A stretch of 64,000 nucleotides of DNA. Source: Boothiomyces macroporosus (Eukaryota > Chytridiomycota > Chytridiomycetes > Rhizophydiales > Terramycetaceae). The translations under genes and the position numbers were made by a program. This document shows positions 1 to 64,000 of the stretch, one piece after another (positions within the stretch are counted from its first letter, which is position 1; the number at the start of each line of letters is the position of its first letter). The stretch lies in the NCBI GenBank assembly GCA_027604185.1, contig JADGKB010000024.1:82602-146601 (forward strand), written 5' to 3'. Below the pieces are notes generated by a model. That model made no database searches, was not told the DNA's origin, and saw nothing but the letters and a program-made list of their open reading frames with translations.

Positions 1-1138
1 AGTCTAAATCAGTCTCAAACAGCCCAAAAATACCCAAGAAGAAGGAAAGGAATCTGCTCCACCTGATAATGAACGAGTTGCAGCTGTCTCCGCGAAGTGA
101 CCCTGCGATATCTCCACAGATCAGAGAAAGCTTCCATTTAGAACCGCCAGTATTCCCTGCACGAAAGAACAAGGAAAAAGCCGATCTGTTTAAAGATTTA
201 TTAACTGCGAAACCTAGAGTATCACGAAATGAACCGTGCGAACGGTTAGTTGAAAAGTACGGGTACTGTCAATCACAGGTGATAGGAAAAGGCGCTACGA
301 GTAAAGTACGGCTGGTAGTGTCGCACAAGGAAGGAAACAAAGTATATGCTGTAAAAGTACTATGGATTAATTGTAGGAATTCAGGAAAAGGCGAAAGAAC
401 GAGTCGCAAAAGGAATACATGAAGAGAATGACTGCTGAATTTTGTATCTCTTCATCCTTGCATCATGCTAACGTCGTTGAAACCTTGGATCTGGTCGTCG
501 ATGATAAACACACGTGGTGTGAAGTGATGGAGTACTGCTCTGGCGGTACCTTGTATGATATCCTACAAGAAAAACCTCTTTTACAATCTGAAATCGATTG
601 CTGTTTCAAACAGCTTATAGGCGGTGTAAATTATATCCATTCAATGGGTGTTGCTCACAGAGATTTAAAACCAGGTAGTCTTCAATTAATTCAGAAAATA
701 TCCTGTTTGACGCAGACGGACAGCTGAAAATCTCTGATTTTGGCACTTCGGATGTGTTTCGTACATGTTTTGAAAATTCTTGCCATCTATCAAAGGGTGT
801 ATGTGGTTCACGTAAGATGTTACTAACCAGTGCCTTACATTGCTCCCGAAGAATTCTCAAACTCAGAGTACGATGGAAGAGAAGTAGATATATGGGCAAC
901 TGGTGTAATTTATTATGCCATGAAGTATGCGGGACTTCCATGGATGCATGCTGTACCTAACGATGAACGATACAATGTATTTTTGAAAACTCGAAAAGGG
1001 AATTTTAAGCCAATTGATAGTTTGCTACCGGGATGTAGAAACTTGCTCAACAGTGTTCTTGAACCTGATCCTAAAGAGCGATTTACCTCGCAAAATATTG
1101 TTGATGATCCTTGGTTTAAAAGCATCTCTGGTAATTGA
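1..1138 (+). CDS. Hal4/Hal5/Npr1-type serine/threonine protein kinase (5' end may be outside window)
   Basis: Fungal-type kinase of the family that regulates plasma-membrane transporters and ion homeostasis. Three introns (357-376, 675-694, 812-830; 20, 20 and 19 nt) must be removed. Splicing restores the family signature: catalytic VYAVK followed by EFRKRRKNESQKEY, then HRDLKPEN, ISDFGTS and LPYIAPEE. The first ATG is at 69 and gives 336 aa, but the frame stays open upstream to base 3 with no stop, so a longer N-terminus beginning outside the window is possible. Family members normally carry a long low-complexity N-terminal extension. The kinase core runs from about residue 65 (from the ATG at 69) to the end. 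What it phosphorylates here cannot be told from sequence. Confidence 0.9.
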
Positions 1139-1306
1139 TTACTGATGTAGTATGTTGTCATTTAGAGGCAGATAATGGCAGGCACCACCATTTGTGTAAA
1201 AGTCAACTGAACCAGTTTGAAAAGAAATGTCCTCCTACTGTTAAGTGCTAACAGTAGTCCAACTAATAGATATAATAATTCGTGTTAAATAAATGAAGGT
1301 GTTTAT

Positions 1307-2571
1307 TTAAAGCTTTGCGCGAACTTTGGAGGCTTTTTCCAACGCTTGTTTCAAATCAGCAATCAAGTCGTGAATATCTTCGACACCAACTGAAATACGG
1401 ATCAAGCTTTCTGTAATTCCAAGTTCTTTGCGGAGAGCTGGCGCAACTGATGCGTGGGTCATCACCACTGGTAATTCAGCCAAAGATTCAATTCCTCCTA
1501 ATGATTCAGCCAATACAAATATTTTTAAATTAGACAAAAAGGCATTTGAAACGTCCAGGTTCGCATTTTTGATTCTGAATGATACCATACCGCCAAATCT
1601 ATGTTAAATCAGAGTTTACCCATGTTGTTGGCGCTTTGCAAGTTCATGTTGTGGATGGGAAGGTAATCCAGGATAAATGACAGATTCAACTAGTGGGGAA
1701 GCTTCCAGATACTTTGCAACTGCGAGAGCGTTTTCTCCGTGACGTTGCATTCTCAAGTGAAGGGTTTTTAAACCTCTGTTTGCCATGAAGCAGTCAAATG
1801 GAGAAGGAACACCTCCAATTGAATTTTGCAAGAATGCCAATCTCTCGTGCAATTCGTCGCTGTTTGTAACGGCTACACCCATAACTACATCAGAGTGTCC
1901 GTTGAGGTACTTTGTGACAGAGTGCACTACGATATCCGCACCTAGTGACAATGGTCTTTGGTTATATGAAGACATGAAAGTGTTGTCGACAGCCAAAATA
2001 ACTCCTGGATACGAATGGACAATATCTGCTACTGCCTTGATATCAACCAATTTCAAAGTTGGGTTTGTAGGAGTTTCAATCCATACCATCTCCAGTTAAT
2101 TTAATATTACTTTGGTGTTTGGCTTGATTGCCTTTCTGAGGTTATTTGGATCAAATAAATCAACAAAATCAACAGATACACCGTGGGTGGACAAAACTTT
2201 GGTAAAGTATCTAAAAGTGCCTCCATATACATCATTGACACTGACTAAATGTGATCCACTGGTCAATAATGAAGAAACGGTGGCAGTGGTAACCGAACCA
2301 GAAGCGAATGCCAATCCGTGCTTTCCACCTTCCAATGCGGCAACAGCTTCTTCAAAAGCTTTTCTGGTGGGATTTCCGGAACGTGAATAATCGAATCCCT
2401 ACCATTAATATGGACTTGCCTTATGTTCACCGGCTTTAGCTTGTTGGAAAGTGGTTGAGAGGGAAATTGGTGGGATAACAGCCCCAGTGGTAGGATCTAC
2501 AATTAAATATACTTACCTGCATTTTGACCGGCATGGATTGCGAGAGTGTTGAATTTGTAATTGTTGCCCAT
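1307..2571 (-). CDS. Cystathionine gamma-lyase/beta-lyase-type PLP enzyme (trans-sulfuration)
   Basis: Cytosolic PLP-dependent enzyme of methionine/cysteine metabolism. Four introns (2497-2516, 2399-2419, 2090-2110, 1599-1619) yield a 393-aa protein, the usual length of the family. The N-terminus after the ATG reads TLAIHAGQNADPTTGAV. Later come GFDYSRSGNPTR, LAFASGSVTT, VWIETPTNPT and HSVTKYLNGHSDVVMG, which holds the PLP-binding lysine. The intron at 2399-2419 starts with GC rather than GT, within an AAG|GCAAGT context typical of GC-AG introns. Cystathionine gamma-lyase, beta-lyase and gamma-synthase cannot be separated with certainty by eye; the motifs look closest to gamma-lyase. Confidence 0.92.
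2399..2419 (-). other. GC-AG intron, 21 nt
   Basis: On the minus strand the donor is AAG|GCAAGT and the acceptor is GGTAG. Removing exactly these 21 nt joins GEHK to GFDYSRSGNPTR, the conserved junction of the cystathionine lyase family. All other solitary introns inferred in the window start with GT. Confidence 0.85.
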
Positions 2572-2934
2572 TTCGCTCTTAAATTTTTTTGGAAAGTGCA
2601 ATTTACGAAATTGCACCAGGTGACGTGCTCACCAGTCTGACGCCAAAGATTACTAAATAGAGTTGATTTTTCCGGAATCAACTTGATGGCAGACTATCGC
2701 GTGTAAACATCGATTCTAAAGGAGCCGAAATAGAGTGCTTAGATTCCACGTAGCAAATACAGAATGCTCTCAGACTTTTGACGCCAAACCTTGACTGCCA
2801 GGCATCTTCCATCGCCCTTGGCACAAGTAGAGAATCTACACTGAAATATCCAGTTAACAGCCCTGTTGGTCTACCATAATCAATTTGCCGTGCTCTATAA
2901 CTTGCAGAATGAGAAAAAATTGCTTTTTGAAATT
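2572..2934. other. Intergenic region between divergent lyase and SEC24 genes
   Basis: About 360 bp between two genes read outwards. It should hold both promoters. I see no conserved reading frame, RNA gene or strong TATA box in it. Confidence 0.5.
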
Positions 2935-5900
2935 ATGGATCCTAATCAACCAATTTCAAATCAAGGTTTTTGAAAAATAATTATAGCAGGATTTAGGCCT
3001 TTCATAAGACCGCCTCAGAGTGATGCACAGGGAAATCCAGGAGTCAGAATGATGAGACCACAATTTCAACCTCGACCACCTGGAACCCCAACTGCACAGT
3101 TTCGCCCAATAATAAGACCAGGAGTCCCTTCTGCAGCACAAAATTCTCCTCAGATGAGTTCCCCAGGGAATATTTCAGTACCTAACCAGAATCCCTCACC
3201 AGTTAGTTCAGCTCCATCTCCTGGTTCTGCAACACGCCGTGTATATCCTGGTCAAGTATTCCTCATTTAATATTAGCCAAATGCCGGTGGTAACATGCCA
3301 TCTCTCCCATATCAAGGATTTAGACCTCAAGTCACTCCAGATCAAAATACACTTGCTAACGTTCCAGTTAATTCAGGACTCCAAAATCAAAATTTTGCAG
3401 CCAAACCACCTACCCAACCTCAGCCAAGACCATTTATTCCACAGCCTTCTTTACCAAACCAACCAGCACCAAATTATCCTCAAGCAAATACAAATTATGG
3501 CCAGATCCCACAACCATTTACAGGAATCAATCAAAATCAGCCTACAAGAGAAGCTAATCAAGTAAATGGTGCAAGTGCGAATTTTGGTGCTCAACCTGCC
3601 CCAGCATTCAAAGTTCCACAACCATCTTTTGGAGTTCCACAGCCAAATTATCCAGCAAATCAACCTTCACAGCCAGTTCAGCCTGTACAATATGGAGTTC
3701 CACAACCAAACGCTTACCCAAATGCACCACAACCTGGTGGATATAACGGTATGCAACCAGGTCAGCCTCAACCAGGAATGCAACCAGGTATCCAAGGAAT
3801 ACAGCCAGGTATGCAACCAGGAGTGCAGCCACAAATGGGTTTTGCACCACCAGTGAATGGATTCCAGAATATGTCCATTGGAGGGACACAAGTAATAAGT
3901 AATTAATTTAGCCTACGGGAATTAATTTAATGGCTGGTCCCCCTGCGATAGATAGCTTTGCTGCTCCCCCACCTCCATTGAACATCAAGCAACCATCTGT
4001 CACCCAATCAGCAACTGCGAATTCTGATCCTTTGTACAAGCGATGTACTTTAAATGCTTTTCCAAATTCGTCACAACTTCTTGGCAAATCCAAATTACCA
4101 TTGGGTATAATGCTTACACCGTTTAGACAATTACTGCCTGGTGATGTATTTCGTATTTAATTGTAGCCGGAAGTACCTGTAATTCAATCTCCTCAAATTG
4201 TAAGATGTCGTAGATGCAGAAGCTATATCAATCCATGGGTACAGTTTGTAGAACAAGGAACTAGATGGAAATGCAATATGTGTTCTTTAAGCAATGATGT
4301 TCCATCATTTTTCGATTGGGATCAAGATAACCGCAATAGAGTCGATCGTATGGCGAGACCTGAACTGAATTTGGGTGTGGTTGAATATATTGCTCCTCAG
4401 GAATATATGATACGTCCCCCTCAACCAGTGGTATTTCTCTTTGTAATTGATGTTTCCCAAGGTGCAGTTCAATCTGGCATGGTAGCCACCGCTGCAAATG
4501 CAATTCTGGAGACGATTGATAAAATCCCAAATACTGATGATCGCACCAAAATCGGATTTATCACTTTCGATACTTCTATACACTTTTATAATCTAAACGT
4601 AAACCACTTCTAACTTAGTCCCACCTATCTGAACCACAAGTATTGATTGTTCCAGATCTAGAGCAACCATTCTTACCACTACCTTATGATTTACTAGTAC
4701 CTCTCAGTGAATCTAGAAATGTGGTTAAAGCTTTGTTGCGCAAGTTGCCATCGTTATACGGAACAACATTCCAGTCCTTATCAGCGACAGGAAAAGCACT
4801 CCGATCAGCAGAAAAGTTGATTGGAGCAATAGGTGGGAAAATCATACTTTTACAACATGCATTACCCACACATGATGAAGGATGGTTGAAAGTGAGAGAA
4901 GATCCAAAATTGCTTGGCACACCAAAAGAAGTAGCACTACTCCAACCAGCAATTACATTCTACAAAACGTTTGCTGTGGACTGTTCAGGCGCTCAAATAT
5001 CACTTGACATTTTCCTCTTTAACGAGAAATATGCCGATGTTGCAACATTAAGTAATAACTGTTTAATATTAGGTGGTTTGGCTAAATTTACTGGCGGTGG
5101 TGTTTACTATTACCAAGGATTTAATGCATCTAAAGGAGAGGATGCAATGAAGTTTTCTTATGAGCTATCTCACCTCTTAACAAGACCATTAGGCTTGGAA
5201 GCAGTAATCCGAATTAGATCCACCAAGGCAATAAAAATGTCTGCCTTCCATGGTAACTTTTTCCTCCGATCTGCTGATCTGCTGGCGCTTCCAAACGTTA
5301 ATCCAGACAATGCATACACTGTTGAATTACAAATATTGGAAGATATCAAAACACCCTCTATTTGCTTCCAAACTGCGGTTTTATATACTTCCAGTTCTGG
5401 CGAAAGACGAATTAGGGTATTGACTTTGAATGTTCCTGTCACTACAAGTTTATCAGAAGTATATATAGGGGCAGATCAAGCAGCAATAGCTGCATTACTC
5501 GTCAAGAAAGGTATACAGTGTTTAATTTTAGCTGTTGACCGAAGCTTGACATCTAAAATTGAGGATGCCAGAGATGCTCTTACATACAAGCTAACTGAAA
5601 TCCTCACATTCTATAAACAACAATTCAATCAAGCCACTCATCCTCAGCAGCTAATGATTGCAGAAAACTTGCGCCTATTGCCAATTTACATTCTCGGAAT
5701 GCTCAAAAATGTAAGTTTTATTAACATAGTTGTGTTTTAGAGACTCGAGCGTTATACCAAGTGACTTGCGCTCATACATGCTTGCATTACACTATGCAGC
5801 CTGTCCTGAATTCCAATTGGATAACTTGTATCCAAGATTCTGGAATTTATCGTCTTTACTAGCAGATCCTGCTATAGGTAAAAAAGATGAGAACGGAAAG

Positions 5901-6337
5901 CTTGTATATCCACAAAGATTGAACTTGAGTAGCGAAAAGTTGGACAGGACTGGTATATTCTTGTTGGAAAACGGATTACAAACCTTTATATGGATTGGTC
6001 GAAATGCAGATCTTTCCTTGTTAGCCAATGTATTTGGCCAACAAAGTTTGGATCAAGTAGTATGCGGAAAGGTATTTGCTGACTGACATAGACCACTTTA
6101 CCACGATTAGAAAACGATATTAATGCAAGAGTTTATGCATTAATCGATGATATCAGATTAACTAGATTATTGCAAGCAACTATCCACAGTCAATTATATG
6201 TTGTTAGAGAAGACGGAGATCCTAGCTTGAGGATGTGGTTCCTCAGTCACTTGATAGAGGATCGCATTGAGAAACTACTGTCGTACCCACAGTTCTTGGC
6301 AACAATCAGAGAAAATGTTCAAAAAGCTAAAAGTTGA
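2935..6337 (+). CDS. SEC24: Sec24, COPII coat cargo-binding subunit
   Basis: Sec24 pairs with Sec23 in the inner COPII coat and selects cargo leaving the endoplasmic reticulum. Seven introns (2966-2986, 3256-3276, 3892-3911, 4146-4166, 4599-4618, 5711-5729, 6072-6091; 19-21 nt) leave a 1086-aa protein. A Pro/Gln/Asn-rich N-terminal third (to about residue 300) is followed by the zinc finger CRRC...CNMC. Next come the trunk domain ([17 protein letters not shown]), the beta-sandwich, the helical domain ([18 protein letters not shown], whole only after the 19-nt intron at 5711 is removed) and the gelsolin domain ([17 protein letters not shown]). The C-terminus, [21 protein letters not shown], matches the family closely. 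The start at 2935 is the first ATG, nine codons before intron 1. Confidence 0.96.
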
Positions 6338-6366
6338 ATTCAATAAACTTCAATGAATAATATCTA

Positions 6367-7734
6367 TTAAGAAAATAAATAATGATCAAGGATCCTTTCG
6401 CATTCCTCATGGTCAAGTAATTCACCTTCCATCACCTTCAGAACATCCAGATACTCTGGCTTTCGCATACCAACTAAAACCGACCCAGATGATGCCGATA
6501 TTAAAGTCTTGATTATGTTGTGAGTCAAGGGCAAGCCATTCCCAAACACTTTGTTGATCTCATCAAGCTTTGAGTTACCAGCCAGTGCACACAACTGGAC
6601 AACATGATCAAATAGTAAATCAGTTTCCTAAATTAAAGACAGTTACTTTTTTGTACTTTTTGATAAATGATTCTACAAACTCTGTTTCTAAATCGGAATC
6701 TTTCAGGTATTCAAAATCTTTTTCCAGTTCTGGTTTCAAGTCCCTATCAAAGTACAGTTTACATGCCATTTCATTTGTAACTAGACGGGATAGATTGTCA
6801 CCGATGATTTGAGCGATACAAAATTTACTCAGGAGAATGGAATCAGTGATATCGCCTTCTAGTTTGCTTTCCAGTTCTTGTTCCAACTGTACAACCTTTT
6901 CAAACTGCAGTGTGACTTTTTCATTGATTTCATGATCATTCAGAGGTCGTTTAACTAATTTCAAAACTCCGTTTGGTGTAATTGCGTTGAAGGGCCTGTT
7001 TGTAATTTGGTAGATTCCTTGATCAATCATTTTCTCTGCCAAACTATCTCCAAATTGTGAATTGATGGCATTCTGTTCAAACAGATTCAAAGGGTATTGA
7101 ACAACTTCAAATCCATCCATACCAACAAATTTAGTTACATCGAAATGATCTGGCGCAGATTGAATTCCAATTGAATTCGAACAGATCCCAAAACGCTTAA
7201 TTCTGCCATCCTTTACTTCCTGCTGTAAATAACTTGAAGATGTGTCAATCATTTCCATTAACCTTTGCTTTCCAATCAATCCTCCTTGAACTTGAAGTAA
7301 CCTTTCAGGATTGTTCAACATGAAAATATCCAGATAATCAACTTGAAGCCTTTTCAATGACTCCGTGATAGAGTATTGGAGGTAATCTGGATGAATAGAG
7401 TAAAAGGAATCTTTAATTTGAAAGCATTCCTTGAAGTTGGTTTTTCCATTGTAAATATATCCCGCCTTTGTCGAGAGAGTCAAATGCTAAATTATATTGA
7501 TATTACCGACCGCAAGTTGGGATATTGCGATACTATGGATCCTATAGCCGCCTCCCTTGCTCCGTTTCCAAAATGTGAGCTGGTATCAATCAAATTTATT
7601 CCATTTTCGATCGCTTCTTTCAATGCAAATGGGTTGAATGATCGAAAAGTCCCAAAACCTATTTTTGACAGTAATTTGCCGGATTTGGGGATCTTTTCGT
7701 ACAGTATTTTTGGATATTCTTGCAGCCTTGGCAT
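6367..7734 (-). CDS. Aldo/keto reductase superfamily protein with altered catalytic tetrad
   Basis: Single-domain (beta/alpha)8 NAD(P)H-dependent oxidoreductase fold with an extended C-terminus, 442 aa, two introns (7487-7506 and 6628-6646). The N-terminus LLSKIGFGTFRSF, INLIDTSSHFGNG, LSTKAGY and VDYLDIFMLNNPE are AKR motifs. The catalytic Asp (in LIDTS) and Lys (STKAGY) are present. The position of the catalytic Tyr reads Phe (SHFGNG) and the active-site His reads Asn (FMLNNPE, where relatives have LHNPE). The reading frame is intact, so this is not an obvious pseudogene. It may have lost oxidoreductase activity or act as a ligand-binding protein. The substrate is unknown. Confidence 0.8.
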
Positions 7735-8046
7735 TTTTTTGAAGTAAAAATTTCAAGATTGTGATTTAGGTGGCATTGAATAGATGATCCTACTACTTTG
7801 AAAACTACTGCGAGCATCGAACTGCGGAACGGCCCTATAACTTGAATTAGTGGAAGCGCATTGATGCAACCCGATACCTGATGATGGATTCAATGATTGC
7901 GTAAATCTCACCCAACAGCAAGATCAAAATCAATTAGCGATTCGTAATCCTTTGTTCGAATTCCTTTTTCATATATTTGGCAGCCGCCTCTGGGTCGCGT
8001 CTGTGCGCAACAGAGGTAAAATCTCCTTTGTTGATCACTAAAACTT
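7735..8046. other. Intergenic region, divergent promoters
   Basis: About 310 bp between the AKR gene (minus) and the RRM gene (plus). No conserved coding or RNA feature recognised. Confidence 0.45.
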
Positions 8047-8858
8047 ATGCCTTCTTGTCAACTCATGTTTCCTCCCAACTCAGATCAATCGCTTATTCAT
8101 TTGATTGGCTTAAATCTTGTTGTAGTAAAGAATATCCCACCAACCCTATCAGCTGACACCCTGTGCAAATACTTTGAATCTTTCGGTACAATACTAAAGT
8201 TCCACCTGCAGAAATCTAACCGAGGTTTTTCAATATTTACGTAGATCATAATGAAGCATTATTACTATACCACAATCCCAAGTCCGCCGAAAAGCTGCTG
8301 AACCAAAACCTGGTTGGAATCGGAGGTAACCTGATATTCATACCAGGATTTTATGTTGAAAAGTGTGAGCTAAAGAGGCATGCATACTTTATCAACCGCA
8401 AAGACATTGTTTATTCCCCTGTATCTGATGCTACCTTTTTTGACGAAGACTTGACTGCGAATTCATCAGTCAGCGAGCAAGAAACCAAGTCCCAGGTTTC
8501 AATGAATAACGACTGCAATCCACTCGTTGACAGCTATGCTTCATTATTCGCAAACTCTTATCTGTTTTTGGAAAAGTTTAGCGGTACTTGAACGATAACT
8601 ATAGATGATTGGGGAATAACCGAGTTGATTCAATTGGTGAACAGAAAGTTTATCGTCCTAGACAGAGTGTTGGGTATATTAGACTTTCTGCATGTCTGGG
8701 ACTATATCAAAAAGATTAGGACCACTGCAAGAAATGTCCGTCTTTCTTTGGAGTCTAAACCTGCCGGAAAGCCGTTGGTTGATAATTATCTGGCTTTGGA
8801 ACAAACTGCTAAAGAAATTATTAAAGAGGCTCATCACATTATTGTATCAATGAATTAA
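8047..8858 (+). CDS. RRM-domain RNA-binding protein, otherwise unrecognised
   Basis: 256-aa protein with two introns (8225-8244, 20 nt; 8584-8604, 21 nt). Residues about 25-100 resemble an RNA recognition motif: LVVVKNIPPTLSADTLCKYFESFGTI gives beta1/RNP2, helix 1 and the start of beta2. The RNP1 strand is weak. The C-terminal part is helical and slightly charged (LVNRKFIVLDRVLGILDFLHVW) and I do not recognise it. The first ATG after the divergent promoter was chosen as start. It could belong to a splicing or mRNA-binding complex, but nothing in the sequence proves that. Confidence 0.7.
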
Positions 8859-9000
8859 CACTAGAAAAAGGAACACCAAAAGCTTGAATAAGCTTGCTAT
8901 CACTTGATTCAATAAATTTCTTGTAGCAATACGCTTTATTTCCTAATTGCAGTGAAACTCCTGTCAAACTTCGCGTTAAATTCTTTGACACGTCATTTCA

Positions 9001-9657
9001 ATGAGGGGAATAGACAGAAATGTGATTAAATGGCTGGACAGTCTTGATTTAGGAATATCATACAGCCACCCCAAAAGAGACTTTGCAAATGGATACATAA
9101 TCGCAGTCATTTTTGCACATTACTATCCAGGCCAGTTACAGCCATGGACACTATACACAGGAAACTCTGAACAGCAAAAACAAAACAATTGGGTAATTAA
9201 TTCTGATTCTAGATGGTTATTTCCAAGTGTACTCGGTATTAATCTAGTCTTTGCCAAAAACAATATCAATATTCCAAAACTGGCTATTGAAGCAGTGATG
9301 AAATGTCAGAATGGAGCTGCGGTTCATTTTATAGAAAATATTTATACACTACTTACAAAAAAACCGTATTTAATTGTTGATGTAGTGTCAAGCATCTGTC
9401 TGAACCAGAGACACCAGAAATTGTACCGCATTTTGCATTGCCTACTACTTCGAATGCGATAAAAATAATGTCTGAATCACCTGCTAAAGTATTTTTGGTT
9501 AATGTAGGCTAAAGTGGTGTTGGAAGCGCACCAAGAGTTTCTGAAAGAATTGAGAAAGCAAAGGAGGCAAGAAATCAAGGATATTATTAAACAGCAACAA
9601 AAGGTTTCAAAGGTTGTAGAGAACAGAGTTCAACAAATTAAAGTGAAGCAGTGTTAG
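9001..9657 (+). CDS. SPATA4/SPEF1 (CLAMP)-type calponin-homology protein, flagellar
   Basis: 192 aa after removal of four introns (9193-9212, 9229-9247, 9366-9385, 9489-9507; 19-20 nt). The CH-like domain occupies residues 1-110: VIKWLDSLDLG, SHPKRDFANGYIIAVIFAHYYP, then NNWMVISKFFAKNNINIPK and AIEAVMKCQNGAAVHFIENIYTLLT. The last block is continuous only if two introns separated by a 16-nt exon are both spliced. The C-terminus is a basic coiled coil (FLKELRKQRRQEIKDIIKQQQ). SPATA4/SPEF1 relatives sit on microtubules of motile cilia, so this supports a flagellated stage. Confidence 0.87.
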
Positions 9658-9701
9658 AATAAAGTATTTATTTAAAAGGCGTATATGTAAAAGTGAGCTG
9701 T

Positions 9702-11808
9702 CTAGTCAACTTCTTCCATTTGAGATTCAACAGCAGCATCTTCAAGTGGTGGGAGGTCTTCAACTTCCATTGGTTGTTCGTCTTCATCGATGCTCAAACC
9801 TAATTTGATCATACGGTGGATACGGTTTGCAAAGGTAGATGGGTCATCGAGAGCAAATCCAGAAGACAATAGAGCAGTTTCGTAGAGCAAGAAGGTAAGG
9901 TCCTTGACGGTCTTGTCGTTCTTGTCTGCATCAGCTTTGGCTTTGAGGGAAGCAACAATAGCGTTTTCTGGGTTCAATTCCAAAGTCTTCTTGGAAGCCA
10001 TGTAAGCAGACATTGAAGAGTCGCGGAGGGCTTGTGCCTTCATGATTCTTTCCATGTTTGCGGACCAGCCGTACTGTCCAGTGACCAGCACGCAAGGGGA
10101 GTTGACGATTCTGTTGGACAAGACAACCTTTTCGACTTTGTCGCCCAAGATCTCCTTGATTTGGGTGCAGAGCGGTTCGTACTGGGTCTTGAGCTCTTCA
10201 AACTTTTTCTTTTCTTCTTCGTCTTCTTCCAATTCGAGGCCCTCCTTGGTGACAGAGACGAGCTTCTTTCCGTCAAACTCCTTCAATTGCTGGATAGAGT
10301 ACTCGTCGATTGGGTCGACCAAGTACAAGACTTCAAAGCCCTTCTTCTTGAGTCTTTCCAAGAACGGAGCGGTTTCAACAGAGAGCTTGGACTCACCGGT
10401 GATGTAGTAGATGTCCTTTTGCTTTTCTGGCATGCGGGTGACATAGTCCTTGAGGGAGGTCATTTCTTCGCCAGACTTGGTAGAGTGGTAGCGGAGCAAC
10501 TCTGCAAGCTTGGCTCTGTTGGACGAGTCTTCGTGGATGCCAAGTTTGATGTTCTTGGAGAAGGCTTCGTAGAACTTTTTGAATTGCTCCTTGTCCTCAG
10601 CGATTTCAAAGAACATTTCGATGCACTTCTTGACCAAGTTCTTTCTGATGACCTTCAAGATCTTGTTTTGCTGCAAGACTTCACGAGAAATGTTCAGTGG
10701 CAGGTCTTCAGAGTCGACAATACCCTTGACAAACGAAAGCCACTCTGGGATGAGGTCTTCACAGTCGTCCATGATGAACACACGGCGGACGTAAAGTTTG
10801 ATGTTGTTGCGCTTCTTCTTTTGTTCGAATTGGTCGAATGGAGCTCTGCTTGGGATAAAGAGAAGAGCCCTGAACTCTAATTGGCCTTCAACAGAAAAGT
10901 GCTTGACAGCCAAGTGGTCTTCCCAGTCGTTAGACAGAGCCTTGTAGAATGAAGCGTATTCCTCCTTGGTGATATCTTCTGGGTTTCTGGTCCAGAGCGG
11001 CTTAGTCTTGTTCAGCTCTTCGGTTTCCTTGGTGATCTCCTTGACCTTCTTGGTCTTTGGCTTTTCTTCTTCGTCGGTGATTTCCTCAATCTTTGGCTTG
11101 TCGGCATCTTCGCCTTCTTTGGCTTCTTCTTCGACCTCGACGTCCTTTTCGACTTCCTTTTCGACTACGAGCTGGATAGGATAGCCAATGAACTCAGAGT
11201 GCTTCTTGACGATTTCCTTGATCTTCTTTTCTTCAAGGTATTCAAGTTGGTCTTCCTTCATGTGCAAGCGCATCAACGTACCACGGCCAAGCGGTGGATA
11301 TTTGGTGTCTCTGGTGATGGTGAAGGAGCCTCCAGCAGCAGATTCCCAAACGTATTGCTCGTCGTCGTTGTGCTTGGTAATGACTTCCACCTTGTCGGCA
11401 ACCAGGTAGGCAGAGTAGAAACCAACACCGAATTGACCAATCATGGAGATATCGGCACCGCTGGATAGGGCCTCCATGAAGGATCTGGTTCCAGACTTGG
11501 CAATAGTACCCAGGTTGTTTACAAGGTCCGCCTTGGTCATACCGATACCAGAATCGCGGATTTCCAATACTTTGTTTTCCTTATCTGGAACAATTCTGAT
11601 GAACAGCTCCTTTTCGGCATCCAGCTTTGATGGATCAGTCAAGGACTCGTAACGGATCTTGTCGCAAGCATCAGAAGCATTGGAGATCAGTTCTCTCAAA
11701 AAGATTTCCTTGTTGCTGTAGAAAGTATTAATAATGAGGGACATGAGCTGCGTTAAAGAATATGCTTACCTGAGAGATCTCAGCTTGGAATGCAAAGGTT
11801 TCAGACAT
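9702..11808 (-). CDS. HSP90: HSP90 cytosolic chaperone, copy A
   Basis: ATP-dependent chaperone, 694 aa. One 22-nt intron (11748-11769) follows codon 13. N-terminal ATPase domain: [31 protein letters not shown] and [16 protein letters not shown] charged linker rich in Glu/Lys comes next, then the middle domain ([32 protein letters not shown]). The C-terminal MEEVD binds TPR co-chaperones and marks the cytosolic form. Bases 9777-11802 are nearly identical in reverse orientation to copy B at 57818-59840, including the intron. The copies differ at the extreme N-terminus (MSETF here), by one extra Glu in the linker and in the last 25 residues. Confidence 0.98.
9777..11802 (-). repeat. HSP90 inverted repeat, arm A (2026 bp)
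   Basis: Nearly identical to 57818-59840 on the opposite strand. The 3-bp length difference equals the one-codon indel in the charged linker. Similarity ends abruptly inside the coding region at both ends; the flanks are unrelated. Confidence 0.9.
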
Positions 11809-12034
11809 TGTTGATACTGAGGAAAAATTTTTGCATCATTCAAGTTTTAACAGATCCCAAGTCATGTGACTTTTGCAGCAGATTTGAATCGAAGGTTTTA
11901 GAACAAAACGCCACTTTTAGATCACAGTAATGAGTGGTATTTGACGGGTAGAATTGATAGATCTATTGTGCTATTGCATGCGGTTAGTCGTACTTGCTTC
12001 TGTGTGTTGAAAATTATTTTAAAAGTGCTTTATT

Positions 12035-12636
12035 TCATTCGTGAAGTATTGTGGCACATGTTTCAATGGTGAATTGGGTGGTTGCTGTAAACCAGATTGG
12101 ACTCCTAAGGTAAAAGATCATTACGCCAACCGTTTCATCATCTTTGAACCATATCAGCTTGCCCCTTGATTCATGCCCAATATTGACTTTGCTTAAATTG
12201 AATATTTTCTTTATTTGATCCTTTAGATTTTTGACAGTTGATCCTTTTCTAATCGTGAGTTTCAGTTCATGCTCTCCTTGGAACTCGATCAAAGACAACT
12301 CTAGTTCATGCGGATCCAGTGTTTTTTGTTCCGGCTGTTTGCCTTTTGAATGGAATAATTTCTTGATCAAATCGTCAAATCTGGTATCTGGTCGTAAACT
12401 TCGCTTTGTGGAACATGGAGCTCTGCATGTTGGACATTCTTTTTTGCTTTTTAGAAATTGCTTACCCTAAACGAAGACAATCCAATATACAATCATAGCA
12501 AAATCTATGCATACAGTTAGATGTCGCAGTTGCTTCTGAAATGATATTTAAGCATATTGCACAAGTAAAGTCTTTTTGAATATCAGAAATATTTCTTGTT
12601 AGTTTCTTTTTACAGAATTAAAACTGAATCTTTCAT
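12035..12636 (-). CDS. RING1/RNF2-like E3 ubiquitin ligase with RAWUL domain (Polycomb PRC1 type)
   Basis: 187 aa with two 19-nt introns (12595-12613 and 12447-12465). After splicing the RING finger reads FTCAICLNIISEA, NCMHRFCYDCILDCLRLG and KKECPTCRAPC, followed directly by STKRSLRPDTRFDDLIKKLF. That tail is the diagnostic extension of RING1/RNF2, the catalytic subunit of Polycomb repressive complex 1. Residues about 95-187 (LELSLIEFQGEHELKLTIRK) match a RAWUL ubiquitin-like domain, the RING1/PCGF partner-binding module. The protein is short; animal RING1 is about 400 aa, with a long linker that is missing here. Known family activity is histone H2A monoubiquitination; activity here is inferred. 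Confidence 0.85.
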
Positions 12637-13219
12637 GACGCGTCTAATTTAGGACAAATATTTTGAAGTTGAACGAAATTTAGTTGAAGCAGTGAATATC
12701 GCCAATATTTTGAAGCTGAACAAAGTTTAATTAAAGTACTGAAATTTGCCAATATTTTGATGTTGAACGAAATTTAATTGAAGCAGTGAAATTAGCCAAT
12801 GGATATTGAATTCGAATATTATATCCAACACAAGAGTGAATTAGTGTTAATTTGATTCCTAGAGCACTTTTCCATCCATTACTTTCTCAAGTATTCCCTT
12901 CCAACTTCTTGATGAAAGACCGACCTTGATCGCTAATTAATAAGACAAATTGAATGGGCAGATTTCAAATAAAGCAATGACACGTTTGATTCTGGCGGAA
13001 GATGATAAATTCAGCATTATAAACGTATCTCTGGCAAAATGATTTACATCTTACCAGGCTACTCACATCATTACCAGAACAAAATTAAAATGTCGCTCTT
13101 ATGAGTCATCTGACGATCCAACAATCCGCTAAAAATGACACCACTGATTCATGCAATTGTCAACCTTGATTTTCCCTGCAACTAATTTATATTTCAGCTG
13201 TTGAAAAAAATCTTTCAAA
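12637..13219. other. AT-rich intergenic region
   Basis: About 580 bp between divergent genes. Apart from the 47-bp tandem repeat at 12655-12796 I see no conserved coding or RNA signal. Confidence 0.5.
12655..12796. repeat. Three imperfect tandem copies of a 47-48 bp AT-rich unit
   Basis: Copies at 12655-12702, 12703-12749 and 12750-12796. Each contains CAATATTTTGA, then TTGAACGAAATTTA (varied in copy 2), then a GAAGCAGTGAA-like block. The array lies just upstream of the RING1-like gene, in the shared divergent promoter with the GluRS gene. Confidence 0.85.
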
Positions 13220-16199
13220 ATGTCAGTGACGAAAATCTTGTTTTCCTTCAAGACTACACCAGCATATGGTAAAATGAGCTAATCGCAGGTCCGCTAGTCG
13301 CTTCTTACTATGCTTCGAAAGCTTCGGATCCAAATTTCAAAATTGAATTCAATTCCTCAGAAAAACCTGTTGTACTTCATCACCAAGTTGAAGTAACTGG
13401 AATCAATCATGTGCTACGAACTATTGGGACAATTTACCAAAAGGAATTCCACCTTGACAATCCAATTACTGCCAGTCAAGTCGATTTTTGGTTGGATTAC
13501 TGTCAAGATAATCTATATACTGCTGATTTCAAGACAGTTTCTGGATGTTTCGACTATTTAGACAACTACCTCACTCTTAGATCGTTTATGGTTGGATATC
13601 ATCTCACACTTGCAGATTTTGCAGTTTGGGGTGCTCTCAAAAGCAACGCAATCTTCAACAAGCAATTGAAGGGCGGAAAGATGGACACAAAGAACTTGAC
13701 CAGATGGTATCAATACATGAACTCTTTGGAAGCGGTCGAAAAAGCCTTGAGTCTTTTAGATAAAGCTAAAGACACTGGAAAAGACAGAGGTGACAAGGGA
13801 AATATGGATATTCCACTCCCTGATGCACATGAAGGTCAAGTCGTCACTAGATTCCCTCCTGAACCTAGTGGTTACTTGCACATTGGTCATGCCAAAGCAG
13901 CTTTGTTGAATGATTACTTTGCACGCTCATATAAAGGCAAGTTGATCATTCGTTTCGACGACACTAACCCTTCAAAGGAAAAGGTAGAAAATACTAACAA
14001 TAGGATGAATTCGAAAACAGTATCAAGGAGGATTTGCAATTACTTGGTATCAAGGGAGATGTAGTTGTCCACACTTCTGATCACTTTGATAAAATTTACC
14101 AAAAAGCATTGGAATTTATAAAGAATGGAGACGCCTATGTTGATAACACTGATGTTGATACTATGCGAAATGAACGTTTTGATGGTATCGAATCAAAGAA
14201 CCGCAACAACTCTGTCAAAGAAAACTTGAGATTATTTGAAGAAATGCATAAAGGCACTGAACTTGTAAGCATTTGCTAATTCTAGGGACAAACCTGCTGC
14301 TTGCGTGCTAAAATTGATATGCAGGACAAGAACAAGTGTATGAGAGATCCAGTCATGTACCGTTGCAACTTGACACCTCATCACATTACTGGAACTAAAT
14401 GGAAAATGTATCCAACATATGATTTCGCTTGCCCTTTGGTTGACTCTTACGACGGAGTTACCCACGCACTTCGTACTATTGAATATCGTGACAGAAACCC
14501 TCAATATGCTTGGTTCTTGGAAAAAGCAAAAGTCAGAAAAGTTCATATTTGGGACTTTAGTAGATTGAGCTTCATTTACACATTACTTTCGAAGCGTAAA
14601 CTAACTTGGTTCGTTGAAGAAAACCTTGTCACTGGCTGGGATGATCCTCGTTTCCCAACTGTTAGAGGTATTCGCCGTAGAGGTATGACTATCGATGCTC
14701 TTCGTCAGTACATTATTTCTCAAGGTGCTTCTCAAAGAGAGCTTTCTTTGGAATGGGACAAAATCTGGGCTTTGAACAAAAAAGTAATCGATCCAATTTC
14801 TCCTCGTCATACTGCTTTGGTAAATGATAAGATTGTCAAAGTAAATGTTGTGGGAGAAACTGTCAAGACCGAAATTAAAGCAGTGCCAAAACACAAAAAG
14901 AACCCAGATTTAGGCAACAAATTGACCACCTACGCACAAAACCTTTATTTGGAACAAGTTGATGCTGCTACTGTTGAGCTAGGAGAAGAAATTACTTTGA
15001 TGGACTGGGGAAATGTTATCGTCAAGGATATCAAGAAATCTGGAGATGTTGTTACTTCAATTGATGTAACTTTGAATTTGGATGGAGACTTCAAAAAGAC
15101 CAAAAAAAAGTTTACCTGGCTTGCACAAGGAGCAACTGCTGATTCAAAGTTGATCAAAACCACTTTGCTCGACTATGACTACCTTATCACCAAAAAGAAG
15201 CTCGAAGAAGATGATGATGTGAAGGATTTCCTCACTCCGCAAACTGAATTTAGAACTGAAGCTCTTGGTGACTCTAACTTGCGCTTGCTGAAAAAGGGTG
15301 ATATTATCCAATTGGAAAGAAAAGGGTACTATATTTGCGATAAGGAATATACTGCAAATGACTCTGTTCATTTGATTTCTATTCCAGATGGCAGAGCTGA
15401 TTCTGTAGCTTCGAAAGCAGCCAGTGCAACTACCCCTGCTGCACCAAAAGCAAAAACTCAAAAGAAGGAAGCAAATCCATGGAAAATCAGCATGTATGAA
15501 GTTGACTCTATCTATGATGGAAGCTACAACCCATCATCTAAGGTTGGAAGCATGTACGAAATCGACTCCATTTATCCAAAAGATGCTCCAAAAACCACCA
15601 AAGCAAAGGAACAAAAAGCAAAAGAAGAAAAGCCAAAGAAGGAAGGTAAAAAAGAACAAGCCGCTGAACCTGCTGGCGAAGGTATTTAGTAGATAACATT
15701 AGCCTCTCTAATTACCAAGCTTGATATTGTTGTTGGTAAAGTTTTAAAAGTTGAACGTCATCCAGATGCTGATTCTCTTTATGTTGAAACCATTGATGTG
15801 GGAGAACCTCAGCCAAGAACCGTAGTTTCTGGATTGGTAAACTTTTTGAAACCAGAAGAAATTGACCAAAAGCTTGTCGTGATTTTAAAGAATTTGAAGC
15901 CAGTATCAATGAGAGGAATCAAGTCTTTTGCAATGGTACTATGTGCATCCAATGAAGACCACACAAAGGTAGAACTCCTTGTTCCGCCAAAAGGAAGCAA
16001 GCCTGGAGACAAGATCTTCTTTAAAGGACATGCTGGTGAACCAGAACCAGAATTGAAGCCTAAAAAAAAAGTATGGGAGACCGTTCAACCAGACTTCTTG
16101 ACCACTGATGATTTGGTAGCTACTTGGCAAGGAATTCCATTTGAAACTTCTAAAGGTGTTGTCAAGACTGGTTCATTAAAGAAGGCTCACATTAAATAA
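13220..16199 (+). CDS. Glutamyl-tRNA synthetase fused to C-terminal EMAPII/Arc1p tRNA-binding domain
   Basis: Cytosolic class I synthetase, 965 aa, four introns (13269-13288, 13984-14003, 14265-14285, 15682-15702). Residues 1-180 are a GST-like interaction domain. The catalytic core holds [18 protein letters not shown] (HIGH motif) and [11 protein letters not shown] (KMSKS position), as in archaeal/eukaryotic GluRS. A Lys/Glu-rich linker with two copies of [18 protein letters not shown] follows. After the fourth intron comes a complete EMAPII-like OB-fold ([48 protein letters not shown]). In yeast this domain sits on a separate cofactor, Arc1p, that binds GluRS and MetRS; here it is covalently attached. 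GlnRS is less likely, because the HIGH-region wording is of GluRS type. Confidence 0.93.
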
Positions 16200-17280
16200 A
16201 CTGCAAGTTCATTAGTGGTTATAATGATTTAAAATTTGAATCCAGAGTTTGATCCTTTGAACATAACCACAACTTGGGAATTTACAGTTCTGCAGGGTGT
16301 GAATAGCGTAGAGATCTTGGAAGTTTAATTCCATCAGGCTTACTGTACTTTCGAGTGTCAAGCTACATTCAAATTTCGCATTGTGTTGACGGTATATTTT
16401 TGATTTCCTTATTTGTGTAACAGTCTGTACCTTTGTGGACTTGCGGAATGATTGGATCACACGTTCATCAAGGAGGAACTAAATCATATGACCACTCCAA
16501 TCCATTGGATAGTGTTGATAACCATATCACTACTCGCAGATTATAATTTAAGGTAAAGGTGCTGTTCCACCTCTAATTTGATCTCTGTCTTTCGTTATAG
16601 GCATGCCATGGTGTTTGTGAAACTAATCTTGTACCTTTGTGGTCTTGTTGGGTTCCGGAAAATATTTGTGTAATTTTCCTGCAACAGTAAAATTATCCTA
16701 TATGCGAGCGATGATTAAAAGATATAATAGTGGGAAACAGATTTGCATAATGAAACAGCCCGGCCCGGTTGAATTTGGCGACTTTAGCTTTAATTGATAT
16801 TCTTCCATTCCGGTGTAAATGTGCCGCACGGAATATCATTGGCATCCATTTTTGAAAAAGACTTAATGTACTTTGAGACAAATTACTGGTAGCTTGAGCC
16901 ATTTGGATCACCGTAAAGTACTAGCGAGGTAGCTTTGGATAACCGTTGCGGAAAACTGGGGTTAGGAATCTATTGAAATACTAAGAGTCACAATCTTTGT
17001 CACAGTTGTTCGGAAAGCCCATGCACAGCTGTTATTGTACTACCAGAGAGACCAAATCTTTTGCATTTAGAATGGCAATCATGATTTCCCGCTAGGTACA
17101 GCACTAGAGATTACTCGAATGTTTCAGAAAAAATACTTGAACGGTTTCATTCCACAGTATTTGGACAGCTCTTTGTGATTGTCGCACAGTATCACAAAAG
17201 TCAAACGCACACACAACATGATTAAAACCACGCGGTATTTCCCTATATAAACACGCCAGAGAAAAGGACAGCTTCACCAT
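16200..17280. other. Long intergenic region upstream of the OPT gene
   Basis: About 1.08 kb, the longest gene-poor stretch. Small open frames on the minus strand (16212-16460, 16693-16911) have no recognisable domain and could not be joined into a convincing gene with 19-24 nt introns. An 18-bp direct repeat lies at 16426-16443 and 16630-16647. A TATA box for the OPT gene lies at its right edge. Confidence 0.4.
17244..17251 (+). promoter_or_regulatory. TATA box of OPT transporter gene
   Basis: TATATAAA centred about 35 bp before the ATG at 17281. This implies a very short 5' leader. Confidence 0.6.
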
Positions 17281-19771
17281 ATGGAAGAAATCAAGCCTTC
17301 TGTGGATTTAGAAAAGAATGACACTCAAGTAAACCTAGAGCCAGATGTAGAACTCCAATTGGTGGAGGGGATTGACGCAAATGATACAGAATTTCAAGAC
17401 GCTGTGTTTGCAAAAGAGTTTAGAAAAGGTCTGATCCTTGAAGAAGATGACAGAAACATTCCAACACTGACAATCAGATCCGTTCTAATTGGTACTGTAT
17501 TTGCAATTCTACTTGGATTCGTCAATATCGTTGCGTCTTTTAGGAACAATAGTTTTGTTGTTCCTGTCAGTTTGGTGAATATTTTGGCCTATCCGATCGG
17601 TATCTTTCTCGCTTCTGTGCTGCCAAACGTCAAATTATTTGGAGTTTCACTCAATCCAGGTAGCTTCTCAGTAAAAGAACACGTTATCATCAACATCGTT
17701 GCAGGTGCTGCTGGTGGCAAACCATATGGGTTGAACAATGTAATTGCTCAACGATTGATCTTCAATGATCACGGGGTCAACTTTTGGAACTCTTTGGCTT
17801 GGGTTTTGATGACTCAAATGGTTGGTTATGGAATTGCTGGTTTATGTAGACCTTTCCTTGTGAAACCTACTGCTATGTTATGGCCTGGTGCATTATCCAG
17901 TGTTTCATTCTTTAACGCTTTCCATGACACTGGGAAACTGGAAACTGACAAGTACAGACACTCGTTGTCTAGATATAGTGCTTTCTGGCTTGCATTCTTG
18001 CTGATGTTTGTATACTCTTTCCTTCCATCCTACTTTGCTCAAGCATTGGGTGCAGTGTCGATCTTGTGCTTTATGACTACTAGCAAAAACGCTCGATGGT
18101 TGGGTAGTGCATCTTATGGGCCGGGAGTATTGTCATTGACATTCGATTGGTCGCTAATCTCGCAACAAGGATGGTACTACTTTCCATTCTACACCACCGT
18201 CAACGCTGTTTTTGGAGCAATTATTTGGGGATGGATTTTAGGTCCAATCATCCAGTTCAACAAAACTTTTAATCCTGTTCAGTTAAAGCCTTCGTTCAAT
18301 TATGGCGGTGGTAGCTTTAGCAGTTTCGCAAGCTATCAAAATGGAACAATCAATATTGGCGGTAAAGAAGTCCCAGACGGATTCGTTTATAGCGGTGTAA
18401 GTCCAAATGGCGATAAATTTAACACTACTGTTCACTTTGATCCATGGCCAACATACAACAACCCTTCTCTCTACGACGGAAGCAATGGCAATACAATCTC
18501 GTTGATCAGAGGTAAACGTGAATTTTAGTTTAGGCAGTAATTATCCTAGTTTGATCACTTTGGACAACCAACTCAATCAAGTTACTTGGGACAAAACGGG
18601 TCACAATGTTGTGCTCACTCCTGATTTCGCAATTACCTACTTTTTCGGATTCGTTTCTCTTGGAGCTGTAATTTCCCAAGTTCTGTTGTGGTACTCCAAG
18701 GATGTCTACCGTCAATTCCGCGAAGCTTTAGCCCAAAAAGATAGTGAATTGGATGCCCAAGATCCTCACTATAAAATCATGAAGTCTTATGGGGATATCA
18801 AGGAACTGCATTATTTGATCTTCTTCCTTGCTTCAACAGTTATCACTATACTCGTTTGTGAATTCACTCCATTTGCCATGCCGTGGTGGGCAACTATTCT
18901 TTGTATCTTGTGTGGTTTCATTTTCTCTATTCCAATTGGTATCATCCAAGCTATTACTGGGTACCAAGCCGGGCTAAATATTCTCACCCAAATTGTTGGT
19001 GGTTTCACTTTGACTGGTGACTCCATTGGAGTAATGGCATTCAAGACTCTTGGATATGACATTGTTATTCAATCGCTTGCTCTTGTTGGGGATTTGAAGT
19101 TGGGACACTACATGCATATTGCCCCAAAAGCTATGGTTGCCGCACAATTCATTGGAACATTAATCGGTGCCCTTACAAACAATGGTGGTGCCTTTTGGGC
19201 TTTAGGCGCTATCTTCTTGAACTCTACCACTGGTGATGCATTACCAATGAAAGATTTACCGGCAGGATGGAAATACTCCAACTATCTTACCTTTGCATCG
19301 GCAGGTGGTATTTGGGTAACTAATGATTGACAATAGGGAGCTATTGGACCAGTTAGATTCTGGGGCGGTGTGTATTCAGCTTTGAACTGGGGCTACTTTA
19401 TCGGTTTCGCTCTCCCATTCATTCCTTGGTTGCTCAACAAAGCATTCCCAAGTAAATACTGGCATATGATAAACATTGTAGTTATTTCAAATGCAAAGCT
19501 TCCTGTAGGTAACGCGCAAGCAGGCGTTGTTACTCCATTCATTATTGCTTGGTTCTGCCAGTACTACTTGTACCGATACAAGAGAGAGTTTTGGGAGAAG
19601 TATGTGTGGATTATCTGCATCGCATTTGACTCTGCAGCTGCATTAGTAGCAGTTTTGCCTCCAATAATGAGAACAATCTACGTTGAAGATTCAGTTGGAC
19701 CATTTAATCCAAATGTCGAGCCGGATTACTATTGCAGAAATGTAGATTACAACGGAAATCCAATTGCATAA
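17281..19771 (+). CDS. OPT-family oligopeptide (or metal-chelate) transporter
   Basis: Proton-coupled importer of small peptides in fungi and plants, 815 aa, with two introns (18512-18533 and 19316-19336). The acidic cytosolic N-terminus (about 60 aa) precedes some 14 hydrophobic segments. The family signature NPGSFSVKEHVIINIV is near residue 125. Further OPT blocks are LWPGALSSVSFFNAFHD, KNARWLGSASYGPGVLSLTFDWS, GGFTLTGDSIGVMAFKTLGYD and, near the C-terminus, NAQAGVVTPFIIAWFCQYYLYRYK. The membrane topology fits the plasma membrane. Substrate choice (tetrapeptide, glutathione, siderophore-like) cannot be read from sequence. Confidence 0.95.
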
Positions 19772-20046
19772 TGATTTCAAAATAAAATTGTTCAAGCTCA
19801 GTATTAATTTGACGTGTAAAGATCTCTTGCACTTTGTAGAAGGCCAGTTTCTCCTTAATCTGAATCTTCAGGCAAATCAATCCATAGATACTGAAGTGTT
19901 GAATCTTTCTGTTAGCATCACGCTTCCACTGAATTGATGTGCTATTCGTTCTCAAATTCATTCCTTGTAGCCAACTGCTATCCATCACACAGAGGATATT
20001 AATAAAGGTGTCAACTAGACGATAACGTCATTCGAATTTTTCCAAA

Positions 20047-20981
20047 ATGAATAACCTTCCTGCCAAAGAATTCTATACGATAGTAGCTGGCGGAGCTTTA
20101 TTGGCTGCGAATGCAGGGTTTATCAATGTAGTTTCAATGGCGGGTATTTTTCCTGGTATAAAGACTCTAATTTAGGGGTAACTGTATCACACGTTACAGG
20201 CTTGGTATCTCGTGTAGCTATTTCTACATTTGCTGAGGATTTTGAATCTTTTGTTCTTGTGACATCAGTCTTAATATCATTCATGTTTGGTTGCTTTATA
20301 GCAGGATTTATCGTCGGCGACCACAAATTCACTTTAGGGGCACCTTATGGAGTTTGCTTAGCAATAGAGTCTGGAGCGCTGTTTGCATCATATCTCTTTC
20401 TCAGCCAAGAGTATATTCTAGGTGAATGGTGTGCTGCATTTGCTTGCGGGTTACAAAACGCGATGGTAACCAGCTTTTCAGGGATGGCAGTCAGAACTAC
20501 ACATATGACTGGATTAGTTACAGACATTGGAAACATTTTAGGCCAATCGTGTCGTTCAGACTCTAAAGCGGAATTATGGAGGTTGAAAATTCATGTCCCA
20601 ATATTTGTTGGGTTCTTAGTAGGCGGCTTCTTTGGAAATCTTGGATGGCTTTGGTTTAGAGAATGTGCATTATTTATACCAGTAATTTTCACTGGAGGTG
20701 CTTCATTTGTATACTTTTCCCTTCCTTTCGTAAAGGAAGCCGCCAAGAAGCTTCAAGATGATGTGCTCCCAGAAATTATCCCTGGCCTTGAGAAGCCATT
20801 TGACAAGACTGGAGATGTTAACCGTGCGCTGAACACGTATCATTCAAAGCTAAATTCGGATATGAAAAACTTTTTGGCAGATATCGACACTGATAAAGCA
20901 GACGTAATTGAATTACAGACAGTGCCAGCAGCCAAGAAGAGCAATGAGGCCGAATACGATGAGAGCAGCAGATTGATTTGA
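20047..20981 (+). CDS. DUF1275 (YoaK-like) multi-pass membrane protein
   Basis: 304 aa with one 20-nt intron (20156-20175). Six to seven membrane segments occupy residues 8-230. The family signature is present: FINVVSMAGIFPGVTVSHVTG near the start and GLQNAMVTSFSGMAVRTTHM followed by TGLVTDIGNILG in the middle. The C-terminal 70 residues are a charged cytosolic tail. DUF1275 proteins occur in bacteria and fungi and have no established biochemical function. It follows the OPT gene in the same direction, but each gene has its own leader. Confidence 0.88.
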
Positions 20982-21340
20982 ATCAATCTTACTATCAATA
21001 AAACTGGTTTTAAATAATTGCATAATGACAGAGGTGATGAATTATTCGCAAGCAGGATTACAGACTGATGTGCATTTTACGTCATTGCCAAGTCCCCAGA
21101 AATAGAGCCGTCAAAACTCAACTCCAGACCATGAGGGTTCTTGACCACCAACTAGTTTGTCTCATACGAATCCAAACATCAGCCTGGAGGATAGCTATCC
21201 ACTAGTTCAGCAATTCGTTCTAATTCAATCTTTTTTACATGTGGCAAGTTGATTAATGTACGTCAACTTGGCTCCACCGTTGGCTCAAACAAATTTGAAA
21301 CCCCATATAAGCGAGACTCCTTGAATTTCACTTTAGACAA
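20982..21340. other. Intergenic region, promoter of secreted protein gene
   Basis: About 360 bp. A TATA-like CATATAAG lies at 21304-21311, about 35 bp before the ATG at 21341. Nothing else recognised. Confidence 0.45.
21304..21311 (+). promoter_or_regulatory. TATA-like element of the secreted protein gene at 21341
   Basis: CATATAAG about 35 bp upstream of the ATG, the same spacing as at the OPT gene and the gene at 41462. Confidence 0.45.
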
Positions 21341-21808
21341 ATGCAAATAAATCTTGTAATAATAACTGTAATTACATACACATTTGGACAGATTGCACTC
21401 CCAGGACTTGGAGTGCCGGCCAGTTACAACAATATCAAATTAGCAGTAAATTTACCTCCTCCTCCTGCAGGAGCAACTAGCAGCGGAGGGGCAAATCTGC
21501 CTCCAGTACAAGTCACCACAGTTCCAGTTGTTACAACTACAGATGTTCAACCTACAGCAGCACCTACTCAGGCACCACAAGCAACCCAGCCTCCACAACA
21601 GCCAGTTCCACAACCTACAATGATGCCAATGCCTCCACCTCCTGCCCAACCTCAAACTCCTCCAACACAGCAAGTTCCATCAGCACCACAAAAAGGTCCA
21701 GACGGAGTCTTCCTTCCAACCAAACATGTATGTAGACCTTCAGGAAGGAACTTTAAACTCAAGTCAAACTTTCACATTAAAGCTCCACAGAAAATTGACC
21801 ATTTCTAG
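21341..21808 (+). CDS. Secreted Pro/Thr/Gln-rich protein, LPGL-HxC family member 1
   Basis: 155 aa, no intron. Residues 1-16 look like a signal peptide (MQINLVIITVITYTFG). Right after it comes QIALPGLGVPASYNNIKLAVN. The middle is low-complexity Pro/Thr/Gln (VTTVPVVTTTDVQPTAAPTQ, runs of PPPP), a likely O-glycosylated stalk. The C-terminus holds a single-cysteine block, KHVCRPSGRNFKLKSNFHIK. The N-terminal LPGL block and the C-terminal H-x-C block recur in the protein at 33406, so the two are paralogs. No GPI signal is seen. The function is unknown; cell-wall or extracellular matrix protein is the likeliest role. Confidence 0.8.
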   Translation: MQINLVIITVITYTFGQIALPGLGVPASYNNIKLAVNLPPPPAGATSSGGANLPPVQVTTVPVVTTTDVQPTAAPTQAPQATQPPQQPVPQPTMMPMPPPPAQPQTPPTQQVPSAPQKGPDGVFLPTKHVCRPSGRNFKLKSNFHIKAPQKIDHF

Positions 21809-21863
21809 CTTGTACAATAAATACTATTTAATGAGCTCGCCTTGAAGCTTGTTTGATCAATAA

Positions 21864-22127
21864 ATGTTACTGCGTTCATTTAGAATCAATCCACCACGAG
21901 ACCAACTCAACCAAAAGCGATCGCCTCGCACATGCAACGGATTATCAATAGACTTTCTCTGTTATAACGAGGACCTGAGACAAGATCAGTTGTCTGATCT
22001 TAAATTTCTGTGGGCTGAGGGGCTAGATGTTGTGGCTAATCAAAAATTCAGCCAATCATTTTTCGAGCTAGGGTTATCAAAACCAATGTCTGAAAAATTC
22101 TTCCTTTTTCTTTTCAATCAAAAGTAA
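21864..22127 (+). CDS. Hypothetical small ORF upstream of TBP
   Basis: 87-aa frame starting MLLRSFRINPPRD, with no recognised domain, ending 19 bp before the TBP start codon. Bases 22124-22144 look like a 21-nt intron (GTAAG...TTCTAAAAAG) spanning its stop. Removing them would run the frame out of phase into the TBP exon. It may be a small gene, an upstream ORF or chance; low confidence. Confidence 0.25.
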   Translation: MLLRSFRINPPRDQLNQKRSPRTCNGLSIDFLCYNEDLRQDQLSDLKFLWAEGLDVVANQKFSQSFFELGLSKPMSEKFFLFLFNQK

Positions 22128-22146
22128 GCTGATTTTCTAAAAAGAC

Positions 22147-22834
22147 ATGTCCAAAGCACCTGCTTTATTTGCTGGATCTGCACAGGTAGAAAATCAACAT
22201 GCTTCTGGAATTGTACCTACTTTGCAGTAAGTTTTAATTTGAATTTCAGAAATATTGTCGCAACTGTGAATCTTGATTGCAAATTAGATCTAAAGACTAT
22301 CGCATTGCACGCCAGAAATGCGGAATATAATCCAAAGGTAGGTTCCGGCTTATGATAGCGTTTTGCCGCTGTTATTATGCGTATTAGAGAACCCAAGACA
22401 ACGGCACTTATTTTTGCATCCGGAAAGATGGTTGTTACTGGGGCAAAGAGCGAAGAGCAATCCAAGTTGGCTGCTAGAAAGTATGCCAGAATTGTACAAA
22501 AGTTGGGTTTCCAAGCCAAATTCACTGATTTTAAGATTCAGAATATCGTCGGTTCTTGTGATGTAAAGTTTCCGGTGCGCTTGGAGGGACTGGCATTCGC
22601 TCACGGTCATTTCTCAAGTGTAGGAAAACACTTTAACCTTAGTATGAACCGGAACTATTCCCTGGTTTGATTTATAGAATGGTGAAGCCAAAGATTGTTT
22701 TGCTAATTTTCGTCTCCGGAAAGATTGTTTTGACAGGTGCGAAAGTGCGAGAGGAAATATATCAAGCATTTGAAAACATTTTCCCTGTGTTGAATGGTAA
22801 TGTTGCTCTAACTGTAGAATTCCGTAAACCTTAA
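22147..22834 (+). CDS. TBP: TATA-box-binding protein (TBP)
   Basis: General transcription factor, 199 aa, with four introns of 21 or 23 nt (22227-22249, 22338-22358, 22620-22642, 22797-22817). After a short N-terminus of about 20 residues comes the saddle of two imperfect repeats. Repeat 1 has [39 protein letters not shown] and [12 protein letters not shown]. Repeat 2 has [57 protein letters not shown] and the terminal VLNEFRKP. Each of the last two introns interrupts a block that is nearly invariant across eukaryotes (FSS|YEPELF and VLN|EFRKP), so these splice assignments are particularly safe. Confidence 0.98.
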
Positions 22835-22931
22835 TGCAATTTATACAATTAACATTTTTAAAATATATATACCTAGTAATATCTCTTTGAATTTTGAAAA
22901 CGCGAAAGCCTTACGCGGTTGTTTTTCATCA

Positions 22932-24220
<1,289 letters not shown>

Positions 24221-24236
24221 ATAATTCTAATCCAAT

Positions 24237-25031
24237 TTATTGTTCTGCCCATTTACGATATTTAATTGCGCGGTTGGTGTGTATAAACACAGGTTTTGGT
24301 CTTTCAGCTGGGATTGATGGAATGAATCTATTTGTGTTTTGATAGTCAAATTTGTAAGCGGTGCCGTTCTTTAGTTTGCCTCCAGCGTGGAATAAATCCC
24401 GAGCTGTCAAATTTGGAGCGGTAACTTGATACAATAATTTAGTCATTGCATGTTCCCTACCAGGATTGTTTATTTTTGACATGTCTGCGTGGGGCTGGCT
24501 GTCAAAAGAAGCTTGGTAAAGCGATTGTGGTGAACTGTTTGATTGGCGTTTTGTAGGGAGCTCGTCAAAGTAGTGGATTTTGGAAGTGTTCACTGAGTAA
24601 GTTTAGATTACCTATCTTGCTCGACTTTTTATCGTATCCTACTTGATAGGTTGACAAGTAAAGCAACTCGTCCGCATTTTTGATTTTTGGCGGAGTGACT
24701 GATATATTGAATTTCTTTACTCTTTGGTCAAGAACCTACGTGAGACGTAGTTACTTCCAAATCCTTCAATGGCGGGGCATGCGAGTCGTAGACTTTCCTT
24801 GTCCTTCGAGCCTCTTTGCCGACCTTAATATGTTGTTTGTCAATAGGAACGAAATCCTCGCCATAAGTAGATTTTGACGTTTTTGCTTGGAAATCTGAAG
24901 TGATGATTTTCACTTCCAAATCACTACCAGTAAGCAATATCGTACCGTGCAAACTTGTCAAAATAATGTCGCCGTTGCGGTCTAGGAGTCGCAGTCTCTG
25001 TATACGGTTTGGGGATAGCTTGGGCGACCAT
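24237..25031 (-). CDS. Putative ciliary/microtubule inner-protein-like protein
   Basis: 244 aa after removal of three introns (24924-24945, 22 nt; 24736-24754 and 24593-24611, 19 nt each). I do not recognise a named family. Visible features are a basic N-terminus (MVAQAIPKPYTETATPRPQR), the motif STYGEDFVP near residue 50 and many short aromatic/basic segments lacking hydrophobic or coiled-coil stretches. Motifs of the TSY/STY-x-x-DF-x-P kind recur in sperm-tail and ciliary microtubule inner proteins; assigning this one there is inference, helped by its TTLL1 neighbour. The start is the only ATG compatible with the spliced frame. The first intron choice is less certain than the other two. Confidence 0.6.
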
Positions 25032-25312
25032 TTAGAATAGAATTTTCAAAGAGAATGTTTATAATATCGCGCATTGTCATGGAGACGCATTGTTCTCTTT
25101 CAACCTGGACTGGCATGCTCTTTGGGATGTAACCCCTAACCCCCATCCCAATTCGAAATATCTGGAAGGGTCCCCTCAACCGAACCCAGCTGAAATGGTC
25201 CCAAAATTACCGCGGTTTAATTGCACATCGGTGTAGCTACAAACAACCATTCAACAGCCGATCTTTTTGATACATGTGAAAAAGCTGTCCGAATTCCAAA
25301 ACAAAATCGCAG

Positions 25313-27300
25313 ATGTTGGGAAAAGAACCTAGACACAAGACATTTGGAACTCCGTTAAAAAAAGCCAGGCCGTCATTTGGAGGATTCTTGTCTCCGTCTC
25401 CCTTTGGCACTCCAGCTCAAACCCCAAAGGGAACCCCCAGAAGTAGAACCTCAAGCGAGGATCGAAAGAGATCCTTTGACGAATGGCTAAAGATCGCAGC
25501 GGATAACGTAATCCTCAAATTCTAATGTAGAAAATCAACGTCCAAAACACTTGGAACCTTGCGCTGATTGATTACTTTGCGGATATGACTTTGCTCAGAG
25601 AGGGAGACTCAATCAACTTTCAAAAGGCATCTTTCACACTGGATGGGTGCGTCAAAGTATACACCTCCAGAATTGACTCTGTTGATTCAGAAGCGAGAAA
25701 ACTGTTGATTGGATTGGCTGGAAGCGAAGAAGAAAAGGAAGTCGTGGAAGGAGAAGAGAAGGTTGTAAAGAGGAGAAAAGTATTTTTTAATTGATTCAGC
25801 AAACGGCAAAGACTTTGGATGACAATAGCGCGCTTTCAATGAAGGAATTTGAGCTTGATTTTATCGTCGATCCTCTCTTTCAAAAAACAGCGTCAGATTT
25901 TGACGAAGGAGGTGCAAAAGGACTGTTGTTGTCCCATTTGGATATCTCACCCAACGGCAATCTTATCTTTGACGCCTCTGACTCAACAGACCTGTTTGTT
26001 GGCGAAGACGTTGATTTGGACCTGTCAGATCTTAAAGGTACTCTTGAATTGATAGCAGCTGAATTCTCTCCAAAGTTGGCGAATGTTTCTTTGGAAATAT
26101 GCCCAACTTTTTCAAATTTCCAATTTAACACAACTTCAGAAGATTTCACTGTCCCTCTTAATAGAGAAGATTTCTACGCCGATAACTTGGAAACCATTTC
26201 CAATTTTGGCGAAGAAGATCACGAAATCAAAGCTAATATCACCCACGATGATCAAGACTACGGAGGTTTTGATGGGAATGACATGTCCTTTAATGACAAT
26301 GATGCTTCAAATGTGTTTGATGCTGCAAACACTACTATAACTCCACAGGAAACTGAAAAAATCATCCAGATGGTCGAAAATTCCATCCCAATTGATGAAA
26401 GTGGATTCGCTTACTTTGAACAAAAAGGCAGAAATTGGGCTGGACCAGAATTTTGGAAATCAAGATCAACTAAAAAGTTTTCTGAAAACACTACCAAAAC
26501 AGTTTCAAAGAGAAAGCCAAAAACTACTCTTGAATTCAATGAGGATGAAAAAGTTGATCCTGAAGTGCTCTTTGCCAAAGGCAAGACGTCTACCCTATTA
26601 GCAAAGTCTTCAAAATCGTCAGATGATCATCTTTTGCCGGAAGATTTAAAGTATAGCTGGGATAAAATGACCACTTTGTTCTTGAAGCCTTTCAAAGTAA
26701 ATGCCCTTTAATCTAGCTGCAAGAAATTAAACAACTCAATAGGCAAGTTGTTGCAAGAGATTCGCAAATGGAAGTCGGAAGGGAAGCGAGTGGCAACTTT
26801 CAATTACCAGACGATATGGGTGTTGATTTCGCGCCTCAACAGAATGATGTCATGGATGGTAAGATATTATTAATCAAGATGATATCGGTGGAGATTTCTT
26901 TGGCGGGTTCGATGATGAGGATGACAATGATGATCCACTAAATGAACTGCCTTCTCAAATGACAATTCCTGCTCACATTGCAAATGGTGCGGAACTCGAA
27001 TATGGAGACCAGTTAGTTTCTGAACCAGTTCGAACCAAATCCAAGCCAATCTTTTTCGCAAGGCAAGCAAAGCGAGTAGATGTTCAAAAACTAAAGGAAA
27101 ATCTTTGGGAAAAGATTAATGAAGAAACCGAAACCAAAACGTTTACTCATATCGTTTCAGAGCTGGATCAAGTGTACCAGCCTAAACAGCGCAAAGATAT
27201 TTCGGTTGCATTTTGTTTCATTTGTGTACTTCATTTAGCAAATGAAAACAATCTAACCATTCAAGGGGATGCAAACATGAAGGAATTGATAATTTCATGA
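25313..27300 (+). CDS. Condensin complex subunit 2 (kleisin CAP-H/Barren/Brn1)
   Basis: Kleisin that closes the SMC2-SMC4 ring for mitotic chromosome compaction. 634 aa, four introns (25508-25530, 25780-25799, 26698-26717, 26859-26878; 23, 20, 20 and 20 nt). The N-terminal family block is WLKIAADNKINVQNTWNLAL followed by IDYFADM, then LREGDSINFQKASFTLDGCV and KVYTSRIDSVDSEARKLL. The middle is acidic and low in conservation. The C-terminal winged helix includes FFARQAKRVDVQKLKENLWE and DISVAFCFICVLHLANENNL. The Thr/Ser-Pro-rich N-terminus (TPLKK, SPSPFGTP, TPKGTP) carries several CDK-type sites, which fits cell-cycle control. It ends 16 bp from the convergent Fcp1 gene. Confidence 0.95.
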
Positions 27301-27315
27301 ATAAATTTATGATTT

Positions 27316-29101
27316 TTATATATCTTCAAATTTGCGCTTATTAGTGTTTAATGTAGCATTAATCTCAGATTCAAGCCAGTCATCATCATCAATATCATTA
27401 TCGTCCTCTTTTTCAGCTTCATCGTTCTCTGATTCGTCGTCGTCATCAAAATCTTCTCCTAGTGCATCTCTTACTTCCTGCTTCATTGCATCCCACTCTT
27501 CATCCAGCAAGATTGGTTCCGTCACCTTCATGAATGAAGGATCAAGTATGTAATCTTCTTCATTCAGTTTCTGCCACTGCATGATGGAATCAATTAGCCT
27601 GAATTAGTTGTATGTACCAGTCAGGTGTTACTATCCATATATCCATATTTTTAGCTTGGTTCACTTTGTTTGTCCCCGTCTATATTAATATGCAGTACTT
27701 TTTTGGCTAAAACGTGGGTTACGGTTGCGTTTAGTTCGTGGTGGCACGTTGCTCCAAATTGTTGTGCTTGGATCCATAGTTCGTGTGTTCGAACATCCTG
27801 CGCTAGTGGAATAACCCCACTAAACACTATATGCACCCCTTCCAACACAGATTTGCGGAGAGCCGGTAAAATTACTCCTACATTTGGCAGTGGCTCGGAG
27901 TCTACGAATTGTTCATAATACTCTTTATGTAATTGATTTAATATTGTTGATATGTATGCAAGGTCGTTATCATCTTCTATAATTTGGGGTCTTTGCTTTT
28001 TAGGTGATCGAGGAGCAGGTGTCTTGAACTCAGCACTTTTGCTTTCCTCTGGCTCGTCAGTGGTGGGTATTGGGGCGGTTGGGGTTTCCTTCATTGGTTC
28101 ATTTATATCACCCGTCCCAATGAAAAAGTTGTCTAAAATTAATATCAAGTACAAGGCCGTATTTTTATCAGATGGGGAGACCAATGCCACACATCTGCCC
28201 GATCATCAATTGCTACTACCATCGATTGATCTACAGGGAACAGTCTTTGGATACTTTTGTGAATAAAACCTAAATCAGAGAGTCTTTACTTCCACTGTCG
28301 TCTCTGGATAATATACGATCAGAAAAGTATTTTTTATCGGGATCAATGGCATTTGCGATAGCATATGCATAGTTTCGCGTCCCCATAGTATAAATATGCA
28401 TTTCAAATTTATCTGAAACTGCCTCCAAGAATTCCTTTGTTCCTGGCCTTTATAAGAGCTACAATACCTTAATTTCACATAGTAAATTGTATCTGACCCT
28501 CCTAATGTGAAAGAATAGATTTGCTCCTGTATTGCAGGCTGATCAACCAACCACTCTGTAATTGTATGGTCTGTAGTAGCATGCACAACTGTTTGATCCA
28601 AATCTAGTAACAAAGAAAGCTTTTTATGCTTGATTAGTCTATCGGTATTGCTTTTTTCAATCCTCGCTGCTTCCTAACTTGAAATACTGCTTACATTCCG
28701 TGATAATTTCACCCCTCTATCATCGTGAGTCAGATTTATCGTTGCTCGTCTAACCTCTGTTCCAGTGTAATGTCCAATGGTCAAGTCTTTTCCACATTGA
28801 GCGCATAATCCTTGATATTGGACGTCGTGTGAGCAACACTCTCTAATAGCACATATAGGGTCACTTTTATTAGTCAAGCCTACTCATCGGTGAAAACAGC
28901 GTCTATTTCCCCAAGCTCCTCTATCGTGCCAGCGTATGAAGCTCTAATTTCGCATCTGGTTGAAACATCGTTGTCTGTTAAATACTCGTATATTCCAAGC
29001 ACCTGATCTTTCTCTACGACATCGCCGACCGATATTTTCCATGATTTGATTTGAATTGGGTAGTGTTCAGTGTCAACAGTTATTTGCTGAAGGTCAGGCA
29101 T
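27316..29101 (-). CDS. FCP1: Fcp1, RNA polymerase II CTD phosphatase
   Basis: Removes phosphate from the Pol II C-terminal repeats to recycle the polymerase. 548 aa, seven introns (28864-28883, 28674-28694, 28448-28467, 28270-28289, 28133-28152, 27680-27698, 27599-27617). An N-terminal biotinyl-like fold (SWKISVGDVVEKDQVLGIYE) and a Cys-rich stretch (CAIRECCSHDVQYQGLCAQC) precede the FCPH domain. That domain holds the catalytic LLLDLDQTVVHAT, the YVKLRPGTKEFL region, IYTMGTRNYAYAI and FPVDQSMVVAIDDRADVW. A BRCT domain follows (GVHIVFSGVIPLAQ, WIVTPDWLIDSI). The tail is strongly acidic (DDDDESENDEAEKEDDND), the usual TFIIF-binding type. Two introns fall inside the BRCT domain. Confidence 0.95.
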
Positions 29102-29169
29102 ACAGATTGTCCAGAAAAATTATTCTGGGACCAAAATTTCAAATTCTTGATCGAATATATTGGTATTTA

Positions 29170-31116
29170 TTAGAGCTCCATTGATATCATTACTTGCGCA
29201 CCGAGATTCAATGGCCAATAAGCAAGCGCGATCCAAGGCAGCAATAGACCGCCAAATAAATCCCAGTAGAAATAGCTGTTGGTCAAGAGTTGCGCAGCGA
29301 CCAAGTGATCCTGTTGGACGAATGCGTATAAAAATAAGAGCACTGGTGGAGAAAGCGCTACCAAAACCATCATTTGAACATAGTACAGGATGTTGGCTGT
29401 TGGCCTTATCAATAGGAATACTGGGACTATTGGGATGGACATCAGCAGGGACAAACTTGGATTCATTGTGGCGATTGAAAATAAGAACAATCCCATCAAA
29501 CCTAGGATGAATGATTTAAGAATCAACCAAACCGGAGCAGTAGTCGATCTAGAAGCACCCGCATCTGCGCATATCAATCGTTGAAGCAATGGAATCATGA
29601 ACCAAGTCATGGTTTGTTGACCGACAAAAATAGCTGCAAACATAAATAACGCCTATGTCAATATCAAATTACAGAGTCTAACTGATTCTTTACTGTATAT
29701 TGTACAATATCTACTATTGAAAATATGGTCATGGGAAACACAAAACTAAATACTAGTGTAAGGACAGGCATATAGATTGGCCTGATCTTGTTTGAAAAAG
29801 AGCTAGATCCATACTCTCGTTGAATGTACTTCCATGGCTTTCTTACGTAATCTTTTGGCGCAGTAACTTGTTGCTCGCCAGAAGCAATCCAAATTTGTGC
29901 ACTTTGAGCCACAAGAGTAGCAATCAAGATTGCCAATGGTGCTACATACTTTGATATAGGAATGAACTGGAATGCAGAGGGCATAAAATAGAACCAATAC
30001 GCATGATGGAACTTTTCCAACAAGTTGTTCAACGATCTACAAGCAGTTTCAATTCCACTAATTTAAATATTATTTACAGTCCAATTTTAGTAACATCTAC
30101 ATTGTTTTCTCTTCCTTTGATTCCAGATAAAGTGATTGCTTCAATATTGTATCTCGGAAACAAGACATGGTTTCTGGTTGGAAATCCAAATGCTTGAACT
30201 TTGATGAATGACCAAAGGTTTTTCAATGCACTATTATAATATCCATAATCGCCCAGTTGATGATCTGGATGTGTTCCTTTTTCATGTAGAACAACAGGAA
30301 TGCCAGCATAATCAAAGCTATAGGCAGCAGTTGTAATCAAATCTGCATTTGAAAGCCTACCATTGACACCAATAGGATGCAGTGCAACAGAAGAATAACC
30401 GCCAGTACCTTCAAATTCCAAATTTAAGACAGATACGATTGCACCAGCGTGATTAGTCAATCCATCAAACTCTAGATTATTTGAAGAAGTGAATCCATGA
30501 TACGCCTCCAACCAACTAAGAGTGCCAATGTACTCTTGGTCAGTAATCAGAAACAGAATATCTTTGGACCAAAATGAAAATTCTACATTAGACTCTGATT
30601 ACTTTTACAAAACAGTGCAAAACTGAACAGCAATTGGATTCCATTCCTGTTTATCTCTCCATTATATGTGTATTGGGGAGCAGAAAGTACGATCGCTTCA
30701 GTTCCTTCTCCTCTTGGTGCTCTAAGTATCCCATGCACGTTCTTTCCTTTAATAATTTCACCTTCCCTATTCAACCGAAAAGACTGCAGGGTAGTATCCA
30801 GCCCCAACAGTTCAAATTGTTCCTGCAAACCAAGTGCCCTCTGTTCATTATCAACAGTCCAAATCTCTTCCGGTAATACAAGCTTAAACGAATCTCCATA
30901 ATTGTAATACCTAGTTACTTGTCCAATCAGCAGCGCTTTTTCATCCGGTACTGCTCTATCGTGCAGTAACTTTGTCGGGAATAATCCAAGTGAACCTAAT
31001 CCGATAAAATACACTATTATTGCGAATTTGGAGAATATTAGTTTGAAAATTCGGAGAGCGATCCGTCTGGATTTTAATCGGAAAACCTCTCGGTTGAATC
31101 CTTTTAGTAATCCCAT
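29170..31116 (-). CDS. GAA1: GPI transamidase subunit Gaa1/GPAA1
   Basis: ER membrane subunit of the complex that attaches GPI anchors. 628 aa, three 20-nt introns (30583-30602, 30058-30077, 29653-29672). A signal-anchor near residue 30 (FAIIVYFIGLGSLGLF) precedes a luminal peptidase-like domain (TEAIVLSAPQYTYNGEINRNG, FLITDQEYIGTLSWLEAYHG, HPDHQLGDYGYYNSALKNLW). Then follow the amphipathic block ETACRSLNNLLEKFHHAYWF and about six C-terminal membrane helices. Presence of this enzyme fits the GPI-anchor-like surface proteins encoded at 40350 and 41462. The start at 31116 was chosen because a longer frame would overlap the end of the upstream kinase gene, whose stop codon lies only 37 bp away. 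Confidence 0.93.
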
Positions 31117-31153
31117 TTTTGAAAAAGATTGAAAAATTATCAAGCATTTTTTA

Positions 31154-32832
31154 TTACATACCTTGTTCATTTAGACTGTCAGACCACTCTCTATCTGGCT
31201 CCCACCTCACCCAGTCAGCACCGCCAACAATGTTGTCCAAGGGAGATGGCGGCCCTGTCGTAGCCAGCTTGTTTGCCTTCTTTTCCAGTGAATAAGGCAG
31301 GTAGCCCATCACGACTGGCATCGAAGTAGATTTCTTGCCATCAGACTGCATTGGCGGCGACAAGCTCTTTGAAAAGTTTGATGCCAAGTTCTGGAAGGAA
31401 TGGGAGATTTTTCTAATTCCAAATTTAATTTTATCCTTTTCGTTAGTTTTGAATACTTGAATTGTTAGGGCTTTGCTGACATCATCATCGCTCACTTGAA
31501 CTCTGGTGGCATATTCATGTGAAGGATCAGTCTCATCCAGCCAAGTCATTCTTTCCTCTTGCGTCATGTCAAGTGTCGTCCATTCATGAAATCTTAATTG
31601 TTCCATAGTGATTCTCTTTTCTGGGTCTTTTTCCAGTGTTCTGGAGAGCAGATCCTGTACTTTTGCAGATACAGTGATATTTCTAGGGTATACAAGTCTA
31701 TAATTAAACTCTTGTTACGGTTGTTTGTTGATAACATGAAATAATTCAATTTCACTTTGGGCTGCAAATGGCACTCTTCCAAATAATAAGCAATACAAAG
31801 TCACGCCCATTGCCCAGATATCGATAGGCGCTCCGAGGGGTGGAGTAGACTTGTTTAGAGGGAGCATCATGCGTAACTGTTTAGGTAGTTTGTCTTTTGC
31901 TTCTGAAGATTCATTTATAGAGCTGTCCAACGAAGAGTTGCTTGGGCTTTTCATACCATCAACTATATCGATATTGCATAATTCTGGAGCAAAAAATGCT
32001 GGACTGCCCGCAGTCTTTCCCAACTCAAATTCGTTGGCAATCGGAATATCATTTTTACCTTTTTTAATCTTTCCTACGAAAACCGACACACCAAAATCAG
32101 ATATTTTAACCCGATGGTCTGCCGTCCATAGCAAATTGGCGGGTTTGATGTCTCTATGAACTATTCCTTGGTAGTGCACTATGTTAAATTCATATTACGA
32201 TATTGAACCCCGGCAACCAAGTCTCTAAAGATTCTCCTTGCTGATTCTTCACTCTGTGCAGGTCCTGGGGGATCATGGTCATCTTGCCATTGAACCTCCC
32301 CTCCTGGCAAGTACTCCAGCACCAAGTATATTTTGTCATATCCAGGATCATCTATCACTTCCTTCAATCTCACAATATGAGGATGAGAGCAGTTTTTGAG
32401 GATGGCAATCTCTCTTTTGATTTTCTCCAACTGTGTGTTTTTCGCCCCTTCGCTCTGCTTTGCTGCTTGGGACAGCTTGGACTGAAATCGTCGCCTGGGG
32501 TTCTTGTCCAGCATCTTTACTGCCCAGTACTTTTCGTCATTGATATCTTTACACAGCTTCACTTTCCCATGCACTCCTCGCCCAAGCTCTTTGAGAAAAA
32601 CGTATTGGTTGATCATTTTGTTTCCCAGTTCGTCAACATCTCTCTTCATCTTGTGAGTTTCTTTTACTGGAATCCATACCTCCGAAGACTTTCTTGAATC
32701 TGACTCTGAGGATCTCCTTTTGGACAGTCCCTTGGGTTCTCTGTGCTGCATTTTTTTGAGAAAATTGCGTCTTGAAACGGGGCAAAAGGGCAAGTCGACT
32801 TGTAGGCAGAGTTTAAATTCCTCAGGCTCCAT
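31154..32832 (-). CDS. Sak1/Tos3/CaMKK-type protein kinase (upstream kinase of AMPK/SNF1)
   Basis: 545 aa with two introns (32179-32198, 20 nt; 31698-31718, 21 nt). Kinase domain about residues 75-395: LKELGRGVHGKVKLCKD, YWAVKMLDK, a basic insert after the ATP site as in CaMKK relatives (RRRFQSKLSQAAKQ), HYQGIVHRDIKPANLLW, VKISDFGVSVFV, TAGSPAFFAPELC and IDIWAMGVTLYCLLFGR. A Ser-rich insert sits between the APE motif and the helix F Asp. The C-terminal tail of about 150 residues has no known domain. In yeasts such kinases activate Snf1 and related pathways; that role is inferred here from family membership. The spliced joint QY|LHYQGIVHRD confirms intron 1. Confidence 0.88.
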
Positions 32833-33405
32833 ACCCGAAAATACGCTCTCAAATCATTTGATTCATACTTATTGAGGCATGTGTAGTGCGATCATAAAAG
32901 TGACACTCGCTTACTAACCCTTAGGAAACACTCTCCAATAAGTTTAGAAATTAAGACAACAGCATTTGCACGACCTCATTTATTAGCTGCCTGTGAGCTA
33001 TTCACGAGAGCGCTTTCTTGGTGGCACTACAAAATATGCACACATAGTGCATGCAAAATGAGCTTATCAGCTTGACTGGAAATGATGTAATAGCCCAGAT
33101 GTTGTAGAATTCAAAAGCGGAATTCACAGTCGGTTTCATCTTCATTGTTGTCCGGGAACCAAACCGCAAACTGTAACAGCAAGTTTTAGGATACAGATAA
33201 ATTTTGAATAAAAACAATCAATCCGAATTGGCTAATCTTCCGCATACTTTTCTCATGTACAAATACTCGTATTATATGTTGGAGTTAATTTCAACTCAAA
33301 GCCAAAAAGCGAGGTTTGGCTCATACCCAATGGCGCTTGGGGGTAGCTTTGGCTCGTTGTAAATAAAACACTTAAAACTGCAGAAAAATTCAAAGCATTT
33401 TCAAT
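32833..33405. other. Intergenic region between divergent kinase and secreted-protein genes
   Basis: About 570 bp. A 71-codon minus-strand open frame (33002-33217) has no recognisable motif and is probably chance. An AAATAAAA stretch near 33361 is a weak TATA candidate for the gene at 33406. Confidence 0.4.
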
Positions 33406-34665
33406 ATGAGATTGTCAACCGTACTTGCAGTAATTGCAGGAGTTAGAGGACAACTACCAGGGTTAAACGTACCAACAGTATTTCAACATGTACAGTTAGG
33501 TTACAATGGTACAACGCCATCCACTTCAGCTGTAGTCAACGCTGCCGCTGTTACAACTACCGACGCAGCAACTGCCCAGACAACATCAGCTCCACCTCCT
33601 GTACAAACTACCGTTGTCCAAACCACTGTTGCTGTTCAAACCACTTTGGCAGCAACAACAGATGCTGCTCAAACTACCAGCGCACCTGCTCCAACTAATA
33701 ACTCTACTCCTCCTCCATCAACCTCCAATCAAACATCCAACCAAGGAAGCACTTCCCAAACAAACCAAGGCACTTCATCTGGCACATCAAATGGATCAAG
33801 CTCCAACCAAGGCTCAGCTAGCTCACAAGGAACTTCTTCCAATGGTATTTATACTTCAAACACTCACAAGTGTTTTGTAAAAGGGCCAAGAAAACAGTAT
33901 GTATTTAATGGAAATATCAAGCCAATGCATCAAATAACTGCACTACCAAGTTATCAACAACCAGCCCCACCTGTTGTAGCACAAGGGCCAATTGCTACTC
34001 CTCCAGCTACTCCTCAAGGTTATCCTGGGGCTCCACAAGCAAACCCAGTTGGTTATCCAGTTGCTACTCCTCCAGCATCTGTACCACAGCCTACATCACA
34101 AGCAGAAAACATTCCTCAACAAGGAATACCAGTTGCTCAAGTGACTACAGCACCATGTAACAAAGAAACTCAAGCACCAGTACCAGTTGTGACTACCACT
34201 CAGTGCAACCAGCCTCCACCACCACCTGTCACTACTCCATGCAACCAAAATCAAGCAGTTGCTACTCCAACCATCAATCAGTTGCCACCGGTGCAAACTA
34301 GCCAAGTTTATCAACAAAATGGCAGCAAAAATAACGGTTACAACCAAGTAAATAACGGCTACAACCAAGGAAATAACGGCTACAACCAAGGAAATAACGG
34401 TTACAACCAAGTAAATAACGGTTACAACCAAGGAAATAACGGTTACAACCAAGGAAATAGTGGTTACAACCAAGTAAATAACGGCTACAACCAAGGAAAT
34501 AACGGCTACAACCGCAACAAAAACCAAGGTAGTCAACACAAGGGCAAGTATCACAAAAAGGGCAAGCACCACAATAAGCAGGAGGGACAGAAAGGCTACC
34601 AACACAAAAAGAAGGGCAAAGGTGAAAAGAAACACCATGGCTACAAGAGGGACATGGCAGAGTAA
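33406..34665 (+). CDS. Secreted low-complexity matrix protein, LPGL-HxC family member 2, with NGYNQ repeats
   Basis: 419 aa, no intron. Signal peptide at 1-15 (MRLSTVLAVIAGVRG), then QLPGLNVPTVFQHVQLGYNG, which aligns with the N-terminus of the protein at 21341. Next are Thr/Ala and Ser/Asn/Gln-rich mucin-like stretches, a single-cysteine block (THKCFVKGPRKQYVFNGNIK) that aligns with the other paralog, and Pro-rich segments with TTAPCNKETQ, TTTQCNQ and TTPCNQ motifs. Then come nine tandem NNGYNQ(V/G) heptads (34330-34518) and a very basic Lys/His/Gly tail (KGKYHKKGKHHNKQEGQKGY). No GPI signal. The basic tail could bind acidic polysaccharide; that is inference. Confidence 0.85.
   Translation: MRLSTVLAVIAGVRGQLPGLNVPTVFQHVQLGYNGTTPSTSAVVNAAAVTTTDAATAQTTSAPPPVQTTVVQTTVAVQTTLAATTDAAQTTSAPAPTNNSTPPPSTSNQTSNQGSTSQTNQGTSSGTSNGSSSNQGSASSQGTSSNGIYTSNTHKCFVKGPRKQYVFNGNIKPMHQITALPSYQQPAPPVVAQGPIATPPATPQGYPGAPQANPVGYPVATPPASVPQPTSQAENIPQQGIPVAQVTTAPCNKETQAPVPVVTTTQCNQPPPPPVTTPCNQNQAVATPTINQLPPVQTSQVYQQNGSKNNGYNQVNNGYNQGNNGYNQGNNGYNQVNNGYNQGNNGYNQGNSGYNQVNNGYNQGNNGYNRNKNQGSQHKGKYHKKGKHHNKQEGQKGYQHKKKGKGEKKHHGYKRDMAE
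34330..34518 (+). repeat. Nine tandem 21-bp coding repeats (NNGYNQ[V/G])
   Basis: Unit is AAT AAC GGY TAC AAC CAA RKA, repeated nine times with few changes (one NSGYNQ, last unit NNGYNRN). Copies ending in GTA create GTAAAT donor-like sites, and CAAG ends create acceptor-like sites 22 nt later. Confidence 0.95.
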
Positions 34666-34779
34666 CTCAATGAAATTCTTTCATTAGATAATATAAAATA
34701 ATATATCTTTGCATTTTATTTTCTTTGATAGTTAGCGGTCCTCAATCTCACACCTACTCTTGTTAACAATAACTACTTG

Positions 34780-34983
34780 TTAGATATCTTCAATGACACT
34801 AGGGTACCATGTGCGCATTGCCTGCCCTCTTGTTAATTCCGCTAACAGAGAGCTGTAATCCGTCGATTTCACTGATATCGTGCTAGTCACTGTAGTCTGT
34901 ATGGTAGCTGGTCTAGGCGCTGCGAATTTGCTGGTACTGAATTTCCTGAAACTGTTTATTCTCTTGATCCTTATTCTGAACAT
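34780..34983 (-). CDS. Hypothetical small protein with basic, mitochondrial-looking N-terminus
   Basis: 67-aa frame beginning MFRIRIKRINSFRKFSTSKF, with Arg/Lys/Ser residues and no acids, as in matrix-targeting peptides. The rest has no recognised domain. A 24-nt intron near 34780-34803 could replace the last residues and extend the frame to a stop at 34732, ending ...NKSRCEIEDR. I cannot decide between the two ends. It lies between two confident genes with little room, so it may be real, but evidence is thin. Confidence 0.35.
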   Translation of the reverse strand: MFRIRIKRINSFRKFSTSKFAAPRPATIQTTVTSTISVKSTDYSSLLAELTRGQAMRTWYPSVIEDI

Positions 34984-35152
34984 GAAACTTTTGATTACAA
35001 AAAAAATTTCAATTCCTACAACCTGGAATATAGAGATAATTGCGAGTAGAGAGGTTTAATTATGCGCGAATATGAATCGCCTCGCAGCAAGAAAACATTT
35101 AGGCAAGTTTGAATTAAATTATATTACACATATCTAGGTTTGTTTATACTCA

Positions 35153-37537
35153 TTAGTATGGTGTTACCATTGTCATATTAGTAGCTACTTGTAATGCCGC
35201 GATCCACATATCCATCTCGTTCTTGCTTTCGCATGATATCAGAAACGACCGCTCTTGGAACAGCATTGCTCTAAACACAAACTTTTTCGCATTTTCCACT
35301 TGGTTAATCCTGCACAGATTGTTCAGCGTATATTGCTCTATCGGTTTATCAATCTAGGTTAGCTAGTAGTACTAGTAATGAAGTAGAAAACTTTTTCTCC
35401 ATTGGAAACTCTTCTGGAGATTGTAGTAGATCTACGGTTGATGAAAACTTTGATTTTGGCTGTGTGTCTATTCGTAGATCGACTGTGCTTTCGGATTTTA
35501 GTGAGTTTAGTAGGTTGGGTTTTGACAGGTCTTTTTCTTTTAAGTGGTCGAACGACTGATACTTTTTCTTTGCATCTTTGCGAACAATTTTCTCCGTTAG
35601 GGCGTCTGTAGACTTGATTTTTGATAGCATGTTGATTGACTTTGATTTCTTTGGCTCTGTTTGGTATATCGACAGTTGACAACCTTCCAGTACAAACCAG
35701 TAAGGTTCCCAGTCATTCGAACGGATTTGGTTTCCTTTTGTTAGTTTGATGTACCATCGCAGTCGAATTCTTCCTTTTTTAGCAGATATCCTTGTAGAGA
35801 TAAAGAACCCGCCACTTCCCAAGGAGTTTGCTGTATCTTGTCTGTAAATGACATGTTGTGTTTCAATGATACTGGTATTGTATTCTTTGTCGGCTCAGAA
35901 AGATCTTTTGTAGATACACTTGGGGAGGTCAGCAACGGAAGATCTACAGTCTTTGGTTCAATCGGCGAATTTTCGACTTCAGAATTTACAGAATTGAGTG
36001 AGCTAGCACTACTCCTCTTTTTCTTTCTTGCAAAAGCTTTCATTAGCCCAGAAAGTTTCAGCTTATGCCTTGGTCTCTCTTTGTCATCATCTGAAGACTC
36101 GAAAGCAGGATTAGCACTATGGATTTCGGGTTTCGGTATATCTGGAGCTTGGTAAATATTAATATCAATTTTTGGTCTGGATTTCTTCTTTTTTCCTAAA
36201 AATAATGAATCTAAATCTGCGTTTCGTCCTGGTAATGTTTTACTAGCAAAATTATTCATTATTGCTGTGTTTATAACCTCTATGGAGGGTCTTCTACCTT
36301 TAATTTTCAAACTTGCAAACAGTTTCCAATCCGGGTCATCTTTTATCGATGGCACCGTGTCACTCTTTGATTCTAATTGGTAACTGAGTGCATATTGCTG
36401 ATCTTGTTTTGTTTTAATTTCCTGAGGGAAATTATAATAGTCTTTTTCAATGAATGAGATAATCAATGGATTTAAAGCAATCCTGTAGTAACAACTGTTT
36501 TGGATATAGCCAATTTGATCAATCAAATGATTAAATTGTATCAGTCTTTCGTTATACTGAGCCACCCTCTCTGGCTTGTTTTTATCTTTTTTTATACACT
36601 CCCAAACATAAGTCAGATCGCTCAGAGTGATTCCCAAATAAGGAATAAATGGGACTCTTGCTGCTGCCAAAGCCTGGCGATATCTACTTTAATCAAATGC
36701 TACTTTTGGCTGTTATTCTCTATTGACACTAGCTCTGACAATGTATCAAAAATTTCCTTTTCTTGCCTAGCAACCATCTACATCAAAAAGTATCGACCTC
36801 CCACGTTCTACCTAGTCGATGGATAGGAGTAGCCTGCAATCCAGATATGATGCTCTTTACACCATCATAATTATCATAACTCCGGCAGTGCTTGATTAAA
36901 AATAAACCATACGTGTGCCACCCATATAAAGTAGCCTATAATCTGAATTCTAGTTTGTATTTTCGATGCTTCCAAGACTTTTTGAGATACCCACAGGGCA
37001 AGCTGATATTAAGAAATATTACGTTATTGAAATGAACGGTTGATTTGACGATATTTGGAGTTACTTGCTCTTTATTGTGTCCAGTCCAGCCCATCGTCTC
37101 TAGTTCTTTTCTGGGAATGGCTTTAAATAAATTGGCACTCATTATCGTCAATTGTCCCTAAATTAAACAACACGTACGGCCAATTCTTTAGCGGGTATTT
37201 CAAGTTTTTCTACGGTTGATGTGGTTTGGATTATTGGTAATGCGAATGGTGTTTCAATGAATGGCGCGATGTTATTAGATCCCTGGCTGTTATATATCCT
37301 CTAGAATTATGCGGATTTACGTACTTCTAACTTTGAAATGTCTCCACTCCTCGATTGTACATACTCTGGTTTTATCTTGGCAGTATCGCGTAAGTCTGAA
37401 GTGGACCGCTGTCTGTAGCTTGGAGTATTTACATCGCTTATAGAGCGCGGTTCGAACTGTGGAATTTGCTTCGAAGAATACGAATTAGTCCTGGTTCTTC
37501 GTTCTTTATTTTTCTCCTTTCTCACCTGTATATTCAT
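35153..37537 (-). CDS. RalGPS-like guanine nucleotide exchange factor (RasGEF + C-terminal PH domain)
   Basis: 739 aa after removing eight introns (37301-37324, 37158-37177, 37003-37022, 36890-36911, 36778-36797, 36684-36703, 35735-35754, 35354-35372; 19-24 nt). A basic Ser/Arg-rich N-terminus of about 75 aa precedes the Cdc25-type catalytic domain: LAGQLTIMSANLFKAIPRKE, NNLALWVSQKVLEASK, HCRSYDNYDGVKSIISGLQA, RLGRTWEMV and ALAAARVPFIPYLGITLSDL. There is no RasGEF_N domain, as in RalGPS. A disordered linker with poly-basic patches leads to a PH domain (SLQGYLLKKEEFDCDGNQIR, WEPYWFVLEGCQLSIYQ, ending MDMWIAALQVA) that would bind phosphoinositides. The likely target is a Ral- or Ras-class GTPase; which one is unknown. 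Confidence 0.88.
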
Positions 37538-37698
37538 TCGTAAAGAACATACGTCATTTTTTCTTAGAATGGCATTGTGATTGGCCAGGAAAAATTAAAT
37601 AATTTTTTATCATGATATTGCTCAATTCTGATTGTATTTATCTGCGGTAGTTTATTTTCAATCGAAATCACCAGAAAAAAAATTTTAACTTTTTTGGA

Positions 37699-39955
37699 AT
37701 GCTGTCGCTGATTTCAAAAACACTGCTCAGGCTACCGGGCTCTCTGGTGAATATTTCATTCATTCATACGGTAAAGAAGCCTTGGAGACCTAGTAAAATG
37801 GTGGGCAAGTTCAAGCCAATCAAACCCAGCATTAAACCAAAACCCATAAAAAAAATTCAAAAGCCTAGGATTCCACAGTTGTCCAAAAAGAAGCAAATTG
37901 AAATTGGGCTTCGAAAGATCAGGAGCGGAGATGAAAACAAGTTGGAAATTTTCAAGAGTATTCTTCCGTTATTCAACCGCATTCCAGATTCCCTGGTGAA
38001 CTTGGTCAATGAACATCCAGATTTAGGAATTGAACTTGTTAAATATCAATTAGAAAGCAAGAAACTAAAGAATTTGGATTATATCAACGTGGTTATATCT
38101 GCACAGGACACACTTGTTTTTTCGGAATATGTGAATTACATGGTTGCAAACAACTTGTCAGTTGCGCCATCTAAATACTCTAAAATATTGCTCCATATAT
38201 TGGGAAGCGCAAAGGATGAAGAGACTTCCAGACTTTTTCTGTCTGAGCTAAAACGCTTAGCACCAGTAGTTGAAGCCGCAAACGACAAGCTCAAAGATTA
38301 CTTTGTCAAGTGGGCTACTTTACTTGCATTAGATTCCCTAGAATCAGTTTTATCGGAAAGGCACTCCTATATTGGACATGGGAGTTTAGCACAGAATCAC
38401 AAATTGTATACAATGAAGATTTCCGGAGATGTTAGGAACAATGATATTCTAAAGTTGAAAAGCGATACTCAAGATATTATAGCAATGGTAGAAAAGAAAG
38501 TCTTTGACACGGTTCATTTGAAACTGTTTGGAAATCCATCACAGCTTGAAAATTGGAAAGTGTTTAACGTTCAGTCGTTAACTGCATATCAAGGTTGTAT
38601 GGAGGCTTTGGAAATTTTTGCAAAAAAAGGTCCAGAATGCACGAAAGCTTATGATATCCTGATGTCTGATCATTATGTTCCCAAGAAAGAAGTAATGATT
38701 ACCATACCACCAAGAGTATTGAACGAGTCTCAAGTATTCCTAATTTAACACAATAGGTTAAAGCAATTATGGGTGTAATAGATCGGCCGGTATCTCTCAT
38801 TCAAGGACCACCTGGAACTGGAAAAACATTTACTTTGGTTAGATTAATCAAAAATCTGGTGAAAAAGTACGGTCCTGGCTCGGTAATGGTGGTTGCGCCT
38901 ACTAATGCGGCAACTGATAATATCGTTCAATACTGTTTAGATGAAGGATTGTCTGTAGCAAGATGTGGTGACAATTCATCGATCAGACCAGATTTTATAA
39001 AGTATTCGCTAGATTATAACGTTGAAGACCCATATACAAATTTCGGTCAAGCATTAGGATTTCTTCGTAGAAAACAAGTCATCTGTTCAACGGTAAATAG
39101 CGCTTCCAGTCGCATGCTGTCTGCTCTGAACTTTAAATACGTTATCATTGACGAAGCATCACAGGTAACCGAGCCTATGGCATTGATTCCTATTGTCAAG
39201 AATACTCAATCGATTGTCCTAGTTGGTGATCATCAACAATTACCTCCAACAGTTAATTATTGGGCCAGTCTAGAAGGATTTTCCGAATCACTATTCAGCA
39301 GACTAGCAAAGCATGTCGAGCCTTACCTGCTGGATACTCAGTATAGGTCTCATCCTCTAATAATGCAAATCTCTTCTGAATTGTTCTACAATGGAGAATT
39401 GAAATCTGGTGTAAAGGCTGCTGACAGGCAACCACCTGTAGGCTTTCCATGGCCAGAGGACAAGAAGCATGGAAAACTGCCTGTTGCATTTGTAAACTCT
39501 CACCATAAAGAAGATTCGAATGGTGAAGGGGTTTCCAAGACCAACAAAGAAGAAGCAAATACGACTATCAAGATATTAAAGAATTTGCTTAAAAAAGAAT
39601 TAACCCAAGCAGATATTGGGGTTATCTCTCCTTATGCAGGCCAAAATAGAATACTAAAGCAAATGCTCCAAAGAGAAAAGTTGGACAAAATTGAGCTAAA
39701 TTCTGTAGACGGCTTCCAAGTAATTCTTACTCACATTAGGGACGAGAGAAACAAGTTATACTATTTTCAGCTACGAGGTCTAATGACAACAATAACCTGG
39801 GCTTTCTAACGGACCATCGACGATTTAACGTGATGCACACTAGAGCTAGAAGAGGATTGATTGTAGTCGGCAATCGAAAAACACTGAGAGGTAATTTTAC
39901 ATGGCGAAAGTGGTTGGAATGGATAGACAAGCATAAACTTGAAGTGCGCATATAA
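37699..39955 (+). CDS. UPF1-like superfamily 1 helicase, probably mitochondrial
   Basis: 737 aa with two introns (38734-38756, 23 nt; 39720-39739, 20 nt). Helicase motifs: SLIQGPPGTGKTFTLVRLI (Walker A), VVAPTNAATDNIV, YVIIDEASQVTEPMALIPIV (Walker B), LVGDHQQLPPTV, LLDTQYRSHPLI, DIGVISPYAGQNR, SVDGFQGREKQVILFSATRS and RRFNVMHTRARRGLIVVGN. The first 45 residues are basic and hydroxylated without acids (MLSLISKTLLRLPGSLVNIS), resembling a matrix-targeting peptide. Residues 45-330 are not recognised and lack the UPF1 Cys/His zinc module, so this is not UPF1 itself. A mitochondrial RNA or DNA helicase is the best guess. Confidence 0.85.
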
Positions 39956-40349
39956 TATAATTTATTCATTGTCTTTGAGGTCTCTACTTCTGCACCCCAA
40001 CACAATTGAGCCAAATTAGTCCTTGAAGTACCTTTGTTTGGCTTTGAAGGTTATCTTCTATCGCCACCAGAACACGTTGGGCTAATTCTCTCAGGGACAT
40101 TTAGTTTGACAGTTGCTTTCCAACAAGGTGATTAGGTGACAATGATGAAAAGAACAATAATATTAATCTCTATTTCGGAATCGTCTCCTCGACTAGCCAT
40201 TATGTAAGAGTGAGGTGCTTGAATTACCAGAGAAACACAATTCCCAACACCTGTTTCATGGCAGGTTCCTGGCTAATGACGACACGGAACTAGATGGACT
40301 ATAAAAGTTGAGTAAAGGAGAAGAGGTCAGCTACAAAAACAGATTAGAA
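39956..40349. other. Intergenic region, promoter of surface-protein gene
   Basis: About 390 bp, with a TATA box at its right end (40300-40306). Otherwise nothing recognised. Confidence 0.45.
40300..40306 (+). promoter_or_regulatory. TATA box of surface-protein gene
   Basis: TATAAAA in the context GACTATAAAAGTTGAG, 50 bp before the ATG at 40350. Confidence 0.6.
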
Positions 40350-40997
40350 ATGTTCAAATCAATTGTATATTTAACCGCTGCCTGCTTATCTGCCCCAACT
40401 TCATACGATTATCATTCTGGTGGAACTTCTGTTGAAGTTGATGTCCAAGTGTCTCAAGGAAAAGACTATGGGTATGAACACGAATCTCACCATCACAAGC
40501 ACCATCACTCTACAGAGAATAAGGGATACAACTCTAATGACTATGGGCATAACAGCTATGGTTCAAGCTATGGTAGCGAGGGTTACAATAATGAAAATGT
40601 CAATGTCAACGTTGAAGTAGATATCAATGCTGGTTCCAACTATCACGGATACTATGAAAGCACCGTCTCTGCAACTACTGTTGCATGTATGGCTACCGCA
40701 ACTACTACCACTGATACTACAACTGTTGATACTACCACACTCGCATATGTTGCAATCCAAACTACAGTAGTCGATACTACAACCACTGTAGAAACAACTA
40801 CCACAGACGCTGCAGTTATCGAAACCACTCAAGGATACTTTACTCCAACGATGAATAGCTACTTTACGCCAACTGTTGATGCTGCTATTGCAATTACCAC
40901 AACTGCATCTTACGGATCCAACATCATTTCTGCTGCAACTACCAGCACTTTCTCAATGGCCGGTATTCTATTTTTACTTGTTACTACCAGTATTTAA
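40350..40997 (+). CDS. Thr-rich, His-rich secreted protein with GPI-anchor-like C-terminus (family member 1)
   Basis: 215 aa, no intron. Signal peptide at 1-18 (MFKSIVYLTAACLSAPTS), then an acidic-aromatic region, a His cluster (ESHHHKHHHSTENK), Tyr/Asn/Gly-rich sequence and a long Thr-rich stalk. The C-terminus is a GPI-type signal: small residues near SYGSNIISAATT followed by a hydrophobic tail (FSMAGILFLLVTTSI). The block FTPTVDAAIAITT...YGSNIIS aligns with the C-terminus of the next gene (41462), so the two are tandem paralogs. The ATG at 40350 was chosen over upstream non-ATG codons because it places the signal peptide first. Confidence 0.82.
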   Translation: MFKSIVYLTAACLSAPTSYDYHSGGTSVEVDVQVSQGKDYGYEHESHHHKHHHSTENKGYNSNDYGHNSYGSSYGSEGYNNENVNVNVEVDINAGSNYHGYYESTVSATTVACMATATTTTDTTTVDTTTLAYVAIQTTVVDTTTTVETTTTDAAVIETTQGYFTPTMNSYFTPTVDAAIAITTTASYGSNIISAATTSTFSMAGILFLLVTTSI

Positions 40998-41461
40998 CTG
41001 TTAAATAAAATTGTGTGCTATTCTCAAAAACTCATTATTTTTAAAAAGGAAATGGGACTCGATTACTGTGGTGGAAATCTATGGAGTAATTGCCCACCAA
41101 CTAAATCAAACCAAGGGCTCTTTTGTATCATTTGTACCTCGAATTATCCCATCATCTTGGGCTAGTTTCCAAGGACGCCGCATCCCAACTTTACCTCCCT
41201 CAAAGTGGTGAAACAACTGAAAAAAAGTGAAAATTGAGTACACACATAGAAAGGTTGAAACCTCTGGAATTTCTAAGGGAAATCTTCAACCATACAGAAA
41301 AGATTAAACCAGAGATTCCTAATTTGAATTTTTGGACGAAACCCCAGCCAGTGAACTCTTGAAGATTCACAACGAGCCTAAAGAGTCAAGCCAATGTCTG
41401 AGCCTGCGCTGTGCTGGTGGACAATATATAAACGTCCAAGATCTTGGTTAGGCAGTAAAAA
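40998..41461. other. Intergenic region between tandem surface-protein genes
   Basis: About 460 bp with the TATA box of the next gene. A 66-codon plus-strand frame (41011-41211) has no recognised motif. Confidence 0.4.
41425..41432 (+). promoter_or_regulatory. TATA box of surface-protein gene at 41462
   Basis: TATATAAA 37 bp before the ATG, the same spacing as at the OPT gene (17244 to 17281). Confidence 0.6.
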
Positions 41462-42232
41462 ATGTTCAAAGCTGCAATTTTGTGCTCGCTTGTTATTGCC
41501 CTTCCACATATGAAGAAACATGATATGAACAAGCATATGCAACACGGGGAAAACATGGATCACGGAAATAGACATAAACATCATAAACAAGAAAGATTGC
41601 CATGCACTACAGAAGTTCCTACTACTACTGTTCCATGCGAACAAGCCAAAACTACCACAACTGTTCCTTGTGAACAGCCAACAACCACAACTGTTCCTTG
41701 TGAACAGCCAACAACCACAACTGTTCCTTGTGAACAGCCAACAACTACCACAACTGTTCCATGCATGACCACCACCACAACTACTCAACCATGTCAACAG
41801 GCAACTACCACAACTGATATACCTGTGGTGGTGCAAACCACTGTCCCATGTATGACCACCACTGTTGATATTCCTGTAATTACCACCACCCCATGTATGG
41901 AAACCACCCAACCGCCAGTGTACCAACCTCCAGTTTACCAAACCCCACCAGTTGTTCAAACTACTGATATCCCAGTAATTGCAACTACTCCATGTATGGA
42001 AACGACCCAACCACCAGTGTACCAACCTCCAGTTTACCAAACCCCACCGGTAATCATGACCACCGACGCACCAATAATTCAAACTCCACAAGCTACCCCT
42101 TATGCTGCATTCACCCCAACTGCTGATGCTGCAGTTGTAGCAACTACCACTCCACCCTACGGTGGAAATATTATTTCAAGCTCAATTGATGCCAAAGCAA
42201 GTTTAGCATTCCTCGTAATGTTAATGCTATAA
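41462..42232 (+). CDS. Thr/Pro/Cys-repeat secreted protein with GPI-anchor-like C-terminus (family member 2)
   Basis: 256 aa, no intron. Signal peptide MFKAAILCSLVIALP, then a His/Met/Asp-rich segment (HMKKHDMNKHMQHGENMDHG) that could bind metal. The stalk is a tandem array of TTTTVPCEQP units with regularly spaced cysteines, followed by TTPCMETTQPPVYQPPVYQT, present twice. The C-terminus FTPTADAAVVATTTPPYGGN followed by IISS and a hydrophobic tail (ASLAFLVMLML) is a GPI signal shared with the gene at 40350. It is a likely cell-surface or wall glycoprotein; the function is unknown. The regular cysteines may crosslink the stalk (inference). Confidence 0.83.
   Translation: MFKAAILCSLVIALPHMKKHDMNKHMQHGENMDHGNRHKHHKQERLPCTTEVPTTTVPCEQAKTTTTVPCEQPTTTTVPCEQPTTTTVPCEQPTTTTTVPCMTTTTTTQPCQQATTTTDIPVVVQTTVPCMTTTVDIPVITTTPCMETTQPPVYQPPVYQTPPVVQTTDIPVIATTPCMETTQPPVYQPPVYQTPPVIMTTDAPIIQTPQATPYAAFTPTADAAVVATTTPPYGGNIISSSIDAKASLAFLVMLML
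41661..41756 (+). repeat. Tandem 30-bp coding repeats (TVPCEQPTTT)
   Basis: Units start at 41661, 41691 and 41721. The first two are identical or nearly so; the third carries a 3-bp insertion. They encode VPCEQPTTTT-type repeats. Confidence 0.85.
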
Positions 42233-42257
42233 GTTAATAAATCTGTAAATGTTTTAT

Positions 42258-44330
42258 TTAATCTCTATCATTATAATTCCTAATTTTCCTCTTAATTTTA
42301 ACATTACGATCTTCAGTCTTTTTTTCTGCCAGTTTGGATTCTAGGAATTTCAATCGATTGTTTTCTTCCAACAGAACACTCTTTTCTTTTACTACTTTTT
42401 TGTATTCATTCAAGAGTAGATTGAATTTATCACGAACGTGGTCTCTCGGATAATTCAACTGCTCGATATCCACTCGCATTTGGTGTATTATTGATTTCAA
42501 TTCACTGTTTTCGTTGACTAGAACGTATTCAGACTCTTTAGATTCATTTTTCATTTGATCAATCTATATTAAATGCAATTACCACTTGTTTCTGCATATT
42601 TATTTCCAAGAGTAATTGATCTATTCTTGACTCTAATGATTTCACTCTACTTGTTGAATTGTCAACTTTGCTGTTTTTGAATTCTAATTCTGTCTCTAAT
42701 TGCTTTGTATAATGGCTCAATTCAGTAAATGAGCTTTCTAATTTCGACTTTTCATTCAATGCAGCATCTAGTCTGCTTTTTAATTCAACAATTTCTTGTT
42801 TTTGGGAATCCACCGTAATTGAAAATTCTTTTTTGCAACTGGATAGCTCTTTTGAATGAGTTAACTTTAACTGATTCAAATACAAGTCTTTGGCACTACG
42901 CTCATTCACAATAGTTGCCATTTTCGATTGCAAATCATCAATTTCAGTTTCATATTTTGCTACCAGTTTTTGTTTTTCTATTTCAAACGTATCCCCTAGT
43001 TCTAAAATATTCTTTTCAAAATCTTTTTTTAATTCTTGTATCTCTATTTGATGATTACTAATTTGCAATAACTGACTTTGAATCTCTCTTTGATACTCTA
43101 AATTTTGGGCACTGAGAGCTTTCTTTTCTCGAACTGTTCTATTCAAATCTTGCAAAAGATTATTTCTCTCTTTCACATACTCTTTTCTTTGCAAGTCATT
43201 GTAATCCCTTTCTTGCTCAATAGTATTTTGTAATTCCAGAATTTTTTCATTTATAATCTGACGTTCATCTGCATATTGCCATTTGGTATCCCTCAAACAA
43301 GATTCAAGATTTCTAGAGTTAACAACTGTCTTTTTAAAAACAAGCGATAAAACTTACTTTATGGTATTTGAAGCATCCAGTAACCTTGATTCAATATTTT
43401 CCTTTTGCTTTGCAATGTTGATGTAATCCAGCTTCATCTGTTTAAACTCGTCATTAATCTCTATATTCTTTTCTTTATATTGCTTTTCTAAATCCATTAA
43501 TTCTAACTGATGATTTTCCTGTTGAATTTTCATTTGGAATTTCAATTCCTCCTTTTCTTTTTCCAATTCATTAAACTTTGTATTCAGCTCATTTATCAAT
43601 AGAGAATTTCTTTGCTCCATTTCTTGCTTTGACTTTAGGAAATCGTTTTGTTTTTCGTTAATCTTTTCCTCAAATTCAATTTTGATTCTGTTTTTGATTT
43701 CCCAAAACTCTTGCTTCAGGTCTTGCTTTTCTTTGTAGATTAGCAAATACTTTGAGTTTAATTCTTGTTTTTCTTGCTCTTTCTTTTCAATCACTTGACA
43801 TCTACGTTACCCAAAAGTACAGTTCCTTGTTTTGATTTTCTAATGAATTCAACTGTTTCTCCAATTGAGCAAGATCCAAGTCACGTTCTTTTAGTAATTC
43901 CAAATTGTATAAAAAGTCTTGCTTTACCTGTTGTAGCTGATTAGTAATTTGCATCGTCTCTTTTAAGTCTATTTATACCTAAATTAGAAAGTTTAACCTT
44001 ATTTAGTATTATTTACCTAAGTTAATCAACTGTGGCAACCAAAGTTTAACTACTTTATACCTCAAATTAAAATAATCTTACCTAGATCTTAGTTCTGGTA
44101 GACCTTGATTAAAATTAACAAACCTAGATCTTAGTTCTGGTAGACCTTGATTAAAATAAACAAACCTAAAATTAACTTTTAAAAACCTTAATTAAATATA
44201 AATTACCTAGATCAAACCCTGCTTACCTGTAAATTCTTTTCCTGGTATTGCGCTTCCAGCTCCTTGTAAATCTAGATTAACTGAAACTGACTTGTTCGAA
44301 ATCCCGTCCAAATCTCAAAATTTTCTCCAT
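42258..44330 (-). CDS. Long coiled-coil protein; gene carries the stacked-intron array
   Basis: 566 aa of almost continuous heptad coiled coil, with no other domain seen. Splice sites: 20-nt intron 44272-44291, 269-nt intron stack 43958-44226, 19-nt intron 43802-43820, 45-nt nested intron 43313-43357 and 19-nt intron 42564-42582. The start reads MEKILRFGRDFEQIYKELEA. The stack joins QEKNLQ to TMQITNQLQQVKQD in phase 0, and the 45-nt intron joins DASNTIK to NLESCLRDTKWQ. With all of these removed the frame is uninterrupted and the length is an exact number of codons. A centrosomal, ciliary or Golgi tether role is possible, but sequence alone does not choose. It shares a 29-bp divergent promoter region with poly(A) polymerase. 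Confidence 0.82.
43313..43357 (-). other. 45-nt intron decomposable into a 24-nt intron nested in a 21-nt intron
   Basis: Outer donor GTAA at 43357-43354, inner GT...AAAAAG of 24 nt at 43353-43330, remainder ACAGTTGTTAACTCTAG at 43329-43313. Excising the inner piece leaves a perfect 21-nt intron with a GTTAAC branch motif. No 19-24 nt intron alone restores the frame here. The decomposition is an interpretation; a plain 45-nt intron is the alternative. Confidence 0.6.
43958..44226 (-). other. Stacked array of about 12-13 minimal introns at one splice position
   Basis: Read on the minus strand, units abut with AG|GT at 11 of the 12 internal boundaries I define: 44226-44207 (20 nt), 44206-44187 (20), 44186-44166 (21), 44165-44146 (20), 44145-44124 (22), 44123-44104 (20), 44103-44082 (22), 44081-44061 (21), 44060-44017 (44; splits as 24 inside 20), 44016-43998 (19), 43997-43979 (19), 43978-43958 (21). 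Each unit has its own GT, a TTAA/CTAA-type branch motif and a terminal AG. The only non-AG edge is TTTG at 44040, inside the 44-nt unit. Total removal keeps the coiled-coil frame. Confidence 0.85.
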
Positions 44331-44359
44331 AACTTGAAAAAAAACATCTGGATACCAAA

Positions 44360-46246
44360 ATGAATTTTCAAAAGAAACCAACGTATTTCGGAATCACTCC
44401 TCCAGTATCTTTAAAACAGCCTGAAGAGTACGAGATTACCGCAACACAGAAACTGATTGACACCCTAGCTAATTATGAACAATACGAAACACCAGAAGAA
44501 GCACACAAGAGGTAACAGCATTTAATATAGACAAATCGTACTTGGAAAAATAGATCAAATATTTAAAGATTTTGTTTTAAAAATATCTGTCAAGAATGGT
44601 CTCCCAGAGTCATTAGCTCAAGAAGTCGGCGGCAAGATTTTTACTTTTGGTTCCTATAGACTAGGAGTGCATGGAAGAGGTTATTCTTACTAATGCAGGT
44701 AGTGATATTGATACTCTATGCGTTGCACCAAAACATGTAAAGAGAGAAGACTTTTTTGACAAGATGTATGAAATATTAAAGGCAAGACCAGAAGTCTCTG
44801 AAATATCAGTAGTGTCAGAAGCATACGTGCCTGTTATTAAATTTGTATTCTCGGATATTCATATCGATTTGTTATTTGCTCGGTTAGGCGAATCAGAAGT
44901 GCCCGAGACTTTGGATTTATCTGATGACAGATTGCTAAGGAATTTAGATGAAAGATGTGTTCGTAGTCTGAATGGTTCAAGGGTCACTGATGATATTTTA
45001 AGATTGGTTCCTAATGTTGAGGCATTTAGAACTGCTCTTCGTTGTATAAAAGTGTGGGCAAAAGCGAGGGCAATTTATTCTAATGTAATGGGCTTCTTTG
45101 GCGGAGTCGCATGGGCTATTGTTGTTGCTAGAGTGTGCCAAATGTTTCCTAATGCTGCAGCGGGTTCAATTGTGGCAAAGTTCTTTAGGATCATGCACGA
45201 TTGGTAACTAAAAGGTAATTATAGGGATTGGCCTCAACCTGTCTTGCTGAAGCAAATTGAAGATGGACCGTTACAAGTTAGAGTCTGGAATCCTAGAATT
45301 TATCCTCAAGATAAAGCCCACCGAATGCCTGTTATCACTCCAGCATATCCCTGTATGTGCTCTACACACAATGTTACTCAATCTACTCAATTAGTTCAAA
45401 TGCAGGAATTTGAAAGAGCAGCTGAAATTGCCGACAAGATTGTGGTAGGACAAGAGTTATGGACAACACTGTTTCAAAAGAATGATTTCTTTACAAGATA
45501 CAAAAATTATTTGCAAATAGTGGCTTCTGCCGAAGACGCAGATGCTCAAATGAAATGGGGCGGACTAGTGGAATCGAAACTGAGACAATTGGTAATGAAG
45601 TTGGAATTGGTGGACAATTTGGAGATTGCACATCCATATATTAAAGGATTTGAAAAATCACATTCATGTCAAACAGAATTGGAAAAATACAATGCTTACC
45701 ACGGGACTAATAATACAGGAGAGAGTGAACCAATAGAGCCAATCACGATATATACAACAACATTTTATATTGGCTTAGGAGTAATGAAGAAAGATCCATC
45801 AAATCCATCCAGCCAGACAAACCGACAGTTGAATTTATCATGGCCAATTAGTGAATTTGCCAAATTAGTCAAATCCTGGGATCAGTACGACGTGGAAAAG
45901 ATGGACATTGAAATCAAACCAATCAAAAGGTTATTACTAGTAACACTAGACAGGACTTGCCAATCGATCTATTCGATGAATCGGAGAAACAGAAAATCAT
46001 CAAAAAGAGACAAAAGACAAAAGTGAATAAAAAATATTAAATTTAGACTCGTACTTTGGTTGACACCCCACCACAAAAGAAGCAGAAGATGAAGGAAGAA
46101 AAGGAAAAGCCGGTCGAAAAAGAAGAAAAAACGTATGCTGCTGTAGTCCAACAAGATCGGTAATTATTTTTGATGTTAGCGTTGGCAATTACAAGGGCGT
46201 TGTGGACGCTACAGAAAAGAAGGAAATCAAGTTGAAATTTAATTAA
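44360..46246 (+). CDS. PAP1: Poly(A) polymerase (Pap1)
   Basis: Adds poly(A) tails to mRNA in the nucleus. 587 aa with six introns (44512-44530, 44680-44698, 45204-45224, 45930-45949, 46023-46046, 46160-46179; 19-24 nt). The N-terminal nucleotidyltransferase shows YFGITPPVS, FTFGSYRLGVHGRGSDIDTL and, further on, DIHIDLLFARL, giving the three catalytic acids. The middle domain contains LRCIKVWAKARAIYSNVMGF and FFGGVAWAIVVARVCQM. The RNA-binding domain follows (MPVITPAYPCMCSTHNVT). The C-terminal tail is Lys-rich with a likely nuclear signal and is assembled from three small exons. The first intron splits the codon that precedes QIVLGKIDQ. Confidence 0.95.
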
Positions 46247-46552
46247 AAATGATTGAGCTTAAACGTTTTTGTGAACAAGTTTCTTAAGGATCGCACTGTG
46301 TGAAAACTGCTCTAGATTACTCGATGGCTTCGAGTCCTATCGCGCGTTGGAATGAACGAGTTTTCTGCACGCGAGAACTATAGCAAAATATTAATCACCA
46401 CCATATACACGCCCAATTCAAAAGGCGTCGTGTATTGAGCCCTATTCAATTTCAGCCTGCTTTCATGACAATTTTCGCAATCGAATCTGATTGGCTGAAA
46501 GCTTTTTTTCAACGAATAAAAAAAAATCAAACTTTCTCTCAAAAAAAAGAAT
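46247..46552. other. Intergenic region upstream of DED1-like gene
   Basis: About 305 bp, AT-rich towards the DED1 start. No conserved coding or RNA feature seen. Confidence 0.4.
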
Positions 46553-48384
<1,832 letters not shown>

Positions 48385-48573
48385 GCTGGTACGCTGGATG
48401 TACCTGGCACTTGCATCCACAAACGTGAGCCATTTATTTACGGTGTTCATCCAATTGATGAGTGTCGTATACCCTTTTATATCAATAGCTTTTTATACTT
48501 CTTGTTGATAATAAAATATTTTGCCTTTGCTTAATTGAGCTTTATTTGACATTTCAATTTGCAAAAAAAAATT

Positions 48574-50353
48574 ATGGACAAGAGAACAGGAGACGAAATT
48601 GAACCAGAAGCAAAAAGACTCAGGACAGAGCAAGACAAAAGAAAGCCCGAGTATCTAAAGATAAAAGCGGAATACAAATTAGAGGAGCCCGAAGAAACAA
48701 AGCCAGTAGTGAAGACAGACAAGACTGAAGACAAGAAGAAAAAGAGGGGGCAAAATAAACCAAAAGACAGACAAAGCAGAGGAGTAGACGATGGGGTGCG
48801 GCTGTGTCATGCAGCAGCGAATGGCGAAAAGTGCACCAAGGAAGTATGCAAATTCTCTCATGACATTCAAGAATATTTAAAATCAAAGGAGCCTGACCTT
48901 GGAGATACTTGTCCTGTATTTGAACGGTTCGGAGTGTGCAAGTATGGTGTAAAATGTCGTTTTGCGAACGCGCATCTGGTAGATGGAGTTGGAATTACAA
49001 AGGATGTCACTATTGACGAGCATGAAGTTTACAAGAACGATGTATCAAAAACCACTTTGAAAAATATCCGTACTGGCGCCATTGATTATTCAAGGAGTGC
49101 AGAGTTCATTGCAAAAACCAAGGCTGCAAAGGAAGAAGACGAACCAACTCATACTGAAAAGCTGGAAAAGTTTGAAGAGGATACTAAAGAGGTAGTGCTA
49201 AGACCGCAGGAAAAGAAGAGGCTGAACTTCAAAGGCAAGACTTACCTGGCTCCTCTTACTACTGTTGGAAACCTTCCGTTCAGAAAGATCTGCAAAGATT
49301 TTGGAGTAGATATCACTTGCGCTGAAATGGCATTAACCTCAAATCTGTTGCTGGGAAATAACCATGAATGGGGATTGATGAAGAAGCACGCTTCAGAAGA
49401 CTTTTTTGGTGTTCAGCTAACCGCTAATCACCATGAGCCATTCACTAAAATTTGCGACGCTATCAATCAAGTTTTAGATATAGACTTTTTGGATATCAAT
49501 CTTGGGTGTCCAGTTGAATCAATTTGTTCAAGGGGAAACGGATCTGCCCTGATGAATCGAAAAGATAAAATGCGTGGAATGATTCAAGGTGCAAATTATG
49601 TGATGGATTGCCCAGTTACTGTCAAATGCCGAACTGGGCTGAAAGACAAGTCGCCTTTTGCCCATAAACTTGTTCCTAATTTCCAGCAATGGGGTGCAGC
49701 AGCTTTGACCTTACATGGAAGATCTAAAGAACAGCGATATAGCAGACTGGCAGACTGGGAATATATCAACAAATGCGGAAGTTTAATCGATAGAACGGTA
49801 CAAGATCCAATGGCATTCTTTGGAAATGGCGATATTTTTAATCCTGAAGATATGACTAGAGTGTTCAATGATTGTCCGAATGTAGACGGTATTATGATTG
49901 GAAGGGGTGCTTTAATCAAGCCATGGATATTCAAAGAATTGAAAAGTGGCCAGCTATGGGATATAAGTGCCACTGAAAGACTAGATATTTTAAAAGAATA
50001 TGCCAAAGTTGGGATGGAGTATTGGGGATCTGATACAATGGTAATCGATATTCACGATAGGGTATTAATCATACTAGAAAGTTTCTGTGTGAATGGCTAT
50101 CGTTCTTGCATCGATATGTCCCTGTCGGTTTAATTGAAGTTCTTCCTCAGAAAATGAATATCCGCCCAGAGAAATTCAAAGGCAGAAATGAACTGGAAAC
50201 TTTGATGGCCAGCCCTAATGTTAACGATTGGGTAAAGCTAAGCGAAATGGTCTTGGGGCCGGCTCCAGCTTCCTTCAACTTTATTCCAAAGTAAGTTTAG
50301 ACTAATGTAGACATAAATCCAATTCATTCGAAAATGACACGGTGGAAGGGTAA
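48574..50353 (+). CDS. DUS3: tRNA-dihydrouridine(47) synthase, Dus3 family
   Basis: FMN-dependent reductase that makes dihydrouridine in tRNA. 579 aa, two 20-nt introns (50041-50060 and 50291-50310). A Lys/Glu-rich N-terminus precedes two CCCH zinc fingers ([20 protein letters not shown] and [18 protein letters not shown]), a Dus3 hallmark. The TIM barrel has [43 protein letters not shown] with the catalytic cysteine, [28 protein letters not shown] and [15 protein letters not shown]. Intron 2 would read as a stop (AAG TAA). Splicing it restores the family ending FNFIPKHKSNS. The start at 48574 is the first true ATG. Confidence 0.95.
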
Positions 50354-50434
50354 CTTATTTTAGAAATAAAGCAGTTTCATCGACTACTCTTTCCATTACT
50401 AGTTTGGAGACGTCACTTTTTTCGCTTTGCAATA

Positions 50435-53252
50435 ATGAGCAGCGGAATACTATTTAATACGATATATGAAGATTCAGAGGAGCCGGGATTCTCAAAGATG
50501 GATAAGAATGGATCGATGATAGTGCAGGATCCAAAAAATAGAGTAGGGAAGAGCATGTCTCAAAAAGCAACGAAAAAGACTTTATCAGAATCGAGTAGCA
50601 ATCAATTATTCCCCGGTTTGGCTGGTCCAAGAGGCTCTCTGGATTTGCAGAAACAGGAAGCCCAAATGGTGGATGGTCAGAACCGAGAGATAAAAGCAAC
50701 AAATAATATCATCCCAAAGAAAATTGTAAAGCCCAAGGGCTATGTAAAGAACTTTATCATCCAAGCTATTGCTGAAATTCAGAGCAAATACAAAACTGGA
50801 AAAGGGATCCCAATAGTAGACATCAACACGTTTCCCAAACATGAAGCATACAGCCCAAAGAAACCAAATTGCGAAATTGAATTTCTTAATAGATTTATTC
50901 ATTCCAGAACTACTTCGGATTTCATAACAAATAAACTGAAAAATACAAGAATCAGTATTAGGTGGTGTTAATCTAGTTCTTACAAATGGTGTTAAATCCA
51001 TAAAATTTCCTGACGATCAGCCAGTGGAAACAGTGGCGGTGCGGACATTGTTGCAGGAGCTGATGGATGAAAAGGCAGAATTTGAAAGAGTGTCATTCAA
51101 AACTAGAGATATAGGTACTCAAGTAGATACTAGCATAATATCCATGGATATGATTTCCGATCTCTACAAGAAACTGCGTGATGTACTCCCATTTAACAGT
51201 AGGATCTTGACATTACACAGGAAATGATCCGAATGAATCAAAGGCAGCAATTGAAAGAGAACGTCATGAAATCTTTTGGGAATATACTGAATACATTGAA
51301 ATCAATGAGAGACGAAATCGACCATTCAATCAACAATGAACGAATAAAGTGTGCAAAAGAAATCAATGAAGCACTCTGCGACATAAAAGAAGAAAACAAG
51401 GTAGTAAGCATTTAATTAAGATATTTTATAACTGGGAAACGGAAAAGGAAATTGAGAAAAACAAGGAGGAGATGTCAAAACGAACAGAAATGCTAAAAAC
51501 TTTTGAAATATCACTAAAGAAAAGACAACATGACTTGGAAAAAATTCAAGTCAAAGCTTTCAAAATCAACAATATTATGCTTAAACATAAACTCAATTCG
51601 GAGCTGGAGGTAGCGTTTTAGTTAACCAGCCAATACCTGTTCAAACGGATCCACAAGAAATTATCAAAAAATATCAAAGCGAGATTCACACAAAAACTGA
51701 AGAAATAAATGATTTGAGGTTTAAACTGTCAGAGTATGTGTTTGACGATAAAGCAGTCGAGACGAAAGAGGAGGAAAAGCAAGATACCAAAGCTCGTGAA
51801 CGCCTGAAAAATAACCGTACAGATAATCGCACAACTCTTAATGTTATTCCCGGGGTTACAGATTGGTTGGAGCGTGAAATTTCTCGATCAGAAAGTCTGA
51901 ATGAAGAGCCCAGGCCTGTAGTTGATGACAAGGTCTTGGAAATGGAAAAGATATATCACCAGGAAATTGAAAACATTAAACAACAACGGGCTGAATTAAG
52001 TAGTAAATGGTAATTAATATCTCATTAAAGGGTTGAAAAGATCAAAGTCGCATTAAAGTTGCAAAGTAATTCTGGAATAAAGCAATTATTAAGGAGACAG
52101 ACAAGACTACTACAGTTTGCATTCGACTGTAAACGCCAAGTCGAAAAAGTCGACCAAGAAACTCAAGATTGTTTGGAAGGGTTTACACTACAAGATTTGA
52201 AGGATGGTAAACATTTAAGAAAGCAAGAAGGTGCTAAAGTAGATTCTCCTTCTACAATTAGATCCAAAAATCTAAAATTTGGGCTGTATCCTCTAAAAAT
52301 AGAAACTAAAGTTTCCAAACTATCAAAATCTCAGATGTCAGGAACGATAAAAAGCCCGGTGGCCCTTAGTCCCAGGTTAAAGTCTTCTCAGTTGGAAGGA
52401 GGCATGTCATTTTCTAAGCGCAATAGCCAAGGGATGAAGGCAAACTTTAGAGTACCGGATGGTAATGAACCACCTTTTTCAGCCCTTACAAAATCAGGGC
52501 CGTCTACAGACCTACTAATCAGCTCCAGTAATTCACTTTGGATTAATTCAAAACCAAATGTGATGAATATTACAGATCATATTACAGATGGTAGAGAATC
52601 AAAAGTTCATCATACTAGCTCAAAAAGCAATGTCGATAATATAGGAAAACAACCTTTTGCAAAAGGCTCTAACGGCAACATTAGAGAATTTGTCAAACTA
52701 AAAGATGAGAGGCCTAGCTCTCTCCTGAGAGAAGTTTTAAATAAGCCGGTTGAAGTAGTCGATATTCACGCACAGCATATAAACAACTCTGAAAAATCTC
52801 AAACTAAATCGACTATGCTTTCTAAATCAAATCCATTATCTAGATCAGCTTACTCAATACCAGTTCTGGATATTTCGCTGAAACAAGCCAAGAAAAAGTC
52901 AAAATCCAGGTATAGCATTAATGAACTGGAAAGAAAACCATATTCGCAAAGTATTAGTAAGAAACTGAGTGAAATGAACCTCTCACAAAGATACTCGGTC
53001 AATAATAGTGATTTCCAATCGCTCAAAATTGTCAGTTCCGTTGACAAACTCAGTGAAAGACCTAGTGAAGTAAGTGTCAAGATGCTATCCTCAAGACCTT
53101 CAAGTGCAAGATCGCGAAGGCTGCCATCAAATTGCTCAAGACCAAGCAGTGCGAAAACTTCAAATTCCCGTAAAAGTATTGCAACCGAATTTGTCGTCGA
53201 TTATATTCAGCAATCCCGTCCAGACTCTCCACCTAGATCAGCCCGCCCATAG
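50435..53252 (+). CDS. Coiled-coil protein with disordered Ser/Lys-rich C-terminus, unrecognised
   Basis: 904 aa, five introns (50955-50976, 51183-51202, 51401-51420, 51610-51629, 52010-52030; 20-22 nt). The N-terminal 100 residues are polar. A folded-looking segment follows (GYVKNFIIQAIAEIQSKYKT, PNCEIEFLNRFIHSRTTSDF). Residues about 190-550 are mostly coiled coil (MIRMNQRQQLKENVMKSFGN, WETEKEIEKNKEEMSKRTEM, QFAFDCKRQVEKVDQETQDC). The last 330 residues are disordered, rich in Ser, Lys and Arg, and end in SRPSSARSRRLPSNCSRPSS-type repeats. This layout resembles centrosomal or axonemal scaffold proteins, but I do not recognise a family. It follows Dus3 by 81 bp. Confidence 0.75.
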
Positions 53253-53294
53253 ATAAAGTAATAAATCCAATACTTTATTTTAAATAACACTGGT

Positions 53295-56087
53295 TCAAGC
53301 ATTTCTAGGTTCACAAACTAAAGACAAGGCATAAGCATGATCTTCATCGAAAGTTGGAAACTCCTTGATCATATCTTGGATTTCTGGGACTGGCTCGAAA
53401 TGATAAGATACTTTTTGATATGTCTGGGTTAGATGCATCTTACTTGAAGCTCAATTATATATGTAGACAATTTATGGAATTTTTGAAAGTTTACCATTCC
53501 ATTTTCAATGATATCTTTACCGCAAGTTTCCAAAAATACCTTTGTTAATATAAATTACCAAGTCACCTTGATACACACCAGGGAAAGGAATTAATGGTGG
53601 CTCGACGCCATGAACTTTGGCTCTCAGGTTTTTGTAATTCATTTCGCTGGCAGTCAGAGTCTTTAATTCTTCAAGCATTTTGAGGTACTTTACCCCGACG
53701 GCTTCCTTGGTTTTCTTTAATCTGTATACTGCTGAAGCTTGCAAGGCAGCAAGAATTTCTTTGACAGCGTTAAAATTGTTTAGAGCATTGCAGTGCTAAT
53801 GTTACTTTTGAGATACCTTTGCCATTTGAATAATTCTTTCCATCATTGCTGCTCTTTGTTTAATATTATCCTTTAGAGTAACAATTTCAGTAACTAACCA
53901 CTGAATGACATGATTCGACCATCGCACCATTCTAATGATGTTTGGAGCCCTTATTTCTTTATCATCCTTCATCCACGACAGTCCCACAAATTCTCTTGGC
54001 TAAGATTAGATAGATGGTACTTTGATGGAAGTGAATAGCTCGTATTCAATCAAAGTCAATTGTCGAGCTAATTCCAAAGGATCTATTTCGTTCATTTTCA
54101 GTTTGATCGCGTTTGGATCTTCGTTGACTATCTTTGTGAACGGAGTCCAGTAAATGCTTTGTGGACGATTGCTGATTGCACTCTTTTCTCCCAATTCCTT
54201 TTGTAGTCCTTCCGATTTTTCTAATCTCTTTTGCAGTTGTTTTGGCAAGATTGGTTTTGGACAATCTGTTGGCATTGCAATAACAGGCGCTTCTGTTCCG
54301 CCAATTTTACGGTTTATTTGTGTTTTAAGCATTTGAGACAGCTTTGGATTTTCGATGGAAGCAACAAATACGTCCAATTTATCGGATAATTCTGGGTTTG
54401 ATTGGAAATCTATCCAATATTGGTCTATCCAATACTTTACCAAATTTACACACTTTAGTACAACTGGCCCTGAAGCAGGTGTTTGTGTTTTACCTTCAGC
54501 ATCCACTACTGGTTTACAAGTATTCATGATATGATCCATCAACACTAACGGATCCAAGAATGTCTTGTAAGTAAGTAGGAATGTTTGCATGAAATGGTTA
54601 TCTGATTCAACAACTATTTACCATACGTAGTAGGATCAACAAGTCTTCCTATTAATCGCTCTATGGTACCAGCCCGTACAATACTCTGCCCATTTTCAGT
54701 TTTAACGAAAACAATGTCCACGTCAGGCCCAACCTTGGATATTTGTGACTCTTGTCTTTGGTGACTAGTACTCGGTTTCAAATGACCAGAAAATCGCTCT
54801 TGCGTAGCAGAGGAAGGATAGCTTTCTTTGCCAACGTATGATGAAGTATCAGTAACAGATATACTTGAGGATGGCACTTCCCGAAGTTCAAAAGTGTTGA
54901 GAGACGTTGTGCTCTTTGAATTTAATTTTCCATTCTTGATTAGCAACAATTAACCATTTGTTGGACGTTGGCCTCATTAATTGCTTTAACTTGTTCATTG
55001 AGCTGGTTAGTGAAATGGTACCTTGTTTCTTGCTTCATAGTTTTCCTTTTCAATCAGTAGATTCGCACACTCTAGCTTTACCTTTACTAGCTCTGCTTGT
55101 AAATCGGCAACGTATCCAATGTTGTTTGTGGCCATGTAAGCCTTGTAAACGTCCAGTTCGGCTTTGAGAGCATTCATTTCGCTCATTTCATCAGCGTGCT
55201 TCTTTTGAAATGCCTGAATAAGTCTTTATCTACCAAAAATAGCTTTTCTGTTTCCTCTGCTCTTTGAAAAATGTTTTTCAATTGCTCGTGGTGTTGCTTG
55301 TTATGCTCCAGCAGCCCTTCCCTGTAAAACTCTTCTTGCTCAGTGGCAGATACTTCTAATAAGCGAATTCTGGTTTTGAGCTGGGATATAACTGAAGCTT
55401 GTTTTTCAGTCTCGTCCTGCCAGAATTGGAGTTGGTTCAGATAGCTCTCGCTTCCTTGCATATTTTCAGCCCCAGTAGATTTCTAATCGTTAAAACTTGG
55501 TACTTCGTAAATTCTACATTTGGTTTCCAGCTCTTCTTTTTCTTCTACAAGTTCCCTGATGGCATACTATGTAAGAACCAACATACTCTAGCCCTGTCCT
55601 GAAATACATTATAATTCACTAGCAAGTCCATGCAGAGCTTTTTTAATTGTACCAAATCGTTGGGTAACTGCTTATCTAGTCCAGCCAGATGTTCCTTTTT
55701 AAGCTATATTAAACTAGGAATACATTTTCGATATTCTTGATCGCTTCCATTTTATCTATAGTTAGCAATGAATACTCTTTAAGTAATTCTTGATGGTTGG
55801 ATTCTCTGCAATTTCAGCAGCGCTAGTATTACTAGACAATTACGTTTTCCCATTCACATCCCTGGCGAATAAATCTGCTCCAGCATTTACTAACGCCTGT
55901 ACTGTAGCGATATCCTTTGTAACTGCCATATGCAACTCTGTGGGTTCTGAATTCAAATAAGCAATCTATTTAAAACAAAAACTACTTTGTCGTCCAGTAG
56001 CTTGTCCAGCTTACTAAAAGATTCAGCCTTCGCGGTTTTTGGTGATGTGGTATTTTCTGGTAGAGTTGATTTTGTTTCTATTTGCAT
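53295..56087 (-). CDS. Ankyrin repeat - coiled coil - RasGEF_N - RasGEF protein
   Basis: 836 aa from 15 exons; 14 introns of 19-21 nt. Residues about 30-90 form ankyrin-type repeats (TELHMAVTKDIATVQALVNA followed by GADLFARDVNGKTAAEIAEN). Residues 95-330 are coiled coil. Then come a Ser-rich linker, a RasGEF_N module (IVRAGTIERLIGRLVDPTTY, DNHFMQTFLLTYKTFLDPLV) and a Cdc25-type catalytic domain (IDPLELARQLTLIEYELFTS, RMVRWSNHVIQWLVTEIV, NALNNFNAVKEILAALQASA, PLIPFPGVYQGDLVFLETCG). The 19-nt intron at 53540-53558 lies between GDL and VFLETCG. It is open in frame and would add seven residues to a truncated product if retained. It is an exchange factor for a Ras-family GTPase; ankyrin repeats on RasGEFs are unusual. 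Confidence 0.85.
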
Positions 56088-56356
56088 ATTGAGAAAGTTT
56101 TGCTCGCGTTGATTTGACGTCAACAAATGCATACAATGGAAACGAAAATCAAAATGTCCAACGATAAGATTGACTAATATTCACCGATTAGTCCAATTGG
56201 GTTATCCATGCTAGTATGCTATGGTGAGTGCTTCAAATCTGCATACCACCACAGTGTAAATTATGAGATTCTTATGGAAGAATACTTCCGCTTTATGCCA
56301 TCTTAATCTGTCAAGGGTCTTTTACTAGCAAAGAGAATTAATGTGTAATGATTCAT

Positions 56357-57176
56357 TTATTTACCCCAGGTCCAAGGTTTAGTAAATAGCACCGCAATCA
56401 ATGTAACTACAAGTAAGATCATGAATATCCAACACATTTTCTTTCCAGCGGATGCCTGATATTGAGCCGCACTTCGCAGTTCACCAGTAGCATTTTCCAT
56501 ATTCACATTCAAATTATTCACATTCGTTTCAATATTATCTTGTTAATAAATAAATACCCAAGAGAAATTGCTGTTCATTGACGAGCGTTCCAAGATCTCT
56601 AAAAATCTCATTGACTTCCAGTATAGATCGCTCCAACCCAACTAGATCCTGCTCTCTCTCCGCAATAATATTTTCATTAATTTCAATTTGAACATCTAGA
56701 GAATTATCATATTGCAGTAGCGGTGCTTGCTCATTTGCCTCTTCCAAGTTTTGTTGCTGTTGTTGCTGTTGTTTCGCAATAGCGACAAACTCTCTTGACT
56801 TGGTAGCTGCCAGCCGCGAAACTTTTTGGAATTTCCCCACTACTTGGTTAAAGTCGTTTGTCATTTTCTTTTGTACAATTTTCGATTCCTATGTTATTCA
56901 ATAGGTACAGTATCCTTTACAAACTGCTTGAGCATATTCCCAGTCGGCTTTACTAGTAATTTCGTTTCCTCTATCAACTGAGTTCTAAATTAATGTGAAA
57001 TACATCTTATGGCGCAACTCTGGTGAGTCTTGACTGGTGCCGTACTTGTCGATTCCCTCCTCGATGACTGTGATTTTTGATGCGATATTGTAAATCGCAT
57101 TTGATAACTGCCCGCTATTCACCGCATTATCCTGCAGCGGTATTCCTTGATCGCCATGAAACTCTGCAAAAGACAT
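56357..57176 (-). CDS. Qa-SNARE syntaxin, Pep12/STX7 (endosomal) type
   Basis: 253 aa, three introns of 19, 20 and 19 nt. The N-terminal Habc-like helices (QLSNAIYNIASKITVIEEGI, ITQLIEETKLLVKPTGNMLK) lead to a Gln run (QQQQQQQ) and the SNARE motif. That motif reads IIAEREQDLVGLERSILEVN, EIFRDLGTLVNEQQ (central Gln layer) and DNIETNVNNLNVNMENATGE. A C-terminal membrane anchor follows (MCWIFMILLVVTLIAVLF). The EIFRDLGTLV wording and the short N-terminus are of the Pep12/STX7 class that works in endosome fusion. The splice joint QQFLL|DNIETN restores the SNARE heptads; the unspliced frame stops after ...YLLTR. Confidence 0.92.
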
Positions 57177-57805
57177 TTTAGATTTGACAAAGTTACTGCA
57201 GCCACTTGTACTGTAAAAATCTGGTACAGTAATAGTTGAAAACAGTTTATTTAAAGCCGCATCTTTGGAGCAATAGAGTTGGAAAACAATGATAATGCAA
57301 ATCATAAATATATTGGGATGTAATGCAAATTCTATCCATTCTCTACTTTCTTTTCCACAGGCTACCTAACCCGCTGGTAAACTCTTTTACGAATATCGAA
57401 ATGAATGAATTTGTCTGATGTTGGTTCGGAGAGATTCCTAAAGTTAGATAGACATACCTCTCGTCTGGTTTACAAAGCGGTGAAATAGGGGTGAATCAAG
57501 CATTGTTTTGACTAGGAAATCATGAACTGGCTTTCTCCAAGGCATTTTGACTTTAGAAAAAATGTAAAATATTTTCGAAACAATTAGAACAGTTTATGGA
57601 GTAAAGTGAATCTGGCAATGCTAGATGGACCGCAAGTCTCGCGATAAGTTGTAGATCAATCTAGTACTTGTATATAGTAATTTTTCCATTTGGTGGCTCG
57701 CACACCTTCCTTAGAGTTGTAGAACAAAATCGAACGTGGCTTGGCTGTTGACTTCAAGTATAAAAGTGACAGGTCAACGCTCGACGCTCAACTATCTATA
57801 CTAAA
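57177..57805. other. Intergenic region between divergent syntaxin and HSP90-B genes
   Basis: About 630 bp holding both promoters. TATAAAAG at 57759-57766 serves HSP90-B. I see no clear run of alternating GAA/TTC pentamers (heat-shock element), only scattered single pentamers such as TAGAAC. Confidence 0.45.
57759..57766 (+). promoter_or_regulatory. TATA box of HSP90 copy B
   Basis: TATAAAAG, 47 bp before the ATG at 57806. HSP90 copy A has no comparable TATA element at the same distance. Confidence 0.6.
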
Positions 57806-59915
57806 ATGCCTGAAAGCGAAACCTTTGCATTCCAAGCTGAGATCTCTCAGGTAAGCATATTCTTTAACGCAGCTCATGTCCCTCATTATTAATACTTTCT
57901 ACAGCAACAAGGAAATCTTTTTGAGAGAACTGATCTCCAATGCTTCTGATGCTTGCGACAAGATCCGTTACGAGTCCTTGACTGATCCATCAAAGCTGGA
58001 TGCCGAAAAGGAGCTGTTCATCAGAATTGTTCCAGATAAGGAAAACAAAGTATTGGAAATCCGCGATTCTGGTATCGGTATGACCAAGGCGGACCTTGTA
58101 AACAACCTGGGTACTATTGCCAAGTCTGGAACCAGATCCTTCATGGAGGCCCTATCCAGCGGTGCCGATATCTCCATGATTGGTCAATTCGGTGTTGGTT
58201 TCTACTCTGCCTACCTGGTTGCCGACAAGGTGGAAGTCATTACCAAGCACAACGACGACGAGCAATACGTTTGGGAATCTGCTGCTGGAGGCTCCTTCAC
58301 CATCACCAGAGACACCAAGTATCCACCGCTTGGCCGTGGTACGTTGATGCGCTTGCACATGAAGGAAGACCAACTTGAATACCTCGAAGAAAAGAAGATC
58401 AAGGAAATCGTCAAGAAGCACTCTGAGTTCATTGGCTATCCTATCCAGCTCGTAGTCGAAAAGGAAGTCGAAAAGGACGTCGAGGTCGAAGAAGAAGCCA
58501 AAGAGGGCGAAGATGCCGACAAGCCAAAGATTGAGGAAATCACCGACGAAGAAAAGCCAAAGACCAAGAAGGTCAAGGAAATCACCAAGGAAACCGAAGA
58601 GCTGAACAAGACTAAGCCGCTCTGGACCAGAAACCCAGAAGATATCACCAAGGAGGAATACGCTTCATTCTACAAGGCTCTGTCTAACGACTGGGAAGAC
58701 CACTTGGCTGTCAAGCACTTTTCTGTTGAAGGCCAGTTAGAGTTCAGGGCTCTTCTCTTTATCCCAAGCAGAGCTCCATTCGACCAATTCGAACAAAAGA
58801 AGAAGCGCAACAACATCAAACTTTACGTCCGCCGTGTGTTCATCATGGACGACTGTGAAGACCTCATCCCAGAGTGGCTTTCGTTTGTCAAGGGTATTGT
58901 CGACTCTGAAGACCTGCCACTGAACATTTCTCGTGAAGTCTTGCAGCAAAACAAGATCTTGAAGGTCATCAGAAAGAACTTGGTCAAGAAGTGCATCGAA
59001 ATGTTCTTTGAAATCGCCGAGGACAAGGAGCAATTCAAAAAGTTCTACGAAGCCTTCTCCAAGAACATCAAGCTTGGCATCCACGAAGACTCGTCCAACA
59101 GAGCCAAGCTCGCAGAGTTGCTCCGCTACCACTCTACCAAGTCTGGCGAAGAAATGACCTCCCTCAAGGACTATGTCACCCGCATGCCAGAAAAGCAAAA
59201 GGACATCTACTACATCACCGGTGAGTCCAAGCTCTCTGTTGAAACCGCTCCGTTCTTGGAAAGACTCAAGAAGAAGGGCTTTGAAGTCTTGTACTTGGTC
59301 GACCCAATCGACGAGTACTCTATCCAGCAATTGAAGGAGTTTGACGGAAAGAAGCTCGTCTCTGTCACCAAGGAAGGCCTCGAATTGGAAGAAGACGAAG
59401 AAGAAAAGAAAAAGTTTGAAGAGCTCAAGACCCAGTACGAACCGCTCTGCACCCAAATCAAGGAGATCTTGGGCGACAAAGTCGAAAAGGTTGTCTTGTC
59501 CAACAGAATCGTCAACTCCCCTTGCGTGCTGGTCACTGGACAGTACGGCTGGTCCGCAAACATGGAAAGAATCATGAAGGCACAAGCCCTCCGCGACTCT
59601 TCAATGTCTGCTTACATGGCTTCCAAGAAGACTTTGGAATTGAACCCAGAAAACGCTATTGTTGCTTCCCTCAAAGCCAAAGCTGATGCAGACAAGAACG
59701 ACAAGACCGTCAAGGACCTTACCTTCTTGCTCTACGAAACTGCTCTATTGTCTTCTGGATTTGCTCTCGATGACCCATCTACCTTTGCAAACCGTATCCA
59801 CCGTATGATCAAATTAGGTTTGAGCATCGATGAAGACGAAACCGTGGAAGTTGTGGATGACCTCCCACCACTTGAAGACGTTGCTGTTGAATCTCAAATG
59901 GAAGAAGTTGATTAA
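57806..59915 (+). CDS. HSP90: HSP90 cytosolic chaperone, copy B
   Basis: 695 aa with one 22-nt intron (57851-57872) at the same codon and of the same sequence as in copy A. The protein differs from copy A only at the N-terminus (MPESETF), by one Glu fewer in the charged linker (ITDEEKPK) and in the last 25 residues ([20 protein letters not shown]). The C-terminal MEEVD is kept. The TATA box and unrelated 5' flank suggest that it is regulated differently from copy A, perhaps as the stress-inducible gene; this is inference. Confidence 0.98.
57818..59840 (+). repeat. HSP90 inverted repeat, arm B (2023 bp)
   Basis: Nearly identical to 9777-11802 on the other strand, including the intron and almost all synonymous sites (one visible synonymous change is in the codons for TKYPPLG). 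The arms are separated by about 46 kb. Confidence 0.9.
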
Positions 59916-59946
59916 GTAGTTTTTATTTTGCGATAATAAAAGTATA

Positions 59947-61284
59947 TTAGTTTACTTTAAGCCCTGATTGTAGTATTCTCTTGAAAATAGCTAGTATTTT
60001 TTTAGTTTTAGAAAACAAGATTGGGGCCTTGTTTTTGATTGAGAATACCGAATCTGAATCGCTCTCATTTTGATCAGATATTTTAGCTGCTATTGGTCTA
60101 TAGCTACTTTTCCCTCCATGACTAGTTATCTCGTCATCAAACTGAACCCTGATACTTGCTGAATCTCTCCTAGACCCTGTATCCGAGCAACAGCTATTCC
60201 GTCTGTTATCAACCAACACCGAAATACGCTTATTTATAGATTCCTTCTTTGATTGCTTCTCAACTTTAGGTTTATGAATATCGTGTCTAAAAACTGTTGG
60301 TATCCTTCTATGTTTGTGAACAGGCTCAGTTGTACAAGAATCTGGTACCGCGTCTTTTATCTTGGTATCGTATTCCTCTGGTGAAATGTTAGATTCCGGT
60401 ATGCTCGACAGTCCTTCGTAATTTACATAGAGGAAGCCTTTCGTTTTACCGTTCCGATGCAAACTACTGGTTTTTACTGTATCTGTCATTAACAGGTGTC
60501 GGTAACGAATATTACAGAGTGCGAATGTATCTCGCTCATAAAGACTGCCGTATGTTTCATTACATACCGGTAGTAATGCCAAATTGTAAGACTTTTCCAA
60601 TATTTTTTTCAGAATAAAGTCGAGATATGGTTTATCCTAGTATCAGGACATATTACCATTGCCAAGGATGCTAGTACCAAGTATCGCAAACAATTAGATA
60701 CCGCAAACCTGGATTCGCGTATAGACAATGCCAATATTGCAGCTGAATTCATTCCAAGTTTTATTTCCCTGGTACAGAAATCCAGATACTCTTTCACAGT
60801 GATAACGATATTTTTTAAATCATCCAATGTGCTTTTATAAACTACATTAAATAAATTTACCTTGTCTATTAATTTTATCTTTATATCTACTCTGGAGGTT
60901 TTCGAATACCCACAAAATGGCTTGGAGTTGCTCCAATAATACCGCGCAGGAGTCCATTATAAAAGCGGATTCCATCGGCTTGTTGTTTCTCTTTAGTTCC
61001 TTCATTAGAATACTGCAATTTGTTTGTAAGCATGCATCCATATCATTAAATGTTTCCCAAACTCTTTCCAGGTGATGCTCTAAATCCATATCTTCTACAT
61101 GAATGTCGAAAAATAATATTGCGACAGAGTAGCTTGTTTTCCAAACACTGTGGATGTTGAAGCAAGAGTTGTGCCATATCTCGCCGTTATAGAATATTGG
61201 TTGTGAAATAGAATGTTTGCATCCCTTGCATAGATAGTCCTCCCTCGTAATGGTAGTCGGTTGTTGGTCATCAGAAAAGGACAT
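59947..61284 (-). CDS. Protein with N-terminal half-LIM zinc motif, function unknown
   Basis: 432 aa with two introns (19 and 20 nt). Residues 20-45 read YLCKGCKHSISQPIFYNGEI followed by WHNSCF, a C-x2-C...H-x2-C zinc site like the first finger of a LIM domain; the second finger is absent. Residues 45-220 are predicted helical (HHLERVWETFNDMDACLQTN, MDSCAVLLEQLQAILWVFEN, FCTREIKLGMNSAAILALSI). The C-terminal 200 residues are polar with RRDS and RRNS patches, likely kinase sites. I do not recognise a named family. LIM-containing Rho regulators or a fungal-type adaptor are possible relatives. Confidence 0.65.
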
Positions 61285-61676
61285 TTGAAGTTTGTTTTTT
61301 ATCGAAAGTTTAAGCAGTTACGTAAATCGCGTCCGCAAAGTCGGAGTTGTTTTTAGTCACTCATAGGGGAGTGGTGAATCATTAGGATGGCTATCATTAT
61401 TGAATAAGCGCCATTTAAGTATGGATGCTGGAATAATTGCTGTGTATAAGTAATAATTGATCCAGATGTATTCTCTGCTTGATTTGGGTTATTGCCAAGG
61501 CAGCTCACTCCACTTTGTTGTGTCATTCCGTAGAAGAGACTCTCTCGTAACATTCATAATAATATCTCCATCCAATTCTGTTAATCACTGTAGATTGCTT
61601 ATACTAATGTTTTTAGGTACTTGTATCAATAAATTGTCCCGTTAGAAATATCATGATAGACTGATGAGGTGTTTAT
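61285..61676. other. Intergenic region
   Basis: About 390 bp between two minus-strand genes. Open frames of 62-66 codons on both strands show no motif; nothing else seen. Confidence 0.4.
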
Positions 61677-63710
61677 TTAAAACTTTGGTCTTAATCGAAG
61701 ACTCCAATACATGAGAAACCCGGTAAACAGTGTGGAATTCAATACAGCAACCGTGTCTTGCACTCCAGCGGATTGGTCAAGTGTGGAAGCAGTTGTCCAT
61801 CCCAATACGATCAATCCAAGTTGTGATACTCTAAGGGCAGATTTTGCCCCAAGAGGTAGTCGGCGGGCAATAGCTTGAGTAAATGAACATGTGGAAATAT
61901 GTATTCCTAATATTGTCGGAAAAGCAAAAATGCACGCTGCAACACCAGTGGCTAATGCGGAAGCTTTTGGCCAGTTTGACAACTTTTCTTCTAACGCATA
62001 CTTCATTCCACTATAACCCAATTGAACAAACGATCCTCCCAAAACAAACGCTAGCAATGAACGGTGTATAATTGCACGTTCGTGCCACTTTCTTTTTCTG
62101 AAAACACCAGCTGGAGAAAAAAGATAATAATCAGTTTGCTTTGGACCCAAACTTTTGATAGAAATGCCAGCATATTTTTGGGCTATCTTTTCCTTTTTGT
62201 CTTCCTTCTTTGGTCCTGCTTCGAACAAGAAAGACACATTGTTTTGTTGCATAACTTGCTCTACAGGATAGTACTTGTTCCCTTTACTGTCAATAAGATG
62301 CTGTTTATCTATGCTTGCCCTCAATTTAATCTCTGGAGCAAAAACTTTCCAGAGAATTGACGTATAGTGGGACTCCATTCCTCTGGTAACACTATAACAA
62401 CCAGCATATTGTTTCAAGTTGAATTTAGAAGTATCTTTGATCAAATTAGGCTTTTTAACAAATAAATCTTGTTGTTGTGGTGAAAAAGATTTAAATATTC
62501 CTTCCATAATAGAATCTCCAATTTCTCGTATCCCTTTTGCAATACCAGCATTAGTGGAAACGAATATTCCCATTTTGAACTGAGGAATCAATATTTCATC
62601 AGTCAAAAACCCAGGAAGACCACCACCATGTCCAAGTACCTCTAAATTCCCATATTCCATTTTTGATTCGGCACGTAGCCCACAATTAAATGCAGATTGA
62701 GATAAACTAAAGGGAGAAAACTGCTTGTCAATCATGTAATGAATCGTATTTGGAAGCAATATCTGTTTGCCTTGATAATAACCGCGATTCAGCAACATTA
62801 TCATCCACTTGTTCATATCAGGACAGGTCAAAACTGAGCTTCCTGGAGCGTAAACTATGGTGTTGCAATTTTCTTTGTCTGGAAGTGGTTGCACTTTAGT
62901 AGTTCCATCCTTTTTCTTGATGTGTTTATGAGGTTTGGCTAAAACTATTTTTGCAGGGTCGCTGTCAGGAAGTAAGCTCTTTTGATGAATAGCATCCTTT
63001 TCATAGCTAGGACATGCAGTAGAACCATTCATTGCCATTGGGTTGAAAATTGTCTCTCTGAGGGCATCAGGATATGACTTTCTAGCCAGCAACTCCAACA
63101 AGTAGCCAATAATGACATAACCAGAGTTGGAGTAGGAATGCACTACATTTGGAGGATAGACTCTAACAGAACAAGAGTCATCAATCAAATGCATCCTATT
63201 GAATAGTCGCGGATCTAGTTTGAACCTGGACAAGTCTTCTCCAATATCTGCAAACATGTTTACGTAACTGTCTTCCAAGCCAGCAGTATGCGTTAAAAGG
63301 TTCCACACTGTAACAGGTTCATGAAACCCTCTGTCATCAAGCCGGAATCGAATAGAGAACTCTGGCGACAACTCTTCCAATTCAGCAAGTACATCATTCA
63401 AATCTCTAGTTTTCAATTCATCAAATGGCCGTCCTTGTAATTCCCAGTTTTGTAGAAATGCTGCAGCACACAATTGCTTTCCAGTAGACGCGATAGAGTA
63501 CGCAGTGTTGATTTCTGAATTCAAGATTTTGTTTTCGATATCAGCGTATCCGTATGCTTTGGAGAATATCGTCTGTTCATTATGCACCACAGATACAATC
63601 CAGCCTGCATTCGCATCGTATTCGTTAATCACCTTTTCAGCTGCTTCTTGGATTTTGGCTTTCAATTCCTGTCCATCGTAAATTAATTTGGGTGAAAACT
63701 CGTTTTCCAT
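61677..63710 (-). CDS. LACTB-like serine hydrolase (class C beta-lactamase fold) with C-terminal membrane helices
   Basis: 677 aa, intronless, unusual for a gene this long here. The beta-lactamase/transpeptidase fold shows the nucleophile motif S-x-x-K in YSIASTGKQLCAAAFL, the second motif Y-x-N in HSYSNSGYVIIGYLLELLAR and, in place of KTG, HGGG in GHGGGLPGFLTDEI. After residue 390 comes a beta-rich domain of unknown type. The last 130 residues hold three to four hydrophobic segments (LLAFVLGGSFVQLGYSGM, ALATGVAACIFAFPTILGI), so the enzyme is membrane-bound. Similar architectures are common in bacteria; eukaryotic LACTB acts in mitochondria. Substrate and location are unknown. The lack of introns could mean transfer from bacteria. 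Confidence 0.85.
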   Translation of the reverse strand: MENEFSPKLIYDGQELKAKIQEAAEKVINEYDANAGWIVSVVHNEQTIFSKAYGYADIENKILNSEINTAYSIASTGKQLCAAAFLQNWELQGRPFDELKTRDLNDVLAELEELSPEFSIRFRLDDRGFHEPVTVWNLLTHTAGLEDSYVNMFADIGEDLSRFKLDPRLFNRMHLIDDSCSVRVYPPNVVHSYSNSGYVIIGYLLELLARKSYPDALRETIFNPMAMNGSTACPSYEKDAIHQKSLLPDSDPAKIVLAKPHKHIKKKDGTTKVQPLPDKENCNTIVYAPGSSVLTCPDMNKWMIMLLNRGYYQGKQILLPNTIHYMIDKQFSPFSLSQSAFNCGLRAESKMEYGNLEVLGHGGGLPGFLTDEILIPQFKMGIFVSTNAGIAKGIREIGDSIMEGIFKSFSPQQQDLFVKKPNLIKDTSKFNLKQYAGCYSVTRGMESHYTSILWKVFAPEIKLRASIDKQHLIDSKGNKYYPVEQVMQQNNVSFLFEAGPKKEDKKEKIAQKYAGISIKSLGPKQTDYYLFSPAGVFRKRKWHERAIIHRSLLAFVLGGSFVQLGYSGMKYALEEKLSNWPKASALATGVAACIFAFPTILGIHISTCSFTQAIARRLPLGAKSALRVSQLGLIVLGWTTASTLDQSAGVQDTVAVLNSTLFTGFLMYWSLRLRPKF

Positions 63711-64000
63711 CTTGCATTCTTTTTCACCAAAGCGCAGCTTATATACACTGCTTCTCGGTGCTTTTTCGCAGCTTGAAAATTGTTGGATGAATGTTCACGA
63801 TGGCTTTCTGCGGGCTACCAACAAACTATGAACAGTAGAATTCAGCATTAACTTATCTTTGGATAGATTTAGTATCAAGTACAGTGTAAGGGCCTTGATT
63901 GTGGATTATTGGTTTCTGAGTCACCAACGGAAAAAGGTCGGGTTCAACACCCGGTGTTTTCCCTAACCTTAACTTCACACAAACTGCCAACCCAGCCATA
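63711..64000. other. Right-end noncoding flank
   Basis: About 290 bp upstream of the LACTB-like gene. It contains a hairpin at 63938-63954 with a TTCAACA loop resembling a tRNA T-arm, but no full cloverleaf can be folded around it. Confidence 0.4.

Follow-up and report, generated by a model that had tools for sequence, protein, structure and literature searches.

A stack of 13 putative minimal introns at a single position of a coiled-coil gene in the chytrid Boothiomyces macroporosus

The window analysed here is a stretch of 64,000 nt from the Boothiomyces macroporosus genome (15.2 Mb, 216 contigs), covering positions 82602-146601 of contig JADGKB010000024.1 (G000:C24:82602-146601). By its proteins the genome groups with the rhizophydialean chytrids; Boothiomyces is a member of the Terramycetaceae (Rhizophydiales, Chytridiomycota). 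The minus strand of the window carries a gene for a coiled-coil protein. Its start codon (ATG at 44330) and that of a divergent poly(A) polymerase gene (44360) are separated by a mere 29 nt, leaving hardly any promoter room between the two. Elsewhere the window holds a pair of almost identical HSP90 reading frames, oppositely oriented and roughly 46 kb apart (9702-11765, minus strand; 57855-59915, plus strand), a 21-nt coding minisatellite (NNGYNQ repeats; 34329-34513) in a secreted-looking protein, and an oligopeptide-transporter reading frame whose nearest protein comes from Kappamyces. The Rfam library had zero matches in the window, and ARAGORN reported zero tRNAs in it. Read from its start codon, the coiled-coil gene shows the following parts:

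44292..44330, minus strand: exon 1 (MEKILRFGRDFEQ), with the start codon at 44330
44272..44291, minus strand: solitary intron 1, 20 nt
44227..44271, minus strand: exon 2 (IYKELEAQYQEKNLQ), adjoining the stack on its 5' side
43958..44226, minus strand: the stack, read from the sequence as 13 abutting minimal introns, set in phase 0 with codon Q28 before it and T29 after it, its edges backed by the homologue P0024
43821..43957, minus strand: exon 3, starting TMQITNQL and adjoining the stack on its 3' side
43802..43820, minus strand: solitary intron, 19 nt
43313..43357, minus strand: 45-nt intron (alternatively a 24-nt intron within a 21-nt intron), its removal backed by both relatives
42564..42582, minus strand: solitary intron, 19 nt, close to the 3' end of the gene

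Over aligned columns, the predicted host protein shares 97% of its residues with its counterpart in Boothiomyces sp. JEL0838 and 64% with that of Boothiomyces sp. JEL0866. The JEL0866 protein (P0024) starts MEKIKRFGQDFEQIYKELEQQYQEKNLQ, with 25 of 28 residues equal to those of the two exons before the stack, then has 13 extra residues (39 nt) at the place of the stack and continues with TIEITNQL, compared to TMQITNQL in the window. Since this protein matches up to the stack and picks up again at its 3' edge, both adjoining exons are coding, and the 269 nt can be read as intervening. Apart from the 39 nt in JEL0866, the annotated homologous proteins contain nothing that corresponds to the 269 nt. 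Those 39 nt can be back-translated as GT..AG|GT..AG with units of 19 and 20 nt, and we infer that the JEL0866 gene would carry a two-unit stack at this place which its annotation has translated. One alternative is that the 269 nt are noncoding, as intergenic or 5' UTR sequence separating the poly(A) polymerase gene from a coiled-coil gene that would begin at the ATG just past the stack (43954). It would agree with our own gene model, which missed the 13-unit stack, and with the JEL0838 annotation, both of which place the gene start past the stack, and it would remove a gap between start codons that falls below the smallest (50 nt) of 24 predicted divergent gaps. However, the N-terminus of the JEL0866 protein speaks strongly against it, since both upstream exons are there and are better matched than the protein as a whole (25 of 28 residues vs 62-64%); other stacks, moreover, sit within conserved proteins, and we leave the alternative next to no probability.

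When cut at AG|GT, the 269 nt fall into pieces of 20, 20, 21, 20, 22, 20, 22, 21, 44, 19, 19 and 21 nt, the same lengths as in the original prediction, which had described a minus-strand run of abutting 19-22-nt units plus one of 44 nt. The 44-mer is best read as 21 + 23 nt, a putative GT-TG unit and after it a GT-AG unit, giving 13 units in total; the expected count of 12-13 stood, and on this reading one unit does not end in AG. The units, numbered in the direction of transcription, are as follows (all on the minus strand):

44207..44226: unit 1, 20 nt, GT-AG
44187..44206: unit 2, 20 nt, GT-AG
44166..44186: unit 3, 21 nt, GT-AG
44146..44165: unit 4, 20 nt, GT-AG; makes up the first copy of a 42-nt duplication together with unit 5
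44124..44145: unit 5, 22 nt, GT-AG; no strict branch motif
44104..44123: unit 6, 20 nt, GT-AG; with unit 7, the second copy of the duplication; differs from unit 4 at one base
44082..44103: unit 7, 22 nt, GT-AG; exactly equal to unit 5; no strict branch motif
44061..44081: unit 8, 21 nt, GT-AG
44040..44060: unit 9, 21 nt, GT-TG (or the first half of a 44-nt unit); no strict branch motif
44017..44039: unit 10, 23 nt, GT-AG
43998..44016: unit 11, 19 nt, GT-AG; no strict branch motif
43979..43997: unit 12, 19 nt, GT-AG
43958..43978: unit 13, 21 nt, GT-AG; acceptor set by the homologue (TIEI vs TMQI); no strict branch motif

Overall, 12 of the 13 units have GT..AG ends and one has GT-TG, and the junctions inside the stack comprise 11 AG|GT and one TG|GT with zero exon bases between them. 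Eight successive AGGT junctions lie 19-22 nt apart, compared to a maximum of four (reached by 4 shuffles) in 20,000 dinucleotide shuffles of these 269 nt; these shuffles and the branch-motif test given below rule out a chance origin of the stack. Retention of the 269 nt would shift the frame (269 mod 3 = 2) and bring in stops, while their exact removal is in phase 0 and, with four further introns taken out, yields a reading frame of 566 aa, confirming the predicted restoration of the coiled-coil frame, for which P0024 supports both exons. With a mean pairwise identity of 0.65, the 13 units are about as unlike each other as random pairs of solitary introns (0.68). It had also been claimed that most units differ and that this is no simple repeat, which holds for most of them; units 4+5 and 6+7, however, are tandem copies of a 42-nt segment that differ at a single base.

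The introns of the host genome were described with a gene model that combines a phased Markov coding model with GT..AG introns and permits stacks, applied to the window plus 20 further 10-kb stretches, which together amount to 264 kb or about 1.7% of the genome. In this sample 366 introns were predicted, from which a solitary set of 357 was obtained by leaving out 2 stacked introns and 7 longer than 25 nt. Solitary introns measure 17-25 nt with a mode of 20 nt (54 of 19 nt, 163 of 20 nt, 79 of 21 nt, 44 of 22 nt and 17 of other lengths), and 333 of the 357 have an A at +3. A branch motif, defined as YTAAY, YTGAY or TAAY, was present in 287 of the 357 (80%), and in 243 of those 287 the branch A precedes the last base by 5-6 nt. 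Of random 19-22-nt GT..AG stretches taken from this sequence, 987 of 6754 (14.6%) have the motif. Permitting other intron ends raised the gene-model score from 6808 to 6838 for TG acceptors, 6846 for GC donors and 6836 for AA acceptors; the gain for TG acceptors and GC donors is only suggestive, as AA acceptors gain too. Genes were located for four spliceosomal snRNAs, which would be of use for studying a spliceosome that cuts 20-nt introns; a U5 snRNA was not found in the genome by a search that matched no control either:

C34:106388-106550: U1 snRNA gene, scoring just below the Rfam cut-off
G000:C80:60682-60874: U2 snRNA gene, with a second U2 at C178:9607-9797
C201:910-1042: U4 snRNA gene
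C59:61918-62023: U6 snRNA gene

Against this background, the original prediction that the units of the stack resemble solitary introns holds for size (19-23 nt) and for the GT..AG ends of 12 of the 13, and less well for the internal signals. The strict branch motif is found in 8 of the 13 units (it is missing in 5, 7, 9, 11 and 13), and only 6 of the 13 donors read GTA, so that 7 of 13 have no A at +3, compared to 24 of 357 solitary introns. The units of the 13-unit stack are therefore on average weaker than solitary introns, and some of them may leave jointly with a neighbour.

A genome-wide search for tandem units, which the original prediction had proposed, showed that stacks recur in other genes, such as MGM101 and DCAF5. 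The search pattern was AGGTN{14,19}AGGTN{14,19}AGGT, with the branch motif kept outside the search criteria. It gave 157 matches, compared to 62 and 55 when the spacings were made 8 nt longer and 8 nt shorter, respectively, overlapping matches of one repeat being counted repeatedly in all three counts. A control with the reversed pattern gave 250 + 253 = 503 matches vs 69 + 88 = 157 in the forward direction, and this excess speaks against a plain reading of the pattern count; we replaced the reversed control by the shifted spacings because TGGA words are, as we presume, probably commoner than AGGT. Among 100 of the 157 matches, the branch motif occurred in both units in 37 (25 loci; 2.1 expected), in one unit in 29 and in none in 34. 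One of the 25 loci (L038) proved to be a false stack, consisting of one intron followed by a coding GTG. Further stacks, read together with their flanks, comprise 9, 7, 5, 5, 4, 3, 3, 3, 2, 2, 2 and 2 units:

MGM101 (name from Pfam), in the central region of L026-L032: 9 units
DCAF5 (name from that of a relative): 7 units and, at a second site, 2 units
TPR-protein gene, which we take to be CYC8-like: 5 units; open frame after removal
C5 gene: 5 units, one with a GC donor; open frame after removal
TFIIH p62 (Pfam: BSD domain above the cut-off, PH domain below it): 4 units
Gene presumed to be UEV-like: 3 units and 3 units
RGG-repeat protein, on our assumption probably fibrillarin, in the central region of L051: 3 units and 2 units; open frame after removal of both
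Two further stacks: 2 units each

Junctions were checked against homologues for the window stack, MGM101 and DCAF5, the other stacks being judged by frame where tested; the stack in L025 also left an open frame after removal. Ten of the 13 stacks came to light via a pattern that presupposes AG|GT junctions, a bias that counts against them as evidence. In the unbiased sample, only two stacks are known among roughly 366 intron positions, the 13-unit stack of the window and a 2-unit stack in L003. Stacks were called by the gene model itself at three (L026-L032, L039 and L043-L050) of the 13 merged pattern loci; for DCAF5 it recognised only part of the 7-unit stack, which was completed by hand. 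Another five stacks were hand-read (L025, L033/L034, L040/L041 and two in L051). The model and hand reading found zero stacks at L023/L024, L035/L036, L037 and L042, and L022 was left out of the stack set for its unclear boundaries. The RGG-repeat gene has its two stacks within the repeat region, one of them with a TG end. This is the second GT-TG unit, the last in L051, and its TG end is needed for the RGG-repeat frame, a frame chosen by the analyst.

In MGM101, the 9 units separate L111 from V112, a junction over which the sequence of the solved MGM101 protein (PDB 9yi6) aligns ungapped. The DCAF5 protein and its JEL0838 counterpart share 99% identity; its 7-unit site (FKGT^GHLSN) is joined directly in JEL0838 and Terramyces, and its 2-unit site (TKP^GRRQN) in Terramyces and JEL0866. 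At the 2-unit site, seven additional residues (GHQKLKI) stand in the JEL0838 model, and in the window genome the second unit reads GHQK in frame and then a stop; we infer that a 21-nt form of this second unit was left in by the JEL0838 annotation. The 13 extra residues of JEL0866 DCAF5 at the 7-unit site could not be read as two GT-AG units. Altogether, three public gene models show extra residues at stack sites, 13 in P0024 and 13 in P0027 (both JEL0866) and 7 in P0025 (JEL0838), and these residues probably come from intron sequence that the annotations left unspliced and translated. Stacks would explain odd public gene models of the close relatives, which start past a stack or seemingly translate part of it.

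Branch signals are kept in most internal units of the stacks. After collapsing units that were 80% alike within one stack, 30 of the 38 distinct internal units from 13 stacks (79%) carried the branch motif, similar to solitary introns and far above the value for random stretches (p = 1.3e-18); in 24 of the 38 it lay at the usual distance of 5-6 nt, and with the window's stack excluded it was present in 25 of 30. If a stack were removed in one step, the inner branch motifs would be expected to decay. This bears on the explanation that the 269 nt form a single ordinary intron which uses only the first donor and the last acceptor, the inside being an inert AT-rich minisatellite built from copies of a short intron. 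Such an origin would fit the plain tandem duplication seen in parts of three stacks, as in MGM101 with five near-identical 20-nt units (an intron minisatellite) and in the UEV-like gene with three, the near-identical units of three stacks being too young to reveal selection; the weakness of several units in the window stack and the few unsplit 45-66-nt introns predicted point the same way. Against it speak inner units that are mutually unlike and still keep the motif, and the 7-unit DCAF5, CYC8-like and p62 stacks, in which zero unit pairs are 80% alike; predicted introns longer than 26 nt are rare (8 of 466 in the sample and the pattern loci with long introns permitted, several of them doubtful). 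We regard a single 269-nt intron as improbable. It appears likely, from the sequence evidence, that one intron position holds about 13 self-sufficient U2-type introns, each spliced singly, and that such stacks grow by tandem duplication.

The original prediction went further and supposed that this spliceosome can cut only about 19-24 nt. Such a ceiling is not established: single introns of 45, 54, 55 and 66 nt are predicted in the sample, of which only the 45-nt one was homology-checked, and those of 54 and 55 nt have no split into GT-AG units of 18-25 nt, even nested ones. A nested decomposition was possible for 2 of the 8 long introns, and shuffled sequences decompose too (85/300 and 14/300; the 45-nt intron at 43313-43357 corresponds to 85/300), so that a nested make-up of long introns was dropped as a claim. 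Two other long predictions were judged to be model errors, namely a 148-nt intron that joins two reading frames, maybe of separate genes, and a 30-nt intron that represents the L051 stack in another frame. At least some introns of 45-55 nt may be removed by a single cut, as far as the gene model goes. A stronger interpretation, which in our estimate could equally well prove right or wrong, is that intron length is quantised, with a spliceosome ruler of about 20 nt and growth only by whole cuttable units, introns thereby becoming satellite DNA with the intron as repeat unit; because all splicing routes give the same mRNA, the copy number of such a satellite would be free to drift.

For the preferred explanation, with each unit an intron in its own right, the following mechanism can be proposed. 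The spliceosome would remove each unit of 19-23 nt separately by intron definition and in free order. As all junctions but one are AG|GT, a donor joined to any later acceptor would leave a proper intermediate, and every splicing route through the array would end in one and the same mRNA. Tandem duplication of an intron, or of a whole number of units, would add further removable units that are invisible in the protein, and arrays could thereby expand and contract in the manner of a satellite. Once a unit had lost its signals, it would be selected against, be deleted, or leave together with a neighbour; the weak donors and motifs in the 13-unit stack would fit such harmless skipping of units, because most donor-acceptor pairs lead to the same mRNA.

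With regard to origin, the units could instead have arrived by separate insertions of new introns, in an introner-like manner and landing at AG|GT, a possibility that concerns origin only and is compatible with removal unit by unit. Most units in a stack are indeed no more alike than random solitary introns, the mean pairwise identity being 0.61-0.74 in nine stacks compared to a null mean of 0.68. Near-identical introns at unlinked sites, as expected of an introner-element family, amount to only 7 pairs among the 355 solitary introns of the 264-kb sample, so that no young intron family is in sight; the units that are plainly alike are, moreover, neighbours or next neighbours within one stack. 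Separate insertion is in our view a rather unlikely origin, if one worth keeping in mind beside tandem duplication. Descent of introns from tandem-duplicated exon sequence was also discarded, as the likeness of intron starts to the next exon (2.33 of 8 positions) is close to chance (2.23, sd 0.06) and 0 of 355 introns reach at least 7 of 8.

Chains of minimal introns in several genes suggest that introns can here grow by whole units. Within one genome they provide a natural gradation in the number of introns per position, from a single intron up to thirteen, for questions that other systems make difficult to address. It bears on the minimum intron for a fungal spliceosome and a possible upper size limit, on how neighbouring splice sites are kept apart when no exon lies between them, and on the multiplication of introns. 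Arrays with young and old units may also show ongoing intron gain by tandem duplication. In the literature searched, which included few subscription papers and some sources only in part, we found no description of deep stacks of minimal introns and none of 20-nt introns in chytrids.

Several known systems share features with the stacks. Recursive splicing cuts long introns in larger steps, whereas the units of the window stack are 19-23 nt long, the genome's normal intron size, and stand up to 13 in a row. Similar to the ratchet points of Drosophila with their zero-length exons, the window stack has AG|GT without an exon base; in the available parts of the reports on recursive splicing, abutting likewise occurs at AG|GT and the following step makes use of the regenerated donor (PMC5126111; dual-specific AGGT sites, PMC10809524). 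Stwintrons, as described in the accessible text of two papers, are complex fungal intervening sequences removed by successive standard splicing reactions, made of two nested introns of which the inner leaves first (PMC9024468, PMC7138796). In the window stack, by contrast, the units lie side by side, are many and would leave in free order, and none of the abutting units is interrupted, unless the 44-nt stretch is read as nested, which is possible; the 45-nt intron of the coiled-coil gene could be a nested, stwintron-like case. Very short introns with a narrow size range are known from protists, at 16-17 nt in mikrocytids and 15-16 nt in heterotrich ciliates, in a paper whose accessible parts do not mention stacks (PMC10245619), and the accessible parts of a paper on ultra-short ciliate introns do not contain the word "tandem" (PMC5014332); the window genome belongs to a fungus. 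The nearest published case to the deep stacks, among the texts available to us, is that of the chlorarachniophyte nucleomorphs, with introns of 18-23 nt and two introns of 40 and 41 nt that bear a relict AG in the middle and are, according to their authors, two fused introns each (PMC4494063). Those fusions, as far as that paper's available text describes them, amount to two isolated instances in a relict nucleus, each of two units whose middle has decayed, whereas the stacks described here lie in a fungal nuclear genome, occur at many loci, reach 13 units and mostly keep the signals in their middle.
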